Source of the DNA: Planctomycetaceae bacterium
GTDB taxonomy: Bacteria; Planctomycetota; Planctomycetia; Pirellulales; Pirellulaceae
DNA: 43,504 bases
Assembly (NCBI GenBank): GCA_005798335.1
Contig: SYJV01000111.1
Location: 1-43,504, forward strand
Direction of reading: 5' to 3'
A model generated the notes under the pieces. That model was not told where the DNA came from, did not search any database, and worked only from the letters and a program-made list of their open reading frames with translations. The position numbers and the translations under genes are program-made. Shown here in pieces: positions 1 through 43,504 of the stretch (positions are counted from its first letter, which is position 1; the number at the start of each line of letters is the position of its first letter).

Positions 1-228
1 GCCTTGGCATGTGTTCTCTTTTCGTATGCAGCATTTACGGGTGCTGACGACCTAAGTTACTCTTACTCAAAATCTGACCAACTTGAGTTGATCCGGGGCG
101 AGCTAGCTTTCTTTCGCAACCTAACTCTGGCTTGGTTGACGCTCCAGGCCAGTAAGCGTTTACTCAACGTCATCGATTTTGCGGCGGTTGAAGCTGATCC
201 GCACACCGCGCCTCCGAAAAATTCTTGA
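1..228 (+). CDS. C-terminal fragment of a gene entering from the left edge
   Basis: The frame is open from the first base of the window and stops at 226-228, so the true start lies outside. The visible 75 residues contain a helical stretch rich in Leu and Ala (LAWLTLQASKRLL) and end in a charged tail. I do not recognise the protein. It sits before a palindrome and a terminator and outside the integrase, so it is probably host DNA flanking the prophage. It could also be a phage gene wrapped round the attachment site. Confidence is low because only the end is visible. Confidence 0.35.
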   Translation, partial: ALACVLFSYAAFTGADDLSYSYSKSDQLELIRGELAFFRNLTLAWLTLQASKRLLNVIDFAAVEADPHTAPPKNS

Positions 229-246
229 ATCGTTACGCTTGACCGA

Positions 247-267
247 ATATTAGCCGATGGCTAATAT
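247..267. repeat. 21-bp perfect palindrome
   Basis: The arms ATATTAGCC and GGCTAATAT are exact reverse complements around a 3-base GAT centre. There is no T-run next to it, so it is not an obvious terminator. It may be a regulator-binding site, a dispersed REP-like element of the host, or part of the junction between host and phage. Only one copy is seen in this window. Confidence 0.5.
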
Positions 268-362
268 CTCCCTCGTCGCGATCGCAATCGGTCGCGGTGG
301 TCGGGGGCGACCTAGTTCGTTTTTCCAATCTACATGCTTCAGCGCGCCCCCGCGCCTTTGTG

Positions 363-409
363 ACCAGCAGCCAGCTTAGATCGAGACGGCTGGCTGCTGG
401 TTGCTTTTT
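363..409 (+). terminator. Rho-independent terminator or leader hairpin ahead of the first phage gene
   Basis: A 13-bp perfect stem (ACCAGCAGCCAGC / GCTGGCTGCTGGT) with a 13-base loop is followed by GCTTTTT. It ends about 27 bases before the start codon of the gene at 436. It either ends transcription arriving from the left flank or acts as an attenuator for the early genes. Confidence 0.75.
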
Positions 410-435
410 CCATCACGCGAAACGGGGGAATCGCC

Positions 436-645
436 ATGCTGATCAAATCCGCCAAAGACGTTCGAACTGGCGACATTCTCGAAGGCCCCGGAGGACTACG
501 GGGCACCGTGCTACGCCGCGATCGCATTCCCGGCATTGGCTCCGTCCTCGTCTTCGACGATGCGGACGAAACCTATCTGCCATCCCACGCCGCGAAAGAT
601 GGCTGGAAAATTATCAATCGTCGTTCAATTTCCAAACCAAAGTGA
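436..645 (+). CDS. Small protein of unknown function (69 aa)
   Basis: An ATG with a strong GGGGGA ribosome site 6-7 bases upstream opens a 69-residue reading frame. The sequence has Gly-turn and beta-rich segments (KDVRTGDILEGPGG, GSVLVFDDADETYLPS) like a small SH3-type or KOW-like barrel, but I do not recognise a family. It lies between a terminator-like hairpin and the integrase, on the same strand as the integrase. The context suggests an early phage gene. The good ribosome site and codon pattern support that it is real. Confidence 0.6.
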   Translation: MLIKSAKDVRTGDILEGPGGLRGTVLRRDRIPGIGSVLVFDDADETYLPSHAAKDGWKIINRRSISKPK

Positions 646-792
646 CCAGACGTGTCAAAACGCTGATTTGTATAGGGGGGTAGGAAATGGAACGACGCCA
701 AGTTGGCCAAAGCGGTTTACAAACAATTCCAGTGGTGTGTGTGGAGGCTAGGACCGAGCACGCTGGACAAAACTCCAACCTGAGTTCCCACC

Positions 793-2049
793 ATGCGAAA
801 ACAGACAGGCCTGCTTTGGCTGCCTGGAATGGACCCCAACGCACCACTGGTACCAGCCGATGCACCCCCAACGCTGGAAGACTGGTTCGAAAATGTGTAT
901 GTCAAACAGATGATCGCCACCGGTCGATCGAGGGACCGGATCAACGAGCTTCGGCTGGCCATCCAGCGATGGAAATGGTGGTGCAAATCGGAGCAACGGA
1001 TACACCATCCGTTGCTCAGCGACGTCACTCCGAGGCGGCTTTCGGAGTTCAGAGAGGCGGCTTTGGGTGCGGAAATTCCAGGAGAAAAGCGGGTTTCGCG
1101 GCCTATTTCGGCCCGTTCGTTGAACAAGACGCTGGGAGCCTTGGAACAGATCATCAATGCAGCCAGCGAGACCCTGGATTCGCTGTCCGTTATTCGAGTC
1201 AAGAAAGTGGCTCAGCCGAGGCAAGTCGACAAGCTGGTCATTTCCGACTCCGACCTGTCGCGGATCTTCGAGGCTTGCGAGGTGGCGACGTGGCCGAGTT
1301 GCGCTGCAGACGGTCGCGAGCCCGTTTCGTCGCCGCCGACGCTGTGGCGGTTTCTGGTCGCTTGGTGGACCAACTATGGAATGCGAACCCAGGACCTGGT
1401 CGCGTTCGAGTCCTCGCAGCGACCGATTTGCTGGGCCAACGTGACCACCTCGCCGGAGAATCCGCACCACGACGGGACCCTCTCCAACGAGCATGGCTGG
1501 CTGGTTTATGTACCCGACAAAACCGAACGCGACAAACCCGATCCGCTTGTATTGCCGCTCAATGCGACCACGCGGCATTGGCTCGATCGACTGGCCGACG
1601 ACACTCCGACGGGTCGAGATCCGGCGCGTGTGATCGCTCCGGTTCCGCACTCGGGACGCGAGTTCTACGGTCAGTGGCGACGAATACTCAAGGCGGCCGA
1701 TGTGCGTCCGAAGCCGAAGATGGCAATCGATGCCAATGGGCGGCCGCGGATGGTGGAACGCCATTACAAAATCAAACACTTGCGCTGCACTGCGGCGACA
1801 AGGATAGAGGATCACGCTGGACCGCTGGGTTATCCCGGAGCTGGTCAGTTGGTCACAGGCCACGATTCCGATCGCTCGCCGGGCAAAACCAAATCCAACG
1901 TGTTCGGCCGGCACTACTACAGCGCCGAAAGGGCACTCATCGAAGTCTTGACAACGCTTCCGCAGCCGGCCGGATTTGCTCCGGACACGCCGCCGCCGGT
2001 GGATGCGACCAAGAATACCGACCGACCGCGATTGCGAGTCGTTGGCTGA
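793..2049 (+). CDS. int: Tyrosine recombinase / phage integrase (418 aa)
   Basis: Site-specific recombinase that would integrate and excise the prophage. Residues about 28-140 form an N-terminal arm/core-binding region (LEDWFENVYVKQM, then RSLNKTLGALEQII). The catalytic domain shows the box-I arginine in NYGMRTQDL (R198), a beta-hairpin lysine (K243 in PDKTERDKPD), box II KHLRCTAAT with R331, the GH pair in LVTGHDSD (H357), and the nucleophile in RHYYS (Y375 or Y376). The first His of the usual HxxR box is a Lys (K328), a substitution tolerated in this family. No clear ribosome site precedes the chosen ATG, and a second ATG lies at 829. A terminator follows directly. Length is normal for the family. 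Confidence 0.93.
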   Translation: MRKQTGLLWLPGMDPNAPLVPADAPPTLEDWFENVYVKQMIATGRSRDRINELRLAIQRWKWWCKSEQRIHHPLLSDVTPRRLSEFREAALGAEIPGEKRVSRPISARSLNKTLGALEQIINAASETLDSLSVIRVKKVAQPRQVDKLVISDSDLSRIFEACEVATWPSCAADGREPVSSPPTLWRFLVAWWTNYGMRTQDLVAFESSQRPICWANVTTSPENPHHDGTLSNEHGWLVYVPDKTERDKPDPLVLPLNATTRHWLDRLADDTPTGRDPARVIAPVPHSGREFYGQWRRILKAADVRPKPKMAIDANGRPRMVERHYKIKHLRCTAATRIEDHAGPLGYPGAGQLVTGHDSDRSPGKTKSNVFGRHYYSAERALIEVLTTLPQPAGFAPDTPPPVDATKNTDRPRLRVVG

Positions 2050-2085
2050 TCAGGAGGAATGGAGCGGTGCGTTGCCGTCTCCAGG

Positions 2086-2124
2086 GGAGCCGCCCGTTTT
2101 GAGCCGTTCGGGCGGCTCCTTTTT
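2086..2124 (+). terminator. Rho-independent terminator after the integrase
   Basis: An 11-bp perfect GC-rich stem (GGAGCCGCCCG / CGGGCGGCTCC) with a 12-base loop is followed by five T. It separates the integrase from the next gene, whose start codon is only 21 bases downstream. It could therefore also act as an attenuator or antitermination point for the early operon. Confidence 0.85.
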
Positions 2125-2144
2125 CAAATTTGTGGGAGTGCATT

Positions 2145-2468
2145 GTGATTAAAGAATTGTCGCTGGAGTCATTGCATGAAGTGCAAGGCGGCGAAATCAA
2201 AAAGGACTTCGATTCCTTGTTGGCTTCATTGATCGAAGATTGCAATCAACGTCCGGCGATCAGTAAGGCCAGGACGCTGACAATCAAGATCGAGCTGACT
2301 CCTGCTCCGGATGAGACAGGCCATTGCGAATCTTGCGATTTGCGAGCCGTCGTCACATCCAAGCAACCCGCACGAGCGATCGTGATCCCCGCGATGAAGT
2401 CACGAAAGAAGGGACGCGGGGCGACTTTGGTTTTCGATCCGCAGTTGGATCTGTTTGAGAACGAATGA
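2145..2468 (+). CDS. Phage early protein resembling the 'replication terminator protein' family (107 aa)
   Basis: The GTG start is chosen because GGGAG lies 6 bases upstream. The layout is an N-terminal helix (LESLHEVQGGEIKKDFDSLL), then NQRPAISKARTLTIKIELTP, a short Cys pair (CESC), and a C-terminal beta region with VTSKQPARAIVIP. By eye this order (helix binding the gene name, 'KARTLTIKIELTP', strand, 'VTSKQPA') resembles the small proteins called replication terminator protein in Bacillus and Bacteroides phages. Their role is unproven, so the match is a family resemblance only. It is the first gene of the early run after the integrase terminator. Confidence 0.6.
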   Translation: MIKELSLESLHEVQGGEIKKDFDSLLASLIEDCNQRPAISKARTLTIKIELTPAPDETGHCESCDLRAVVTSKQPARAIVIPAMKSRKKGRGATLVFDPQLDLFENE

Positions 2469-2504
2469 TTGTTTCTTTTGAATGCTATTTAGGGAGATTG
2501 GCGA

Positions 2505-2690
2505 ATGTTGTGTTTGAATCGGTATGTCGGCGAACGAGTAAAGATCGGCGACGATATTTGGGTGACCGTTAACAAGGTGAAGGGCAAGCGCGTCAGCCTG
2601 TGTATTGATGCTCCATCAGATAAGAGGATCGTGCGGGAAGAGATCGCAGGAACGCCAGCCAAGCCGCAAAGATCGCGAGGTGAAGAATGA
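2505..2690 (+). CDS. csrA: CsrA/RsmA-type RNA-binding translational regulator (61 aa)
   Basis: The protein follows the CsrA pattern throughout: an N-terminal strand (MLCLNRYVGERVKIGDDIWV), then VTVNKVKGKRVSLCIDAP and the REEI signature near residue 45 of the family. CsrA dimers bind GGA motifs in mRNA leaders and block or stabilise the message. Length is normal (about 60 aa). AGGGAG lies 8 bases before the ATG. The next gene starts in an ATGA overlap with its stop. A phage-borne copy could reprogramme host mRNAs or tune phage gene expression; that role is inferred from context. Confidence 0.9.
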   Translation: MLCLNRYVGERVKIGDDIWVTVNKVKGKRVSLCIDAPSDKRIVREEIAGTPAKPQRSRGEE

Positions 2691-2980
2691 ATGCGTTACC
2701 CACCGTCACGATCACTCTGTCAGTCGATCCGGACATCACGCGTAATCTTGCGCTGATGCTAAGTTCGGGCGAGTCAGCCATCTTTCGACAGCGCATGAAG
2801 CTGCGAGTATTGGAGAGAACTCACGACGACCTGCAATGCCAAGATCCCGACTGCGAAGCAATGAAGCTGATCAATTCGCTGAAGGAGGTCATATCCGGAG
2901 GCGAAAAATTGCAGGCTTTCATGCGGAAGGCGTTCGCCGAAATCAAGGCGGCCGAAGCAGCCATTCGGGAAAGCAATTGA
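2687..2980 (+). CDS. Unknown early protein (97 aa), coupled to csrA
   Basis: Its ATG overlaps the csrA stop (ATGA), which implies translational coupling. The sequence has a beta-rich N-terminus (PTVTITLSVDPDI), a basic middle (RQRMKLRVLERTHDDL), a DPDC element, and a helical C-terminus (LQAFMRKAFAEIKAAEAAI). I do not recognise the family. The overlap and early-operon position support that it is real. A partner of CsrA is possible but nothing in the sequence shows it. Confidence 0.6.
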   Translation: MNALPTVTITLSVDPDITRNLALMLSSGESAIFRQRMKLRVLERTHDDLQCQDPDCEAMKLINSLKEVISGGEKLQAFMRKAFAEIKAAEAAIRESN

Positions 2981-2988
2981 GGTGCGCG

Positions 2989-3411
2989 ATGGGAATCCAT
3001 GCCGGTTGGCCGGACCTCTCGCCTAGCCGCAGGAAATCATTGCTTCAGGCAAGGGAGCGGGCAAATGAGTTGATCGCGGTCACTCAAAAGCTGTTCTTGG
3101 ATTACGAAGCCTTTGTGATTCGCGTCTCCGCCGGGGATATCGATCAAAGAGTCAAGCAGCTTAATCAGCTGATTGCCTTGATCGACGCCCAGTTTCCGGA
3201 GGTGCGAATCGAGGCAGGATGGAACGGACTTTTTCCCACAACCAACGCTGTGATCAACAACGAATTGAAATCCATCCGTCGAGCGCTGGCCGGATGCTTT
3301 TCTTTGTGGCCATGGGAATTCGATTACTTCGTCGAGAATCAAGAGTTTGCCGTGGAAACGCTCACGAGACTCAAAGGATCAAAAAGGCGCAAGCGGGGAT
3401 GTCAGAAATGA
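2989..3411 (+). CDS. Unknown early protein (140 aa)
   Basis: The ATG at 2989 is chosen because it lies just past the upstream stop and gives a tight operon fit. The protein is largely helical (LLQARERANELIAVTQKLF, then DIDQRVKQLNQLIALIDAQF) with aromatic stretches (CFSLWPWEFDYFV) and a very basic end (RLKGSKRRKRGC). Its last codons overlap the exonuclease start in an ATGA junction. I do not recognise a family. The neighbouring exonuclease suggests a role in DNA replication or recombination, but that is only context. Confidence 0.6.
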   Translation: MGIHAGWPDLSPSRRKSLLQARERANELIAVTQKLFLDYEAFVIRVSAGDIDQRVKQLNQLIALIDAQFPEVRIEAGWNGLFPTTNAVINNELKSIRRALAGCFSLWPWEFDYFVENQEFAVETLTRLKGSKRRKRGCQK

Positions 3412-4187
3412 AAGAAAATCCAATCTGGCTGCTGATCGATGGCAACAATCAAGTCGTCACGACTGCGCATGGCGCCAGGGGCGATTGCGAAGCGGCCCCG
3501 CGATACGTGTTCAACCGCATCGAGCGACTGGTCAATTTTATCAACCCGTTGAACGTGATCACCGCTTGGGATACAGGTCGGACATTCCGTCATGATCTAC
3601 TGCCCGGCTATAAGGCAGGTCGATCAAGGCTGGACGGCATTGATACGGCGATTCAGACGACCAAGCGAATGCTTGAAGACGCTGGTCATCGTAACTTTGT
3701 TTCAGAAGGTTTCGAGGCCGATGACATTATTGCCACGTGCTGTAAGGATGCACTCGAAGCCGGATGCAACGCTGTAATCTATTCAGCAGACGCGGACCTT
3801 CACCAGCTCTTGGTTCGCGATCATGTCTCGCAGCTGCTGCACGCGAAGTTCGATCGACGCGACGGCGATGAGCTGCAATGGATCACCGCAACCAAGCTGT
3901 TTGAGAAGTACGGCATCACGCCGTCTCAGTGGGTTGATTATCGGTGCCTCGTTGGCGACGAGAGCGACAAAGTTAAAGGGGTGCCGACAATCGGCCCCAA
4001 GACGGCCGGCGACATCCTCGCGGCATGCGGCACGCTTAATCGATTTTATGAAGAGCCGTTCCGCGCACCGATCACAGAGCGTCAACATTCGAAAATGATG
4101 AACGCGAAGGATCACATCGATCTTCTAAGGCAGATCTTTACGCTGATACGTGACGTCCCAATCGAAACACCAGTGGGGGCGATTTGA
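3408..4187 (+). CDS. FEN-type 5'-3' exonuclease (259 aa)
   Basis: This matches the 5'-nuclease family (T5 D15 / N-terminal domain of DNA polymerase I), which removes RNA primers and 5' flaps. Metal-binding motifs appear in order: LLIDGNN (D11), AWDTG (D55), FRHDLLPGYKAGR (residues 60-72), EGFEADDIIAT (D105, D106), SADADLHQLL (D128, D130), and the helix-hairpin-helix region CLVGDESDKVKGVPTIGPKTA (about 180-200, with D184 and D187). Length fits the stand-alone phage enzymes. The ATG in an ATGA overlap is preferred; an in-frame ATG at 3399 is an alternative. No polymerase is encoded nearby, so host polymerase is presumably used. Confidence 0.93.
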   Translation: MKENPIWLLIDGNNQVVTTAHGARGDCEAAPRYVFNRIERLVNFINPLNVITAWDTGRTFRHDLLPGYKAGRSRLDGIDTAIQTTKRMLEDAGHRNFVSEGFEADDIIATCCKDALEAGCNAVIYSADADLHQLLVRDHVSQLLHAKFDRRDGDELQWITATKLFEKYGITPSQWVDYRCLVGDESDKVKGVPTIGPKTAGDILAACGTLNRFYEEPFRAPITERQHSKMMNAKDHIDLLRQIFTLIRDVPIETPVGAI

Positions 4188-4189
4188 TC

Positions 4190-4951
4190 ATGCAGCGGCG
4201 TAGCTGGAAAACTTATGAGGATGAGTACATCCGTCGTTATTATGGCTCGGATGATGAGCCGGTGACGGTGATAGCATCGAACCTAGAGCGGCCGATTAAC
4301 CAGGTCTATGCCCGTGCGCGAAAGCTTGGCCTGTCGCAAACACTGGTCTGTGTCAGCGATGAACAGATTGGTGAGTGTCTGCGGGAGTGTCACCCATTGG
4401 GCTGGACCGATTCGGAAGTCAAGGCGGAGATCGAGCGCAGACACGGGATCGCTGTCGACCGGCATCGCGTCGGAATCATCCGTCGCCGGCTCGGACTTGG
4501 GTCCAATGCCCTCTCGGGCCATCGTTGCGGCCAGGTCCGCCAGCGAACCGCTGATCAGTTGCAGCGAGCTGGCCTAACGTCGATGGCCCAATTGCGAGTT
4601 CATCGATGGAATGCTGAAAAGGAAAAGCTTGGTTGGCCACAAGAATTGACCATCCGGGCTGTTCAGGCTGCGGAGTTATTTTGGCGGCGCGGGCCAATGA
4701 CTCGCATGCAACTTTGCCATGCGATGGGCTACAGCGAAAAACGAGCGCGGGTGAGAACGGAGCCGAAAAGCAATGCGAAGGGCGGGACGGTGTTGGCCGA
4801 GCTCATGCGAGCTGGTTTGTTGATGCGGCTGAAAAAGTCAGTCCCGAGCGGACAGGGCCGTGGTGGCCGCAAGCGTTATGTGGATCTTTATTTATTGAAC
4901 CCAGGAGTGCAGCCAAATGGCAGACAACAGAAACACGCTGAAGCTATCTGA
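4190..4951 (+). CDS. Myb/SANT-like DNA-binding protein (253 aa)
   Basis: The ATG three bases after the exonuclease stop is preceded by GTGGGGG. Residues 5-45 (SWKTYEDEYIRRYYG, then NQVYARARKLGL) have the Trp spacing and helix pattern of Myb/SANT-like HTH proteins of phages and GcrA-like regulators. A second basic helical region follows (RHRVGIIRRRLGLG), and the C-terminal part resembles a winged helix (GPMTRMQLCHAMGYSEK, residues about 168-186). It may be an early transcription regulator or a replication accessory protein. The last 35 bases overlap the next gene. Confidence 0.7.
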   Translation: MQRRSWKTYEDEYIRRYYGSDDEPVTVIASNLERPINQVYARARKLGLSQTLVCVSDEQIGECLRECHPLGWTDSEVKAEIERRHGIAVDRHRVGIIRRRLGLGSNALSGHRCGQVRQRTADQLQRAGLTSMAQLRVHRWNAEKEKLGWPQELTIRAVQAAELFWRRGPMTRMQLCHAMGYSEKRARVRTEPKSNAKGGTVLAELMRAGLLMRLKKSVPSGQGRGGRKRYVDLYLLNPGVQPNGRQQKHAEAI

Positions 4952-5222
4952 CGTCGATCGAACGTTGTCGGCTCAGACAGCCATCGTCGAGTGGCAGACA
5001 TCGCTTCAGCAAGCTTGCTACGACGCGATCGATGCTGACGATGTCAAGGAAATTGTCAGGAACCAAGTCAAGAAGGCGAAGGAGGGTGACCAGAACGCGA
5101 TCAAGTTCGTGATGGGGCATCTGCTCGGCAGTCAGCGGCCGATTCAGATCAACCAAACGCAGGTGATCACCGACGTCGCAGGCGCTGCACGAATCGCATC
5201 GAGAAATAGGGACGCCGGGTGA
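4917..5222 (+). CDS. Unknown helical early protein (101 aa)
   Basis: The ATG has AGGAG nine bases upstream inside the previous gene, and the stop overlaps the next start (TGATG). The protein is helical and charged (VKEIVRNQVKKAKEGDQNAI, then FVMGHLLGSQRP). The 'DQNAIKFVMGHLLG' stretch resembles the helical repeat of several small phage proteins where a helix pair ends in a Leu-Gly turn. No domain can be named. Overlaps on both sides mark it as a member of the early operon. Confidence 0.65.
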   Translation: MADNRNTLKLSDVDRTLSAQTAIVEWQTSLQQACYDAIDADDVKEIVRNQVKKAKEGDQNAIKFVMGHLLGSQRPIQINQTQVITDVAGAARIASRNRDAG

Positions 5223-5434
5223 TGCAAATCTCAATTGAATCTACCGATCAAATCACAAACATCGACGGCGTACCGGTGCGAGTCTGGAAAGGCGTCACTG
5301 CCGGCGGCGTCGATTGTTTTGTGATGGTTCACCGCATCGCAGTCGCACGCGACCTAGACAGCTCCGAGTTCGAGCGTGAATTGAGTGAGCAAGTCGAGCC
5401 TAAGGCATCCACCACAAGCTGGCCGAACAGTTAG
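5222..5434 (+). CDS. Small unknown protein (70 aa)
   Basis: The ATG overlaps the preceding stop. The sequence is a compact beta-rich domain (MQISIESTDQITNIDGVPV, RVWKGVTAGGVDCFVMVHRI) with a charged helix near the end (SSEFERELSEQ). The pattern of a short domain describing a 'value with modifier' looks like small proteins I associate with planctomycete genomes, but no function is known to me. The operon position and the reading-frame overlap support that it is real. Confidence 0.6.
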   Translation: MQISIESTDQITNIDGVPVRVWKGVTAGGVDCFVMVHRIAVARDLDSSEFERELSEQVEPKASTTSWPNS

Positions 5435-5478
5435 AAGATTTCTTTCATTGCTTTTTGATATGGAACGGATGGTCAACG

Positions 5479-5706
5479 ATGACATTTGAACAAGCGATCG
5501 CGGCCGCCCAATCGCTGCACCTGCTCGCGCCGGCGTGCGTTGTCATTGCCATCGGCCGATTCGTGCCGTCCGAGCAGATCACGCCAGCGAGCCCGTGGAA
5601 GCTGAGCGTATTGGTCGACGGCAGGCGTCAGGTTATTGAGAGCCAAGCGGAATGCGATCGCATCATCCAGGCGGCCAAACTCACGCCCTCTGGAATGCTG
5701 TTTTAG
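5479..5706 (+). CDS. Small unknown protein (75 aa)
   Basis: The ATG at 5479 is preferred over an upstream in-frame ATG because the conserved-looking part begins MTFEQAIAAAQSLHLL. The ribosome site is weak. The domain reads helix (EQAIAAAQSLHLLAP), strand (CVVIAIGRFVP), strand (WKLSVLVDGRRQVI) and helix (SQAECDRIIQAAKL). This is an alpha-beta-beta-alpha mini-domain without a family name known to me. It lies just upstream of the replication initiator and is probably co-transcribed with it. Confidence 0.55.
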   Translation: MTFEQAIAAAQSLHLLAPACVVIAIGRFVPSEQITPASPWKLSVLVDGRRQVIESQAECDRIIQAAKLTPSGMLF

Positions 5707-5715
5707 GAGTAGGCC

Positions 5716-6705
5716 GTGAGAACCACAAAGGAACCGAAGGAACGGCCGCTGCTAGCGCTGGCTGCGCAGCAGACGGCCGAACGGATCGCAAAGATCCGAT
5801 CGCTGACTACCGACATCACTGGGTTGTCGATTCGTAAGCACAAGAAGATGTGCGAGTTCTTGGAAATCTTAGCGTCAGAGTCGTTTTCCGATGGCACCAT
5901 CACTCAGGCCAGAGTAACCGTGCTGGCGGCTCGCATGGGCCGCAGCAGAGCTCAGATCTATCGATACTGCAACGATGCAACCGAACTGGGCATCCTGAGC
6001 ACCGATCGTCGCAAAGGATCGATCGACCAGGACATCAGCAGCGAGCGTACGATCGTTTGGGATTCGATCGATAAACTACTCGGATTGGTTGTCGATCGGC
6101 CCCCTGTTTTGGAAGGTGTCTCAAATGAGACACCCCCGTCTCAATTGAGGCGCCCCCGTCTCAATTGCGATACCCCCGTCTCAATTGAGACACCTAATAG
6201 TACAGATAGTACTGATAGAACAGATAAAAATTCGAAGTCCGGAAGTTCGGACTTTTCAAATCGGATTTTTGAACGGACCGGGAAGTCATCAACCGTCCAG
6301 GTCTCAGCCATACGCGATCGAGCTGACCGGTTGTTCGAGCGGCTCAAATACTCAGGCGACGAAGGCTATACGCTTTGGCGGGCGGCCGCGGCGGTCCATC
6401 TGGGCATCATTGACGAGGCGGCAGTGGAAACCGCAGCATCACGTGCAGGCGATGGCGGCAAAGGCGTCGGATGGTTCCGTGTTGTGTTGGCCGAAAAGGC
6501 AAACATGAGCCCGGAGACGTTGAAAGAAGTTCTGATGGGAATCCGCCTGAAACCATATTGCCCAGGCGATCGTCCCAAGCGCAGGCCGCCACCAATCCGC
6601 CTTTCGCTGAAGCGACCTCCGGCGGCTCGATCGGATGCCGATCGCCAAGCGGAAGCCAATCGACGTCGAAATGAGATTCTTGACCACGTGGCAATGGAGA
6701 ACTGA
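5716..6705 (+). CDS. Winged-helix replication initiator with in-gene origin (329 aa)
   Basis: The GTG start follows AGGAGTAGG. Residues about 40-100 form a winged-helix domain (FSDGTITQARVTVLAARMG, SRAQIYRYCNDATELGIL), the plan of phage O-type initiators. Residues 135-175 are a low-complexity linker (NETPPSQLRRPRLNCDTP, then STDSTDRTDKN), encoded by iterons and an AT-rich stretch. The C-terminal half is helical (LWRAAAAVHLGIIDEAAVE) and ends in a basic region (CPGDRPKRRPPPIRLS). In lambda, protein O binds iterons inside its own gene. The same arrangement here is the main reason for the call. No P-type helicase loader is recognised next to it. Confidence 0.72.
   Translation: MRTTKEPKERPLLALAAQQTAERIAKIRSLTTDITGLSIRKHKKMCEFLEILASESFSDGTITQARVTVLAARMGRSRAQIYRYCNDATELGILSTDRRKGSIDQDISSERTIVWDSIDKLLGLVVDRPPVLEGVSNETPPSQLRRPRLNCDTPVSIETPNSTDSTDRTDKNSKSGSSDFSNRIFERTGKSSTVQVSAIRDRADRLFERLKYSGDEGYTLWRAAAAVHLGIIDEAAVETAASRAGDGGKGVGWFRVVLAEKANMSPETLKEVLMGIRLKPYCPGDRPKRRPPPIRLSLKRPPAARSDADRQAEANRRRNEILDHVAMEN
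6115..6194. repeat. Four 20-bp iterons, each a GTCTCAATTGAGAC-type palindrome
   Basis: Four units start at 6118, 6138, 6158 and 6178, exactly 20 bases apart. Each begins GTCTCAA(T/A)TG and the first three end in CCCCC. The ideal core GTCTCAATTGAGAC is a perfect palindrome. In the first unit the symmetry extends to GGTGTCTCA / TGAGACACC. The 20-base period is about two helical turns, so all sites face the same side of the DNA. Because 20 is not a multiple of 3, the units are read in different frames, so selection is on the DNA and not on a protein repeat. Confidence 0.9.
6195..6240. other. AT-rich stretch next to the iterons; candidate DNA-unwinding element
   Basis: Directly after the fourth iteron the sequence becomes strongly A/T-rich with repeated (G)TACAGATAG-like and GATAGAACAGATAAAAA words, in contrast to its GC-rich surroundings. 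In lambda-type origins the iterons are followed by such an easily melted segment. Function is inferred from position and composition. Confidence 0.6.
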
Positions 6706-6896
6706 TGGAGGCACAACAAGTTGAATCGGAAGTGGATCCGCGAATCTCATTGATGAGCAAGCGGACTCGTTACGAATTGTTTCGCGCGATGGTGGTCAAG
6801 AAGCACAAGCTATTTGGATCGCCAGAAAAAGACATCCAGCGGATGGTCCGTTTGGAAATCGAACACGCTCAATCACTAAGAAACCGAAATGCCTAG
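6705..6896 (+). CDS. Small unknown protein (63 aa)
   Basis: The ATG shares its A with the stop of the initiator gene, so the two are translationally coupled. The protein is charged and helical (SLMSKRTRYELFRAMVVKK, then DIQRMVRLEIEHAQSL). It sits where lambda has the helicase loader P, but it is far too short for that family. It could be an adaptor for the initiator, but this is position only. Confidence 0.55.
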   Translation: MEAQQVESEVDPRISLMSKRTRYELFRAMVVKKHKLFGSPEKDIQRMVRLEIEHAQSLRNRNA

Positions 6897-7263
6897 AACC
6901 AAAACGCCAGCGACGCGGCTGCGCGATGCGTCTGAGTTTTGCGAGGATCTTCGGATCAAGTCGCATGAAATGATCGGATTCCGATGCTGCGCTCGCGAGA
7001 GCTCGATCCATGTGACGCTCGATTGCTTTCGACGACTGCTGCTGAAGCATGGCGGATTGAATGCTTTGCGCACCGAGCGTTACGACGATTCCATGTTTTG
7101 TTACGTCCAGATCCGTTCGGTGCAAGTCGTCACGGTGCTGCTGGCCGAACAAGTCGAGCAGCTGCGATTGTCGACATTGGCCGCACAATCATTCATCGCT
7201 GGGGCAATGCCAGTGAGCATGCACGCCCCCGGCCGCCAGTTGTTACTAACGGCGAAGGATTGA
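6889..7263 (+). CDS. Unknown early protein (124 aa)
   Basis: The start lies inside the end of the preceding gene (8-base overlap). The sequence is basic at the N-terminus (PRTKTPATRLRDASEF), has a CC pair (GFRCCARESS), and a beta-rich centre (IHVTLDCFRRLLLKHGG, MFCYVQIRSVQVVTVLLAEQ). It may be a small DNA- or RNA-binding protein, but I do not recognise a family. Operon position supports that it is real. Confidence 0.5.
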   Translation: MPRTKTPATRLRDASEFCEDLRIKSHEMIGFRCCARESSIHVTLDCFRRLLLKHGGLNALRTERYDDSMFCYVQIRSVQVVTVLLAEQVEQLRLSTLAAQSFIAGAMPVSMHAPGRQLLLTAKD

Positions 7264-7265
7264 CG

Positions 7266-7457
7266 ATGGCAGAGTACAACAGCGCACGCGATGCAGCGTG
7301 TTGTGGTGGTCCGACGCTGCATCGCTGGACGCCTCATCCAGCGATGGAGGAATGTGTCGTGTGCCAGAATCGCAGACTGGAGTGGAGCGATGAATGCAAG
7401 CCGTGCGAACGTGCGAAACGCTGCGAAGATTTTGAGGAGTTTGTCAATGAAGACTGA
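7266..7457 (+). CDS. Cys-rich putative zinc-binding mini-protein (63 aa)
   Basis: The ATG lies two bases after the preceding stop. Within 63 residues there are Cys pairs CCGG, CVVC and CKPC, then a final RC, with His residues in between (HRWTPH). Two CxxC pairs separated by 13 residues (CVVCQNRRLEWSDECKPC) form a classic zinc-ribbon spacing. Such mini-proteins are usually nucleic-acid or protein adaptors. No specific partner can be named. Its end overlaps the acetyltransferase start. Confidence 0.6.
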   Translation: MAEYNSARDAACCGGPTLHRWTPHPAMEECVVCQNRRLEWSDECKPCERAKRCEDFEEFVNED

Positions 7458-7983
7458 TTATTCGGCTTTGCACGTCAGGTGGATGATTCGCCGCGATCAG
7501 GATCGTGTCCTTGAGATCGAGAAGGATTGTTTTGCATCGCCTTGGACTCGTGGAGACTTCGAACGAGCGATTTCGACCCGAAACAAGATTGGGATGGTTG
7601 TCGAAGAGCTCGACGAACATCAGGTTTTAGGATTCATGATTTACGAGCTATTCGGCAATCGATTGAATCTGGCCAGGATCGCGGTCGAAAAGCGGTACCG
7701 TCGTGAAGGAGTTGGATCGGCGATGATTCGCAAGTTGCTCTCGAAGCTGGGCTATTTCAGGCGGACGATGATCACAGCGAAACTGCGGGAGTCCGAATTA
7801 GAAGCACAGTTGTTTTTCAAAAGCTTCGACTTCCGGGCAATTGGGTTACTCAGAGGCTACTTCGACGGCAACGGCGAAGATGCTTACATGATGCGTTATC
7901 GGCTGCCTAGTCGGTGTACAAGGAAGCGAGAACCTGCTTTTATCTGTCTTGATCGCGACGATTGGAAAGCTTGGGAAAAATGA
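7447..7983 (+). CDS. GNAT-family N-acetyltransferase, RimI-like (178 aa)
   Basis: The fold signature of RimI-type GNAT enzymes is clear: an N-terminal IEKDCFASPWTRGDFERAI (residues 24-42; the 'E..F..PWS...F' block), a strand LGFMIYELFGNRLNL, and acetyl-CoA motif A, VEKRYRREGVGSAMIRKLL (80-98). The C-terminal block is AQLFFKSFDFRAIGLLRGYF (120-139). RimI acetylates the N-terminus of ribosomal protein S18. A phage copy may modify host or phage proteins, target unknown. The ATG lies inside the zinc mini-protein gene and the stop overlaps the next start (ATGA). Confidence 0.88.
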   Translation: MKTDYSALHVRWMIRRDQDRVLEIEKDCFASPWTRGDFERAISTRNKIGMVVEELDEHQVLGFMIYELFGNRLNLARIAVEKRYRREGVGSAMIRKLLSKLGYFRRTMITAKLRESELEAQLFFKSFDFRAIGLLRGYFDGNGEDAYMMRYRLPSRCTRKREPAFICLDRDDWKAWEK

Positions 7984-8402
7984 AAATACCGATAACCAAA
8001 AACCTATCAAACTTAGGCTCTGATCAGATAGGTTGCATTGAGGTAACCGACGATTTTGCCGATCGAATGGCGATTCATTTTGCATCCGGAGGCGCTTTCG
8101 AACTTCATGCTATGCTCTCCCGCGAATGTGGAGAATACAAGATTTTGGTCGTTTCGATCGCTCCAAAAGGTTCAGCCGCCAAATCGCAACGATCGAATCT
8201 GCTTACTGAGATCGACCAGGCGATTCAGCAGGTAAAGGATGTGATGAATGGGCTGGTCGCTCAAGGACGCTGGAACCGAGTTGACGCTGCCGAAGAACTG
8301 TTGTTGGAGTTCGTGAAAATCAAAGTTTGCGCGGCTGAATCGCTGATCAAGCAGTTGGACCTATCTGGCAATTGCGAAAGTGCAGGTGAGACATGGACCT
8401 AA
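7980..8402 (+). CDS. Unknown early protein (140 aa)
   Basis: The ATG overlaps the stop of the acetyltransferase gene (ATGA). The N-terminal half is beta-rich (IGCIEVTDDFADRMAIHF, EYKILVVSIAPKG) and the C-terminal half helical (NLLTEIDQAIQQVKDVMN, AAEELLLEFVKIKVCAAE). No family is recognised. Codon use matches the rest of the early operon. It is the second last gene before the strand change. Confidence 0.5.
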   Translation: MKIPITKNLSNLGSDQIGCIEVTDDFADRMAIHFASGGAFELHAMLSRECGEYKILVVSIAPKGSAAKSQRSNLLTEIDQAIQQVKDVMNGLVAQGRWNRVDAAEELLLEFVKIKVCAAESLIKQLDLSGNCESAGETWT

Positions 8403-8794
8403 AAGTTTTGAAGTGTGAAAACGTCGATCAAGCGCCTGAGATACTGATTTACTTTTGGATTGAAACACTCGGGGACTTCATTCATTGCATTCATCGTGCG
8501 CGAACGCGACCGAGTGGTGGCGACCCCGAAATGTTTTCGGCAGCGGTTCAAGCAGACTTAGACAACGCATTCGCTGACCAAAAAGCATTGGTTGAAATGC
8601 TAAAGAAACGCCAAGGATTCGCCTTTGCTGATCATGAAGAATACAAGCGGTGGTATCGGTGGTGGAACCAGTGGCACAAGTACAGTTTGAGCAACGAACG
8701 CTGGGAGCAGCTAAACAGCAGTTTACTGTGGGACGGATCGCAAACCGAAGAGACGTTCGCCGCGTGGCGGCCTGAAGGGGATTGGCGAACCTAA
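8393..8794 (+). CDS. Unknown early protein (133 aa), last gene of the rightward operon
   Basis: It overlaps the preceding gene by 10 bases. The sequence is helical and rich in Trp and Tyr (EEYKRWYRWWNQWHKYSL, EILIYFWIETLGDFIHC). No family is recognised. It is followed at 8910 by the end of the methyltransferase gene on the other strand, so the two operons converge. The 115-base gap has a weak hairpin (TCACC / GGTGA, 8831-8849) but no clear T-run. Confidence 0.5.
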   Translation: MDLKVLKCENVDQAPEILIYFWIETLGDFIHCIHRARTRPSGGDPEMFSAAVQADLDNAFADQKALVEMLKKRQGFAFADHEEYKRWYRWWNQWHKYSLSNERWEQLNSSLLWDGSQTEETFAAWRPEGDWRT

Positions 8795-8909
8795 TGTCAA
8801 GGGTGCGTGTAGTAAGCGCCAGCAGCGATAGTCACCACGGATCCCGGTGATGTGATGAGTGTCTGTGGATTCGGAAGCAAATGAAACATAAATGATTTAG
8901 GCTCCGGCT

Positions 8910-9989
8910 TTAGGCGGTTACTTTTCTAAAATTGCGGCGACTCGAGCCCGATCGAACGCGTGGTTCGTCCAATAGTTTCCGTAAATGTTTTGCCAGCACC
9001 TCGGCAAACCTAACGGGAACAGCGTTCCCGATTTGTTGGGCGACTTGCGAAAGCGTTCCATAAAAAGTGTAGCGGTCGGGGAAAGACTGCAACGCAGCAG
9101 CCTCACGCAAAGAGATCGCGCGATCCTGTTCAGGATGGCCGTAACGACCGTTGGAGATACTATGGCACCGGCCCGTAAGCGTAGGTGCCGGAAGATCCCA
9201 AGCCATCCTTCCATAAACATCCGTGTGGCCCTTGTACTCTCCACTATGACATACAAGCTTAAGTTCCGAAGGCCAGGCCCTACGATCACCGCCATTCGAA
9301 GGTGTGTGCCGCAATCGTTTAAGATTCAACTCAGATATTCCAGAGCAAACATGGTTAGGAAATGTTGCGTCGGACTGACCCGCGTCCAAGGCAGGAAAAT
9401 GCTCAATTGCATCGCGTACCGTTCGAAAGCTCCGACTGGCGCCTCCGTAGTTTGGTCCAGGCAGTGAAACAGGAGCACCTCTCACGGCCAGCAGCACAAG
9501 CCTGCGTCGGCCTTGAGGAACTCCATAATGTTTGGCGTCAAGCACATCGCTAGCCACACAATAGCCATTGTGCATTAGCATGCGTACAAAACGATTGTAC
9601 GTGCTATTGCCAGGCACTTTTGCAAGGCCAGGAACGTTCTCGATAATAATTGCGCGAGGCAATGAGCTCTCAACTATTCGGCCAAACGCACTAAGAACAG
9701 TTGCATCACCAGATTTCGAGCATCCCTTTCTCTGTTGGCTAAATGGTTGGCATGGGGCGCAACCTACAAAAACGGCATCCTCACTGCGTCGATTTCCAAC
9801 GATGGACTTGATGTCTGACATTCCAATGGCTCGAACATCCTTGCATAAAAATACAGCCCCGAGGTTATTCGAGGTGTAAGATTTAGCGCAGCATTCATTG
9901 ATGTCGATGCCCGCGACAACATCCACCCCAGCGTCTTTCAACCCTCGAGTAAATCCGCCAGCTCCACAAAAAAAATCAATTGCAATCAT
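8910..9989 (-). CDS. C5-cytosine DNA methyltransferase (359 aa)
   Basis: Transfers a methyl group from S-adenosylmethionine to C5 of cytosine in a specific DNA site. Motif I is DFFCGAGG (residues 5-12), motif IV APCQPFS with catalytic C80, motif VI IIIENVPGL (115-122), motif VIII QGRRR (159-163), and motif X QQIGNAVP (318-325). The target-recognition region (about 165-290) is short and not assignable. The start is the ATG at 9989, in an ATGA overlap with the response-regulator stop; it starts right at motif I, as these enzymes do. No restriction nuclease is encoded next to it. The gene is more A/T-rich than the phage genes around it. Confidence 0.95.
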   Translation of the reverse strand: MIAIDFFCGAGGFTRGLKDAGVDVVAGIDINECCAKSYTSNNLGAVFLCKDVRAIGMSDIKSIVGNRRSEDAVFVGCAPCQPFSQQRKGCSKSGDATVLSAFGRIVESSLPRAIIIENVPGLAKVPGNSTYNRFVRMLMHNGYCVASDVLDAKHYGVPQGRRRLVLLAVRGAPVSLPGPNYGGASRSFRTVRDAIEHFPALDAGQSDATFPNHVCSGISELNLKRLRHTPSNGGDRRAWPSELKLVCHSGEYKGHTDVYGRMAWDLPAPTLTGRCHSISNGRYGHPEQDRAISLREAAALQSFPDRYTFYGTLSQVAQQIGNAVPVRFAEVLAKHLRKLLDEPRVRSGSSRRNFRKVTA

Positions 9990-11101
9990 TGCGGGATAAC
10001 GTTTTTTGTTCGTTGCAAACCAGCGACAATACTTTTGCTCCAATCGTCGAAATCTCGCTCTGGAAGACCTGGTCGTGCGGCGGTCTGTAGATAAGCCCAG
10101 GAGATCAATTCTCGAAACGGACTGTCGATCGAAGCAATGCGCCTAAAATGGTCTTGATTGGACAATTCATTCAAGTCAACCAACAACAGTGACTTCAGAT
10201 TCAAAAACATCTCGGGAATTCGACCTGACAGTTCGGGTATCGGCACGATCTCCTTTGAAAATCCATGGGAAAGCACGTTTACCTGCAAGAATTTTTGAAG
10301 TTTATCGGCTCTTGCATCATGCTGATTCAGGCATTTCAACCCGCTCTCAATGTTGACACAATTTGCAGCTAAAACTTGAGCGACCTTGGCTTTCCTGGTT
10401 CCATTGCAAACTAAATCGCATGAGGGAGTCAGGATAACTATGAAGCTCTCGGCATCATCTGCCGGACAGCCAGCTCGTTGATATACGTCGCCAAGGCAAG
10501 GCGAACTGCTCACGGGCGGATATATGTATTGCTCCCAGCTCTTCAATAATTCAATATGCTGGACGTATTCATCCATCGCGGCGGCAAGGCGTCGTCGAGC
10601 TGAGCGAATAACCGACTGTCTGCAACCCTCAGCGTCAGTCCCGAAATGACCGAACGAAAATGGAGCAACTTCGCGAAGCGCGATTGACAACTCTGCTCTT
10701 ACCCTTGACTGTGTTTCACGCAGTAGTTCAACATGGGGCTCGAATCGGTTAATTGCTTGTGCGAATTCCGTCGGGCTGTCCTTGCCTTTCTTAACAAGCG
10801 TTACAAACGGATGCGGCTTTTCCTTTAAATCGGCCAACAGTTCAGGATACGCTGAATAAATGATAATTGGGCAGAAGCATCTCTCCCAGATTTCATGATA
10901 TACGCCTGCTCCAGGGGCTTTAGACTCAGCAGAGTTGCCATATTGAGCAAGATCCAAGACCACAATATCGGGCGAGTAGTCAAGGATTCTGTCCAATCCA
11001 AATTCAAAATCTTCTACTTTCGTTTCATGATTATTTTCTTTAAGGTCATCTACTACGACGGCAACCGACTCTTCTTCGTCTTCAATGAACAAAACACGCA
11101 T
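9986..11101 (-). CDS. Response regulator with REC domain and large unknown C-terminal domain (371 aa)
   Basis: Residues 1-120 form a receiver domain: acidic pair E7-D8 in FIEDEEE, phospho-acceptor D50 in DIVVLDLAQYG, S83 in IIIYSAYP, and Lys near 104 in TLVKKG. The C-terminal 250 residues are not a known DNA-binding output domain. They contain a helical segment (130-190), the striking LTPSCDLV motif (224-231), further Cys residues (C248, C257), and a conserved-looking SPFRELISWAYLQTAARPG (327-345). The gene lies 32 bases downstream of the kinase gene and overlaps the methyltransferase start. I infer that it is phosphorylated by the kinase and controls either the methyltransferase or an activity in its own C-terminal domain. 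Confidence 0.85.
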   Translation of the reverse strand: MRVLFIEDEEESVAVVVDDLKENNHETKVEDFEFGLDRILDYSPDIVVLDLAQYGNSAESKAPGAGVYHEIWERCFCPIIIYSAYPELLADLKEKPHPFVTLVKKGKDSPTEFAQAINRFEPHVELLRETQSRVRAELSIALREVAPFSFGHFGTDAEGCRQSVIRSARRRLAAAMDEYVQHIELLKSWEQYIYPPVSSSPCLGDVYQRAGCPADDAESFIVILTPSCDLVCNGTRKAKVAQVLAANCVNIESGLKCLNQHDARADKLQKFLQVNVLSHGFSKEIVPIPELSGRIPEMFLNLKSLLLVDLNELSNQDHFRRIASIDSPFRELISWAYLQTAARPGLPERDFDDWSKSIVAGLQRTKNVIPQ

Positions 11102-11133
11102 TCTTGCATCCCTAAATCAAAAAGTGAAAGCAT

Positions 11134-13287
11134 CTAAGCTGGGCAAGGAATATCAAAACCAAAAGTCGCGCCGCCCAGCGCGCCATCTTTTTTCGCAAAC
11201 AGTACGCCTCCGTAGCCGCTAATAATTTCCGATGCAATTGTCAGCCCCATGCCAATACCGCTTGGCCGTCGAGTCACTCCTGGCAGGAAAATCTTGTCTA
11301 GCGCGTCCGCGTCGATTCCTGGTCCTGTATCATCTATCCAAACGCGTATCTTTCGTTCCGCTTTCCTATGTAATATGCGGACTCTTATTCGCCTGTCTTC
11401 CTTGGGAGCTAAGCCCAGCCAATATATCGCATTCGTAAATATGTTTAAAAAAACGGTTTCGAGTTCGCCTGGATCGACTATTACTTCACTGCGAGTTTTT
11501 GGCAACTGCACACTAATCTTTTTCTTTCGAAGTTCGGATTCAAGTATTGAAATGCAGTTTGATAGAGAGTCTTCAATGACAGACTTTCGTTTGCGTCTAG
11601 TAAATGTGTGACTGGCTAAGGGTGAAAATGTATCTGCGAGCTTATCAAGGGCTGATAAGGAGTCATCCGCAAGCGCATAATACCTGTCGAGTTTTTGATC
11701 AGCAAAAGGTGAGAACCTTTGCTTGACCATTTCGAGAAATCTTGCGACAACCGTTGTCCTGTTGCGTATTTCGTGCACCAGCATATTGCAAATAGTACCA
11801 ACTGTCGCCATGCGACTATAGAAAATCAACCTCTCTTCAATAGACTTTATAGTCGAGTCGATCCTCTCGCTGTATGCCTCTACCAAAGGAACTGTCTGCG
11901 ACGCAGAACCTCCCTCGTCAACAATCTCATTGATTTGATCTATGAGAAGTTCTGTTGATAGATCTTCAAATAGGTTTTTTATTGGTTTCGCGCGTTTTAC
12001 ACGATCTTGTTCTCGTTCAATTTCGAGCAACCCAACTATTGCCATCAGCATTTGCTCAAACCCTAAAACTGCGTCGCTGGAAACGAGTCGCTCACGGTCG
12101 CTCGTGTCAACAATACCTGGATTTTCGTCGCCCGTAATTGCAACATATCCAACGACCTGACTCGTGCTCAGGCGGTTGCCCACCTTGCTAATTCGGCGAA
12201 GGTCAAGGCCAAGCCAGTCGCGGGCATTATCTGACTTTGGGAGCACGAGGACGCCGTCCCGGTACACAGAAATACCTTTGTGTACACTGATGGCTTTTCG
12301 AATTTTTGATTTTTGGAAGTTAAACTTCTCTGATATTTCGTCTGTGTCCTCGGCAGCAATATCCCAAGCGCGAATTTCGAAGTCAAATGCACCGCATTTT
12401 GGAGTAGATCTTTCAAACCCGCGTAATCCTGCGTCTTGGATGTCATCATAGACCTGTTCCCATGTATGCCGAAGTGATTTTTGCCTCGACTTGCCATTTT
12501 TAAGTGGCTTGAATATATATGTTGCTTTTATGTCGCCCGTTTCGCTTGCATTGCCATGAATTCTATACTTTGGACTAGATAAAAATGACGGGGATTCGAT
12601 TCGCACTTCTTTTCCGCTAGCCGTGGCATCCTCGTCGTTTCGACACACAAAGATGTTAAGTTCCCCCGTCTCCTTAAAGGGCGAGATAAGCCGCGCGAGA
12701 TTTTCTTCCAAGTTTGATATCGTGGCTTCATCCCATTCCCTGTGCAATCCACCGATTTCGATCAGGGTGCCTGAGATATCAAATGGGCTCGCGCTGGGAT
12801 ATTTTCGTAATTTTATGGTGCAATCGTCAAGCCGAGAATTGTTGGATAGTTCACTCCAGTCGACAATTAGCTCGAAACACGGGTGATGGGCGCTCTGCGT
12901 AAGAAGTCGGAAATGATGTCCAAGTCGCGAAATTGACAGACGGCCGAGGCCTTTCTCTCCAACCACCCGTCGTTCCTTACCATCCTTGGACAACCGAGGG
13001 TTTAACTCTTTGTATGGGGTTGCGATAACACACCAAACGTTTTGGATCAGTTCCTTTGTCATACCGATTCCATCATCTTCGATTATGATTTGTGGGCCTG
13101 TAAGTTCACTATTAGCAAACCGAATATATGCGTTCTGCGCAAAGGCATCATATGAATTCTTAACAAGTTCAATTACTGCAACCACATCGTTCGTAACAAG
13201 CCCAGCTCCAAGTGCGGCTAGTACACGTGGATGCATTTGTAATTTGATTTGCTCAAACGAGTCGGGTGTATTGTTTTTCGGATTCAT
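11134..13287 (-). CDS. Soluble protein with MutL/MORC-like GHKL ATPase fused to a histidine kinase (717 aa)
   Basis: Two GHKL ATPase modules lie in one chain. The first (residues 20-200) is Hsp90/MutL/MORC-like: VAVIELVKNSYDA (37-48), EDDGIGM (70-76), VVGEKGLGRLSISRLG (108-123). A middle region of about 250 residues is unassigned. The second is a histidine kinase: phospho-acceptor box MLVHEIRN with H505, N-box LNIFTNA (614-620), G1 DDTGPGID (652-659), and G2 SGIGMGLTI (676-684). No membrane segment is seen, so it acts in the cytoplasm. Start: ATG at 13287; upstream TTG starts exist but add a non-conserved-looking leader. The next gene is its likely response regulator. Codon use is more A/T-rich than in neighbours, suggesting transfer as a cargo module. 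Confidence 0.88.
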   Translation of the reverse strand: MNPKNNTPDSFEQIKLQMHPRVLAALGAGLVTNDVVAVIELVKNSYDAFAQNAYIRFANSELTGPQIIIEDDGIGMTKELIQNVWCVIATPYKELNPRLSKDGKERRVVGEKGLGRLSISRLGHHFRLLTQSAHHPCFELIVDWSELSNNSRLDDCTIKLRKYPSASPFDISGTLIEIGGLHREWDEATISNLEENLARLISPFKETGELNIFVCRNDEDATASGKEVRIESPSFLSSPKYRIHGNASETGDIKATYIFKPLKNGKSRQKSLRHTWEQVYDDIQDAGLRGFERSTPKCGAFDFEIRAWDIAAEDTDEISEKFNFQKSKIRKAISVHKGISVYRDGVLVLPKSDNARDWLGLDLRRISKVGNRLSTSQVVGYVAITGDENPGIVDTSDRERLVSSDAVLGFEQMLMAIVGLLEIEREQDRVKRAKPIKNLFEDLSTELLIDQINEIVDEGGSASQTVPLVEAYSERIDSTIKSIEERLIFYSRMATVGTICNMLVHEIRNRTTVVARFLEMVKQRFSPFADQKLDRYYALADDSLSALDKLADTFSPLASHTFTRRKRKSVIEDSLSNCISILESELRKKKISVQLPKTRSEVIVDPGELETVFLNIFTNAIYWLGLAPKEDRRIRVRILHRKAERKIRVWIDDTGPGIDADALDKIFLPGVTRRPSGIGMGLTIASEIISGYGGVLFAKKDGALGGATFGFDIPCPA

Positions 13288-13398
13288 TTTCGTAAAGTGG
13301 CGGACAAGGACCATGTAGATTGAGATGACAATCACGCTATGCAATTAACGGTCGTCGATGGCGAGTTGCTTAGTCTACACACTCGCTCGTCCGTTGCG

Positions 13399-13680
13399 TC
13401 ACACCTTGGGAAGAAGTTCAAAAGCTTTTACTCCCAATGCCGCCGCGATGTGCGGCAATTTGTCCAGGCCGATCGAACGGCCGCTTTCGAAATGGTACCA
13501 GGTCGGACGGGCAACGTTGGCTGCCTTGGCGCACTGAACCGCCGACAAGCCTTTGCTGACTCTCGTTTCGCGGATCAGCGCACCGACCGCCACCAGGAAC
13601 GCGTCAGAATCGACGGCTGGCGGCTCGGGCGTTGGAGCGGGTTTAGTTGCGGCTGGGGCCGCTGATCGTTTCTTGGGCAT
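13399..13680 (-). CDS. XRE-family HTH transcription regulator (93 aa)
   Basis: After an Ala/Pro-rich N-terminal arm (residues 1-25) comes a Cro/CI-type HTH: VGALIRETRVSKGLSAVQ, CAKAANVARPTWYHFESG and LDKLPHIAAALGVKAFELL. There is no peptidase or dimerisation domain, so it is a short regulator of Cro size or one half of a repressor pair. It is likely to bind an operator in the control region; the 25-bp palindrome at 14723 is one candidate. Its start overlaps the end of the upstream gene by 38 bases. It may set the switch between lysogeny and growth, and is transcribed towards the kinase module. Confidence 0.85.
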   Translation of the reverse strand: MPKKRSAAPAATKPAPTPEPPAVDSDAFLVAVGALIRETRVSKGLSAVQCAKAANVARPTWYHFESGRSIGLDKLPHIAAALGVKAFELLPKV

Positions 13681-13933
13681 TTGGGTTGATTCCTAAAGTA
13701 GTTTTCACAATCACGTTGGTCGTGTGGATCATCGCTTCAATCTCGATCGGCAGAGCGACACCGGTAGTCACGAATACCAGCCGGCCGCCGGACCATAGTT
13801 TCCACCGGAATTGGCCGCGTGACGTCTGCGTTCCAGATTCACGACGTCGGCACGGTGGCAGGATCTCAATCTCGATTCGCTCAATCGGTCCACCTTCAAG
13901 AGCGTTTTGGAAGTTTTGGCTAATCGGGTCCAT
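13643..13933 (-). CDS. Unknown small protein (96 aa)
   Basis: The ATG at 13933 is selected for AAAGGA about 8 bases upstream. The protein has a beta-rich core (PIERIEIEILPP, FRWKLWSGGRLVFVTTGVAL) and one helix (IEAMIHTTNVIVKTTLGIN). No domain is recognised. It overlaps the XRE regulator start by 38 bases, so the pair is translationally linked; a role in immunity control is possible from position only. Confidence 0.5.
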   Translation of the reverse strand: MDPISQNFQNALEGGPIERIEIEILPPCRRRESGTQTSRGQFRWKLWSGGRLVFVTTGVALPIEIEAMIHTTNVIVKTTLGINPNAQETISGPSRN

Positions 13934-14078
13934 GTGCGGTTTCCTTTGCGTGGTAGAGGAAGTGCCGGAATGCCGGCTGACTACCCACACTTATCCCCGA
14001 ATGAACACAAATTTAGGTGCTAACGAAAAAAGTCTGGAAAAAAGACCGGCCCCATTTCTGAGGCCGGTCCATCAAACC

Positions 14079-14582
14079 TTACCGGGTGGCGTACCAGCTA
14101 TCCGCTAGTCGTCGTCTCCACTGCGACACCGCACCAGGGGTCACGCCGAGCATTTCGGCTACCGTACTGGTTTCGTGTCCCATCGCCAGCAACTCGGCAA
14201 TCTGGCGGCCGCGAGGGTTTAACCCGTCGAGCCACTGTTGAAAGTCAAGTTTGAAGGCAACCACTCGGGCCGGGTTGGCGTTATCTTTGAACTGTAGGAC
14301 AGTTCCGAAGTCACGCCGTTGCGGCTTTCGTGGGCGATTCTTGGGGCTCATCAGGCACTTTGCCGATTCGCTGAACTGACGATTTGCTTTAACGCTTTTA
14401 ATCGCGAAGTAGGCAATTTTCGTCGGCAAGACGTCGGCGGGTGCCGTCAGGTAGATTCGCCAGGCCAAACTGATCGCATCATCGATTTGATTTCTGCGGT
14501 CCGGTCCGGTGAACGATTTCTCGCCCCAAGCGTTGACGAGTGGAATTAGCTTCTCAATGAAGGTAAGCTGGTCAGGAGCCAT
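14079..14582 (-). CDS. Sigma-region-4-like HTH protein (167 aa)
   Basis: The C-terminal 47 residues match a sigma-70 region 4 / LuxR-like HTH: WLDGLNPRGRQIAELLAMG followed by AEMLGVTPGAVSQWRRRLA (residues 118-160). The N-terminal 80 residues are helical (NQIDDAISLAWRIYLTAP, LPTKIAYFAIKSVKA) and resemble sigma-factor-like proteins that I recall from planctomycete phage regions. It may act as an alternative sigma factor or an activator for late genes. The leader between its promoter (about 14.72 kb) and ATG is about 135 bases and contains a strong hairpin. Confidence 0.75.
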   Translation of the reverse strand: MAPDQLTFIEKLIPLVNAWGEKSFTGPDRRNQIDDAISLAWRIYLTAPADVLPTKIAYFAIKSVKANRQFSESAKCLMSPKNRPRKPQRRDFGTVLQFKDNANPARVVAFKLDFQQWLDGLNPRGRQIAELLAMGHETSTVAEMLGVTPGAVSQWRRRLADSWYATR

Positions 14583-14614
14583 GGTGTTTTTCCCTGCTAG
14601 AGGAACTCGTGGTA

Positions 14615-14648
14615 GGCCCGACTGGCCCGTTCCAGTCGGGCCGTTTTT
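14615..14648 (+). terminator. Intrinsic terminator pointing right, in the leader of the leftward gene
   Basis: An 11-bp perfect stem (GGCCCGACTGG / CCAGTCGGGCC) with a 6-base loop is followed by G and five T on the plus strand. It would stop rightward (antisense) transcription, for example read-through from the early operon. On the minus strand the same hairpin lies in the untranslated leader of the gene that starts at 14582. Confidence 0.7.
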
Positions 14649-14722
14649 GATTGTGGGGTTTCCATCGTTTCAGGCCCCGCTCGCAATCAAATCTAACTTG
14701 TCAAAGATCAGTGTTGTGCCCT

Positions 14723-14747
14723 AATTGTATCCTGACAGGATACAATT
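14723..14747. promoter_or_regulatory. 25-bp perfect palindromic operator
   Basis: The arms AATTGTATCCTG and CAGGATACAATT are exact reverse complements round one central A. It lies in the 199-base gap between two leftward genes and covers the -10 box of a predicted leftward promoter. A palindrome this long and exact in such a place is a typical binding site for a dimeric phage repressor. The protein that binds it is not known; the XRE regulator at 13399 is the best local candidate. Confidence 0.75.
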
Positions 14748-14751
14748 GCAA
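14724..14751 (-). promoter_or_regulatory. Candidate sigma-70 promoter, leftward
   Basis: On the minus strand TTGCAA (14751-14746) and TACAAT (14729-14724) are spaced by 16 bases. The start of transcription would be near 14717, ahead of the sigma-like gene at 14582. The -10 box and spacer lie within the 25-bp palindrome, so a bound repressor would block it. This promoter could drive the whole leftward block down to the methyltransferase. Confidence 0.5.
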
Positions 14752-14780
14752 GGGCCTGGTTATGATTTTTTGGAAAGTTT

Positions 14781-15077
14781 TTATAGAAGGCTTTCCAGCC
14801 ATATCAAAAACTCTGCCAGCTCATCGCGACAGCCGTAAGCAGTCGAAATCAACCGTAAGATTTGCGTGAATCTATCGATTGAGCTACCATGCGATCGGCG
14901 AAGGCACTCGGGGCAACCACTTCGGTCTGTCATCGTCCGCTGTGGCCCACTGGCATGGGTCACAGCATTTTTCTTTTGCTTCGACGGTCTAGATTGCTTT
15001 CGTTTTCTCATCTTTTTCAGCCTCCTCTTGGCTTGTCGTTTCTTTTCTGACTTTCGACGCTGTTGTTTCTTGCTCAC
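14781..15077 (-). CDS. Highly basic small protein with CxxC (98 aa)
   Basis: The GTG at 15077 is selected because AAGGA lies 9-10 bases upstream. The first 45 residues are almost entirely Lys, Arg and Gln (KKQQRRKSEKKRQAKRR and following), then come CPECLRR (a single CxxC) and a helical C-terminus (IDRFTQILRLISTAYG, ELAEFLIWLESLL). This suggests a nucleic-acid-binding protein, but no family is recognised. The basic, low-complexity start makes a chance open frame possible, so confidence is moderate. Confidence 0.5.
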   Translation of the reverse strand: MSKKQQRRKSEKKRQAKRRLKKMRKRKQSRPSKQKKNAVTHASGPQRTMTDRSGCPECLRRSHGSSIDRFTQILRLISTAYGCRDELAEFLIWLESLL

Positions 15078-15443
15078 GCTAATTCCTTGTTTTCGAGACG
15101 GGGGATCTGCCGATTGCGAACGGCTCCAAGCATCCGCAAAAGCGAATGAGTGTCGGAGTTTTCCTAAAAAATCACGACAAAGGACCAATAGCAAGACTTC
15201 GGGATTTTGCGGTTTTATGCCGCAAAAAGTGACGCCGGCGAAGGTTTCCGTCGCGATTTCCGGGAAGTCTAGAGAAAGCAGTTGCTGGGTTGCAACGATT
15301 TCAGAAAGCGGCCTAAATGGCCGCGAATCGAAGAGGTTAGCAGGGGCGATCGATTATCCGAAGCTTTTCGTTATAGAACGATTTCGGCGTTGCGAATGGC
15401 CAGATGTCGATCGAAGCTTTCACGGATTCGGGACGCGGCCGTG
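15078..15443. other. Gene-free gap (366 bp) between the tail operon and the control region
   Basis: No convincing gene is seen on either strand. Two hairpins are visible: TTTTGCGG / CCGCAAAA (15205-15227) and GCGGCC / GGCCGC (15308-15324), the second followed on the minus strand by TTTCTG. Either could end the leftward tail operon that stops at 15444, but neither has a strong T-run. A promoter for the basic protein gene should also lie here. Confidence 0.4.
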
Positions 15444-16901
15444 TTAGGCTAGCGATTGGTTGCGGATGATGAGTACCCGATTAATCGCCGTACCTTCAAA
15501 ATTATCCTCGTCATCCTGCATGTCCCATTCGACGCCCTGGGGGAGCCACTGAGTACCGTCCCACACGAACTTCCGGGCGGTGATCATTCGCGGTGCAATC
15601 CATTCGGTTGACGTCCCTTCAACGGAATTCACGACGATGGTGCCAGGCGTAGCGCCCGGCTCGATCGTGATCGTAGGCAATTGACCTCTATCCCACGCAG
15701 GCAAAACAAAGGTCATATCAACTTGACTGATTTGCGTGTTGACGTTGATCACCCCAATCCAGTCATTCATGTAGTCAACGCTTACCGGAAGCCAGATATC
15801 CTGGTAGATCCGCAAGTTGCATTGGCAAAGGACGGTCGCGGGTTTGCCGGTTTCGTCAAGCGTCAGTATTTCGGTCGGACCAAACTCGACCCGGAATAGA
15901 ACGTCAGGATCGATTACGTCAAGCCAAGCGATCTGGTCGACTTCGGTGCCCAATGGAATCGGTGGAAGCTCTGGCAGCTCGCCTCTGTTGGACTTGCGGA
16001 CTGCCAAGCTGCGGCCGATCCATCGAATTCCATCCACGAATGGTACCCCATCGACAAGCATGTCGTTGGTTCTGCGAAGCGATAAGTGAGTCCCTATCGC
16101 TTGGAGTCCGTCCAGTTCGGCGTTTATCGCAAAAGGTTCATTGTTGATGGTGTTTCGATTTTCGACAAACACTGTCGGGCAGCTTCCAGTCGCGTCTCGA
16201 TCCGGCGTGCGGTCGTCAGTGACTCCATTGATAGACAGCCCATCGAAGTACCAATCGACTTCCATGCCATTGATGATGTGCAGGCGCCTGGGGATGTTGC
16301 TTTTTATCGGTCGATGCAGGGTAGCGGTCTGCAATTCGGTTCCTATGATTTGGTCGAAACCTGCCGCGTATGGCTCCATTCCTTGGATGCTGTCTTTGAG
16401 GATTCCGAAATACCGGATGTACAGAAAGCTTTGATTATCCACTCTCATCGTGCCGATGCCGAATGGATAACCTGCATCATCCCAGTCAGACGAGAGTGAC
16501 ACATTCAATTGCCCGCCCTCCATCGTCCCTTCGATATGTAAAATCAATGATGACAGGCCAAAAATGTCTTCGCCCATTGCCTCCGCCGGCGCCCATACGT
16601 ATTTGATATCGACGTCGACTCCCAACGGCGGAATCATTCCAAAAAAGTTGCACAGAGCGCCCTTTGTTGGGATGACAACTTTAGACGACCAACGTCCTCC
16701 CGCAGGCAGCTTGTAGTTTCTTGCGTTGTCTGTTGCCACAACCACATCGTGGCCTGGTAATGACGCTCGATCTAGGCTTTGCTGTCGCAGCTCGTCGGTC
16801 CCAAGGATGTTTCCAATGCCATTATCGAGCGGAATAGTGCCGGGGGCATAACCAAGATAGGACGATAAACAGCAGTGGCATTTGCCGAATCCGAATTTCA
16901 C
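15444..16901 (-). CDS. Probable distal tail or receptor-binding protein (485 aa)
   Basis: The GTG at 16901 forms a GTGA overlap with the upstream stop and has AGGAG 8 bases before it; an upstream ATG would add 24 residues overlapping the neighbour. The N-terminus is Cys-rich (FGFGKCHCCLSSY) and the rest is beta-rich with many Asp, Gly and Asn turns (LILHIEGTMEGGQLNVSLSS, VDWYFDGLSINGV). This resembles a carbohydrate-binding or jelly-roll-like surface protein. It is the last gene of the leftward tail operon, where siphovirus tip and fibre genes usually lie. Assignment rests on position and beta character, with no family recognised. Confidence 0.6.
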   Translation of the reverse strand: MKFGFGKCHCCLSSYLGYAPGTIPLDNGIGNILGTDELRQQSLDRASLPGHDVVVATDNARNYKLPAGGRWSSKVVIPTKGALCNFFGMIPPLGVDVDIKYVWAPAEAMGEDIFGLSSLILHIEGTMEGGQLNVSLSSDWDDAGYPFGIGTMRVDNQSFLYIRYFGILKDSIQGMEPYAAGFDQIIGTELQTATLHRPIKSNIPRRLHIINGMEVDWYFDGLSINGVTDDRTPDRDATGSCPTVFVENRNTINNEPFAINAELDGLQAIGTHLSLRRTNDMLVDGVPFVDGIRWIGRSLAVRKSNRGELPELPPIPLGTEVDQIAWLDVIDPDVLFRVEFGPTEILTLDETGKPATVLCQCNLRIYQDIWLPVSVDYMNDWIGVINVNTQISQVDMTFVLPAWDRGQLPTITIEPGATPGTIVVNSVEGTSTEWIAPRMITARKFVWDGTQWLPQGVEWDMQDDEDNFEGTAINRVLIIRNQSLA

Positions 16902-17320
16902 TCTTGGCACTCCTGGTTCATGAGCGTCCAATGGCCACTGCCGAGGCTGATCGCTAGCGTTGGGCCGATCCATGTATCGGCATCGCCTTCGTCTTCAGTC
17001 TTGAATATAGTCTCGATGTCGATCTCGGCATCTTCATCGTCGACCGGCTTGTAAGCATACTTGGCGGGTGTAACGCCGGCGGCGGGTGTGACGAGTACTC
17101 GGTGCATTAACCTGGCTCGTGCGATCGCAACCGGGAATACGGTATTTAGGTCGGTCCCGGTGCGCTCATCGATCTCAAGTTTTTGTCGCATCACGTAGGC
17201 GACTTGCACGTGGGACGCGGCGTTTGCGCGACGCAGCGCAGCTCGAAGATCGCTGACTTCGCTCCGCAGCGTATCAAGTTCGCTGCGAAGCTTTTGCAAT
17301 TCGTTGGTGACCGAGCCCAT
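16898..17320 (-). CDS. Tail-operon protein with N-terminal coiled coil (140 aa)
   Basis: Residues 1-35 form a heptad coiled coil (LQKLRSELDTLRSEVSDLRA). The rest is a mixed domain with VTPAAGVTPAKYAYKP and an acidic segment (DDEDAEIDIETIFKTEDEG), ending in a Trp- and Gly-rich stretch. The pattern 'helper strand, then a value domain' is seen in trimeric tail fibre components, so a small fibre or tip subunit is likely. It overlaps the next gene by four bases (GTGA) and follows the upstream gene by five. Confidence 0.55.
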   Translation of the reverse strand: MGSVTNELQKLRSELDTLRSEVSDLRAALRRANAASHVQVAYVMRQKLEIDERTGTDLNTVFPVAIARARLMHRVLVTPAAGVTPAKYAYKPVDDEDAEIDIETIFKTEDEGDADTWIGPTLAISLGSGHWTLMNQECQE

Positions 17321-17325
17321 GTTGA

Positions 17326-17676
17326 TTAAGCTGATTGAGGAGGGGCGTGTGCGAAATCGGTATTGTCTTCAGATTCCACTCGCTTCTCGTAAGGCTCAGT
17401 TTCTTTGAATCCATCAGTGAATTGCCGATGCAAGAATGCGAGCGCGGCGTTGTACGTTGCCGTTTCCTCAGAGGTCATCTCAACTTCGCGGCCGGGTACG
17501 GCGGATAATACAGACGGCAAAACCTGCTTCTCGACCATGTAGCCAACAAATTGATTGGCAGCATTCACCAATGGGATTCGGTCAGAGACGATCACCTCGT
17601 TCTCGCGAATCCGTCGCTGAGATTGCTTTGTGATTGCTGGTTTGATTTGCGGACTACCGCCTGGGGATGTCGCCAT
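17326..17676 (-). CDS. Unknown tail-operon protein (116 aa)
   Basis: A small protein with a basic start (TKQSQRRIRENEVIV), a middle strand (IPLVNAANQFVGYMVEKQVL) and a helix (SEETATYNAALAFLHRQF). The C-terminus is charged and probably unfolded. It lies between the baseplate-like gene and the coiled-coil protein with 5-8 base gaps, so it belongs to the tail operon. No family is recognised. Confidence 0.5.
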   Translation of the reverse strand: MATSPGGSPQIKPAITKQSQRRIRENEVIVSDRIPLVNAANQFVGYMVEKQVLPSVLSAVPGREVEMTSEETATYNAALAFLHRQFTDGFKETEPYEKRVESEDNTDFAHAPPQSA

Positions 17677-17684
17677 AAGATGAA

Positions 17685-19871
17685 TTACCTGATACCGAGC
17701 AATCGTTCAATGTCCAGCGGCACGGCCGTTACTGCGATCGATTGTGTCGGCGCTGGCGCGGGTTGTCCATTGCGTCCCAGCGGACTGTTGATCTCGATCC
17801 GAGAGATTGGAGCATTGACCGGGCCGCTAGCGGCGGTGCAGGTCCGGACCAGGTCGCCAACTCGCAGCTGCGATATCAGCCGCCGAGTTTGGATTGTCAC
17901 TGATCGGCGCGGCTGTGTGTAATAGGCCGCAAGGCGACGCGCCAGCAGTGTCATTTGCTCGCTGTCATCGCGCGCGAAACCGCCGGGCGATTTGATCGGC
18001 TTGCCTTCAGGGTCATACGCGACGGTTGTCTGTGGAACGATGTAGACCGATCCATACTGCGGCATTTGAAAGACGCGTCGGCGCACGACGTCAAGCGACG
18101 GCAGTGTCGTTGGCCATGCGGCCATCACCCGGCGATCTTCTTCGATCGCGACCGTCGCCCTCATCGTCTTATAGTCCCACTCGTTATTGGGCGTGGCCTT
18201 ATCCTTATCGACGTCATTACCATCGAAATCTTGACCGCCGATAATATGCTGCGGGAGGCCTTCAACAGCGATTACCAATTTTGTTGGCTCGCTGCGAGTT
18301 GGCGGTAAAGTGTAGGCGCGGACTCGGATCTTGAGATTGCGTTTGCGGCTGGGCAGTTGATCAGCACCACCGACGCGGTGAACGGGTACGAATCGCTTCT
18401 CTGGTTCGGTTGGCACCGGGTCGCCAGGGAATCGTGGCAATTGGAGAGAGACGATCATCGGTTTCTCATCGCCCGCTCGGCTCTTATTCTCCCATTCCTC
18501 GATCGGCCGGCTGTAGTCGGTAGTGGTTCCCAGCGGCAATGATGAAAGCAGTCGCAGTGCACCCGGGAAAGGCTTATGACTGTCGCCATCGGGCGTACGA
18601 AAGTCGGCCGGGAAAACAGCTTCAAGACTCGCTTGGTAAGTCCACTCCTTGGGCAAGCGAAAGTATGAAAACACCTTTGCCATGTGACCCGTTCGCCGCT
18701 GTTCCTCGTCGATCCGTTCTTTGTCCAGTGGATTCGCGGTTGCGTACGCCGCCAGCGCGGATCCGCCGATGTTGTAGTCGGATAGATCGTCATCGGACCA
18801 ATCGTTTTCCAGCTCCCACCCGTCCGGCACCTTTCCGCGATCGAGCGTGCAGACGCTGACACGTTTGGCGCCCACGATCAGCACCTGGTCGACCACGTCG
18901 ATCGACGATTCGCTTGGCGTTGCCTGAGTGAATGGATCGCGGTCGCAGACAATGTCCCATTTACGAAGCGCCGGCATTGCTACCGTTTTGGTCTTGACGG
19001 TGATCGGATCAAGAGACAGCGAGTGTGGAACCACTTGGATTGGTACCGGCGGCGGAGGTAGCGCAGCAGCAGCTGCCGGGGCTGAATAGAGCGGCGGGGC
19101 GACTGACCAAGTTAAAAGATTCTCGCGAGTGCAAAGTTGTGTGATCGAATCGTAGAGTGTCATGCCATCAGTATCGAGAAGATCAACATCCAATTGCGGA
19201 ACCGATGTTAGGTCTCCCACTTCCCAATCGATTCCTCCCAATGACCGTGGCGTGTGAAACTCGACCAGATGTTCGAGGACGTCGCGCTGAGTCCACTTTG
19301 CGCCGTCCGGATCGTCGGTGAATGGATAAGCGGTTCCGCCATTGGCCAAGTCGTTCACACGATCCGGACCACGCCGATGAGCGCCGAATACCAGCGGCGA
19401 TCCACCTCGCACCGAATCGGTTTCACCTTTACGAATCCACATGCTGTCGTGAACGTGAGTGATCTGCAGCGCTCGATCGAGACCGTAACACGGGATGATC
19501 TGGATACCCGTGGCCGGCTCAAGACTGGTCGCGCCTTGATGTTCTTGCGTAATCGGCGACTCGGCAAAGCCGTACCAATCGAGACAGCCATCGTCGCATG
19601 GATATCGGACGCACACCCACCAGCCGCGAATTGATATTGGCGTCAGCAGTTGATTGGTATTTTTGCCTGGTACTTTGACGCGGCCGTATCGGTACACGAG
19701 AGTCGCCGTCGGCAATTCCGGAGCGGTCGACCAGACGGCCTGTTCACAATGCAAGTCGTCGCGGCGGATCCACGGATCTGCCCAGCGACCTTTGACATAG
19801 ACGTAGTGTCGGTAGCCTGCGGTGACCAGCGGCCAAACCGATCGGTCGTTTAGGTTGAGCGTGAGAAGCAT
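17685..19871 (-). CDS. Baseplate/tail-hub-like protein (728 aa)
   Basis: A long beta-rich protein. Its end, RSVTIQTRRLISQLRVGDLVRT (the first 20 residues of which read as a compact strand pair), is the kind of segment seen near the C-terminus of tail hub and 'tail-associated' proteins where a strand pair is followed by I/V-rich turns. The middle has a Pro-rich linker (APAAAAALPPPPVP, about 260-275). It follows the tape measure and three small genes, the slot of Dit/Tal-type proteins in siphoviruses. The start overlaps the upstream stop (TAATG). I call it hub-like from position, size and this feature; the true domain content needs a profile search. Confidence 0.6.
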   Translation of the reverse strand: MLLTLNLNDRSVWPLVTAGYRHYVYVKGRWADPWIRRDDLHCEQAVWSTAPELPTATLVYRYGRVKVPGKNTNQLLTPISIRGWWVCVRYPCDDGCLDWYGFAESPITQEHQGATSLEPATGIQIIPCYGLDRALQITHVHDSMWIRKGETDSVRGGSPLVFGAHRRGPDRVNDLANGGTAYPFTDDPDGAKWTQRDVLEHLVEFHTPRSLGGIDWEVGDLTSVPQLDVDLLDTDGMTLYDSITQLCTRENLLTWSVAPPLYSAPAAAAALPPPPVPIQVVPHSLSLDPITVKTKTVAMPALRKWDIVCDRDPFTQATPSESSIDVVDQVLIVGAKRVSVCTLDRGKVPDGWELENDWSDDDLSDYNIGGSALAAYATANPLDKERIDEEQRRTGHMAKVFSYFRLPKEWTYQASLEAVFPADFRTPDGDSHKPFPGALRLLSSLPLGTTTDYSRPIEEWENKSRAGDEKPMIVSLQLPRFPGDPVPTEPEKRFVPVHRVGGADQLPSRKRNLKIRVRAYTLPPTRSEPTKLVIAVEGLPQHIIGGQDFDGNDVDKDKATPNNEWDYKTMRATVAIEEDRRVMAAWPTTLPSLDVVRRRVFQMPQYGSVYIVPQTTVAYDPEGKPIKSPGGFARDDSEQMTLLARRLAAYYTQPRRSVTIQTRRLISQLRVGDLVRTCTAASGPVNAPISRIEINSPLGRNGQPAPAPTQSIAVTAVPLDIERLLGIR

Positions 19872-20152
19872 TAGAACGGGATCTCGTCGACCTCTTCGAT
19901 CGGATCAATGAGCCCCAGTGCGATTCCGGCTGATCGCTTCTCGCCTTTGACAGTGTCAAGCTCGTCGCGCAATTGCTGAAGTTCAAATTCAAGGCGCTCG
20001 ACCGCGAATCGCTCTTCCTGATTTTTCGTTCGAAAGAAGTTCCTTGAATGCTGCATTGACTCCGCAAGACGCCGATAGTGGTCGCGCTCACATAGCAAGA
20101 ACACGATTGCCACGCAGGCCAACGCCAGAACGACATACAAAAAATCAACCAT
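19871..20152 (-). CDS. Membrane-anchored coiled-coil protein (93 aa)
   Basis: One N-terminal transmembrane helix (FLYVVLALACVAIVFLLC, residues 4-21) is followed by a charged helix with heptad spacing (RLEFELQQLRDELDTVKGE). This is the plan of inner-membrane spanins (Rz) and of some phage superinfection proteins. It is embedded in the tail operon directly upstream of the hub-like gene. A spanin-like or envelope-associated role is possible; no family is recognised. Confidence 0.55.
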   Translation of the reverse strand: MVDFLYVVLALACVAIVFLLCERDHYRRLAESMQHSRNFFRTKNQEERFAVERLEFELQQLRDELDTVKGEKRSAGIALGLIDPIEEVDEIPF

Positions 20153-20175
20153 AAGTGCCTCCGGTGGTTTCAGGT

Positions 20176-20451
20176 CTACGATAGCACCGCTTTAAGCGCG
20201 GAGTTTTCGTGTTCGAGCGCAAAGATTTGTTCCGACTGATTCTCGATCGTATCGAGTGCCGTTCTCAGTTCCGACGCTAGTTCCGCGTGCTCGCCTTCGA
20301 GCTTTTGGTAATCAACTCGATTTCGTGCGTTAACGGTAAGCAAATTGTCGACCTGAGTCATCAGGTCCTTTTTGGCCTCGTTCTGATCAAACAGGCTGAT
20401 CACCAGGATGGAAACTGCCACAAGCAGAACGATGATGATGAAGGTGAGCAT
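20176..20451 (-). CDS. Second membrane-anchored coiled-coil protein (91 aa)
   Basis: The ATG at 20451 is preferred as it begins at the membrane helix (LTFIIIVLLVAVSILVISLF, residues 2-21); an upstream ATG at 20496 would add 15 residues overlapping the neighbour. The remaining 65 residues are a heptad coiled coil (DYQKLEGEHAELASELRTAL). It has the same plan as the gene just downstream but little identity to it. A pair of such proteins could be a spanin-type lysis pair or tail-membrane adaptors. Confidence 0.55.
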   Translation of the reverse strand: MLTFIIIVLLVAVSILVISLFDQNEAKKDLMTQVDNLLTVNARNRVDYQKLEGEHAELASELRTALDTIENQSEQIFALEHENSALKAVLS

Positions 20452-20465
20452 TTGAGTCCAACCAT

Positions 20466-20885
20466 TTAATCCAGAGGGATAGGCAACAGGGTCCACCGTG
20501 CGACAAGTTCGCCGGCGGGCGACAGGTTATAGAATGCCCCGGAGATATCCCGACCGCTCGCACGTGCTCTGACACGGGTGCTAACGATTTGGACTTCCAT
20601 CACAAGAAACCGGTAGCGGTACGGAAAATTGTCGTATGCGATTTTATCGACCACCAACGGCCAGATTCCGCCAACGGCCGTTTGATATGCGATCGCAGTA
20701 TTGGCCAGCGATGTGGCACTGAGAAAGCAAGTGGTGGTGAGCGTGTCGGGCTTGGACTGAGGTGCGAGCACGCGCACGCCCGGTGATGGATTTCCGGAAG
20801 CTTGAAAGACATCGAGCGCACGTTGTGGCAAATGCGGATATCGATCGACCAAGTGAAAATTAAAGGTTGCGAGTCGAGCGGGCAT
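20466..20885 (-). CDS. Tail protein next to the tape measure (139 aa)
   Basis: The start overlaps the tape-measure stop (TAATG). The sequence is beta-rich (RLATFNFHLVDRYPHL, YRFLVMEVQIVSTRVRARA) with an N-terminal 'H-L-V-D' element and a phased strand pattern as in small tail-tip proteins. It lies where siphoviruses have distal tail (Dit) or gpM/gpL-type proteins. No specific family can be named from sequence alone. Confidence 0.5.
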   Translation of the reverse strand: MPARLATFNFHLVDRYPHLPQRALDVFQASGNPSPGVRVLAPQSKPDTLTTTCFLSATSLANTAIAYQTAVGGIWPLVVDKIAYDNFPYRYRFLVMEVQIVSTRVRARASGRDISGAFYNLSPAGELVARWTLLPIPLD

Positions 20886-23860
20886 TAGGGAGCACTCCCG
20901 GCAGCCGCAGCGGCTTGTTGTGCGGACGCGTAGTTGGGTCGAGGCTGCGTCGTCGACGCGGCAGTTGTGGTGGTCGCATCGGCGGTGCGCTCAGCAGCGG
21001 CTGCTTGCTTTTCGAGCAGTTCGTTCTGCTTCGCGACAAGCTCGTTCTGAGCATCGATCTTTTCACTCAGTCGATCGACGGATTCTTTGACCGGATCTGC
21101 GTCTCTGGTCGCTGGCTTACCCGAAGCGTCGATCGGTCCTGGTTCAACCGGATTGGCGTCTGCAATGGTACCGGGCGATATAAGGTTCGATACCGGATCC
21201 GGACGCTGTGACGAAGTCGCAGCGGCTCGCAAGTCGTCTGCCAATTGTTTGAAGAAATCGGCCGTATTAAATCGGGTGATGTTCCCCTCATCGTCCAGCG
21301 TAAGCCTTTTCTTAAGGTTCCCTGCGGCAGCCTCTGACCGTTCAGCGGCCGCAAGTCGCGACTCAGAAGAAAGCGGGTACGCTTGGTTCACAAGTAATCC
21401 ACGCAATTCTTCGATCGCCTTATCGATTGCTGCGACTTTTTCAACGTCGTTCGAGTCAACGCCATCGTCTAGCAATTCTGTCCGACGGCTCATCAAGCGG
21501 CTGATTGCTATAGTCGCTTCTTCCGCTGCCGTGCCGCCTGGCAGGCCACCACGGCTGACATCGCCCACGGGTATGCCTAAACCTGGGATTGTGAAGCCTT
21601 CTGAAAGCGACTGGACTGTGCCAGCGAATATGCCAGGCGAGCGGGTTTCCTCAAGTGTTTTCGATGTCGTTTCCCGTACAGAGTTCAGCGCTGAACCTTC
21701 TCTGTTCTGAAGTTGACCTAGGTTGCGTGTCGCTTCCAGTCTTGCAGCCATATTTGCCAAGATCAATTCTGGCGTGCCATTGTCGATCGTCCCTTGAAGG
21801 CGATTGAATGCTTCAGGATCGTTCGTGATGATACCCAGATTCTTTTCAAATGCTTTTGCTACATCGCTTGAAGAATCGCTGATGCTTTTGAATGCACCCT
21901 TGAATGCCTGTTCGCCAAAATCACGGCTGTAAAATTGGTCTCTTATTCCCTCGTTGTTTTGCAATGTCTGAATCCGTCCACGTAGCGTTCCTGGGTCCTT
22001 CAGGCCTTCGGATTCCTTTAGGAACTGCTTGATCTGTTCACGTTCGAAGCGATCCTTTTCAGTGTCTTTTCCCTTATCGATTTTTCGGTCGATCAATTCC
22101 GCTTTGCTGCGAGCATTGCGTTGCTGCATTTCGAGATCGCCAAAGAATTTCCCGAGTTCTCCGGTGAATTGAGTCGTGGCGGTTTCGGATCGCTTGCCAT
22201 CCCCATCGGTTGCATATTGGGTTAGCGCTGAAAACAGCGAGGCGCCTTGAATCGGAGCACTTTCTTTACCTTCACTAGGGACCGAATTGGCCACATTATT
22301 AAGGACTGGCGCCAGGGTTTTCGCTAGTGCCAATGGATCTTCGATTCTTGCCTGCGCACCTGTCGTGGTTAGGAGCGCAAGGTTGCTGATCACATCTTTG
22401 CTTCCGGTGGATTTACCGAGGTCGATCGACGCCGAAGCCGCAGCGCTCAACTTTTCCGGAGTCAAACGGTTGGACTTGGCCGCCGCCAGCACCGCCGCTT
22501 CAGCATCCTCAAAGCTTGCTCCAGCGGACACCGAATTGCCCAGTGCGGATTGAATTGCTGGAACATCAGAGAAACCAGCTTGTCTCGCAATTCTGAATGG
22601 GACATCCTTCAGCATGCCGCTTTGTTCGAAAGCGGTCATTCCAGCGAAGTTCTTGGCAGATTCTTGTTGAGCCTTTGCCAATTCCATTTGTCGGTCATAA
22701 GCAGATTTGATCAATCCTTCTTGGACTTCAAGACTTTTGTTGACGACATTGACAGCTTCTTGAACGCTGAAGTAAGCACCTGCCATCGCACCGATCTTTG
22801 CAATCGAGCTCTTAGCAAATTTCGCGAAACTGTTTCCGCCTTTTTGATTCGCGGACTCAATTTCCTTGTGCATCTTCTCGGCGGCTTCGGCCGCTGCCGG
22901 ATCGATCTGCCGAATCTTCGCAATGACGTCCTCGACCGATTTCTCGGAAATCTCTCCAGCCTCGACAAGGTGCTTTCGCATTTGATCGGCGACTTGCTTG
23001 CCGACAGGCCCGATCTTCCGCAGCTCGTCAAGCGTCGATGCGAATCGCCCTTCGGTGAAGCGAGCCGCCTCGGCGAGTTCCATCCGCACCCGTTCCGCAC
23101 TTGCTGCTGCTGCTGGGTCCATTTCCTTCAGCTTCGCCAATACATCGTCCAGTCCAGCGGCACTGGCTGCGCTGGCCTTCTGCATGTCCTCCTGAATCCC
23201 CTTGGCGATTGCCGAGCCTTCAGGACCGAGCGCCTTGAGCGAATCAAGCGTGCTGTTGAATTCGCTAACCCGTGCCGCCTCGGTCAGCTCTTTCTTGATC
23301 CGGTCGGCACTCGCAGCGACTTCCGGACGCATGCTGATGATTTCCGCAACGACGCTGTCGAGCGATGCTGCGCTCGAGGCGGAGGCCTTCGCAAGATCCT
23401 CGGCAATGCCCTTGGCGATCGCAGCTCCTTCAGGCCCGAGAGCCTTCAGGGAATCGATCGCCCTATCAAACTTTGCTGCCTCACCGGCGGCGGCGAATTG
23501 AGCCTGAACGCCAGCGAGTACTTCCGCAGCGGCCGGGTCGATCTTTTGAATCTGAGCAATGACAGATTCAAAGTTCTTAAGACCCGCGCGGCCTGTTTCG
23601 CTGAAGTGGCCAGTCAATGCCTGAGCGGCCGCTTGCCCCTCGGGGCCCAACTTTCGCAAGTCACCCATCAATGACTTGAGCGTTTGATCTTCGGCTTTGC
23701 GAACTCGATCGAGTGCAGCTTCGAGAGTTTGGCCCGCGTTGTCGCCCGCGTTACCCAATGAGGCGAGCTGACGCTCATGCTCACGCTCCTTCTCAATGAC
23801 TTTCTGCAACGAGCGCAACAGGCCCGCTTCGTCACCCGATAGTTCTACGATCGTTGTCAT
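20885..23860 (-). CDS. Tape measure protein (991 aa)
   Basis: A very long, mostly helical, Ala/Glu/Lys-rich protein, typical of tape measures that set tail length and help DNA pass into the cell. The N-terminus has coiled-coil segments (RSLQKVIEKEREHERQL). Residues about 66-335 are four tandem repeats of exactly 70 or about 72 residues, marked by (L/I)GP(E/V)G at 71, 141, 211, 283 and by (I/M)(D/R)P(A/E) at 108, 178, 248, 320. A hydrophobic stretch (IAKIGAMAGAYFSVQEAV) follows at about 353. The C-terminal part has Thr/Ala-rich low complexity. It is the first gene of the leftward tail operon, divergent from the terminase genes. Confidence 0.85.
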   Translation of the reverse strand: MTTIVELSGDEAGLLRSLQKVIEKEREHERQLASLGNAGDNAGQTLEAALDRVRKAEDQTLKSLMGDLRKLGPEGQAAAQALTGHFSETGRAGLKNFESVIAQIQKIDPAAAEVLAGVQAQFAAAGEAAKFDRAIDSLKALGPEGAAIAKGIAEDLAKASASSAASLDSVVAEIISMRPEVAASADRIKKELTEAARVSEFNSTLDSLKALGPEGSAIAKGIQEDMQKASAASAAGLDDVLAKLKEMDPAAAASAERVRMELAEAARFTEGRFASTLDELRKIGPVGKQVADQMRKHLVEAGEISEKSVEDVIAKIRQIDPAAAEAAEKMHKEIESANQKGGNSFAKFAKSSIAKIGAMAGAYFSVQEAVNVVNKSLEVQEGLIKSAYDRQMELAKAQQESAKNFAGMTAFEQSGMLKDVPFRIARQAGFSDVPAIQSALGNSVSAGASFEDAEAAVLAAAKSNRLTPEKLSAAASASIDLGKSTGSKDVISNLALLTTTGAQARIEDPLALAKTLAPVLNNVANSVPSEGKESAPIQGASLFSALTQYATDGDGKRSETATTQFTGELGKFFGDLEMQQRNARSKAELIDRKIDKGKDTEKDRFEREQIKQFLKESEGLKDPGTLRGRIQTLQNNEGIRDQFYSRDFGEQAFKGAFKSISDSSSDVAKAFEKNLGIITNDPEAFNRLQGTIDNGTPELILANMAARLEATRNLGQLQNREGSALNSVRETTSKTLEETRSPGIFAGTVQSLSEGFTIPGLGIPVGDVSRGGLPGGTAAEEATIAISRLMSRRTELLDDGVDSNDVEKVAAIDKAIEELRGLLVNQAYPLSSESRLAAAERSEAAAGNLKKRLTLDDEGNITRFNTADFFKQLADDLRAAATSSQRPDPVSNLISPGTIADANPVEPGPIDASGKPATRDADPVKESVDRLSEKIDAQNELVAKQNELLEKQAAAAERTADATTTTAASTTQPRPNYASAQQAAAAAGSAP

Positions 23861-23977
23861 GTCGCGAAGTTATCGCCACAACGGTAAGAATCCCGAATCG
23901 GAACGATCCGGCTCGGATTCGTAGATTTTTTCGGTGCTGACAATTGCCCAGGCCAACGATTGCCCAGGAACCAAAGA

Positions 23978-24289
23978 TTGATCACGACGCCGCTTAAAAA
24001 TACGACCGCTGATGAACGCGACAAAGCGATTTATGCGGTCGAGGTGATGGGCATGTCGGTAACCGCAGCTGCCGAGTACGCCGGCATATCCCGAAGTGCG
24101 GTCCATCGCATCAAGCATCAACGACTTGACAAGGCTCGCCAGGCCGCTGGCGATACCGATTTTATCGAGGTAGCCGAGTACACATGCCCGCACCATGGCA
24201 AAACAACCTTCTCGCCGTGCGTCGCCTGTGCAGCCGCCCACCGGTCAAGAACCAAAACCAACGCCAAAGCCAAAGAGCAAGCCGCGTAA
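23978..24289 (+). CDS. HTH and zinc-knuckle protein upstream of terminase (103 aa)
   Basis: The TTG at 23978 is chosen because AGGAA lies 7 bases upstream; no ATG fits. An HTH of the terminase-small or resolvase type is clear (VMGMSVTAAAEYAGI, SRSAVHRIKHQRL, residues about 22-50). A CxxH...CxxC zinc element follows (YTCPHHGKTTFSPCVAC). The last 95 bases overlap the next gene in another frame. It may be a terminase-small-like DNA-recognition protein, or a regulator of the divergent late promoters. The HTH plus zinc pair suggests DNA binding. Confidence 0.65.
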   Translation: MITTPLKNTTADERDKAIYAVEVMGMSVTAAAEYAGISRSAVHRIKHQRLDKARQAAGDTDFIEVAEYTCPHHGKTTFSPCVACAAAHRSRTKTNAKAKEQAA

Positions 24290-24989
24290 AAGCCTAACCA
24301 CCGAGAAGGTTCCGGCGCCGGCCAGGCCCAATAAGTCGAGTAGGACGGAAAAGAAGTCCGCGACTGTGTCTGAGCCGGCGTCGGAACCAAGTAGTGCAAC
24401 GAAACCAGCGGCTCGTGAGCGTGCGGCACTGGTCGCGTGGATCGCCGCCGACGATGGCAAAAAGTTGACTCGCAATCAACAGCGGGATCTCGATTGGTTC
24501 AAAAAGCAACTGGCGGCAACCGCCGTCGAGGAGTTTTGCAGGGCGGTTCCCAAAGGCGTGTACTGCGAACTGTCGGGGCGCCAACACAAGCTGGTCGATG
24601 ACGCGGCCGAACTGTATGGGCTGCCGATTGGCGACGCGTCGATCGACCTGAAGGCTGCCCTCACAGCGTTGCATGATTTCATCGCTTCGCACGCACGATT
24701 GCTAGCTGCGCGTGCCAGCGCCGGCGAACAGGAACTGCGCGAGGAACGTCTGCGGCTGGAATGTGCGAATCTGGAAATCCGCAACGAAGTCGACGCCATG
24801 CGGCGTGATCAAGCCAAACGGGATCTGATCCGTGTGGAAGAGTTGGCGGCGGGATTGTCGCAGTTGAGTGCAGTCCTGAGACAGTACGCGAGAAGGTTCA
24901 ACCGAATCGATAAGAAGGTCGGCGCGGAGTTCGAGAAAATGCTCGATCGAGTCGCTGACATGGTCGAGTCCGGAGAGCTGCGGTTTTGA
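24195..24989 (+). CDS. Probable terminase small subunit (264 aa)
   Basis: The first 75 residues are Pro/Lys/Ser/Thr-rich and disordered (PKPTPKPKSKPRKS-like). The rest is helical: LTRNQQRDLDWFKKQLA, then LHDFIASHARLLAA, EERLRLECANLEIRNEVDAM, and a C-terminal RRFNRIDKKVGAEFEKML. This is the length and plan of Nu1-type or DUF-type small terminase subunits that use a long coiled helix for assembly. It precedes the large subunit, with its stop overlapping the TTG start of the latter. No HTH is obvious here; the gene before it has one, so the two may share the job. Confidence 0.6.
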   Translation: MAKQPSRRASPVQPPTGQEPKPTPKPKSKPRKSLTTEKVPAPARPNKSSRTEKKSATVSEPASEPSSATKPAARERAALVAWIAADDGKKLTRNQQRDLDWFKKQLAATAVEEFCRAVPKGVYCELSGRQHKLVDDAAELYGLPIGDASIDLKAALTALHDFIASHARLLAARASAGEQELREERLRLECANLEIRNEVDAMRRDQAKRDLIRVEELAAGLSQLSAVLRQYARRFNRIDKKVGAEFEKMLDRVADMVESGELRF

Positions 24990-27016
24990 GCTTCCCGAAT
25001 GAGTCCAACGTTTTGCGGTCGGTTTTGGCAAAGGCCCTGCGCGATGGAAAACCAATTCCACCGCGGCCGATGATGCAATGGGTCGCGGATGAATTGGTGA
25101 TTCCATCGGGTCGATGCCGGGGCGAAAAGTTTGATTTCGATACCCAGCCTGCTGCGAAACTGTGGTTCGCCGAGATCGATTCTGGAAAGTGGACCGATCA
25201 CGTTTATGTGGGACCGTCGCAGTCCGGCAAGACGTTGACCGCTTATGTGCTGCCGCTGCTTTACCATACCTGTGAAATCAACGAGCCATACGTGTTGGGC
25301 GTTCCATTCGGCGCGATGGCGGCTGATAAATGGACCGCGGATGTTGAACCGGTATTGAGCGCATCGCCGAGACTGGCGGCATTGAAACCGATGCGCGGAA
25401 GTGGTGCTGGCGGTGGCCGAATCAAAGATACCGTGATGATGGCCAACGGCGCGATGATCAAGCTCGTGACGGCGGGCGCGGACGATACGGGCAAGGCGGG
25501 GTTTACGGCGCGAGTGTTCGGCATCACCGAGGCGGCACGATTCGGTCGGTCAAACGCAACCAGTAAGGAAGCGGATCCACTGCGTCAGATTCGTGCTCGG
25601 CAGAACAGTTATCCGGCTTCCGAGCAGGTGGCCTACATCGAGGGCACCGGTACGGTGAAGGAGGAAATGCCTTGGTCGCTGTTCCCTCAATCATCGCGAT
25701 CGCGGATCGTGTCCCAGTGTCCGCACTGCGACGGCTGGGTATCGCCAGGACGCTCGCACCTGGCTGGATGGCAGGATGCTAAGACCGAGAAAGAAGCGGC
25801 CGCCAAAACTCATTTTGTGTGCCCAGAGTGCACAGCGAAGATCACAGCAGAACAACGCGTGCAGATGTTGCACGGCGCGAAGTTGCTGCATGATGGCCAG
25901 TCGATCGACGTGCGTGGAAGGATCACCGGCGAGCCTCCGGAAACGACGCGGCTGTTCTTTCATGTGACCGCCTTCGCGAACTTGCTGCGCCCTGCTTCGG
26001 ACTTCGGCCTGGAAGAATGGCGAGCTGCTCAGATTCCGCCCGATTCGCCTGAACGCGATTCGGCGGAACGCTCGCTGTGCCAATTCATTTGGGCGATTCC
26101 TTACACGCCGCCAAAGGTTAAAGCGGAAATTGTGCTCGACGCAGCGGCGATCGCAAACCGGCGGCTCGTGTTGCCTCGAGGCCAGCTGCCAGAAGACACA
26201 AAACGTGTGGCGGTCGGTATCGACTTAGGGTCGACGCAAGGCTGGTACCTCGTATTGGCGGAACGATGGGTCGAAGGCGAGCGGCGTTTTCACGTGCCGG
26301 ACTATGACATGTTCGATATCCCGAGCCATGATCGTTCCATCAAGGATGCGATCACGGATGCGCTGATCGAACTCTATGCCGTGCTGCGAGCCGGTTGGAT
26401 GGTCAAAGGAACCGGTGAAGTACTCCATGCCGAACAGGTGTGGATCGATGCGGGGTATTATCCGGATGCGGTCTATCCGATCGTCAAACGGTTGACTGGA
26501 TATGATCTGGCGGGCCCGGTGATCGCATCGCTGGGACGCGGCGAAGCGACGATGAAAAGGAGCAAGTACTCCGCGCCCAAGAAAAGCGGAAACACCGTGC
26601 GCCAGATTGATCCTGCTGGGTTGTGGTATGTCGAGCGTATCAAGCGAGCCGAAACACTGGCGGTGATTTGGGACACGGATTATTCCAAGCTTCAGGTGCA
26701 TCAAGCGTTAAGTCTTGAGGCTGGTCACCCGGGCTCGGTGACGTTGTTTGCGGGAACGTCAAAAACTCATGATCGGCTGACACGGCACTTCATGAATGAG
26801 CAATTGACGAATGTGGAAATCAGTGGTCAGACCGTGAAGAAGTGGAAGCGCACGGGAGCGAACCACTTGTTGGATTGCATTGCCGAGGCGAAGCGAGGGC
26901 TCGATCGAGCAGCCTATCTGCCGGAAATTTCGCCATGGCATACTATGCCCGAAGTGCTGACTCGGGCGATGCTGGATGAAGAGGTCGAGGAGGATGTATG
27001 GGTTTATCCGGATTGA
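24986..27016 (+). CDS. Terminase large subunit, GpA family (676 aa)
   Basis: Packages DNA into the head with ATPase and nuclease domains. The N-terminal ATPase has PRPMMQWVADELVIPSGRC (27-45), Walker A VGPSQSGKT (75-83), and a Walker-B-like VFGITEAAR (177-185). A zinc pair CPHC...CPEC (245-248 and 279-282) lies between the domains. The nuclease domain has VGIDLGSTQGWYLVL with D413, WIDAGYYPD and, near the end, HLLDCIAEAKRG. This matches lambda GpA-type terminases in order and length. The TTG start forms a TTGA overlap with the small-subunit gene and has GGAGAG upstream. Confidence 0.92.
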   Translation: MSFPNESNVLRSVLAKALRDGKPIPPRPMMQWVADELVIPSGRCRGEKFDFDTQPAAKLWFAEIDSGKWTDHVYVGPSQSGKTLTAYVLPLLYHTCEINEPYVLGVPFGAMAADKWTADVEPVLSASPRLAALKPMRGSGAGGGRIKDTVMMANGAMIKLVTAGADDTGKAGFTARVFGITEAARFGRSNATSKEADPLRQIRARQNSYPASEQVAYIEGTGTVKEEMPWSLFPQSSRSRIVSQCPHCDGWVSPGRSHLAGWQDAKTEKEAAAKTHFVCPECTAKITAEQRVQMLHGAKLLHDGQSIDVRGRITGEPPETTRLFFHVTAFANLLRPASDFGLEEWRAAQIPPDSPERDSAERSLCQFIWAIPYTPPKVKAEIVLDAAAIANRRLVLPRGQLPEDTKRVAVGIDLGSTQGWYLVLAERWVEGERRFHVPDYDMFDIPSHDRSIKDAITDALIELYAVLRAGWMVKGTGEVLHAEQVWIDAGYYPDAVYPIVKRLTGYDLAGPVIASLGRGEATMKRSKYSAPKKSGNTVRQIDPAGLWYVERIKRAETLAVIWDTDYSKLQVHQALSLEAGHPGSVTLFAGTSKTHDRLTRHFMNEQLTNVEISGQTVKKWKRTGANHLLDCIAEAKRGLDRAAYLPEISPWHTMPEVLTRAMLDEEVEEDVWVYPD

Positions 27017-27102
27017 TCGGGACGTGAGGTTTCGGTAGATGAAATTTGCGAGCCTTCGAAATCCAACGTCGGACATCCCACGTCTCACCGGACACGGCCC
27101 GT

Positions 27103-27717
27103 ATGCGTTCAATTCTTTTTGCCCCGCTGCTGTTAATCAGCCTGGTTTTGACAGGCTGCGCCAGCACCGCTCCGGTACCAGAGCCACGACTGTTGCCATC
27201 GCTCGCGGCGGCAGAAGTGCCAGCAGCAAACCTGCCGGTGAGCATGCGTCCATTCAATTGGACCGATGAGCGTGGTAGCGGTTCATGTGTGAATGCGTCG
27301 ACTGTCTTTAACTTGCGATGGTCCAATCAAGCACAGCTTGCGGATTGGTGGCGACGCAATCATGCCGGCGGCGAAACATCCAGCTCGATTCGTTTGCATC
27401 ACGATGCGAGAAATGTCCGTTATTTCTATACCTTGCGTGCTGACCCCGCGCTATTGGATTGGTGCACGCGGACACGAAGAAGTTGCTTGATTTGGTATTA
27501 CCCGTCCCATTGCATCAATTTCTGCGGATTCCATCGCGACGAGTCTGGCAAGGTGATGGCATACCTGCTGGACAACAACAGGCCAAGAAATTGGATACGG
27601 GTCGAGCGGGCAAAGTTCTTACGGGAGTGGGCGGGCTACGGTGGCTTTGCCTTGGCATTGGCTGCTGATCCGATTCCGCCCCCGTTGTATGACGCGATCG
27701 ATCGATCGCAAGGTTAA
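27103..27717 (+). CDS. Lipoprotein with papain-like Cys/His/Asn signature (204 aa)
   Basis: The ATG at 27103 opens a clear signal sequence with a lipobox LTGC (C19); no ribosome site is obvious. After the linker a peptidase-like domain shows DERGSGSCVNAS with Cys62 (like the papain 'GSCW' active site), SHCINF with His136, and LLDNN with Asn158/159. That order (Cys, His, Asn) is the papain-fold order; WSNQAQLADWW lies in between. It could be an envelope-anchored cysteine peptidase or peptidoglycan/amide hydrolase. I do not know a named phage family; the triad assignment is by eye. The position between terminase and portal is unusual for such a gene. Confidence 0.65.
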   Translation: MRSILFAPLLLISLVLTGCASTAPVPEPRLLPSLAAAEVPAANLPVSMRPFNWTDERGSGSCVNASTVFNLRWSNQAQLADWWRRNHAGGETSSSIRLHHDARNVRYFYTLRADPALLDWCTRTRRSCLIWYYPSHCINFCGFHRDESGKVMAYLLDNNRPRNWIRVERAKFLREWAGYGGFALALAADPIPPPLYDAIDRSQG

Positions 27718-27757
27718 GCCCTCCATCCACGTGCCGATAATCGGCAGGAACCATGTT

Positions 27758-28405
27758 ATGAAATCGATTCTCGCGATGCTCGCCATCTGTGTGATGGCCA
27801 TCGGTTGCATTCAACCGCCTCCGCCTCAGCCGCCCGCTGTGCAGGTCGACCCTTTTTCTATCGAAATCAATCCGCCTGCGGCACCTTATTGCCCGCCAGG
27901 ATGTTGCCCTGATGGTCAATGCCCAGCGAATCCTTATGGTGAAGTTGGCCAGGAGGTTACAAGTCCGATCAGTGCAAGCACAGTGCTGGACATCAATACA
28001 TTGGCAGCGACCGAAGTAAAGCAAGCCGACGGCACGGTTGGTATCTGCCTGCCATGTCAACCACGGCCGCCGATGGCTACGCAGCCAACGCAAGTTATCC
28101 CAAGCACAAACGTCCAACCGACCACGATACCAACGCCTCGGGTAAAGCCGCAGATTGGGAGCGAAGCGGTCAAGCACGGCGCGTACCAGTGCGAGATCTG
28201 CCGCAAGTCGACCGTGGGTGATCAGTGGGAGGATATGTGGACTGATGACGGCATTTCGTTGATGTGCGTTTGCAAAGACTGCTTTGAGAAATCAAGCCCC
28301 GCACAACGCGAGGCGGCGATCACGAATCATCTGAAACGCGGCGATCCGGATCTGCTCAAACGGGCATCGGTCCAGCAAGCGATCAAATCAGTTTCGTCGC
28401 GTTAG
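27758..28405 (+). CDS. Pro-rich lipoprotein with C-terminal zinc-finger-like domain (215 aa)
   Basis: Signal sequence with lipobox AIGC (C17), then a Pro- and Cys-rich linker (QPPPPQPPAV, CPPGCCPDGQCP, ICLPCQPRPP). The C-terminal domain has C145xxC148 and C170xCxxC175 (YQCEICRKS, MCVCKDC) with DQWEDMWTDDG in between, a zinc-finger or treble-clef spacing. Lipoprotein anchoring in the envelope and a cytoplasmic-style zinc domain are an odd pair. No family is recognised. It follows the papain-like lipoprotein gene by 40 bases and is read in the same direction. Confidence 0.6.
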   Translation: MKSILAMLAICVMAIGCIQPPPPQPPAVQVDPFSIEINPPAAPYCPPGCCPDGQCPANPYGEVGQEVTSPISASTVLDINTLAATEVKQADGTVGICLPCQPRPPMATQPTQVIPSTNVQPTTIPTPRVKPQIGSEAVKHGAYQCEICRKSTVGDQWEDMWTDDGISLMCVCKDCFEKSSPAQREAAITNHLKRGDPDLLKRASVQQAIKSVSSR

Positions 28406-28459
28406 TCCATTCCCGTTCTTCTGATCGCTGTTTCCTATAAGACTTCCTGAGCAAAACCT

Positions 28460-29095
28460 ATGCACTCACGCCTAGTGATCGCCGTTGCGATCGTATTACT
28501 GTCACGGCTCGTGGGTTTCGCTCAGTCGGTACCGGCATCGGTACCGCAGGATGACAGCGGCAAGTACTCGTTGGTGATCTTGACGAAGGATGTGCCTTGT
28601 CATCAGTGCATCCAACTGCAATCGACACTCAATAGTCCTGAAGTCGCACGCATCGCGGTGCAGTGCAAAGTCTTCAGGTTCACTCCAAGCAACACGGCGT
28701 ATCAACTGCGATACGCTGGCGCCCTGCCACCGTCTCAGGCACCGACCATTGCGCTGGCGCGTCCGGACGGCGGAGTAATTTATAAGGCTTCTGGTTCCGC
28801 GATCCCTGATCCGGCGACTCTGGCAGCCGCACTTACCAAGCAGGCTACGCTCGATCGATCGATCAACCGGCAGCCAGCACGATACACGATGGCGTTCGAC
28901 TGGGCTCGTGAGCCCGTTATTGAACGCCCTCGACTGATCCCTGACACGATCATCGTCAAGCCGAGCGTTAACCCGACGGTCAATGTCGCTGCGCCGAATA
29001 TCGTGTTCATTGTGATCGTCGGTCTGATACTACTTCTTTGCGCTGGCGGCGTGCTGGCGATCGTTTCCTTTGGTCTGTTTTTCGCGTTTAGGTGA
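28460..29095 (+). CDS. Membrane-anchored thioredoxin-like protein (211 aa)
   Basis: An N-terminal signal sequence (RLVIAVAIVLLSRLVG) precedes a thioredoxin-like domain: strand YSLVILTKDV, active-site-like CHQC (C47, C50), and the AP pair (A94-P95) that marks the cis-proline loop. A C-terminal transmembrane helix (IVFIVIVGLILLLCAGGVLA, 181-200) anchors it with the domain outside the cytoplasm. Thioredoxin-fold proteins with CxxC act on disulfides; a phage copy could help fold the Cys-rich lipoproteins encoded just upstream. This link is inferred from context. Confidence 0.7.
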   Translation: MHSRLVIAVAIVLLSRLVGFAQSVPASVPQDDSGKYSLVILTKDVPCHQCIQLQSTLNSPEVARIAVQCKVFRFTPSNTAYQLRYAGALPPSQAPTIALARPDGGVIYKASGSAIPDPATLAAALTKQATLDRSINRQPARYTMAFDWAREPVIERPRLIPDTIIVKPSVNPTVNVAAPNIVFIVIVGLILLLCAGGVLAIVSFGLFFAFR

Positions 29096-29099
29096 TTAA

Positions 29100-29357
29100 G
29101 TGTCGCAAGTTCAACCCGAAGTACTTTACGGCATAATCGCTCTGCTGATTGCCGGTTGCGTTTTACTGGGCCTCATTGTCGGCGGATATCTGCTCACGCT
29201 TGGCGTGCGAAAGATGCGCGACATGAAGTTCGGCAATCCGGACGCGTACGTGATGACCGAGGTCAAAAATCGTATCACTCGACAGCGGCGCGAGGCGGCT
29301 GTCGACGCACTGATTGAAGAGCTGAAACCGGGCGAGGTCGTAGTCGAAGATGAATAA
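29100..29357 (+). CDS. Small membrane protein (85 aa)
   Basis: The GTG lies four bases after the upstream stop. One strong membrane helix (GIIALLIAGCVLLGLIVGGY, about residues 11-30) is followed by a basic hinge (GVRKMRDMKFG) and a helical charged tail (RQRREAAVDALIEELKP). A small one-helix protein next to another one could be a holin/antiholin-like pair, but the long soluble tail is unusual for that. It overlaps the next gene by eight bases. Confidence 0.5.
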   Translation: MSQVQPEVLYGIIALLIAGCVLLGLIVGGYLLTLGVRKMRDMKFGNPDAYVMTEVKNRITRQRREAAVDALIEELKPGEVVVEDE

Positions 29358-29598
29358 GATCATCGCGGTCGTTGCGTGGGGCTGGTTGTTTAGCCTCACG
29401 CTGCTTACCTGCTTGTTAATTCGAGACGTTCGACAACAAAAAGTTGACATCTATCAACTGCAACGGATCGTCGTAAAACAGACAGTGCTGATCTACTCGA
29501 ACTCGGATCGGATCACTCAGCTTGAACGTCCGGACGAACCGGTATTTCCGCCACGCCATCCCGGCCGGATCGGGTCGATCGACTCGTCGGATAAGTAG
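29350..29598 (+). CDS. Small membrane protein with coiled tail (82 aa)
   Basis: An N-terminal membrane helix (IIAVVAWGWLFSLTLLTCLL, residues 4-23) is followed by a coiled-coil tail (DIYQLQRIVVKQTVLIYSN) and a Pro/Arg-rich end (PVFPPRHPGRIGS). Its start overlaps the preceding gene. The plan matches spanin- or holin-like small phage proteins, but no family is recognised. It is the last gene of the envelope cassette before a long inverted repeat and the head genes. Confidence 0.5.
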   Translation: MNKIIAVVAWGWLFSLTLLTCLLIRDVRQQKVDIYQLQRIVVKQTVLIYSNSDRITQLERPDEPVFPPRHPGRIGSIDSSDK

Positions 29599-29607
29599 GA
29601 ACCAAAG

Positions 29608-29669
29608 CCCAGCGGGGCCGATCGAGTGACGGGCTCATTCCCCAATCCACTTCGATCGGCCCAGCTGGG
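29608..29669. repeat. Long imperfect inverted repeat between the envelope cassette and the head genes
   Basis: The left arm (29608-29628) and right arm (29648-29669) pair over about 21 positions with one mismatch and one bulged A; their cores are GGGCCGATCGA and TCGATCGGCCC in reverse complement. The loop is about 19 bases. There is no T-run after it, so it is not a typical terminator. As RNA it would be a very stable hairpin, perhaps a processing site or an attenuation point. Confidence 0.6.
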
Positions 29670-29714
29670 TCCACATCATCGGGATACGCGGTCGGTTCAT
29701 ATCACATTGCTCCC

Positions 29715-30002
29715 ATGAGCGACGCACCCGACAAATACACGCGTATCGAAGAAGCCGCCGATGATGCGATCGCGTTGGCCGAGGCAGGCAATTACGTCGA
29801 CGCGCTGAAGCGTGCACGCACGGCGAAGTGGTTGATCGCCACGATTCCCGATACCGAAGTCAACGAGGAACGAGTCCGCTGGGATCGTGCTGCCTTGACT
29901 TCCATGGTCGACGATTTGGAACGCCTGGTCCGTGAAGCGCCTCCGGAAGCCGATGGCACGAATGCTCTGATCCGTCCGATTTCACTTTCATTCCGAGGCT
30001 AG
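29715..30002 (+). CDS. Small helical protein before the portal (95 aa)
   Basis: The protein is helical and acidic (IEEAADDAIALAEAGNYVDA, then LKRARTAKWLIATIPDT) with TPR-like spacing. It holds the position of the lambda W gene (head-tail joining) between terminase and portal, but the sequence does not resemble gpW. It ends in IRPISLSFRG with the portal gene starting four bases later. A packaging or connector role is possible from its position alone. Confidence 0.5.
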   Translation: MSDAPDKYTRIEEAADDAIALAEAGNYVDALKRARTAKWLIATIPDTEVNEERVRWDRAALTSMVDDLERLVREAPPEADGTNALIRPISLSFRG

Positions 30003-30006
30003 GAAA

Positions 30007-31431
30007 ATGCTCGGAAGAATCCGATCCGCATGGAATGCACTGACCGGCCCCTCGTTCGATCCGGCCGCCGCGTTTGACGAGCATCTGTCTCGGACATCGC
30101 TTGAAGCTGGCGAAACGACCGAGCTGAATCGTGATCATTGGCGCGGTGTGTGTGACCAGCCGATCAACGATGCGATCGCTGATCGTGGCGATACGATTCG
30201 TGCTCGCGCCACGCATGAGAGCTGGAACAATTGCAACCTGGAAGGTTTGATCCTTTCGCACTCGCTTGCTGTTGCTGGCGAGAACGGGCCACTGCTGGAC
30301 ATGTGGGGCGAAACCAGCGAGGACGACCGGTGGTGCGATGAGGCTGAGCAGGTTTGGGAAGAATGGTGCACCGTTTCCGATGCCGGCGGGCAGTGGACAT
30401 TGGGCACGCGAATTAAGCAGCACTGGAACAACAGTTGTTGGACCACTGGCGACGCGATCGACCAACTCATTTACGACGCCAGCGCCCCGACGCCAATCAA
30501 ACTGCGACTCTTTGGAATCGAGACTCCGCGCCTGCGCACGCCGCAGACGCACTGGCACGATACGAATGTGGTGCTCGGTGTCGACCGTGCAAAAACACGC
30601 ATGCCGAAACGGTACTGGATCGCGGACGATTGGCACGGGTTGAGCGCTGGCGGCAATTGGATACCGGCTGCTTACATCCAGCACATCTTCGATTGCAAGG
30701 AAGTCGGCCAGGCCCGCGGCCTAGCATGGGCGGCGACCGGTCTGCCAGTCGCGGCGGAGATTCGTGAATACGACGATGCGGTGATGGAAGCTGCACGCAA
30801 TGCTGCCGAGCTGGCGATGCTGGCGGTCACGAATCACCCCGACGCAAAATTCATGAAGGCGGCGAATGATCTGAAGCTCAAACGCCGTGCGCTCAACCAC
30901 GTTGCACCCGGCTGGGAGGTGAAAACCTTACAGAGCAACCAGCCTCATGCCAACTATAAAGAGCACCGCCACGAACGGCTCGGCGACTTGGGCCGTGGCA
31001 AAGGTGTGCCTTCAATGGTCACGCGATTGGATGCTCGCGATCACAACTACAGTTCAGCTCGGTTTGATTATTCGCTGATGCACTTATCGGCTGAGCACGT
31101 TCGCGCATCGCTCTATAGTCCGGCGATTTACCGGCTCGTGTCGTTGGTGATTGGAGAGGCGATCCTGCGAGGCATTCTGGATCCACGACCACTGCGATAT
31201 TGGAAGCACTTGATTTGGTCGCCAGCACCGCAGATCGACGAAATGAAATCTGCACGCAGCGAGCAAATCTATCTGGGCAATGGCACCGAGAGTTATTCGG
31301 AGGCCTGCGCATCACGCCACGGCCGCCGAGCGGCCGACGTGATCCGCGCAAGAAAACGCGACGCACGCCTGCTGAAGGAAGCTGGGCTTACATCCGCATC
31401 GGAACAGCCAACTGCATCGGGGAGAGCTTGA
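30007..31431 (+). CDS. Portal protein, lambda-B type (474 aa)
   Basis: The portal ring forms the vertex through which DNA enters. The sequence has the family plan: NDAIADRGDTIRARATHESW early on, a Trp/Asp-rich wing region (EQVWEEWCTVSDAGGQWTL), and the mid-part RLDARDHNYSSARFDYSLM (about 337-355), the 'D.NYSS.R' motif that is typical of lambda-type portals. WKHLIWSPAPQIDEMKSARS near the C-terminus fits the crown region. Length and position after terminase agree. A start close to AGGA (spacing 4) is accepted. Confidence 0.85.
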   Translation: MLGRIRSAWNALTGPSFDPAAAFDEHLSRTSLEAGETTELNRDHWRGVCDQPINDAIADRGDTIRARATHESWNNCNLEGLILSHSLAVAGENGPLLDMWGETSEDDRWCDEAEQVWEEWCTVSDAGGQWTLGTRIKQHWNNSCWTTGDAIDQLIYDASAPTPIKLRLFGIETPRLRTPQTHWHDTNVVLGVDRAKTRMPKRYWIADDWHGLSAGGNWIPAAYIQHIFDCKEVGQARGLAWAATGLPVAAEIREYDDAVMEAARNAAELAMLAVTNHPDAKFMKAANDLKLKRRALNHVAPGWEVKTLQSNQPHANYKEHRHERLGDLGRGKGVPSMVTRLDARDHNYSSARFDYSLMHLSAEHVRASLYSPAIYRLVSLVIGEAILRGILDPRPLRYWKHLIWSPAPQIDEMKSARSEQIYLGNGTESYSEACASRHGRRAADVIRARKRDARLLKEAGLTSASEQPTASGRA

Positions 31432-31437
31432 TCATTC

Positions 31438-32478
31438 ATGCTCTGCGCACCATGTAAATCTGAAGGCCAGTGCGCGTGGGAAGCGGCCGGTTCGGTACCG
31501 CCACGACTCTGCCCACTGACATCTGCAAAGCGATGCAGCGCCGATGGCCAGCCCGTCGACTTGTCGCGTTTCGTCGCGGAGCCTTGCGACGCGGCCGATG
31601 ATACGTTGATCGTCACGACTCACTTCAATCCGTGTAAGTTCCGGCGGCTTCGCGACACGTACCATGACTGGTTGCCGACGCTCGGCCCGCTCGCTGATCG
31701 GCTGGTCTGTTACGAACTCGTCTTGGATGATGACGTCCCCGAAATCGATGGCTCAATCGTCATTCGTGGCACACGTCGCGAACATTGGCTTTGGCAAAAG
31801 GAGGCATTGATCAATCGAGCGCTGCGAGATTGTCCCACGGGAATCAAATACTTCGCTTGGCTCGATCACGATCTGGTGATTGCTGATCGCCTTTGGTTAG
31901 ACAATGCAACGATGCTTTTAGATTCAGGCGCCGTCGCGGTCCAACTTTTCGACCAAATCACCTACCTCGATCGCAACCGCAGTCCGATTGGTATCAATAC
32001 CGGACGGATGGCCGATTGGATCCGGATCGGAAAACCGAAAGGAAATCCAGGCGGAGTCTGGATTTCTGGCGTGGAATATCTGCGGTCGATTGACGGTTTG
32101 ACAGCGATCAATATCGTCGGTGGTGGTGATGAGGTCTGGTTCGACGCGATGACCGACGTCGATGGAAAACAGATCCCACACTACCCGCAACGAATGCGCG
32201 AGGCCGAGATCGCATGGACAGACAACGCTCGGCGAGTACGAGGCGATCGCCCACCCAGCTTTTTGGCAGGAATGGTTTATCACCTTTGGCACGGCGATCG
32301 ATCAAACCGCCAATACTTGTCGCGGCACGACATCCTAAACCGTTATGACTTTGATCCTGACGCCGACGTCGATCTGAACGCCGACGGCTTGATGCAGTGG
32401 GCCAGCCACAAGCGCGAGCTACACTCTGCCGTCGCCGAGTACTTTACTGACCGCGCCGAAGATGGGGAGGCCTTGTAA
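31438..32478 (+). CDS. Glycosyltransferase-like protein (346 aa)
   Basis: The N-terminus is Cys-rich (CAPCKSEGQC, RLCPLTSAKRC) and may bind metal. A GT-A-like domain follows: DTLIVTTHFNPCKFRRL (55-71), KEALINRALRDCP, and the likely metal-binding FAWLDHDLVIADRLWL (139-154), where D143-H-D145 would be the DxD motif. VWISGVEYLRSIDGL and GGGDEVWFDAM fit the acceptor-side block. It lies between portal and LamG protein, so it may glycosylate a virion surface protein. Donor and acceptor are unknown. Seen: motif and order; inferred: glycosylation of the virion. Confidence 0.7.
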   Translation: MLCAPCKSEGQCAWEAAGSVPPRLCPLTSAKRCSADGQPVDLSRFVAEPCDAADDTLIVTTHFNPCKFRRLRDTYHDWLPTLGPLADRLVCYELVLDDDVPEIDGSIVIRGTRREHWLWQKEALINRALRDCPTGIKYFAWLDHDLVIADRLWLDNATMLLDSGAVAVQLFDQITYLDRNRSPIGINTGRMADWIRIGKPKGNPGGVWISGVEYLRSIDGLTAINIVGGGDEVWFDAMTDVDGKQIPHYPQRMREAEIAWTDNARRVRGDRPPSFLAGMVYHLWHGDRSNRQYLSRHDILNRYDFDPDADVDLNADGLMQWASHKRELHSAVAEYFTDRAEDGEAL

Positions 32479-33917
32479 TGCCAACAGGGATCGGCGGCGA
32501 AATCGGTTGGTGGTGTCCCAGTCTGGACGATGCTGGCGACGGAACCACCACCATTACAGACCTTTCTGGTAATGATATCCCCGGCACACTGACCGACCAG
32601 ACGGCCGCGTCGGCTTGGATAGATGCAGAAAGCAATCGAGCCATATCCTTAGACGGGATCGGGTACGTTGACGTTGGCACAGACGCGTCCTTGCAGTTCG
32701 CGGTCGACCAAGCGTTCGCCATCTCAATCTGGGCCAAAATGCCCAATGCGTCGGGCCTGCCCTCGCTGTTTGGAAATTGTCGTTCTGATAATGGTCGCGG
32801 CTACTATTTGATGTGGACGCGCGACAACATCAGCACAATAGGAACCAACGCGTTCATCGGTGACATGCTGACCTCTACGGGCGGATCCGGCTTTCATAGT
32901 AAGCGAGCCTTCAGCTACGTGCACAGTGTATGGAATCACATTGTGTTGATGCGAAACGCGGCAAACCATCCCAGCGGTCACACACTTTGGGTGAACGGGG
33001 CTAACGTTGGTGTTTTGCGTAGCAGCGGGGTAGGTTCGTCGGGCACCATCCCGGCAATGGACTACACGAACGCACGGTTTTTTATCGGTCGTCGCCATAC
33101 CATTTCCCTCGTCGGGATGGTCTGGGATGATTGCCGGGCGTTTGACAGGCGGTTGCATGCCAAAGAAATCGCCGCACTTGCCACGCGTCGCGGTTATGAG
33201 CCCCGCGGGCCGCTGCGAGTCTTTCCAGCGCTCTTACCGCCAGCCGCATCGGTAAACCGGGGCGTCGAAGTCCCATACCGACATCGCCACTCGATCGACG
33301 AAATGCTCCAAGGCGATCGAGTGCCGACACCGACAAACCAAGCACTGACAATCAGTGTCTGGTTTCGACGTGATACTGGCAACACTTCGGTCTCTTATGA
33401 GATCATCGCTTTAGAACCCGGCGCGTGGTCGCTCAGTTACCAGCCCTCATCGAATTCGTTTCGATGGCAAGTGATCGGCGTTGAACAAGAAGGATACTAC
33501 GGACCTTTCGAACCCGAATTGGACATGTCATTCGACGCCGGCGACAGCCTGGACCAATGGACTCACATTGTCGTTTCGTGGGCTGCGACGAACGGCGCGG
33601 GTCAAGCCTGGGTTGATGGATGGTTCAAAGGCGTGGTCGCTGCGAATGATGAATTCAGCATTCGCAACGCAGGCCCGGCGATGCAGATCGGTGGCCTTTC
33701 ACATTCCAATCCTTCCCCGCCGGAAATCCGTGACCTGATCATCCAGCCCGATTTATCGACCTTCTTTATCGGCGGACTCGAACTGATCGGCGACGAGTAC
33801 TTCCAGCGATTTCGAGGGAATCCGTCTGGGATGGCCGCTTATTACCGATTCAGTGGCGACGGCATTCGCAAGTTGCGCGACAGCAGTGGAAACGACCTTC
33901 ATCTGGAATACTCATAA
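32478..33917 (+). CDS. Protein with two LamG/ConA-like domains (479 aa)
   Basis: Two concanavalin-A/LamG-type jelly rolls follow each other. Domain one (about 5-240) has ITDLSGNDIPGTL, ISLDGIGYVDVG, FAISIWAKMPN, WNHIVLMRNA and a 'RRLHAKEIAALA' end. Domain two (about 270-479) has ALTISVWFRRD, WTHIVVSWAATNGAGQAWVDG and the end AYYRFSGDGIRKLRDSSGND. The 'isvWvk', 'WtHvv' and 'D.s.sg' phrases define the family. Such proteins bind sugars. Between portal and capsid it is probably a head-surface or fibre adhesin. Its start overlaps the glycosyltransferase stop by one base. Confidence 0.85.
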   Translation: MPTGIGGEIGWWCPSLDDAGDGTTTITDLSGNDIPGTLTDQTAASAWIDAESNRAISLDGIGYVDVGTDASLQFAVDQAFAISIWAKMPNASGLPSLFGNCRSDNGRGYYLMWTRDNISTIGTNAFIGDMLTSTGGSGFHSKRAFSYVHSVWNHIVLMRNAANHPSGHTLWVNGANVGVLRSSGVGSSGTIPAMDYTNARFFIGRRHTISLVGMVWDDCRAFDRRLHAKEIAALATRRGYEPRGPLRVFPALLPPAASVNRGVEVPYRHRHSIDEMLQGDRVPTPTNQALTISVWFRRDTGNTSVSYEIIALEPGAWSLSYQPSSNSFRWQVIGVEQEGYYGPFEPELDMSFDAGDSLDQWTHIVVSWAATNGAGQAWVDGWFKGVVAANDEFSIRNAGPAMQIGGLSHSNPSPPEIRDLIIQPDLSTFFIGGLELIGDEYFQRFRGNPSGMAAYYRFSGDGIRKLRDSSGNDLHLEYS

Positions 33918-35098
33918 TGTTGCCATCGACAGCCGCCAACGTGCGAATCCTCATAAAAGACGATTTAGGTTTTTTGGCCGCGCCCACTGACGATCCGACC
34001 GCACTTTTACTGCGCAATGGCTCCGACTCCGGTGTCACGGTGGTACTAACCGAAGTCAGTGAAGGTATTTATACGGCCAGTTGGACCAACGGGGCCTGGT
34101 CACATGGCGACGAGTTGCAGTTGCAAGTGACAGCAGAGTTCGGAAGTCAGACATACGTTTCGATCGCTTGGGAAGGATCGATCGACGTCGCGTCGTCCGG
34201 AGGCCTCGACGCCTCGGGTATTCGATCAGCAGTTGGTTTAAGCACGGCAAACCTAGACACTCAATTGGGAAACATTCATTCGAAAACCACAAATCTCCCC
34301 GCATCGCCCGCCGCGACCGGCGCGGCGATGTCATTGACCAGCGGAGAACGGTCGACGCTCGCAGCGGCAATTGAATCCGCGATGATTAACGAGGGCGATG
34401 CGACAGCACTATTGCAGGCAATCGCTGATAAGATCGCGGCGGCGAATCCGAGCCTCGGCGATCTAACGCTTAGTGCGATCGCCTCGGCTGTCTGGTCAAG
34501 CGGGACACGAACGCTAACTGAAAACCCAGGACTTGACGCCGATGGGATTCGAACCGCTATCGGTCTGTCCAGCGCAAACCTTGATACCCGCCTTGATGCA
34601 ATCATTGCCGCTTTTGAAGAAATTGAGTGCGATGGGGCAAGTGCGGATCTCAGCGACGAAGCCGTCGAAGCTATTAGTCAAATCGTAACGGATGCGATCG
34701 GTGGGATTCGCGCCCAGGTATTCGGTCTGATCATCGCTGGTGGTGATCAAATCACAATTACTCAGGGTAACGATTACCTGACTCGCAGCGGCAATTCGAT
34801 TCTATTGGATATCGAACGCGACGGCGTCGACTTCACAACCGCAACCGCAGAGTTTTCTTTTGGTCGAACCGAGGGAGATCCGATCGAGACTGTCACTGCA
34901 ACGATAGAAGATGGCGCCGTCGGCAGTTGCAAGGTGCGAGTCCAATTGAGGAAAATCACCACTTCTCATCCGAGCGGCCAGTATCGTTATGACTGCCGAA
35001 TATTCATTCCGGAGACGGAGCACGACGACGAAGTAATCACCGTCATTGATGGCGACTTAGTGGTACGCCCGGCTTCAGGAGCGGTAACGCTGGCATAA
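33917..35098 (+). CDS. Fibre-like structural protein with repeated DxxGIRxAxGLS segments (393 aa)
   Basis: A beta-rich N-terminal domain (residues 1-92) is followed by two copies of GLDA(S/D)GIR(S/T)A(V/I)GLS(T/S)ANLDT(Q/R)L, at 96-117 and 205-226, joined by Ala/Ser/Thr-rich linkers, then a C-terminal beta domain (QITITQGNDYLTRSG, residues about 270-393). Repeats of this type ('L.A.AIR.A.GLA.ANLDTQL') occur in many phage tail or head fibre proteins with trimeric coiled stalks. It overlaps the LamG gene by one base. It is likely a fibre or spike partner of the LamG protein. Confidence 0.7.
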   Translation: MLPSTAANVRILIKDDLGFLAAPTDDPTALLLRNGSDSGVTVVLTEVSEGIYTASWTNGAWSHGDELQLQVTAEFGSQTYVSIAWEGSIDVASSGGLDASGIRSAVGLSTANLDTQLGNIHSKTTNLPASPAATGAAMSLTSGERSTLAAAIESAMINEGDATALLQAIADKIAAANPSLGDLTLSAIASAVWSSGTRTLTENPGLDADGIRTAIGLSSANLDTRLDAIIAAFEEIECDGASADLSDEAVEAISQIVTDAIGGIRAQVFGLIIAGGDQITITQGNDYLTRSGNSILLDIERDGVDFTTATAEFSFGRTEGDPIETVTATIEDGAVGSCKVRVQLRKITTSHPSGQYRYDCRIFIPETEHDDEVITVIDGDLVVRPASGAVTLA

Positions 35099-35118
35099 GC
35101 GCCGCGATCGGGATACGC

Positions 35119-35143
35119 GGGCGAATCGATTCAAGATTCGCCC
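35119..35143 (+). promoter_or_regulatory. Hairpin directly abutting the capsid start codon
   Basis: An 8-bp perfect stem (GGGCGAAT / ATTCGCCC) with a 9-base loop ends at the base immediately before the ATG at 35144. No Shine-Dalgarno sequence is present in its place. It may act as a stability element, a processing point or a translational control site for the capsid gene. Function is inferred. Confidence 0.55.
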
Positions 35144-37522
35144 ATGAATACTACCTTCCCATCGGTGCAAACTCGCGCGGCGAATGATCAAAACAAGCTG
35201 TCCCGACGCGATGCGGTGATTAAACCACCATCGCTCGACAGTGCAGCTCGCGAGGTGCAGTGCACGCTCGCGACCGAAACCCCGGTGCTGATCTATGACT
35301 GGCGAACCGGCCGCCGAGTCGAAGAAGTACTGCTGGCCAGCGGTGCTGAGTTCGACGAACAAACGCCGCTGCTCAGAGACCACTCCCATTACAGCGTCTC
35401 GGCGATTCTCGGCAGCGTTGTAAACATCAGCGCCAATGCGGAACTCGGCGGACTGCTGCAATTCGGGCGTGATCTCGACGAGCAGTGCGAAGGGATCTGG
35501 CGACGTGTTGAGCAAGGTCACCTTCGACGCGTGTCCGTTGGATACACGTATGGCCCCAAAGACTATACGACCATTCCTGCAGGACGAACTGCGTCGATCA
35601 ATGGCGTCACCTATACGGCGTCGGCTGAGTATGACCGGCGAATCGTGACGAGATGGGATCTGCGCGAGGTCAGCGTGGTGGTGATTCCCGCTGATTCGTC
35701 AGCCCAGATGCGTGGCGATGAAGCCGCAATCGGGATGCAAACTTCTGATTCTGCATCTTTAGGAGCTGCTGATCAGTCAGACCAAAACCGAAACCAAAAC
35801 CATTCGATTCCGCCGTCACAGCGAGCAAACCACGTGGACCCAATTCTTGAATATCTCCGCCAGCTTGGGCTACCTGAAGACATCAATCAGCGCGCTGCCG
35901 CAATTGAATGGAGCCGGGCTCTGATTCCGGAACAGCAAGAAGCATTCTCGCAACTGTGCCGCCAACATGCACAGGATCTGCCAGCGGACCATTTTCTTTA
36001 TGCGCTTCGCTCGGCTGTGACGCAAACGACCACTGGCACTCTAACGACAACCACGACTGACACTGGTACCAGAAGCGATACCAATGGCGGCACCGTCACC
36101 GGCGCTGACGCGGTCGCTGCGGAACGTGAACGTTGTCGATCGATTCGCTCGTTGGCTGCCGAGCATCCTCATATCAGCCCCGAAGTTGTCCAACGCGCAC
36201 AAGATGAGGGCTGGGATATTAACCGCACACGCGAAGCGTTTTTGAACGCAATGGTTGGACAAGCTCCCGGCGCTGTCGGCGGTGTTGCACCGGCCGGCCA
36301 CGTCCGCCAGGGCGGCGCAACCTTGGAGATCATGCAGGCAGCGCTTCTGGAACGCCACGGCATTCGGCCGGACAGCCCGATCCTTCGCAACGATTTCATG
36401 ACAGCCGTAACCGGCCGCAGCGAATTGGCTGCTGGTTGGCTCGATGGGGCCCGAGGTACGACTCAGGAACGCGATCGCGTTGAACAATTGTTCTCGCGTG
36501 CACGTGAGCTGCGTCTCGGACAGGCGAATCACTTGCGGCTCTGTGCCGAAATGATCGAAATGCGGGGCGAGCGAGTGCCTTATAACGATGATGACATCGT
36601 CGAACGGGCGTTCTCTCATATGGACTTCACTGTCGTGTTCGGCACGGTGGTCCACATCATGATGATCAAGGGATATGCCGACGCACCGGCAATCTACGAG
36701 CAATTCTGTCACGTCCGCGATGTTCCGGATTTCCGCCCGAGCAACACGTTCCGAAATGGCGTGGTCAATGGGTTTAAGAAGTTGGGGCCCAGCGGCGGCA
36801 AAGCGCCACTGTTGAACGGAACCAGTCCAACATTGATGCCGCTGAAGGCGGATCGCTACGCCGGGACGCTGAAGATCGACGAACAAACGTTGATCGGCGA
36901 TAGCTTCAACCTTACTGATTCTTTGCCAACGGAGGTTGGTAAGACGGCACGGTTGATTCCAACCGACATGGTTTTCGCGGTACTGCTGAGCAATGAAAAT
37001 CTCAGTACCGGCGGCGCCCTGTTCGTCGATGGCACGAATCTGATCACCGATGGAACGATGGATCTGGATGGGATAATTGCGGCCTCTGGAATGTTGAAGG
37101 CTGTTGAGGTCAACAAGCGCCGCTTGGACGTCGAAGGAATGGTGTTGCTCGCCGGTGTGGGGCTTGCTCCCAAGGCGGTCAGCATCTTGGGCAGCGAGAT
37201 GATCGACGAAAAGAAGAACCCTCTGCACAAGGCCTACCGAGTTGCCGAGAGCAACGCGATTGACCTGGGTGTGTTCGATCCACGCGACGACAGTGACGAA
37301 GCTCCGCGTATCGCTGGGAAGCCTGACAGCTACTACCTGTTCGGCACGCCTGGTCGATCGATCGAAGTCGGTTTCCGCCAGGGCACCAACCGCGCTCCAC
37401 GAACCCGTCGACGATTGCTGACCGACGGCGAGTACGGCATCGCCTGGGACGTGAACGTCGACTGCGGTGTTGCGGCGGCCGAACGCATCGGAGTCGTTCG
37501 AGTCGACACCGTCGACGAATAA
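35144..37522 (+). CDS. Prohead protease fused to HK97-type major capsid protein (792 aa)
   Basis: The N-terminal 190 residues match the U35/HK97 prohead protease: PLLRDHSHYSVSAILG with His80, GHLRRVSVGYTYG with Ser131, and DLREVSVVVIPADSSA (172-187) with the E-V-S block. A linker and scaffold-like region follow: Gln/Asn-rich, then about 230-330 helical with a Thr-rich stretch and ITGADAVAAERERCRSIRSL-like helix. Residues from about 400 to the end give the capsid-type beta core (e.g. GYADAPAIYEQFC, PLKADRYAGTLKIDEQTL, LVTDGEYGIAWDVNVDCG-like end). One gene thus supplies protease, scaffold and shell. The self-cleavage would have to separate them. No ribosome site; a hairpin abuts the ATG. Confidence 0.85.
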   Translation: MNTTFPSVQTRAANDQNKLSRRDAVIKPPSLDSAAREVQCTLATETPVLIYDWRTGRRVEEVLLASGAEFDEQTPLLRDHSHYSVSAILGSVVNISANAELGGLLQFGRDLDEQCEGIWRRVEQGHLRRVSVGYTYGPKDYTTIPAGRTASINGVTYTASAEYDRRIVTRWDLREVSVVVIPADSSAQMRGDEAAIGMQTSDSASLGAADQSDQNRNQNHSIPPSQRANHVDPILEYLRQLGLPEDINQRAAAIEWSRALIPEQQEAFSQLCRQHAQDLPADHFLYALRSAVTQTTTGTLTTTTTDTGTRSDTNGGTVTGADAVAAERERCRSIRSLAAEHPHISPEVVQRAQDEGWDINRTREAFLNAMVGQAPGAVGGVAPAGHVRQGGATLEIMQAALLERHGIRPDSPILRNDFMTAVTGRSELAAGWLDGARGTTQERDRVEQLFSRARELRLGQANHLRLCAEMIEMRGERVPYNDDDIVERAFSHMDFTVVFGTVVHIMMIKGYADAPAIYEQFCHVRDVPDFRPSNTFRNGVVNGFKKLGPSGGKAPLLNGTSPTLMPLKADRYAGTLKIDEQTLIGDSFNLTDSLPTEVGKTARLIPTDMVFAVLLSNENLSTGGALFVDGTNLITDGTMDLDGIIAASGMLKAVEVNKRRLDVEGMVLLAGVGLAPKAVSILGSEMIDEKKNPLHKAYRVAESNAIDLGVFDPRDDSDEAPRIAGKPDSYYLFGTPGRSIEVGFRQGTNRAPRTRRRLLTDGEYGIAWDVNVDCGVAAAERIGVVRVDTVDE

Positions 37523-37582
37523 CAGACACGAGCCGATGCCACGGCTCTGAGCCCTTTCATTCATTCCTTATAGATCGATTCC

Positions 37583-38020
37583 ATGCCGCGATACGAAATC
37601 AAATTAAAGCGACAACTCCGCGTCGATACTGAGACGTTGGCTGCCGGTACGCCCATCGCTGAGATCACGTGTGACTTGCCGCTGCGACAGGTCGCTTCTT
37701 TGATTTTGAATCGTGGCATTGTGATCGGCGATGAACAGGTCGACGTGCGACTCGTCGACGGAAACTCTGCCGGCGGGAATGATCAGGACAACACGCCTGG
37801 CGACGGCGATCAAGAAAACGCAGGCGTGATACTGCTGAGCACTTTGAAGATCGATCCGAGGCTGTTGGACTTCCTTGCCGAAGCGGATCCACCGATCACG
37901 ACTGTCGCACAGGCCCGAGAGTACTTGAGCGTTCACGGCGATTTTGTCGAGCTCAAAGGAATCGGCAAGGCGGCCGACAAGCAACTGAAGGTAGTCCTTA
38001 GCAGTTTACCCTCCGCGTAG
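37583..38020 (+). CDS. Head protein of unknown role (145 aa)
   Basis: A beta-rich N-terminal half (RYEIKLKRQLRVDTETLA, then LPLRQVASLILNRG) is joined by a Gly/Asn/Asp linker to a helical C-terminal half (LLDFLAEADPPITTVAQA) whose end (FVELKGIGKAADKQL) looks like a helix-hairpin-helix. It directly follows the capsid gene, where small head-stabilising or connector proteins usually lie. A 6-bp hairpin (GAGCCG / CGGCTC, 37530-37547) lies between them. Confidence 0.5.
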   Translation: MPRYEIKLKRQLRVDTETLAAGTPIAEITCDLPLRQVASLILNRGIVIGDEQVDVRLVDGNSAGGNDQDNTPGDGDQENAGVILLSTLKIDPRLLDFLAEADPPITTVAQAREYLSVHGDFVELKGIGKAADKQLKVVLSSLPSA

Positions 38021-38075
38021 TGCGGAACGTTCGTGACGGTTTCCCCGGTTCAATTTTTCATTTGAGTTTTTTGTA

Positions 38076-38420
38076 ATGGTCGCAAAAGTTGTCTGGATCG
38101 ATGGCAGGTACAGTTTCGCTGCGGGCGCAGATGTTGCGCCGGGTGAAATCGTGACTCGCCCATGTGGCTCACTTGCCATTCACGACGGTCCCGAGCTGGT
38201 GAAGTCCGGAAAGCAGATCAACCCTTGGCCGATCAAGCCTTGTCAGATCGTGCGATTCGACTCGGCATCGGCAACGACATTCGCGGCCGGCGCGAGCGTT
38301 TATATGATTCCGTCGACCAAGTTGGTGACTGGTGTTTCGACCGACAATGTCTATGTCGGTAAGGCGACCCAGGCCAAGGTCTCCGGTCAGCTCAGCGCGA
38401 TGGTCAATACGTCCGCTTAA
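38076..38420 (+). CDS. Capsid decoration/cement-like protein (114 aa)
   Basis: The sequence is a small beta-barrel-type protein (WIDGRYSFAAGADVAPGEIV, VRFDSASATTFAAGASVYM, VYVGKATQAKVSGQLSAMV) with the phrase order of DUF2190-type or gpD-like cement proteins ('.aGadv.pGdvV', 'VGVA.....G.'). Such proteins trimerise on the head surface. It follows the capsid gene, which supports the call. No ribosome site is seen before the ATG; a T-run precedes it. Confidence 0.65.
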   Translation: MVAKVVWIDGRYSFAAGADVAPGEIVTRPCGSLAIHDGPELVKSGKQINPWPIKPCQIVRFDSASATTFAAGASVYMIPSTKLVTGVSTDNVYVGKATQAKVSGQLSAMVNTSA

Positions 38421-38453
38421 TTTCAGTTGCCTCGTTTTTGTGAGGATGAATCG

Positions 38454-38801
38454 ATGTCGCTGCACGCCAGCATCCTGAGCGGTTCAGCGGCGGTATCAGT
38501 TCATCGTGCCGCGTTTGGTGAGCCCGTCCAGTTGATCGATCCGGACGGCGTAAGCACGCCAGCGGTCGGAGTGGTCGGGCGATCGAAGATCGAGGAACGC
38601 CGCGTTGGTGGTCACATTCGAAACGTGATCAGTCTGCCTCTGAGGATTCCTGGCGGCGAAAGACCGGATGCTGATGCAACGGTCGAAGTGCGTGGTGATC
38701 GATTCACCATTGAAGGAAGCTCGCCACATAACGGCGGGATTGTCTTAAACCTGATTCGTGTTCTCAGTACAGAAGTCGCTCGCGACGGATACAGACGATG
38801 A
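38454..38801 (+). CDS. Probable head-completion or head-tail adaptor protein (115 aa)
   Basis: The ATG at 38454 is chosen for GAGGA seven bases upstream. The protein is beta-rich (AAVSVHRAAFGEPVQLID, ATVEVRGDRFTIEGSSP) and 'VRGDRFTIEG' resembles the strand pair of FII/gp7-type head completion proteins, which describe an 'output (D)G..Y.V' hairpin. It lies between the cement protein and tail genes, and its stop overlaps the next start (ATGA). Confidence 0.55.
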   Translation: MSLHASILSGSAAVSVHRAAFGEPVQLIDPDGVSTPAVGVVGRSKIEERRVGGHIRNVISLPLRIPGGERPDADATVEVRGDRFTIEGSSPHNGGIVLNLIRVLSTEVARDGYRR

Positions 38802-39199
38802 TTCAACTCGACCAACTCGATCCAGCTTCGCTTCATGCACTCGTGATCGCGAGCAAGCCAGCGGCTAAGGTCCGTGGCAAGCTCGACGTTGGCACTCACG
38901 TCATTGACTGCATGGTTTGGGTGCGCGGCGAACTGACTGTCAGCGGTGATCAAACCGTGTCGGTCAAGAAGAATCTTAGCACTGAGCAACTCTTGGCATC
39001 CGTGCTCGCTGCGACCACACCGGCAACTGCCAAACGGATTGTTGAAAAGGTGATTGAATCTCGTGGCCACCAAACGCCACCTGACAAAGATTCCTTGGTA
39101 GCGGAACTTGCTTCCAAGCTCATCACCGAAACATCGAGCAGCTCGATGGTCACTCGCCGTGGATCTGTCTCCGGAAAGATTACCGCCACCCAGGTCTAA
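38798..39199 (+). CDS. Unknown head-tail region protein (133 aa)
   Basis: Translationally coupled to the upstream gene (ATGA overlap). The N-terminal half is beta-rich (AAKVRGKLDVGTHVIDCMVW) and the C-terminal half helical (TAKRIVEKVIESRGHQT, SLVAELASKLITE), ending in SVSGKITATQV. No family is recognised. Its place in the order suggests a connector or head-completion part. Confidence 0.5.
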   Translation: MIQLDQLDPASLHALVIASKPAAKVRGKLDVGTHVIDCMVWVRGELTVSGDQTVSVKKNLSTEQLLASVLAATTPATAKRIVEKVIESRGHQTPPDKDSLVAELASKLITETSSSSMVTRRGSVSGKITATQV

Positions 39200-39202
39200 G
39201 CC

Positions 39203-39751
39203 GTGTCGGCCAATCCGATCCTGACGTCAATCACCGCCGCCCGGCAGATGCTGGCCGATTGCTTCTATTGGCGACGCATCGCCGGCGGCGACCCGTGGAC
39301 CGCCGAACAATCTTTGGCCCGCGTGCATGTCGACGCATTGCCTCCGCCGGCCGAAGGTGGTGAGCACACTTTGGCCGAGCTGCAGGCGCTACGGCCGTTT
39401 GCGATTGTGAGCCTCGGGGAGGGAGAGGCGATTCATTTCGACATGGATGGATCTGGGAATTGCTGTGTGGGCGTGGGCGGGTCAATCGATATCTATATCG
39501 AATTGCCCGTACCAGAGGACTTGAAGAATTCGCCCAGTGCTCTGGCTGCGGATGTCTACGATCGCATCGGCCGCGTGCTTCGTACGGCCAATTCATCCGA
39601 GCCCGGATTGTGCGACTTGGCTGGCCTGCCTGGTTACCTCGCGCTTCGCCGGGCAACGTTGCAAGCTTATTATCGATCGACTCGCCAAGAACGACTTGAA
39701 CTCGGCGACTTCACGGCAATCCATTTGTCGCTGAGGTGGGGTCGCTCATGA
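39203..39751 (+). CDS. Probable tail terminator-like protein (182 aa)
   Basis: A GTG start follows the previous stop by three bases. The sequence has the layout of tail-terminator/neck proteins: an N-terminal helix (PILTSITAARQMLADCFYW), a middle (ELQALRPFAIVSLGEGEAI), the strand CCVGVGGSIDIYIELPVPE, a helix (ALAADVYDRIGRVLRTAN) and a final strand (GDFTAIHLSLRWGRS). That helix/strand order and the final 'a..l.l.wg' strand fit the gpU-like/HK97 gp10-neighbour family. Identity is inferred from order and size. Confidence 0.5.
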   Translation: MSANPILTSITAARQMLADCFYWRRIAGGDPWTAEQSLARVHVDALPPPAEGGEHTLAELQALRPFAIVSLGEGEAIHFDMDGSGNCCVGVGGSIDIYIELPVPEDLKNSPSALAADVYDRIGRVLRTANSSEPGLCDLAGLPGYLALRRATLQAYYRSTRQERLELGDFTAIHLSLRWGRS

Positions 39752-40284
39752 CTGTGAGCGCTCGAACGCTGCACGCGCGCGGCTACTTGGCCGTGACGAT
39801 TCGCGATCGCGGGACAGTGCCCCGGGGGATGCAGAAGCAGTTTAACGCTGCGAGCACGAAGGCTTGGTTCGATGTTGGCGTTTACTTTCACCAGCACCTA
39901 CGTGACAAGCGATTCACCGAAGAGCACGCGCGAGCCGTCGGCTATACACGCCGAAAGGGAGAGGCGATCCCGCGTGGCACGAAGGCTTTCCGCAAGTCCT
40001 ACACCGGCAAAAAGTTCAGTGCCCATGGTCACACTCGACCGCTCGAATTCACCGGCGAAACGCGGCGAGCAATGAAGACGGCGAACGTCGATGCGAAAAC
40101 CAAGGGCGTCAAGGTGAAGTATGCCGGAGCACGTGCGTTTAACTTCCGCCACCCCAAATCTCAGATCCGAATGACGGACGAGTTTCGTCGCCTCTCCACG
40201 GAAGAAATCCAACTGTTGGCCGATGTATATGACCGCCAATTGGATCTCTACCTGAACGAGTCCGCCGGCACCGAAGGCGGCTGA
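39748..40284 (+). CDS. Tail completion protein, HK97-gp10-like (178 aa)
   Basis: Start in an ATGA overlap with the tail-terminator-like gene. The protein is basic in the middle (YTRRKGEAIPRGTKAFRKSY) with strands and an FDVGVYFHQHLRDKRFTEE helix; the end (FNFRHPKSQIRMTDEF) gives a typical 'af.f..p' block. A gp10/HK97-type neck or tail-completion role fits the position before the tail tube gene. No strong family signature is seen. Confidence 0.5.
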   Translation: MTVSARTLHARGYLAVTIRDRGTVPRGMQKQFNAASTKAWFDVGVYFHQHLRDKRFTEEHARAVGYTRRKGEAIPRGTKAFRKSYTGKKFSAHGHTRPLEFTGETRRAMKTANVDAKTKGVKVKYAGARAFNFRHPKSQIRMTDEFRRLSTEEIQLLADVYDRQLDLYLNESAGTEGG

Positions 40285-40314
40285 TGATCGGGACGCGGCC
40301 ACGTCGACGGCCAA

Positions 40315-40345
40315 CCTATCAGAGTGAATCCCACTCTCTGATAGG
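40315..40345 (+). promoter_or_regulatory. Hairpin overlapping the only SD-like sequence of the tail tube gene
   Basis: CCTATCAGAG..TG (40315-40326) pairs with CACTCTCTGATAGG (40332-40345) with a 2-base bulge. The right arm contains TAGG, the only Shine-Dalgarno-like bases before the ATG at 40352, so folding would hide it. This may delay or tune translation of the tube protein. Function is inferred from structure. Confidence 0.5.
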
Positions 40346-40351
40346 CAGCAA

Positions 40352-41248
40352 ATGTCACTACGATCCGCCTACGCCGTTACCCTCGGCGCGACCGTGCTCA
40401 GCGGCTTGACCTCGCTCGATGTGCAAAACAATCCAGAGGTCGATAACGAAACTGGTATCGGATCGCCCTATCCACAGTTCGCGGTGGTCACCGGCATCAA
40501 ACCGAAGATCCCGTTCGTGAGTCGAGCGATCAAATCCGTTCTCTCTGTCACCGGATCGGACGGTGCCGAGATTACGACCGCAGCCAAGCTGGCCGCGTAC
40601 TTCGCCAAGATTGGTACCAATGGCCTGGTTGAATCCGGAACGGTTCACACCCAGTACATTGCAGAGCGAGGTCTGTTGATCCCTCGGCGGCTGAGCGTCG
40701 AGCATCAAAGGTTCGCGAGCCTGGACCTAGAAGCGATGCTTTACAGCATTGATGGTGCCGCGCACCCGTTGGCAATCGCTCATAACCTCGCACTGCCGAC
40801 GATCGCTCGCGACAATGTGAGACACACAATCAAATCCGTCGTTATTGGTAACGCCCTTGCGGAGATTGATCTGGGTTGCGTCACACGTGTGGAAGTCAAC
40901 TTTGGCAACCAGGCTCGCACCGTTGGATGCAGCAGCGATGTTTATGATACGCACCTGTCGCAGGATACGATCCAGCCGACAATCTCGATCACGGGCATCA
41001 CGCCCGGTATCGTCTCAAACGACCTGCTCGAAGGTATACTTGCCGAGCACTCGGATACCGTGATTACGCTGCGACAATACAATGAATCCGGCGTGGGATT
41101 CGAAGCAGACGAGGATGTGGTAATCACGGGTCACGGGCTGGCAGTGCTCGAAAACCACAGCGGCCAAGGATCGCGTGAGTCCTCCGTCACGATCAATGTG
41201 ACTTGCACGTGGGACGGCACCAATAAACCGATTGTCATCGCTACCTAG
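40352..41248 (+). CDS. Major tail tube protein (298 aa)
   Basis: The sequence is beta-rich from end to end with Ile/Val/Thr strands (VLSGLTSLDVQNNPEVDNET, VTRVEVNFGNQARTVG-like, TVITLRQYNESG, SSVTINVTCTWDGTN). Size (298 aa) fits tube proteins carrying an extra C-terminal Ig-like domain (last 80 residues: DEDVVITGHGLAVLENH). It sits where gpV lies in lambda, after neck genes and before the assembly chaperone genes. The start is an ATG with only a weak, hairpin-covered ribosome site. No family search was possible. Confidence 0.7.
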   Translation: MSLRSAYAVTLGATVLSGLTSLDVQNNPEVDNETGIGSPYPQFAVVTGIKPKIPFVSRAIKSVLSVTGSDGAEITTAAKLAAYFAKIGTNGLVESGTVHTQYIAERGLLIPRRLSVEHQRFASLDLEAMLYSIDGAAHPLAIAHNLALPTIARDNVRHTIKSVVIGNALAEIDLGCVTRVEVNFGNQARTVGCSSDVYDTHLSQDTIQPTISITGITPGIVSNDLLEGILAEHSDTVITLRQYNESGVGFEADEDVVITGHGLAVLENHSGQGSRESSVTINVTCTWDGTNKPIVIAT

Positions 41249-41283
41249 TTCATAGTGAATTTCGCATGCAAGGGATGCACGAA

Positions 41284-41487
41284 ATGGACCCCGATCGCGA
41301 GGCAAAGCTTAAGCTTGCCAGAGCCGCCGCTTTAGTCGCAGACATTGAGTGCACGTCGCTCGATGCGGCTCTCATCAAAGTGCGAAAGCTCAAGGCCTCC
41401 CAAGTCGCTGAGATCCTTCAGGCCGGCCGCGACGATCGCCGCGATCGCATACCAGCGATTTTGCACAAGGCGCTTTTTCGCCGCTGA
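41284..41487 (+). CDS. Small tail-assembly protein (67 aa)
   Basis: ATG at 41284 is preferred over 41266, because AGGGA lies 8 bases upstream. It is a short, basic helical protein (DREAKLKLARAAALVADIE, LIKVRKLKASQVAEILQAG). Small helical proteins between tube and tape-measure genes are usually tail assembly chaperones, and the next gene has the frameshift site. No family is recognised. Confidence 0.5.
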   Translation: MDPDREAKLKLARAAALVADIECTSLDAALIKVRKLKASQVAEILQAGRDDRRDRIPAILHKALFRR

Positions 41488-41504
41488 TTTGCTATGCTGG
41501 GCGA

Positions 41505-42251
41505 ATGCTCTACTTCTTTCCAGGCGCTAAGACGCTCAGCAGCCGGTTACTTGAGTCAGCCGGCATTGATGACTTCCTGCCCAACCCGCTCGGCCGGGAG
41601 ACCACGGTCGGACCTGGTGACACGTCCGGCATCCTGGTGACTCAGCCGGGCTCCGGAGATCCGGACCTACAGTTCGCATCGGACAAGCAGACGTGGGTCA
41701 CCCGCGATCGCGACGGTAAGTGCTGGATGGGGCGTTGGAATGGCCAGCGCACCAACGCCAGCAAGTTTGCCCGAGAGAAACAATTCGACGGTGATCGCAT
41801 CAAGTTAGCCGACGGCTCCCAGTGGGTTGTGCCGCGGATTCGCGAGTTTCGCGAGATCGACCCGGCATCGCCATTCTCGGTGGAGTATCGGTTGCCACGT
41901 TCGTTAACCTACGACCCCGAAACGGGCAGCTTTAAGACTGGTGACGTGATCTCACAATACCGAGCGATCGCGAACGAGGCGATCGCCATCGGCAGCGCCA
42001 TTCACTCGCAGCTGATCGGCACAGGGGCGGCCGAGATCGAGCAAGCGCGAATCGACCGTTTTGCCGGCGGAGTGTTGCGGTTGAATTATCGAGTTGACGT
42101 TCCCGAGCTCGGGTTGCTCGAACTGCTTGACGAGAACACCTTGACCCAAGTGGTGCGAGCCGCGCTCCACTTGGATTGGTTCGAAGCAGCTCTAAAAAAA
42201 AGAGTCTCGAGCCGACACTTTGCGACATCGAATTCGAGCGCTGGCGAATAG
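41505..42251 (+). CDS. Putative tail assembly chaperone, zero-frame product (248 aa)
   Basis: A protein with a beta-rich first half (TQPGSGDPDLQFASDKQTW, KLADGSQWVVPRIREFREID) and a helical end (GLLELLDENTLTQVVRAAL, HLDWFEAALKK). It is the last gene of the rightward late operon, in the position of the G or GT assembly chaperone of lambda. Near its end the codons CTA AAA AAA AGA contain a perfect A AAA AAA slippery heptamer in the correct phase. A -1 shift would replace the last 16 residues by 41 new ones. The zero-frame tail (RVSSRHFATSNSSAGE) looks less protein-like than the shifted frame. Confidence 0.7.
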   Translation: MLYFFPGAKTLSSRLLESAGIDDFLPNPLGRETTVGPGDTSGILVTQPGSGDPDLQFASDKQTWVTRDRDGKCWMGRWNGQRTNASKFAREKQFDGDRIKLADGSQWVVPRIREFREIDPASPFSVEYRLPRSLTYDPETGSFKTGDVISQYRAIANEAIAIGSAIHSQLIGTGAAEIEQARIDRFAGGVLRLNYRVDVPELGLLELLDENTLTQVVRAALHLDWFEAALKKRVSSRHFATSNSSAGE

Positions 42252-42325
42252 CTGCCAGCCGGGGCCGCGTCTATCCGTACGCGCCAACAATTGGGCAACG
42301 TCTCGCGTGGATCCACGGACAATGA
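42194..42325 (+). other. Slippery site and -1 frame extension of the tail assembly gene
   Basis: The run of eight A (42194-42201) gives A AAA AAA in the zero-frame phase. After a -1 shift the next codons (AAG at 42200) read on in an open frame of 41 codons (for example EPTLCDIEFERWRIAASRG and VYPYAPTIGQRLAWIHGQ) to a TGA at 42323-42325. A short stem CTCGA / TCGAG (42206-42210 and 42234-42238) starts five bases after the heptamer, in the usual stimulator distance. A one-base error or indel in the A-run would give the same picture. Confidence 0.6.
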
Positions 42326-42538
42326 TCCGCCAAGTTCCACGGCGTGCGCGCTTACTTACCGTCCCCGAAAAAAATTGCGCGCGAAAAATGTTACAGAAAA
42401 TCGGGCTACGCCCCGCAGACGCCCCCGGCCCCGGGAAGGACCCGCGGCGACCTAGGCCAGTGGCCGCTCGAATGCCGGTTGACGTACTACATCACAAAAG
42501 AAGTGATCGTCCGAGGCGCTCTGTCCGAACATTCGTGA

Positions 42539-42841
42539 CTAATCGCCTGCTTCACCGTCCAGCATATCCAATGGCATGCGCACTTTCGCTTCCGATATTA
42601 TTTTTCGCGCTAATGCCACTGCCTCGCTGAGGGATAGGGATAATCGCCACTTTGTTTCAAGACGATTGGTGCTTTTTTCAGAGGTTTCGGTTGGATTTAC
42701 GGACAACAATACGTACGAATAACCGCTAGCCGCAACGTCAACATCTTTCACCTCAAAATCAATTTGGCATAGCTCACCAGGGACAGCACCATGGATCTGT
42801 GTTCGCATTGCTAGAAAACTGCTACGTCGACTTTTCGGCAT
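42539..42841 (-). CDS. Unknown protein (100 aa), probably host
   Basis: Opposite in direction to the late operon and more A/T-rich than it. The ATG at 42841 begins PKSRRSSFLAMRTQIHG-type sequence; an upstream TTG at 42892 would add 17 residues. The body is beta-rich (LCQIDFEVKDVDVAASGYSY, LETKWRLSLSLSEAVALARK). No family is recognised and no good ribosome site is seen. It stops two bases after the last open frame of the phage, so it may be the first gene of the right flank. Confidence 0.4.
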   Translation of the reverse strand: MPKSRRSSFLAMRTQIHGAVPGELCQIDFEVKDVDVAASGYSYVLLSVNPTETSEKSTNRLETKWRLSLSLSEAVALARKIISEAKVRMPLDMLDGEAGD

Positions 42842-42984
42842 AAATTTAATTCGTTTCGTCGCCGTGTTGGAATTGATTGCGCTATGCTGCAATTTTTGCT
42901 AAGGTAAATCAGAGTGTTTGCAAGTGTAACGAGCAAGCATGCGGACTGTCTATCTCTATTATACGAGACGTCGATGCTTGCAAT

Positions 42985-43353
42985 TTATCCTTGCATTAGC
43001 TCAGTCGTAAAGCCAATTTCATCGCCATGCGATGATGCAACTAATAAAGAAAGCGTTTCATTCAACACGACAACGTCGACAACAGTCGTGAACTGATCTG
43101 ATAACGCGCCGGAAACGGAAACCACCTCCATTGCCAAGTTTCGCAATCTTAGTGTGTCTCCCTGAGATGGGACAGTAGGCAATGTTGCTTCAGCGTAGCA
43201 GTTGTGCGCAGAAGGGAAGCGAATGATTACGTTTACTGGCATTTTGTTGCGAGTATAAACTGTGTGACCAATTGATGGCTGGGCCATTAAGACCCCAACG
43301 AGTCCAAAGCGTAACCGATTTGTCAACCACCCAGATTTGATCTCTATATCCAC
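42985..43353 (-). CDS. Unknown protein (122 aa), probably host
   Basis: The frame starts with a GTG at 43353; an inner ATG at 43242 (PVNVIIRFPSAHNCYAEATL) is an alternative start. The sequence is beta-rich with a TPTVP/QGDTLRLRNLAMEVV pattern like a small barrel. There is no clear ribosome site. It lies on the same strand as the gene at 42539 with a 143-base gap. No family is recognised. Confidence 0.4.
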   Translation of the reverse strand: MDIEIKSGWLTNRLRFGLVGVLMAQPSIGHTVYTRNKMPVNVIIRFPSAHNCYAEATLPTVPSQGDTLRLRNLAMEVVSVSGALSDQFTTVVDVVVLNETLSLLVASSHGDEIGFTTELMQG

Positions 43354-43504
43354 CGCAGTTATCTGGGCGACTCAATCAAATAGTCCGGAGGTCTGGCCAT
43401 CGAACAATACACGCCGGCACAGTCATCTGGATGCATTGATGAATGAAATGATGCCCTGCGTACTTCAATCAGATCTTAAGCCTTTCCTCTGTTTGCATGT
43501 CAAC

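Follow-up and report, generated by a model that had tools for sequence, protein, structure and literature searches.

Three adjacent genes in the window (the whole stretch of 43,504 nucleotides analyzed here), which encode a kinase with two GHKL domains, a response regulator and a C5-cytosine DNA methyltransferase, belong to a unit that recurs on plasmids as well as in contigs of bacteria and viruses. The order and domains of its genes, the conservation of the relay residues, the recurrence of the unit, the co-varying relay proteins, the predicted output fold, and the alternation between a fused domain and a separate MBL or HNH gene, all of them computed, lead us to predict, with roughly even confidence, that it is a mobile defense module coupled to DNA modification, in which a phosphorelay gates an effector with the MazF fold.

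All three genes lie on the minus strand: the kinase gene at 11134-13287 (717 aa from the in-frame ATG at 13287; the reading frame is open over 11134-13344 and yields 736 aa from a TTG), the regulator gene at 9986-11101 (371 aa), and the methyltransferase gene at 8910-9989 (359 aa from the ATG at 9989, within an ORF spanning 8910-10043). The kinase and regulator genes are separated by 32 bp (11102-11133), the methylase start codon and the stop codon of the regulator share the overlap ATGA, and the GC content is lower at the trio, 0.44-0.52 in its 1-kb bins compared to 0.51-0.61 elsewhere, albeit in coarse bins. A sequence-only reading of this DNA had described these three leftward genes with their junctions and lower GC, and had assigned the first to a MutL/MORC-like ATPase fused to a histidine kinase with a HEIRN box and the third to a C5-methyltransferase; the ORF coordinates, the GC bins and Pfam matches (for the kinase, HATPase_c_3 at 3.3e-16 and HATPase_c at 2.4e-18; for the third gene, DNA_methylase at 1e-51) agree with all of this.

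The N-terminal GHKL ATPase part of the kinase (12646..13245) is matched over residues 34-233 by the restrict_BbrUII model (NF050001; 8.7e-21, 74 bits against a family cut-off of 550), and the C-terminal histidine-kinase core (11146..11847) contains the DHp region with the HEIRN box, where the phosphoacceptor His524 resides (11773-11775), and the N, G1 and G2 boxes. Among the 76 window-type kinases, His524 and the N-box Asn are kept in every one, and Glu59 and Asn63 of the first GHKL domain in 75. This supports the architecture of a MORC/BbrUII-like GHKL ATPase at the front, followed by a DHp plus HATPase_c histidine kinase. The regulator is less readily recognized: it matched no Pfam family, the receiver included, and its receiver domain (10742..11101) is apparent from the predicted model (pLDDT 94.2 for the regulator), backed weakly by phmmer matches to receivers of solved structure (E 0.25 to 0.96) and by matches to PF00072, below its cut-off, in three of four relatives. 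The phosphoacceptor Asp50 (10952-10954) is invariant in all 62 aligned regulators, so that, together with His524, a His-Asp relay beside a C5-methylase, as proposed previously, is upheld.

The approximately 250 residues beyond the receiver had been regarded as unknown and the locus as having no nuclease in sight. The receiver part of that description stands, whereas the remainder resolves, in the model, into long helices and an output domain (10064..10555; pLDDT 95.8) that is predicted to adopt the fold of MazF, an endoribonuclease toxin. Among the 50 PDB structures listed as matches to the output-domain model, 45 carry MazF in the title, and the remaining five, titled YdcE, MoxT, 'mRNA interferase', 'toxin' and 'endoribonuclease', are taken here as relatives of MazF (top match E 7.6e-5, prob 1.00; TM 0.59-0.75 by target and 0.35-0.45 by query). 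As far as open-licence PubMed Central papers, in which prior print was sought, are concerned, this predicted fold is new. Sequence homology was also considered as proof of a relationship with MazF, and was rejected: a profile of 21 PF02452 proteins scored no better than 20 shuffles, giving no sequence-level link. The output domain thus shares the predicted fold of the MazF/PemK toxins without a PF02452 match, this family being absent from the 16 scattered families that any of the 62 output domains matched weakly in a Pfam scan (XamI gave the best value, 0.019, in a single member, and RsgI_N was matched in three with values of 0.047 and above), and searching PDB sequences with the output-domain profile returned a fimbrial protein as its one hit, at a level expected by chance (E 1.3). 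In the aligned regulators, Cys228 (10418-10420), Pro289 and Gly345 are invariant and Arg343 is kept in 97%. Judged by eye, the conserved set is Cys/Asp/Arg, and the Arg/Thr pair of MazF, its catalytic pair, does not appear to be kept. The domain is not specific to a relay role, since in 14 of the 19 genomes having it no recognizable kinase lies in the flanks, within loci of about 3 kb.

We examined whether the trio recurs as a unit, and it does, with similar sets of genes spread over many groups of bacteria. The gene next to a homologous dual-GHKL kinase encodes a homologous regulator in 106 of 111 loci with a usable next gene; of the 119 loci with a strong kinase score, 8 lacked one (contig end in 3, opposite strand in 2, too short in 2, too long in 1), and 14 loci with weak kinase scores and three duplicates were left out. 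The genome-contig sample comprises the best 80 of at least 560 confirmed kinase relatives. Searches with the window regulator alone confirmed no relative in viral contigs, genomes, plasmids and phages, and against 392 genomes of its phylum recovered the query plus four proteins matching it in the receiver part (8.1e-5 to 1e-3). A C5-methylase lies within five genes in 59 of the 77 loci with a window-type regulator (Vsr in 33), in 55 of 72 after removal of the five seed loci, and in 36 of the 40 loci with five genes visible on both sides; it is missing from that range in 18 of the 77, 5 of which are not near a contig end. Across the fetched loci, 69 of 732 genes within five positions are C5-methylases compared to one of 430 genes more than six away. 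The distances of kinases and regulators co-vary (Mantel rho 0.76; 59 loci, 0/500 permutations), those of the methylases relative to the two relay proteins more loosely (rho 0.40 and 0.30; 59 loci, 0/500 permutations each). An accidental cluster is ruled out by this recurrence and co-variation and by the scarcity of C5-methylases farther away.

Where the regulator lacks the output domain, a separate gene tends to take its place. An MBL or HNH gene adjoins 13 of 16 such short regulators and none of 75 long ones, a contrast that the Fisher P overstates because the loci are related and because the next gene of the long regulators is on the other strand in 27 cases and not visible in 3. No MBL or HNH label was found anywhere in the 76 long-type loci; of the three short regulators left over, one lies where its contig ends and the others match the MBL superfamily, in one case over the cut-off and in the other weakly. 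This either-or pattern is new here and, with the functions of MBL and HNH inferred from the family names, fits exchanged effectors rather than a transcription switch; together with the predicted fold, it revises the view that the locus is free of nucleases. Related kinase-regulator pairs also adjoin N6-methylase genes or phosphorothioation genes (complete SspBCD in one record, SspD in L091), likewise an observation new here. Both patterns bear on the explanation that the relay serves solely to control the methylase or other genes, as a switch of methylation or of restriction-modification (R-M) expression, with the MazF-fold domain binding nucleic acid or protein without cutting. We consider such a switch rather unlikely given the apparent exchange of effectors and the association with modification genes of other chemistries, although the six neighbors scanned beside the trio matched no nuclease family, the catalytic pair of MazF is not kept by eye and PF02452 is unmatched, and control of R-M systems has been suggested, as speculation in the Discussion, for a sister family of kinase-regulator pairs (PMC8011034).

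The trio had looked like a candidate new system, but this sister family shows that it is not wholly new: in the available text of Bellieny-Rabelo et al. 2021 (PMC8011034), kinases with HATPase_c_3, DHp and HATPase_c domains (HEF_HK) adjoin a receiver protein (Response_reg_2, described in 628 strains with no output known), with a C5-methylase and Vsr nearby, and no output domain is named. The window kinase similarly begins with HATPase_c_3, ends with HATPase_c and is adjacent to its regulator, with a C5-methylase nearby, and Vsr likewise occurs in window-type loci. The window proteins, however, match neither PF19191 nor PF19192. For HEF_HK (PF19191), the kinase gave no match at E 0.1 and four relatives none at E 1, and the kinase of L017, from another branch, matches weakly (0.0023); Response_reg_2 (PF19192) is not matched by the window regulator or its relatives, whereas the model works on L124 (2e-37) and finds one sub-cut-off match (1.3e-4) in the genome of L079. 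The window regulator is also shorter, 371 aa compared to 540-634 aa in the eight Response_reg_2 regulators compared. Nevertheless, hhalign indicates that these eight (seven over the PF19192 cut-off and L171 found by tblastn) share its C-terminal domain (probability 96.9, P 1.9e-10; 10 shuffled-column controls, probability 0.1 or less), a probable relationship that is new here and that a single-profile search missed for L124. The family described in 2021 thereby gains a testable output domain and a rule, a fused MazF-fold domain or a separate MBL/HNH gene. Experiments on the window's kinase-regulator subfamily were not found in open-licence PubMed Central papers.

Several other systems share parts of this design. 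BbrUII/HgiDII restriction enzymes (NF050001) have the same N-terminal GHKL ATPase and, in L125 and L133, a partner C5-methylase and Vsr as in window-type loci, but the window protein has a histidine kinase at its C-terminus and no full-length match over the cut-off; among nine proteins scanned, restriction-enzyme models matched only its own GHKL part (5.1e-7, 6.4e-4). In the MORC/paraMORC R-M sets (Iyer et al. 2008, PMC2292703), GHKL ATPases also lie beside DNA methylases, Vsr and nucleases, but the available text contains neither 'receiver' nor 'two-component'. The GHKL-Shedu protein VcSduA, shown by experiment to provide phage defense, has a GHKL ATPase proposed, like that of the window, to control an effector, which, unlike here, is a fused DUF4263 nuclease, and neither a phosphorelay nor a methylase is mentioned in the available text (PMC12137116). 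Against the 2023 PADLOC models, the window kinase matches two that represent restriction enzymes, and the window regulator weakly matches SduA (0.0014).

The window itself has phage features, with terminase, portal and head/protease families matched in 3 of 10 large ORFs scanned on the contig; a tyrosine integrase (PF00589) was not matched on this contig. With the same gene order kept in viral contigs L103 and L105, this would suit a prophage acting in its own interest, with the methylase guarding phage DNA against restriction by the host and the kinase and regulator together serving as a superinfection or addiction device. That explanation appears improbable, considering that 66 of the 76 long-type loci, window included, come from outside the viral collection (in the analyst's own sampling), with one example on a conjugative Campylobacter plasmid and another on a Hymenobacter plasmid, directly beside a Z1/PD-(D/E)XK/AIPR set; in any case, it concerns who benefits and is compatible with modification-coupled defense. 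The Hymenobacter locus shows that the unit can lie beside such genes, and its full set, along with EcoRII-C and HhH-GPD nicking-enzyme neighbors in some loci, would also suit a kinase-regulator pair that controls a more extensive restriction set (Mza-like, EcoRII-like or Ssp), one that is missing in the window. This seems very improbable because Z1, AIPR or PD-(D/E)XK genes occur within five genes in only 4 of 77 window-type loci, and the clade of the window has kinase, regulator and methylase in a row in 9 of 11 members, with Vsr in 7 of 11. In the window, the single-sequence profiles used label no ORF outside the trio, and thus find no Z1 or AIPR gene of the Mza-type set.

Under the modification-coupled defense reading, the C5-methylase would mark resident DNA, host and prophage, at one sequence. 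The soluble kinase, in which the GHKL ATPase that otherwise fronts BbrUII/HgiDII-type restriction enzymes occupies the place usual for a sensor, would survey DNA and react to unmarked or foreign DNA. The relay from His524 to Asp50 would then switch the regulator, whose long helices probably make it a dimer, and free the MazF-fold domain as the effector, most likely by RNA cutting leading to growth arrest or abortive infection, possibly by wider nucleic-acid cutting. The signal sensed, activation by phosphorylation, catalysis by the MazF-fold domain and the defense outcome are what we infer. Restriction enzymes normally recognize and cut as one enzyme; in the trio, a phosphorelay seems to stand between recognition and action, which could allow the response to be amplified or delayed, or converted to growth arrest. 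Two-component signaling is known in phage defense from Detocs, which has another effector and is not known to include a methylase, and is linked here to several DNA-marking chemistries. Somewhat more tentatively, we propose a general class of signal-transducing restriction in which a kinase with a MORC-type ATPase would detect the presence on DNA of the cell's own mark (m5C, N6-type methylation or phosphorothioate) and report by His-Asp relay to an exchangeable effector, either a receiver-fused MazF-fold domain or a separate MBL/HNH protein; Response_reg_2 would belong to the same class, and the domain would represent a new MazF-fold effector family with a P-x-C-D and R-x-G-x-P signature.

The methylases seem to have been exchanged between loci because three of the ten in the window's clade (L071, L087, L089; 33-39%) are less window-like than some outside it. 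The partner methylases of the true BbrUII/HgiDII-family enzymes in L125 and L133 are about 40% identical to that of the window; via HgiDII kinship, GTCGAC is presumably a candidate methylated site, which we do not claim for the window methylase given only 38-40% identity to these two in the target-recognition region. With boundaries chosen by the analyst and motif IX included, this region is conserved at least as well as the N-terminal core in nine of ten clade relatives (L087 is the exception), which hints only weakly at one shared methylation site within the clade because L124 and L127, outside it, show the same conservation. The nearest relatives of the window methylase among the fetched loci occupy the same gene position in L077, L085 and L103.

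The trio of leftward genes at 8910-13287, encoding a dual-GHKL kinase, a response regulator and a C5-methylase, is a real, widespread and conserved module. The kinase (ORF 11134-13344, ATG at 13287), the regulator (9986-11101, 32 bp from the kinase) and the C5-methylase (ATG at 9989, overlapping the regulator stop as ATGA) are all on the minus strand, in a part of the window with a GC content of 0.44-0.52 per 1-kb bin compared with 0.51-0.61 elsewhere; the sequence-only reading had described these coordinates, junctions, GC content and domains correctly. The kinase contains HATPase_c_3 and HATPase_c domains, and the third gene encodes a complete Dcm-type enzyme. Among the ten large window ORFs scanned, three are of phage type (terminase, portal and head/protease), and no match to a tyrosine integrase was detected on the window contig. 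The source genome (8.46 Mb in 558 contigs, the window being contig 37) contains one match to the regulator. Immediately upstream of the trio and in the same orientation, a small gene for an HTH protein (13399-13680) weakly matches R-M control proteins (1.1e-4), a GNAT acetyltransferase resembling RimI (77.3 bits against a cut-off of 86.4) is encoded to the left of the trio (7291-7983), and a 792-aa protein (35144-37522) matches the major head and protease family phrog_4523.

We collected kinase relatives by profile scan from genome contigs (the best 80 of at least 560 confirmed) and viral contigs (35 kept). A strong kinase match is present in 119 loci, window included, 111 of them with a usable next gene; the loci were picked by the kinase profile, the regulator and methylase being unselected except in five seed loci. 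The next gene matches the iterated regulator profile in 106 of the 111 loci, the genome-contig share being those best 80. Among the 77 window-type loci, that is, those with a full-length regulator resembling that of the window, a C5-methylase is found within five genes in 59, Vsr in 33 and either in 62. The recurrence of the trio as a unit, which the sequence-only reading had proposed to check, is thus borne out. Without the seed loci, the C5-methylase count is 55 of 72, or 36 of 40 if only loci with both flanks in view are counted; at a distance of more than six genes, the fetched loci have one C5-methylase in 430 genes. Five of the 18 window-type loci with no C5-methylase within five genes are not close to contig ends. 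The titles of the genome-contig relatives, among the best 80 of at least 560, name Bacteroidota, Pseudomonadota, actinobacteria, planctomycetes, Chloroflexi, Verrucomicrobia and others. Kinase similarity was found by tblastn in 975 plasmid records, with at least 80% of the query covered in 59, and ten regions were opened from this list. A Campylobacter armoricus conjugative plasmid carries the kinase, the regulator and then a C5-methylase on the opposite strand; the order on a Hymenobacter plasmid is Vsr, C5-methylase, kinase, regulator, DUF3883, ATPase, Z1, PD-(D/E)XK, AIPR. Proximity to known defense genes is seen in this Hymenobacter set, but Z1, AIPR or PD-(D/E)XK genes occur within five genes in only 4 of the 77 window-type loci.

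The phosphoacceptor histidine and the N-box asparagines are retained in all 76 window-type kinases, Glu59 and Asn63 of the first GHKL domain in 75 of the 76, and the receiver aspartate in 62 of 62 aligned regulators; judging by these residues, both ATPase sites and the His-Asp relay look functional. Distances among kinases closely track those among regulators (rho 0.76), and methylase distances follow those of the two relay proteins less well (0.40 and 0.30), in 59 loci and by a statistic that ignores host kinship; none of 500 permutations reached any of the three values. Ten relatives (L070, L071, L075, L077, L078, L085, L087, L089, L103 and L105) form a clade with the window, their kinases being 38-53% identical to its own; by record title, two are viral contigs and the others deltaproteobacterial, planctomycete (three), Chloroflexi, Bacteroidales, Acidimicrobiales and Ruminococcus. 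Each of the ten has a C5-methylase no more than five genes away, placed directly after the regulator in eight, as in the window; seven have Vsr, which is not found within five genes of the window trio. The nearest relatives of the window methylase in the fetched loci are the enzymes of L077, L103 and L085 (58-65%). Methylases seem to have been exchanged, because those of L071, L087 and L089 are just 33-39% identical to that of the window (BLAST), below some non-clade enzymes.

Outside the clade, the window methylase is closest (about 40%) to those of L125, L127, L133 and L124. In L125 and L133, the neighboring GHKL gene encodes a full BbrUII/HgiDII restriction enzyme (662 and 658 bits against a 550-bit cut-off), with Vsr. 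Residues 34-233 of the window kinase match the GHKL part of these enzymes (NF050001, 8.7e-21), and its rear end matches ordinary kinases; the window kinase thus joins the front part of such an enzyme to a kinase behind. L125 and L133 are viral contigs that carry the full GHKL restriction enzyme together with C5-methylase and Vsr.

Related kinase-regulator pairs accompany other DNA marks as well. Some follow N6-type methylases; that of L091 lies beside an SspD-like gene, as do those of L080 and L009 by similarity to L091, and in an Acinetobacter record (L136:1594-10935) a kinase and a 637-aa regulator directly adjoin a complete SspB-SspC-SspD phosphorothioation set. Other neighbors include EcoRII-C and HhH-GPD proteins matching a nicking-endonuclease model. 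In L080 and L091, the pair is downstream of the SspD-like gene (in L080 by similarity) and a gene for a protein of ~1060-1075 aa. Proteins of 166-242 aa recur beside the pair in L034, L055, L066, L072, L079 and L082; the two scanned (L055 and L079) match HhH-GPD and the nicking-endonuclease model.

The sequence-only reading had proposed a candidate new system; the trio turns out instead to be a variant of a published kind, the HEF_HK (PF19191)/Response_reg_2 (PF19192) elements (PMC8011034), with whose regulators it shares the output domain. The L124 regulator is a true PF19192 member (2e-37), and Vsr and a C5-methylase adjoin its kinase. A simple profile search missed L124. We aligned eight regulators: L171, a tblastn find, and seven that score above the cut-off of PF19192 (L162-L167 and L160, the latter a second handle for L124). 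Against the C-terminal part of these, the profile of window-type output domains gives a probability of 96.9 (P 1.9e-10), and ten column shuffles gave at most 0.1; the output domain is therefore common to both kinds. The window proteins fail both Pfam models of the family, however, so the trio is a sister variant rather than a filed member.

An AlphaFold model of the whole regulator (62 sequences, pLDDT 94.2) comprises the receiver, long helices and a compact alpha/beta domain; its PDB matches are mostly receivers, and those in a viral library are receivers and three PemK-like-named proteins (best E 1.6e-3, TM by query ~0.2, weak). Modeled alone (pLDDT 95.8), the C-terminal domain has 34 PDB matches at E <=0.001. 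Among the matches listed, 45 of 50 titles name MazF, and the other five (YdcE, MoxT, 'mRNA interferase', 'toxin' and 'endoribonuclease') are MazF relatives; TM is 0.59-0.75 by target and 0.35-0.45 by query, with rmsd of 3.6-7.6. A MazF fold is thus well supported as a model prediction. Sequence comparisons were negative: a Pfam scan of 62 output-domain members found no credible family, a search of PDB sequences nothing credible, and alignment to a 21-protein PF02452 profile scored no better than 20 shuffles. Homology of the domain to MazF, and catalysis by it, are accordingly putative. The output part, once described as unknown, still belongs to no Pfam family found but now has a predicted fold. 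Cys228, Pro289 and Gly345 are invariant, and Arg343 (97%), Pro226 (97%) and Asp229 (82%) are conserved. The domain was matched in 19 of 392 genomes searched in the window's phylum, in 14 of them with no recognizable kinase in the flanks (~3-kb loci); it thus also occurs alone and is not confined to the role proposed for it here, which counts against the effector reading. Stand-alone proteins of ~167-303 aa (L138-L147, L149-L151, L153 and L156) have the output domain and no receiver, many with TQxCDL ... RvGLP; upstream of about ten of these genes is one for a 243-315-aa protein whose counterpart in at least one other locus is homologous, and which resembles TIGR04255.

What is new in the trio, the kind itself being published, is the predicted MazF-fold effector and an either-or pattern of putative effectors, which make the function of the module directly testable. 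The next gene encodes an MBL-fold or HNH protein in 13 of 16 untruncated short regulators (<280 aa, without the output domain) versus 0 of 75 untruncated long ones (Fisher P 2.9e-13, a value that overstates the contrast, given the kinship among loci and profiles built from two seeds for MBL and one for HNH). Behind the 75 long regulators, the next gene is on the same strand in 45, on the opposite strand in 27 and not visible in three, and none of the 76 long-type loci has a gene labeled MBL or HNH. This is what effector exchange would look like. Of the remaining three short regulators, one is at a contig end and two adjoin MBL-superfamily matches, one above the Pfam cut-off and one weak.
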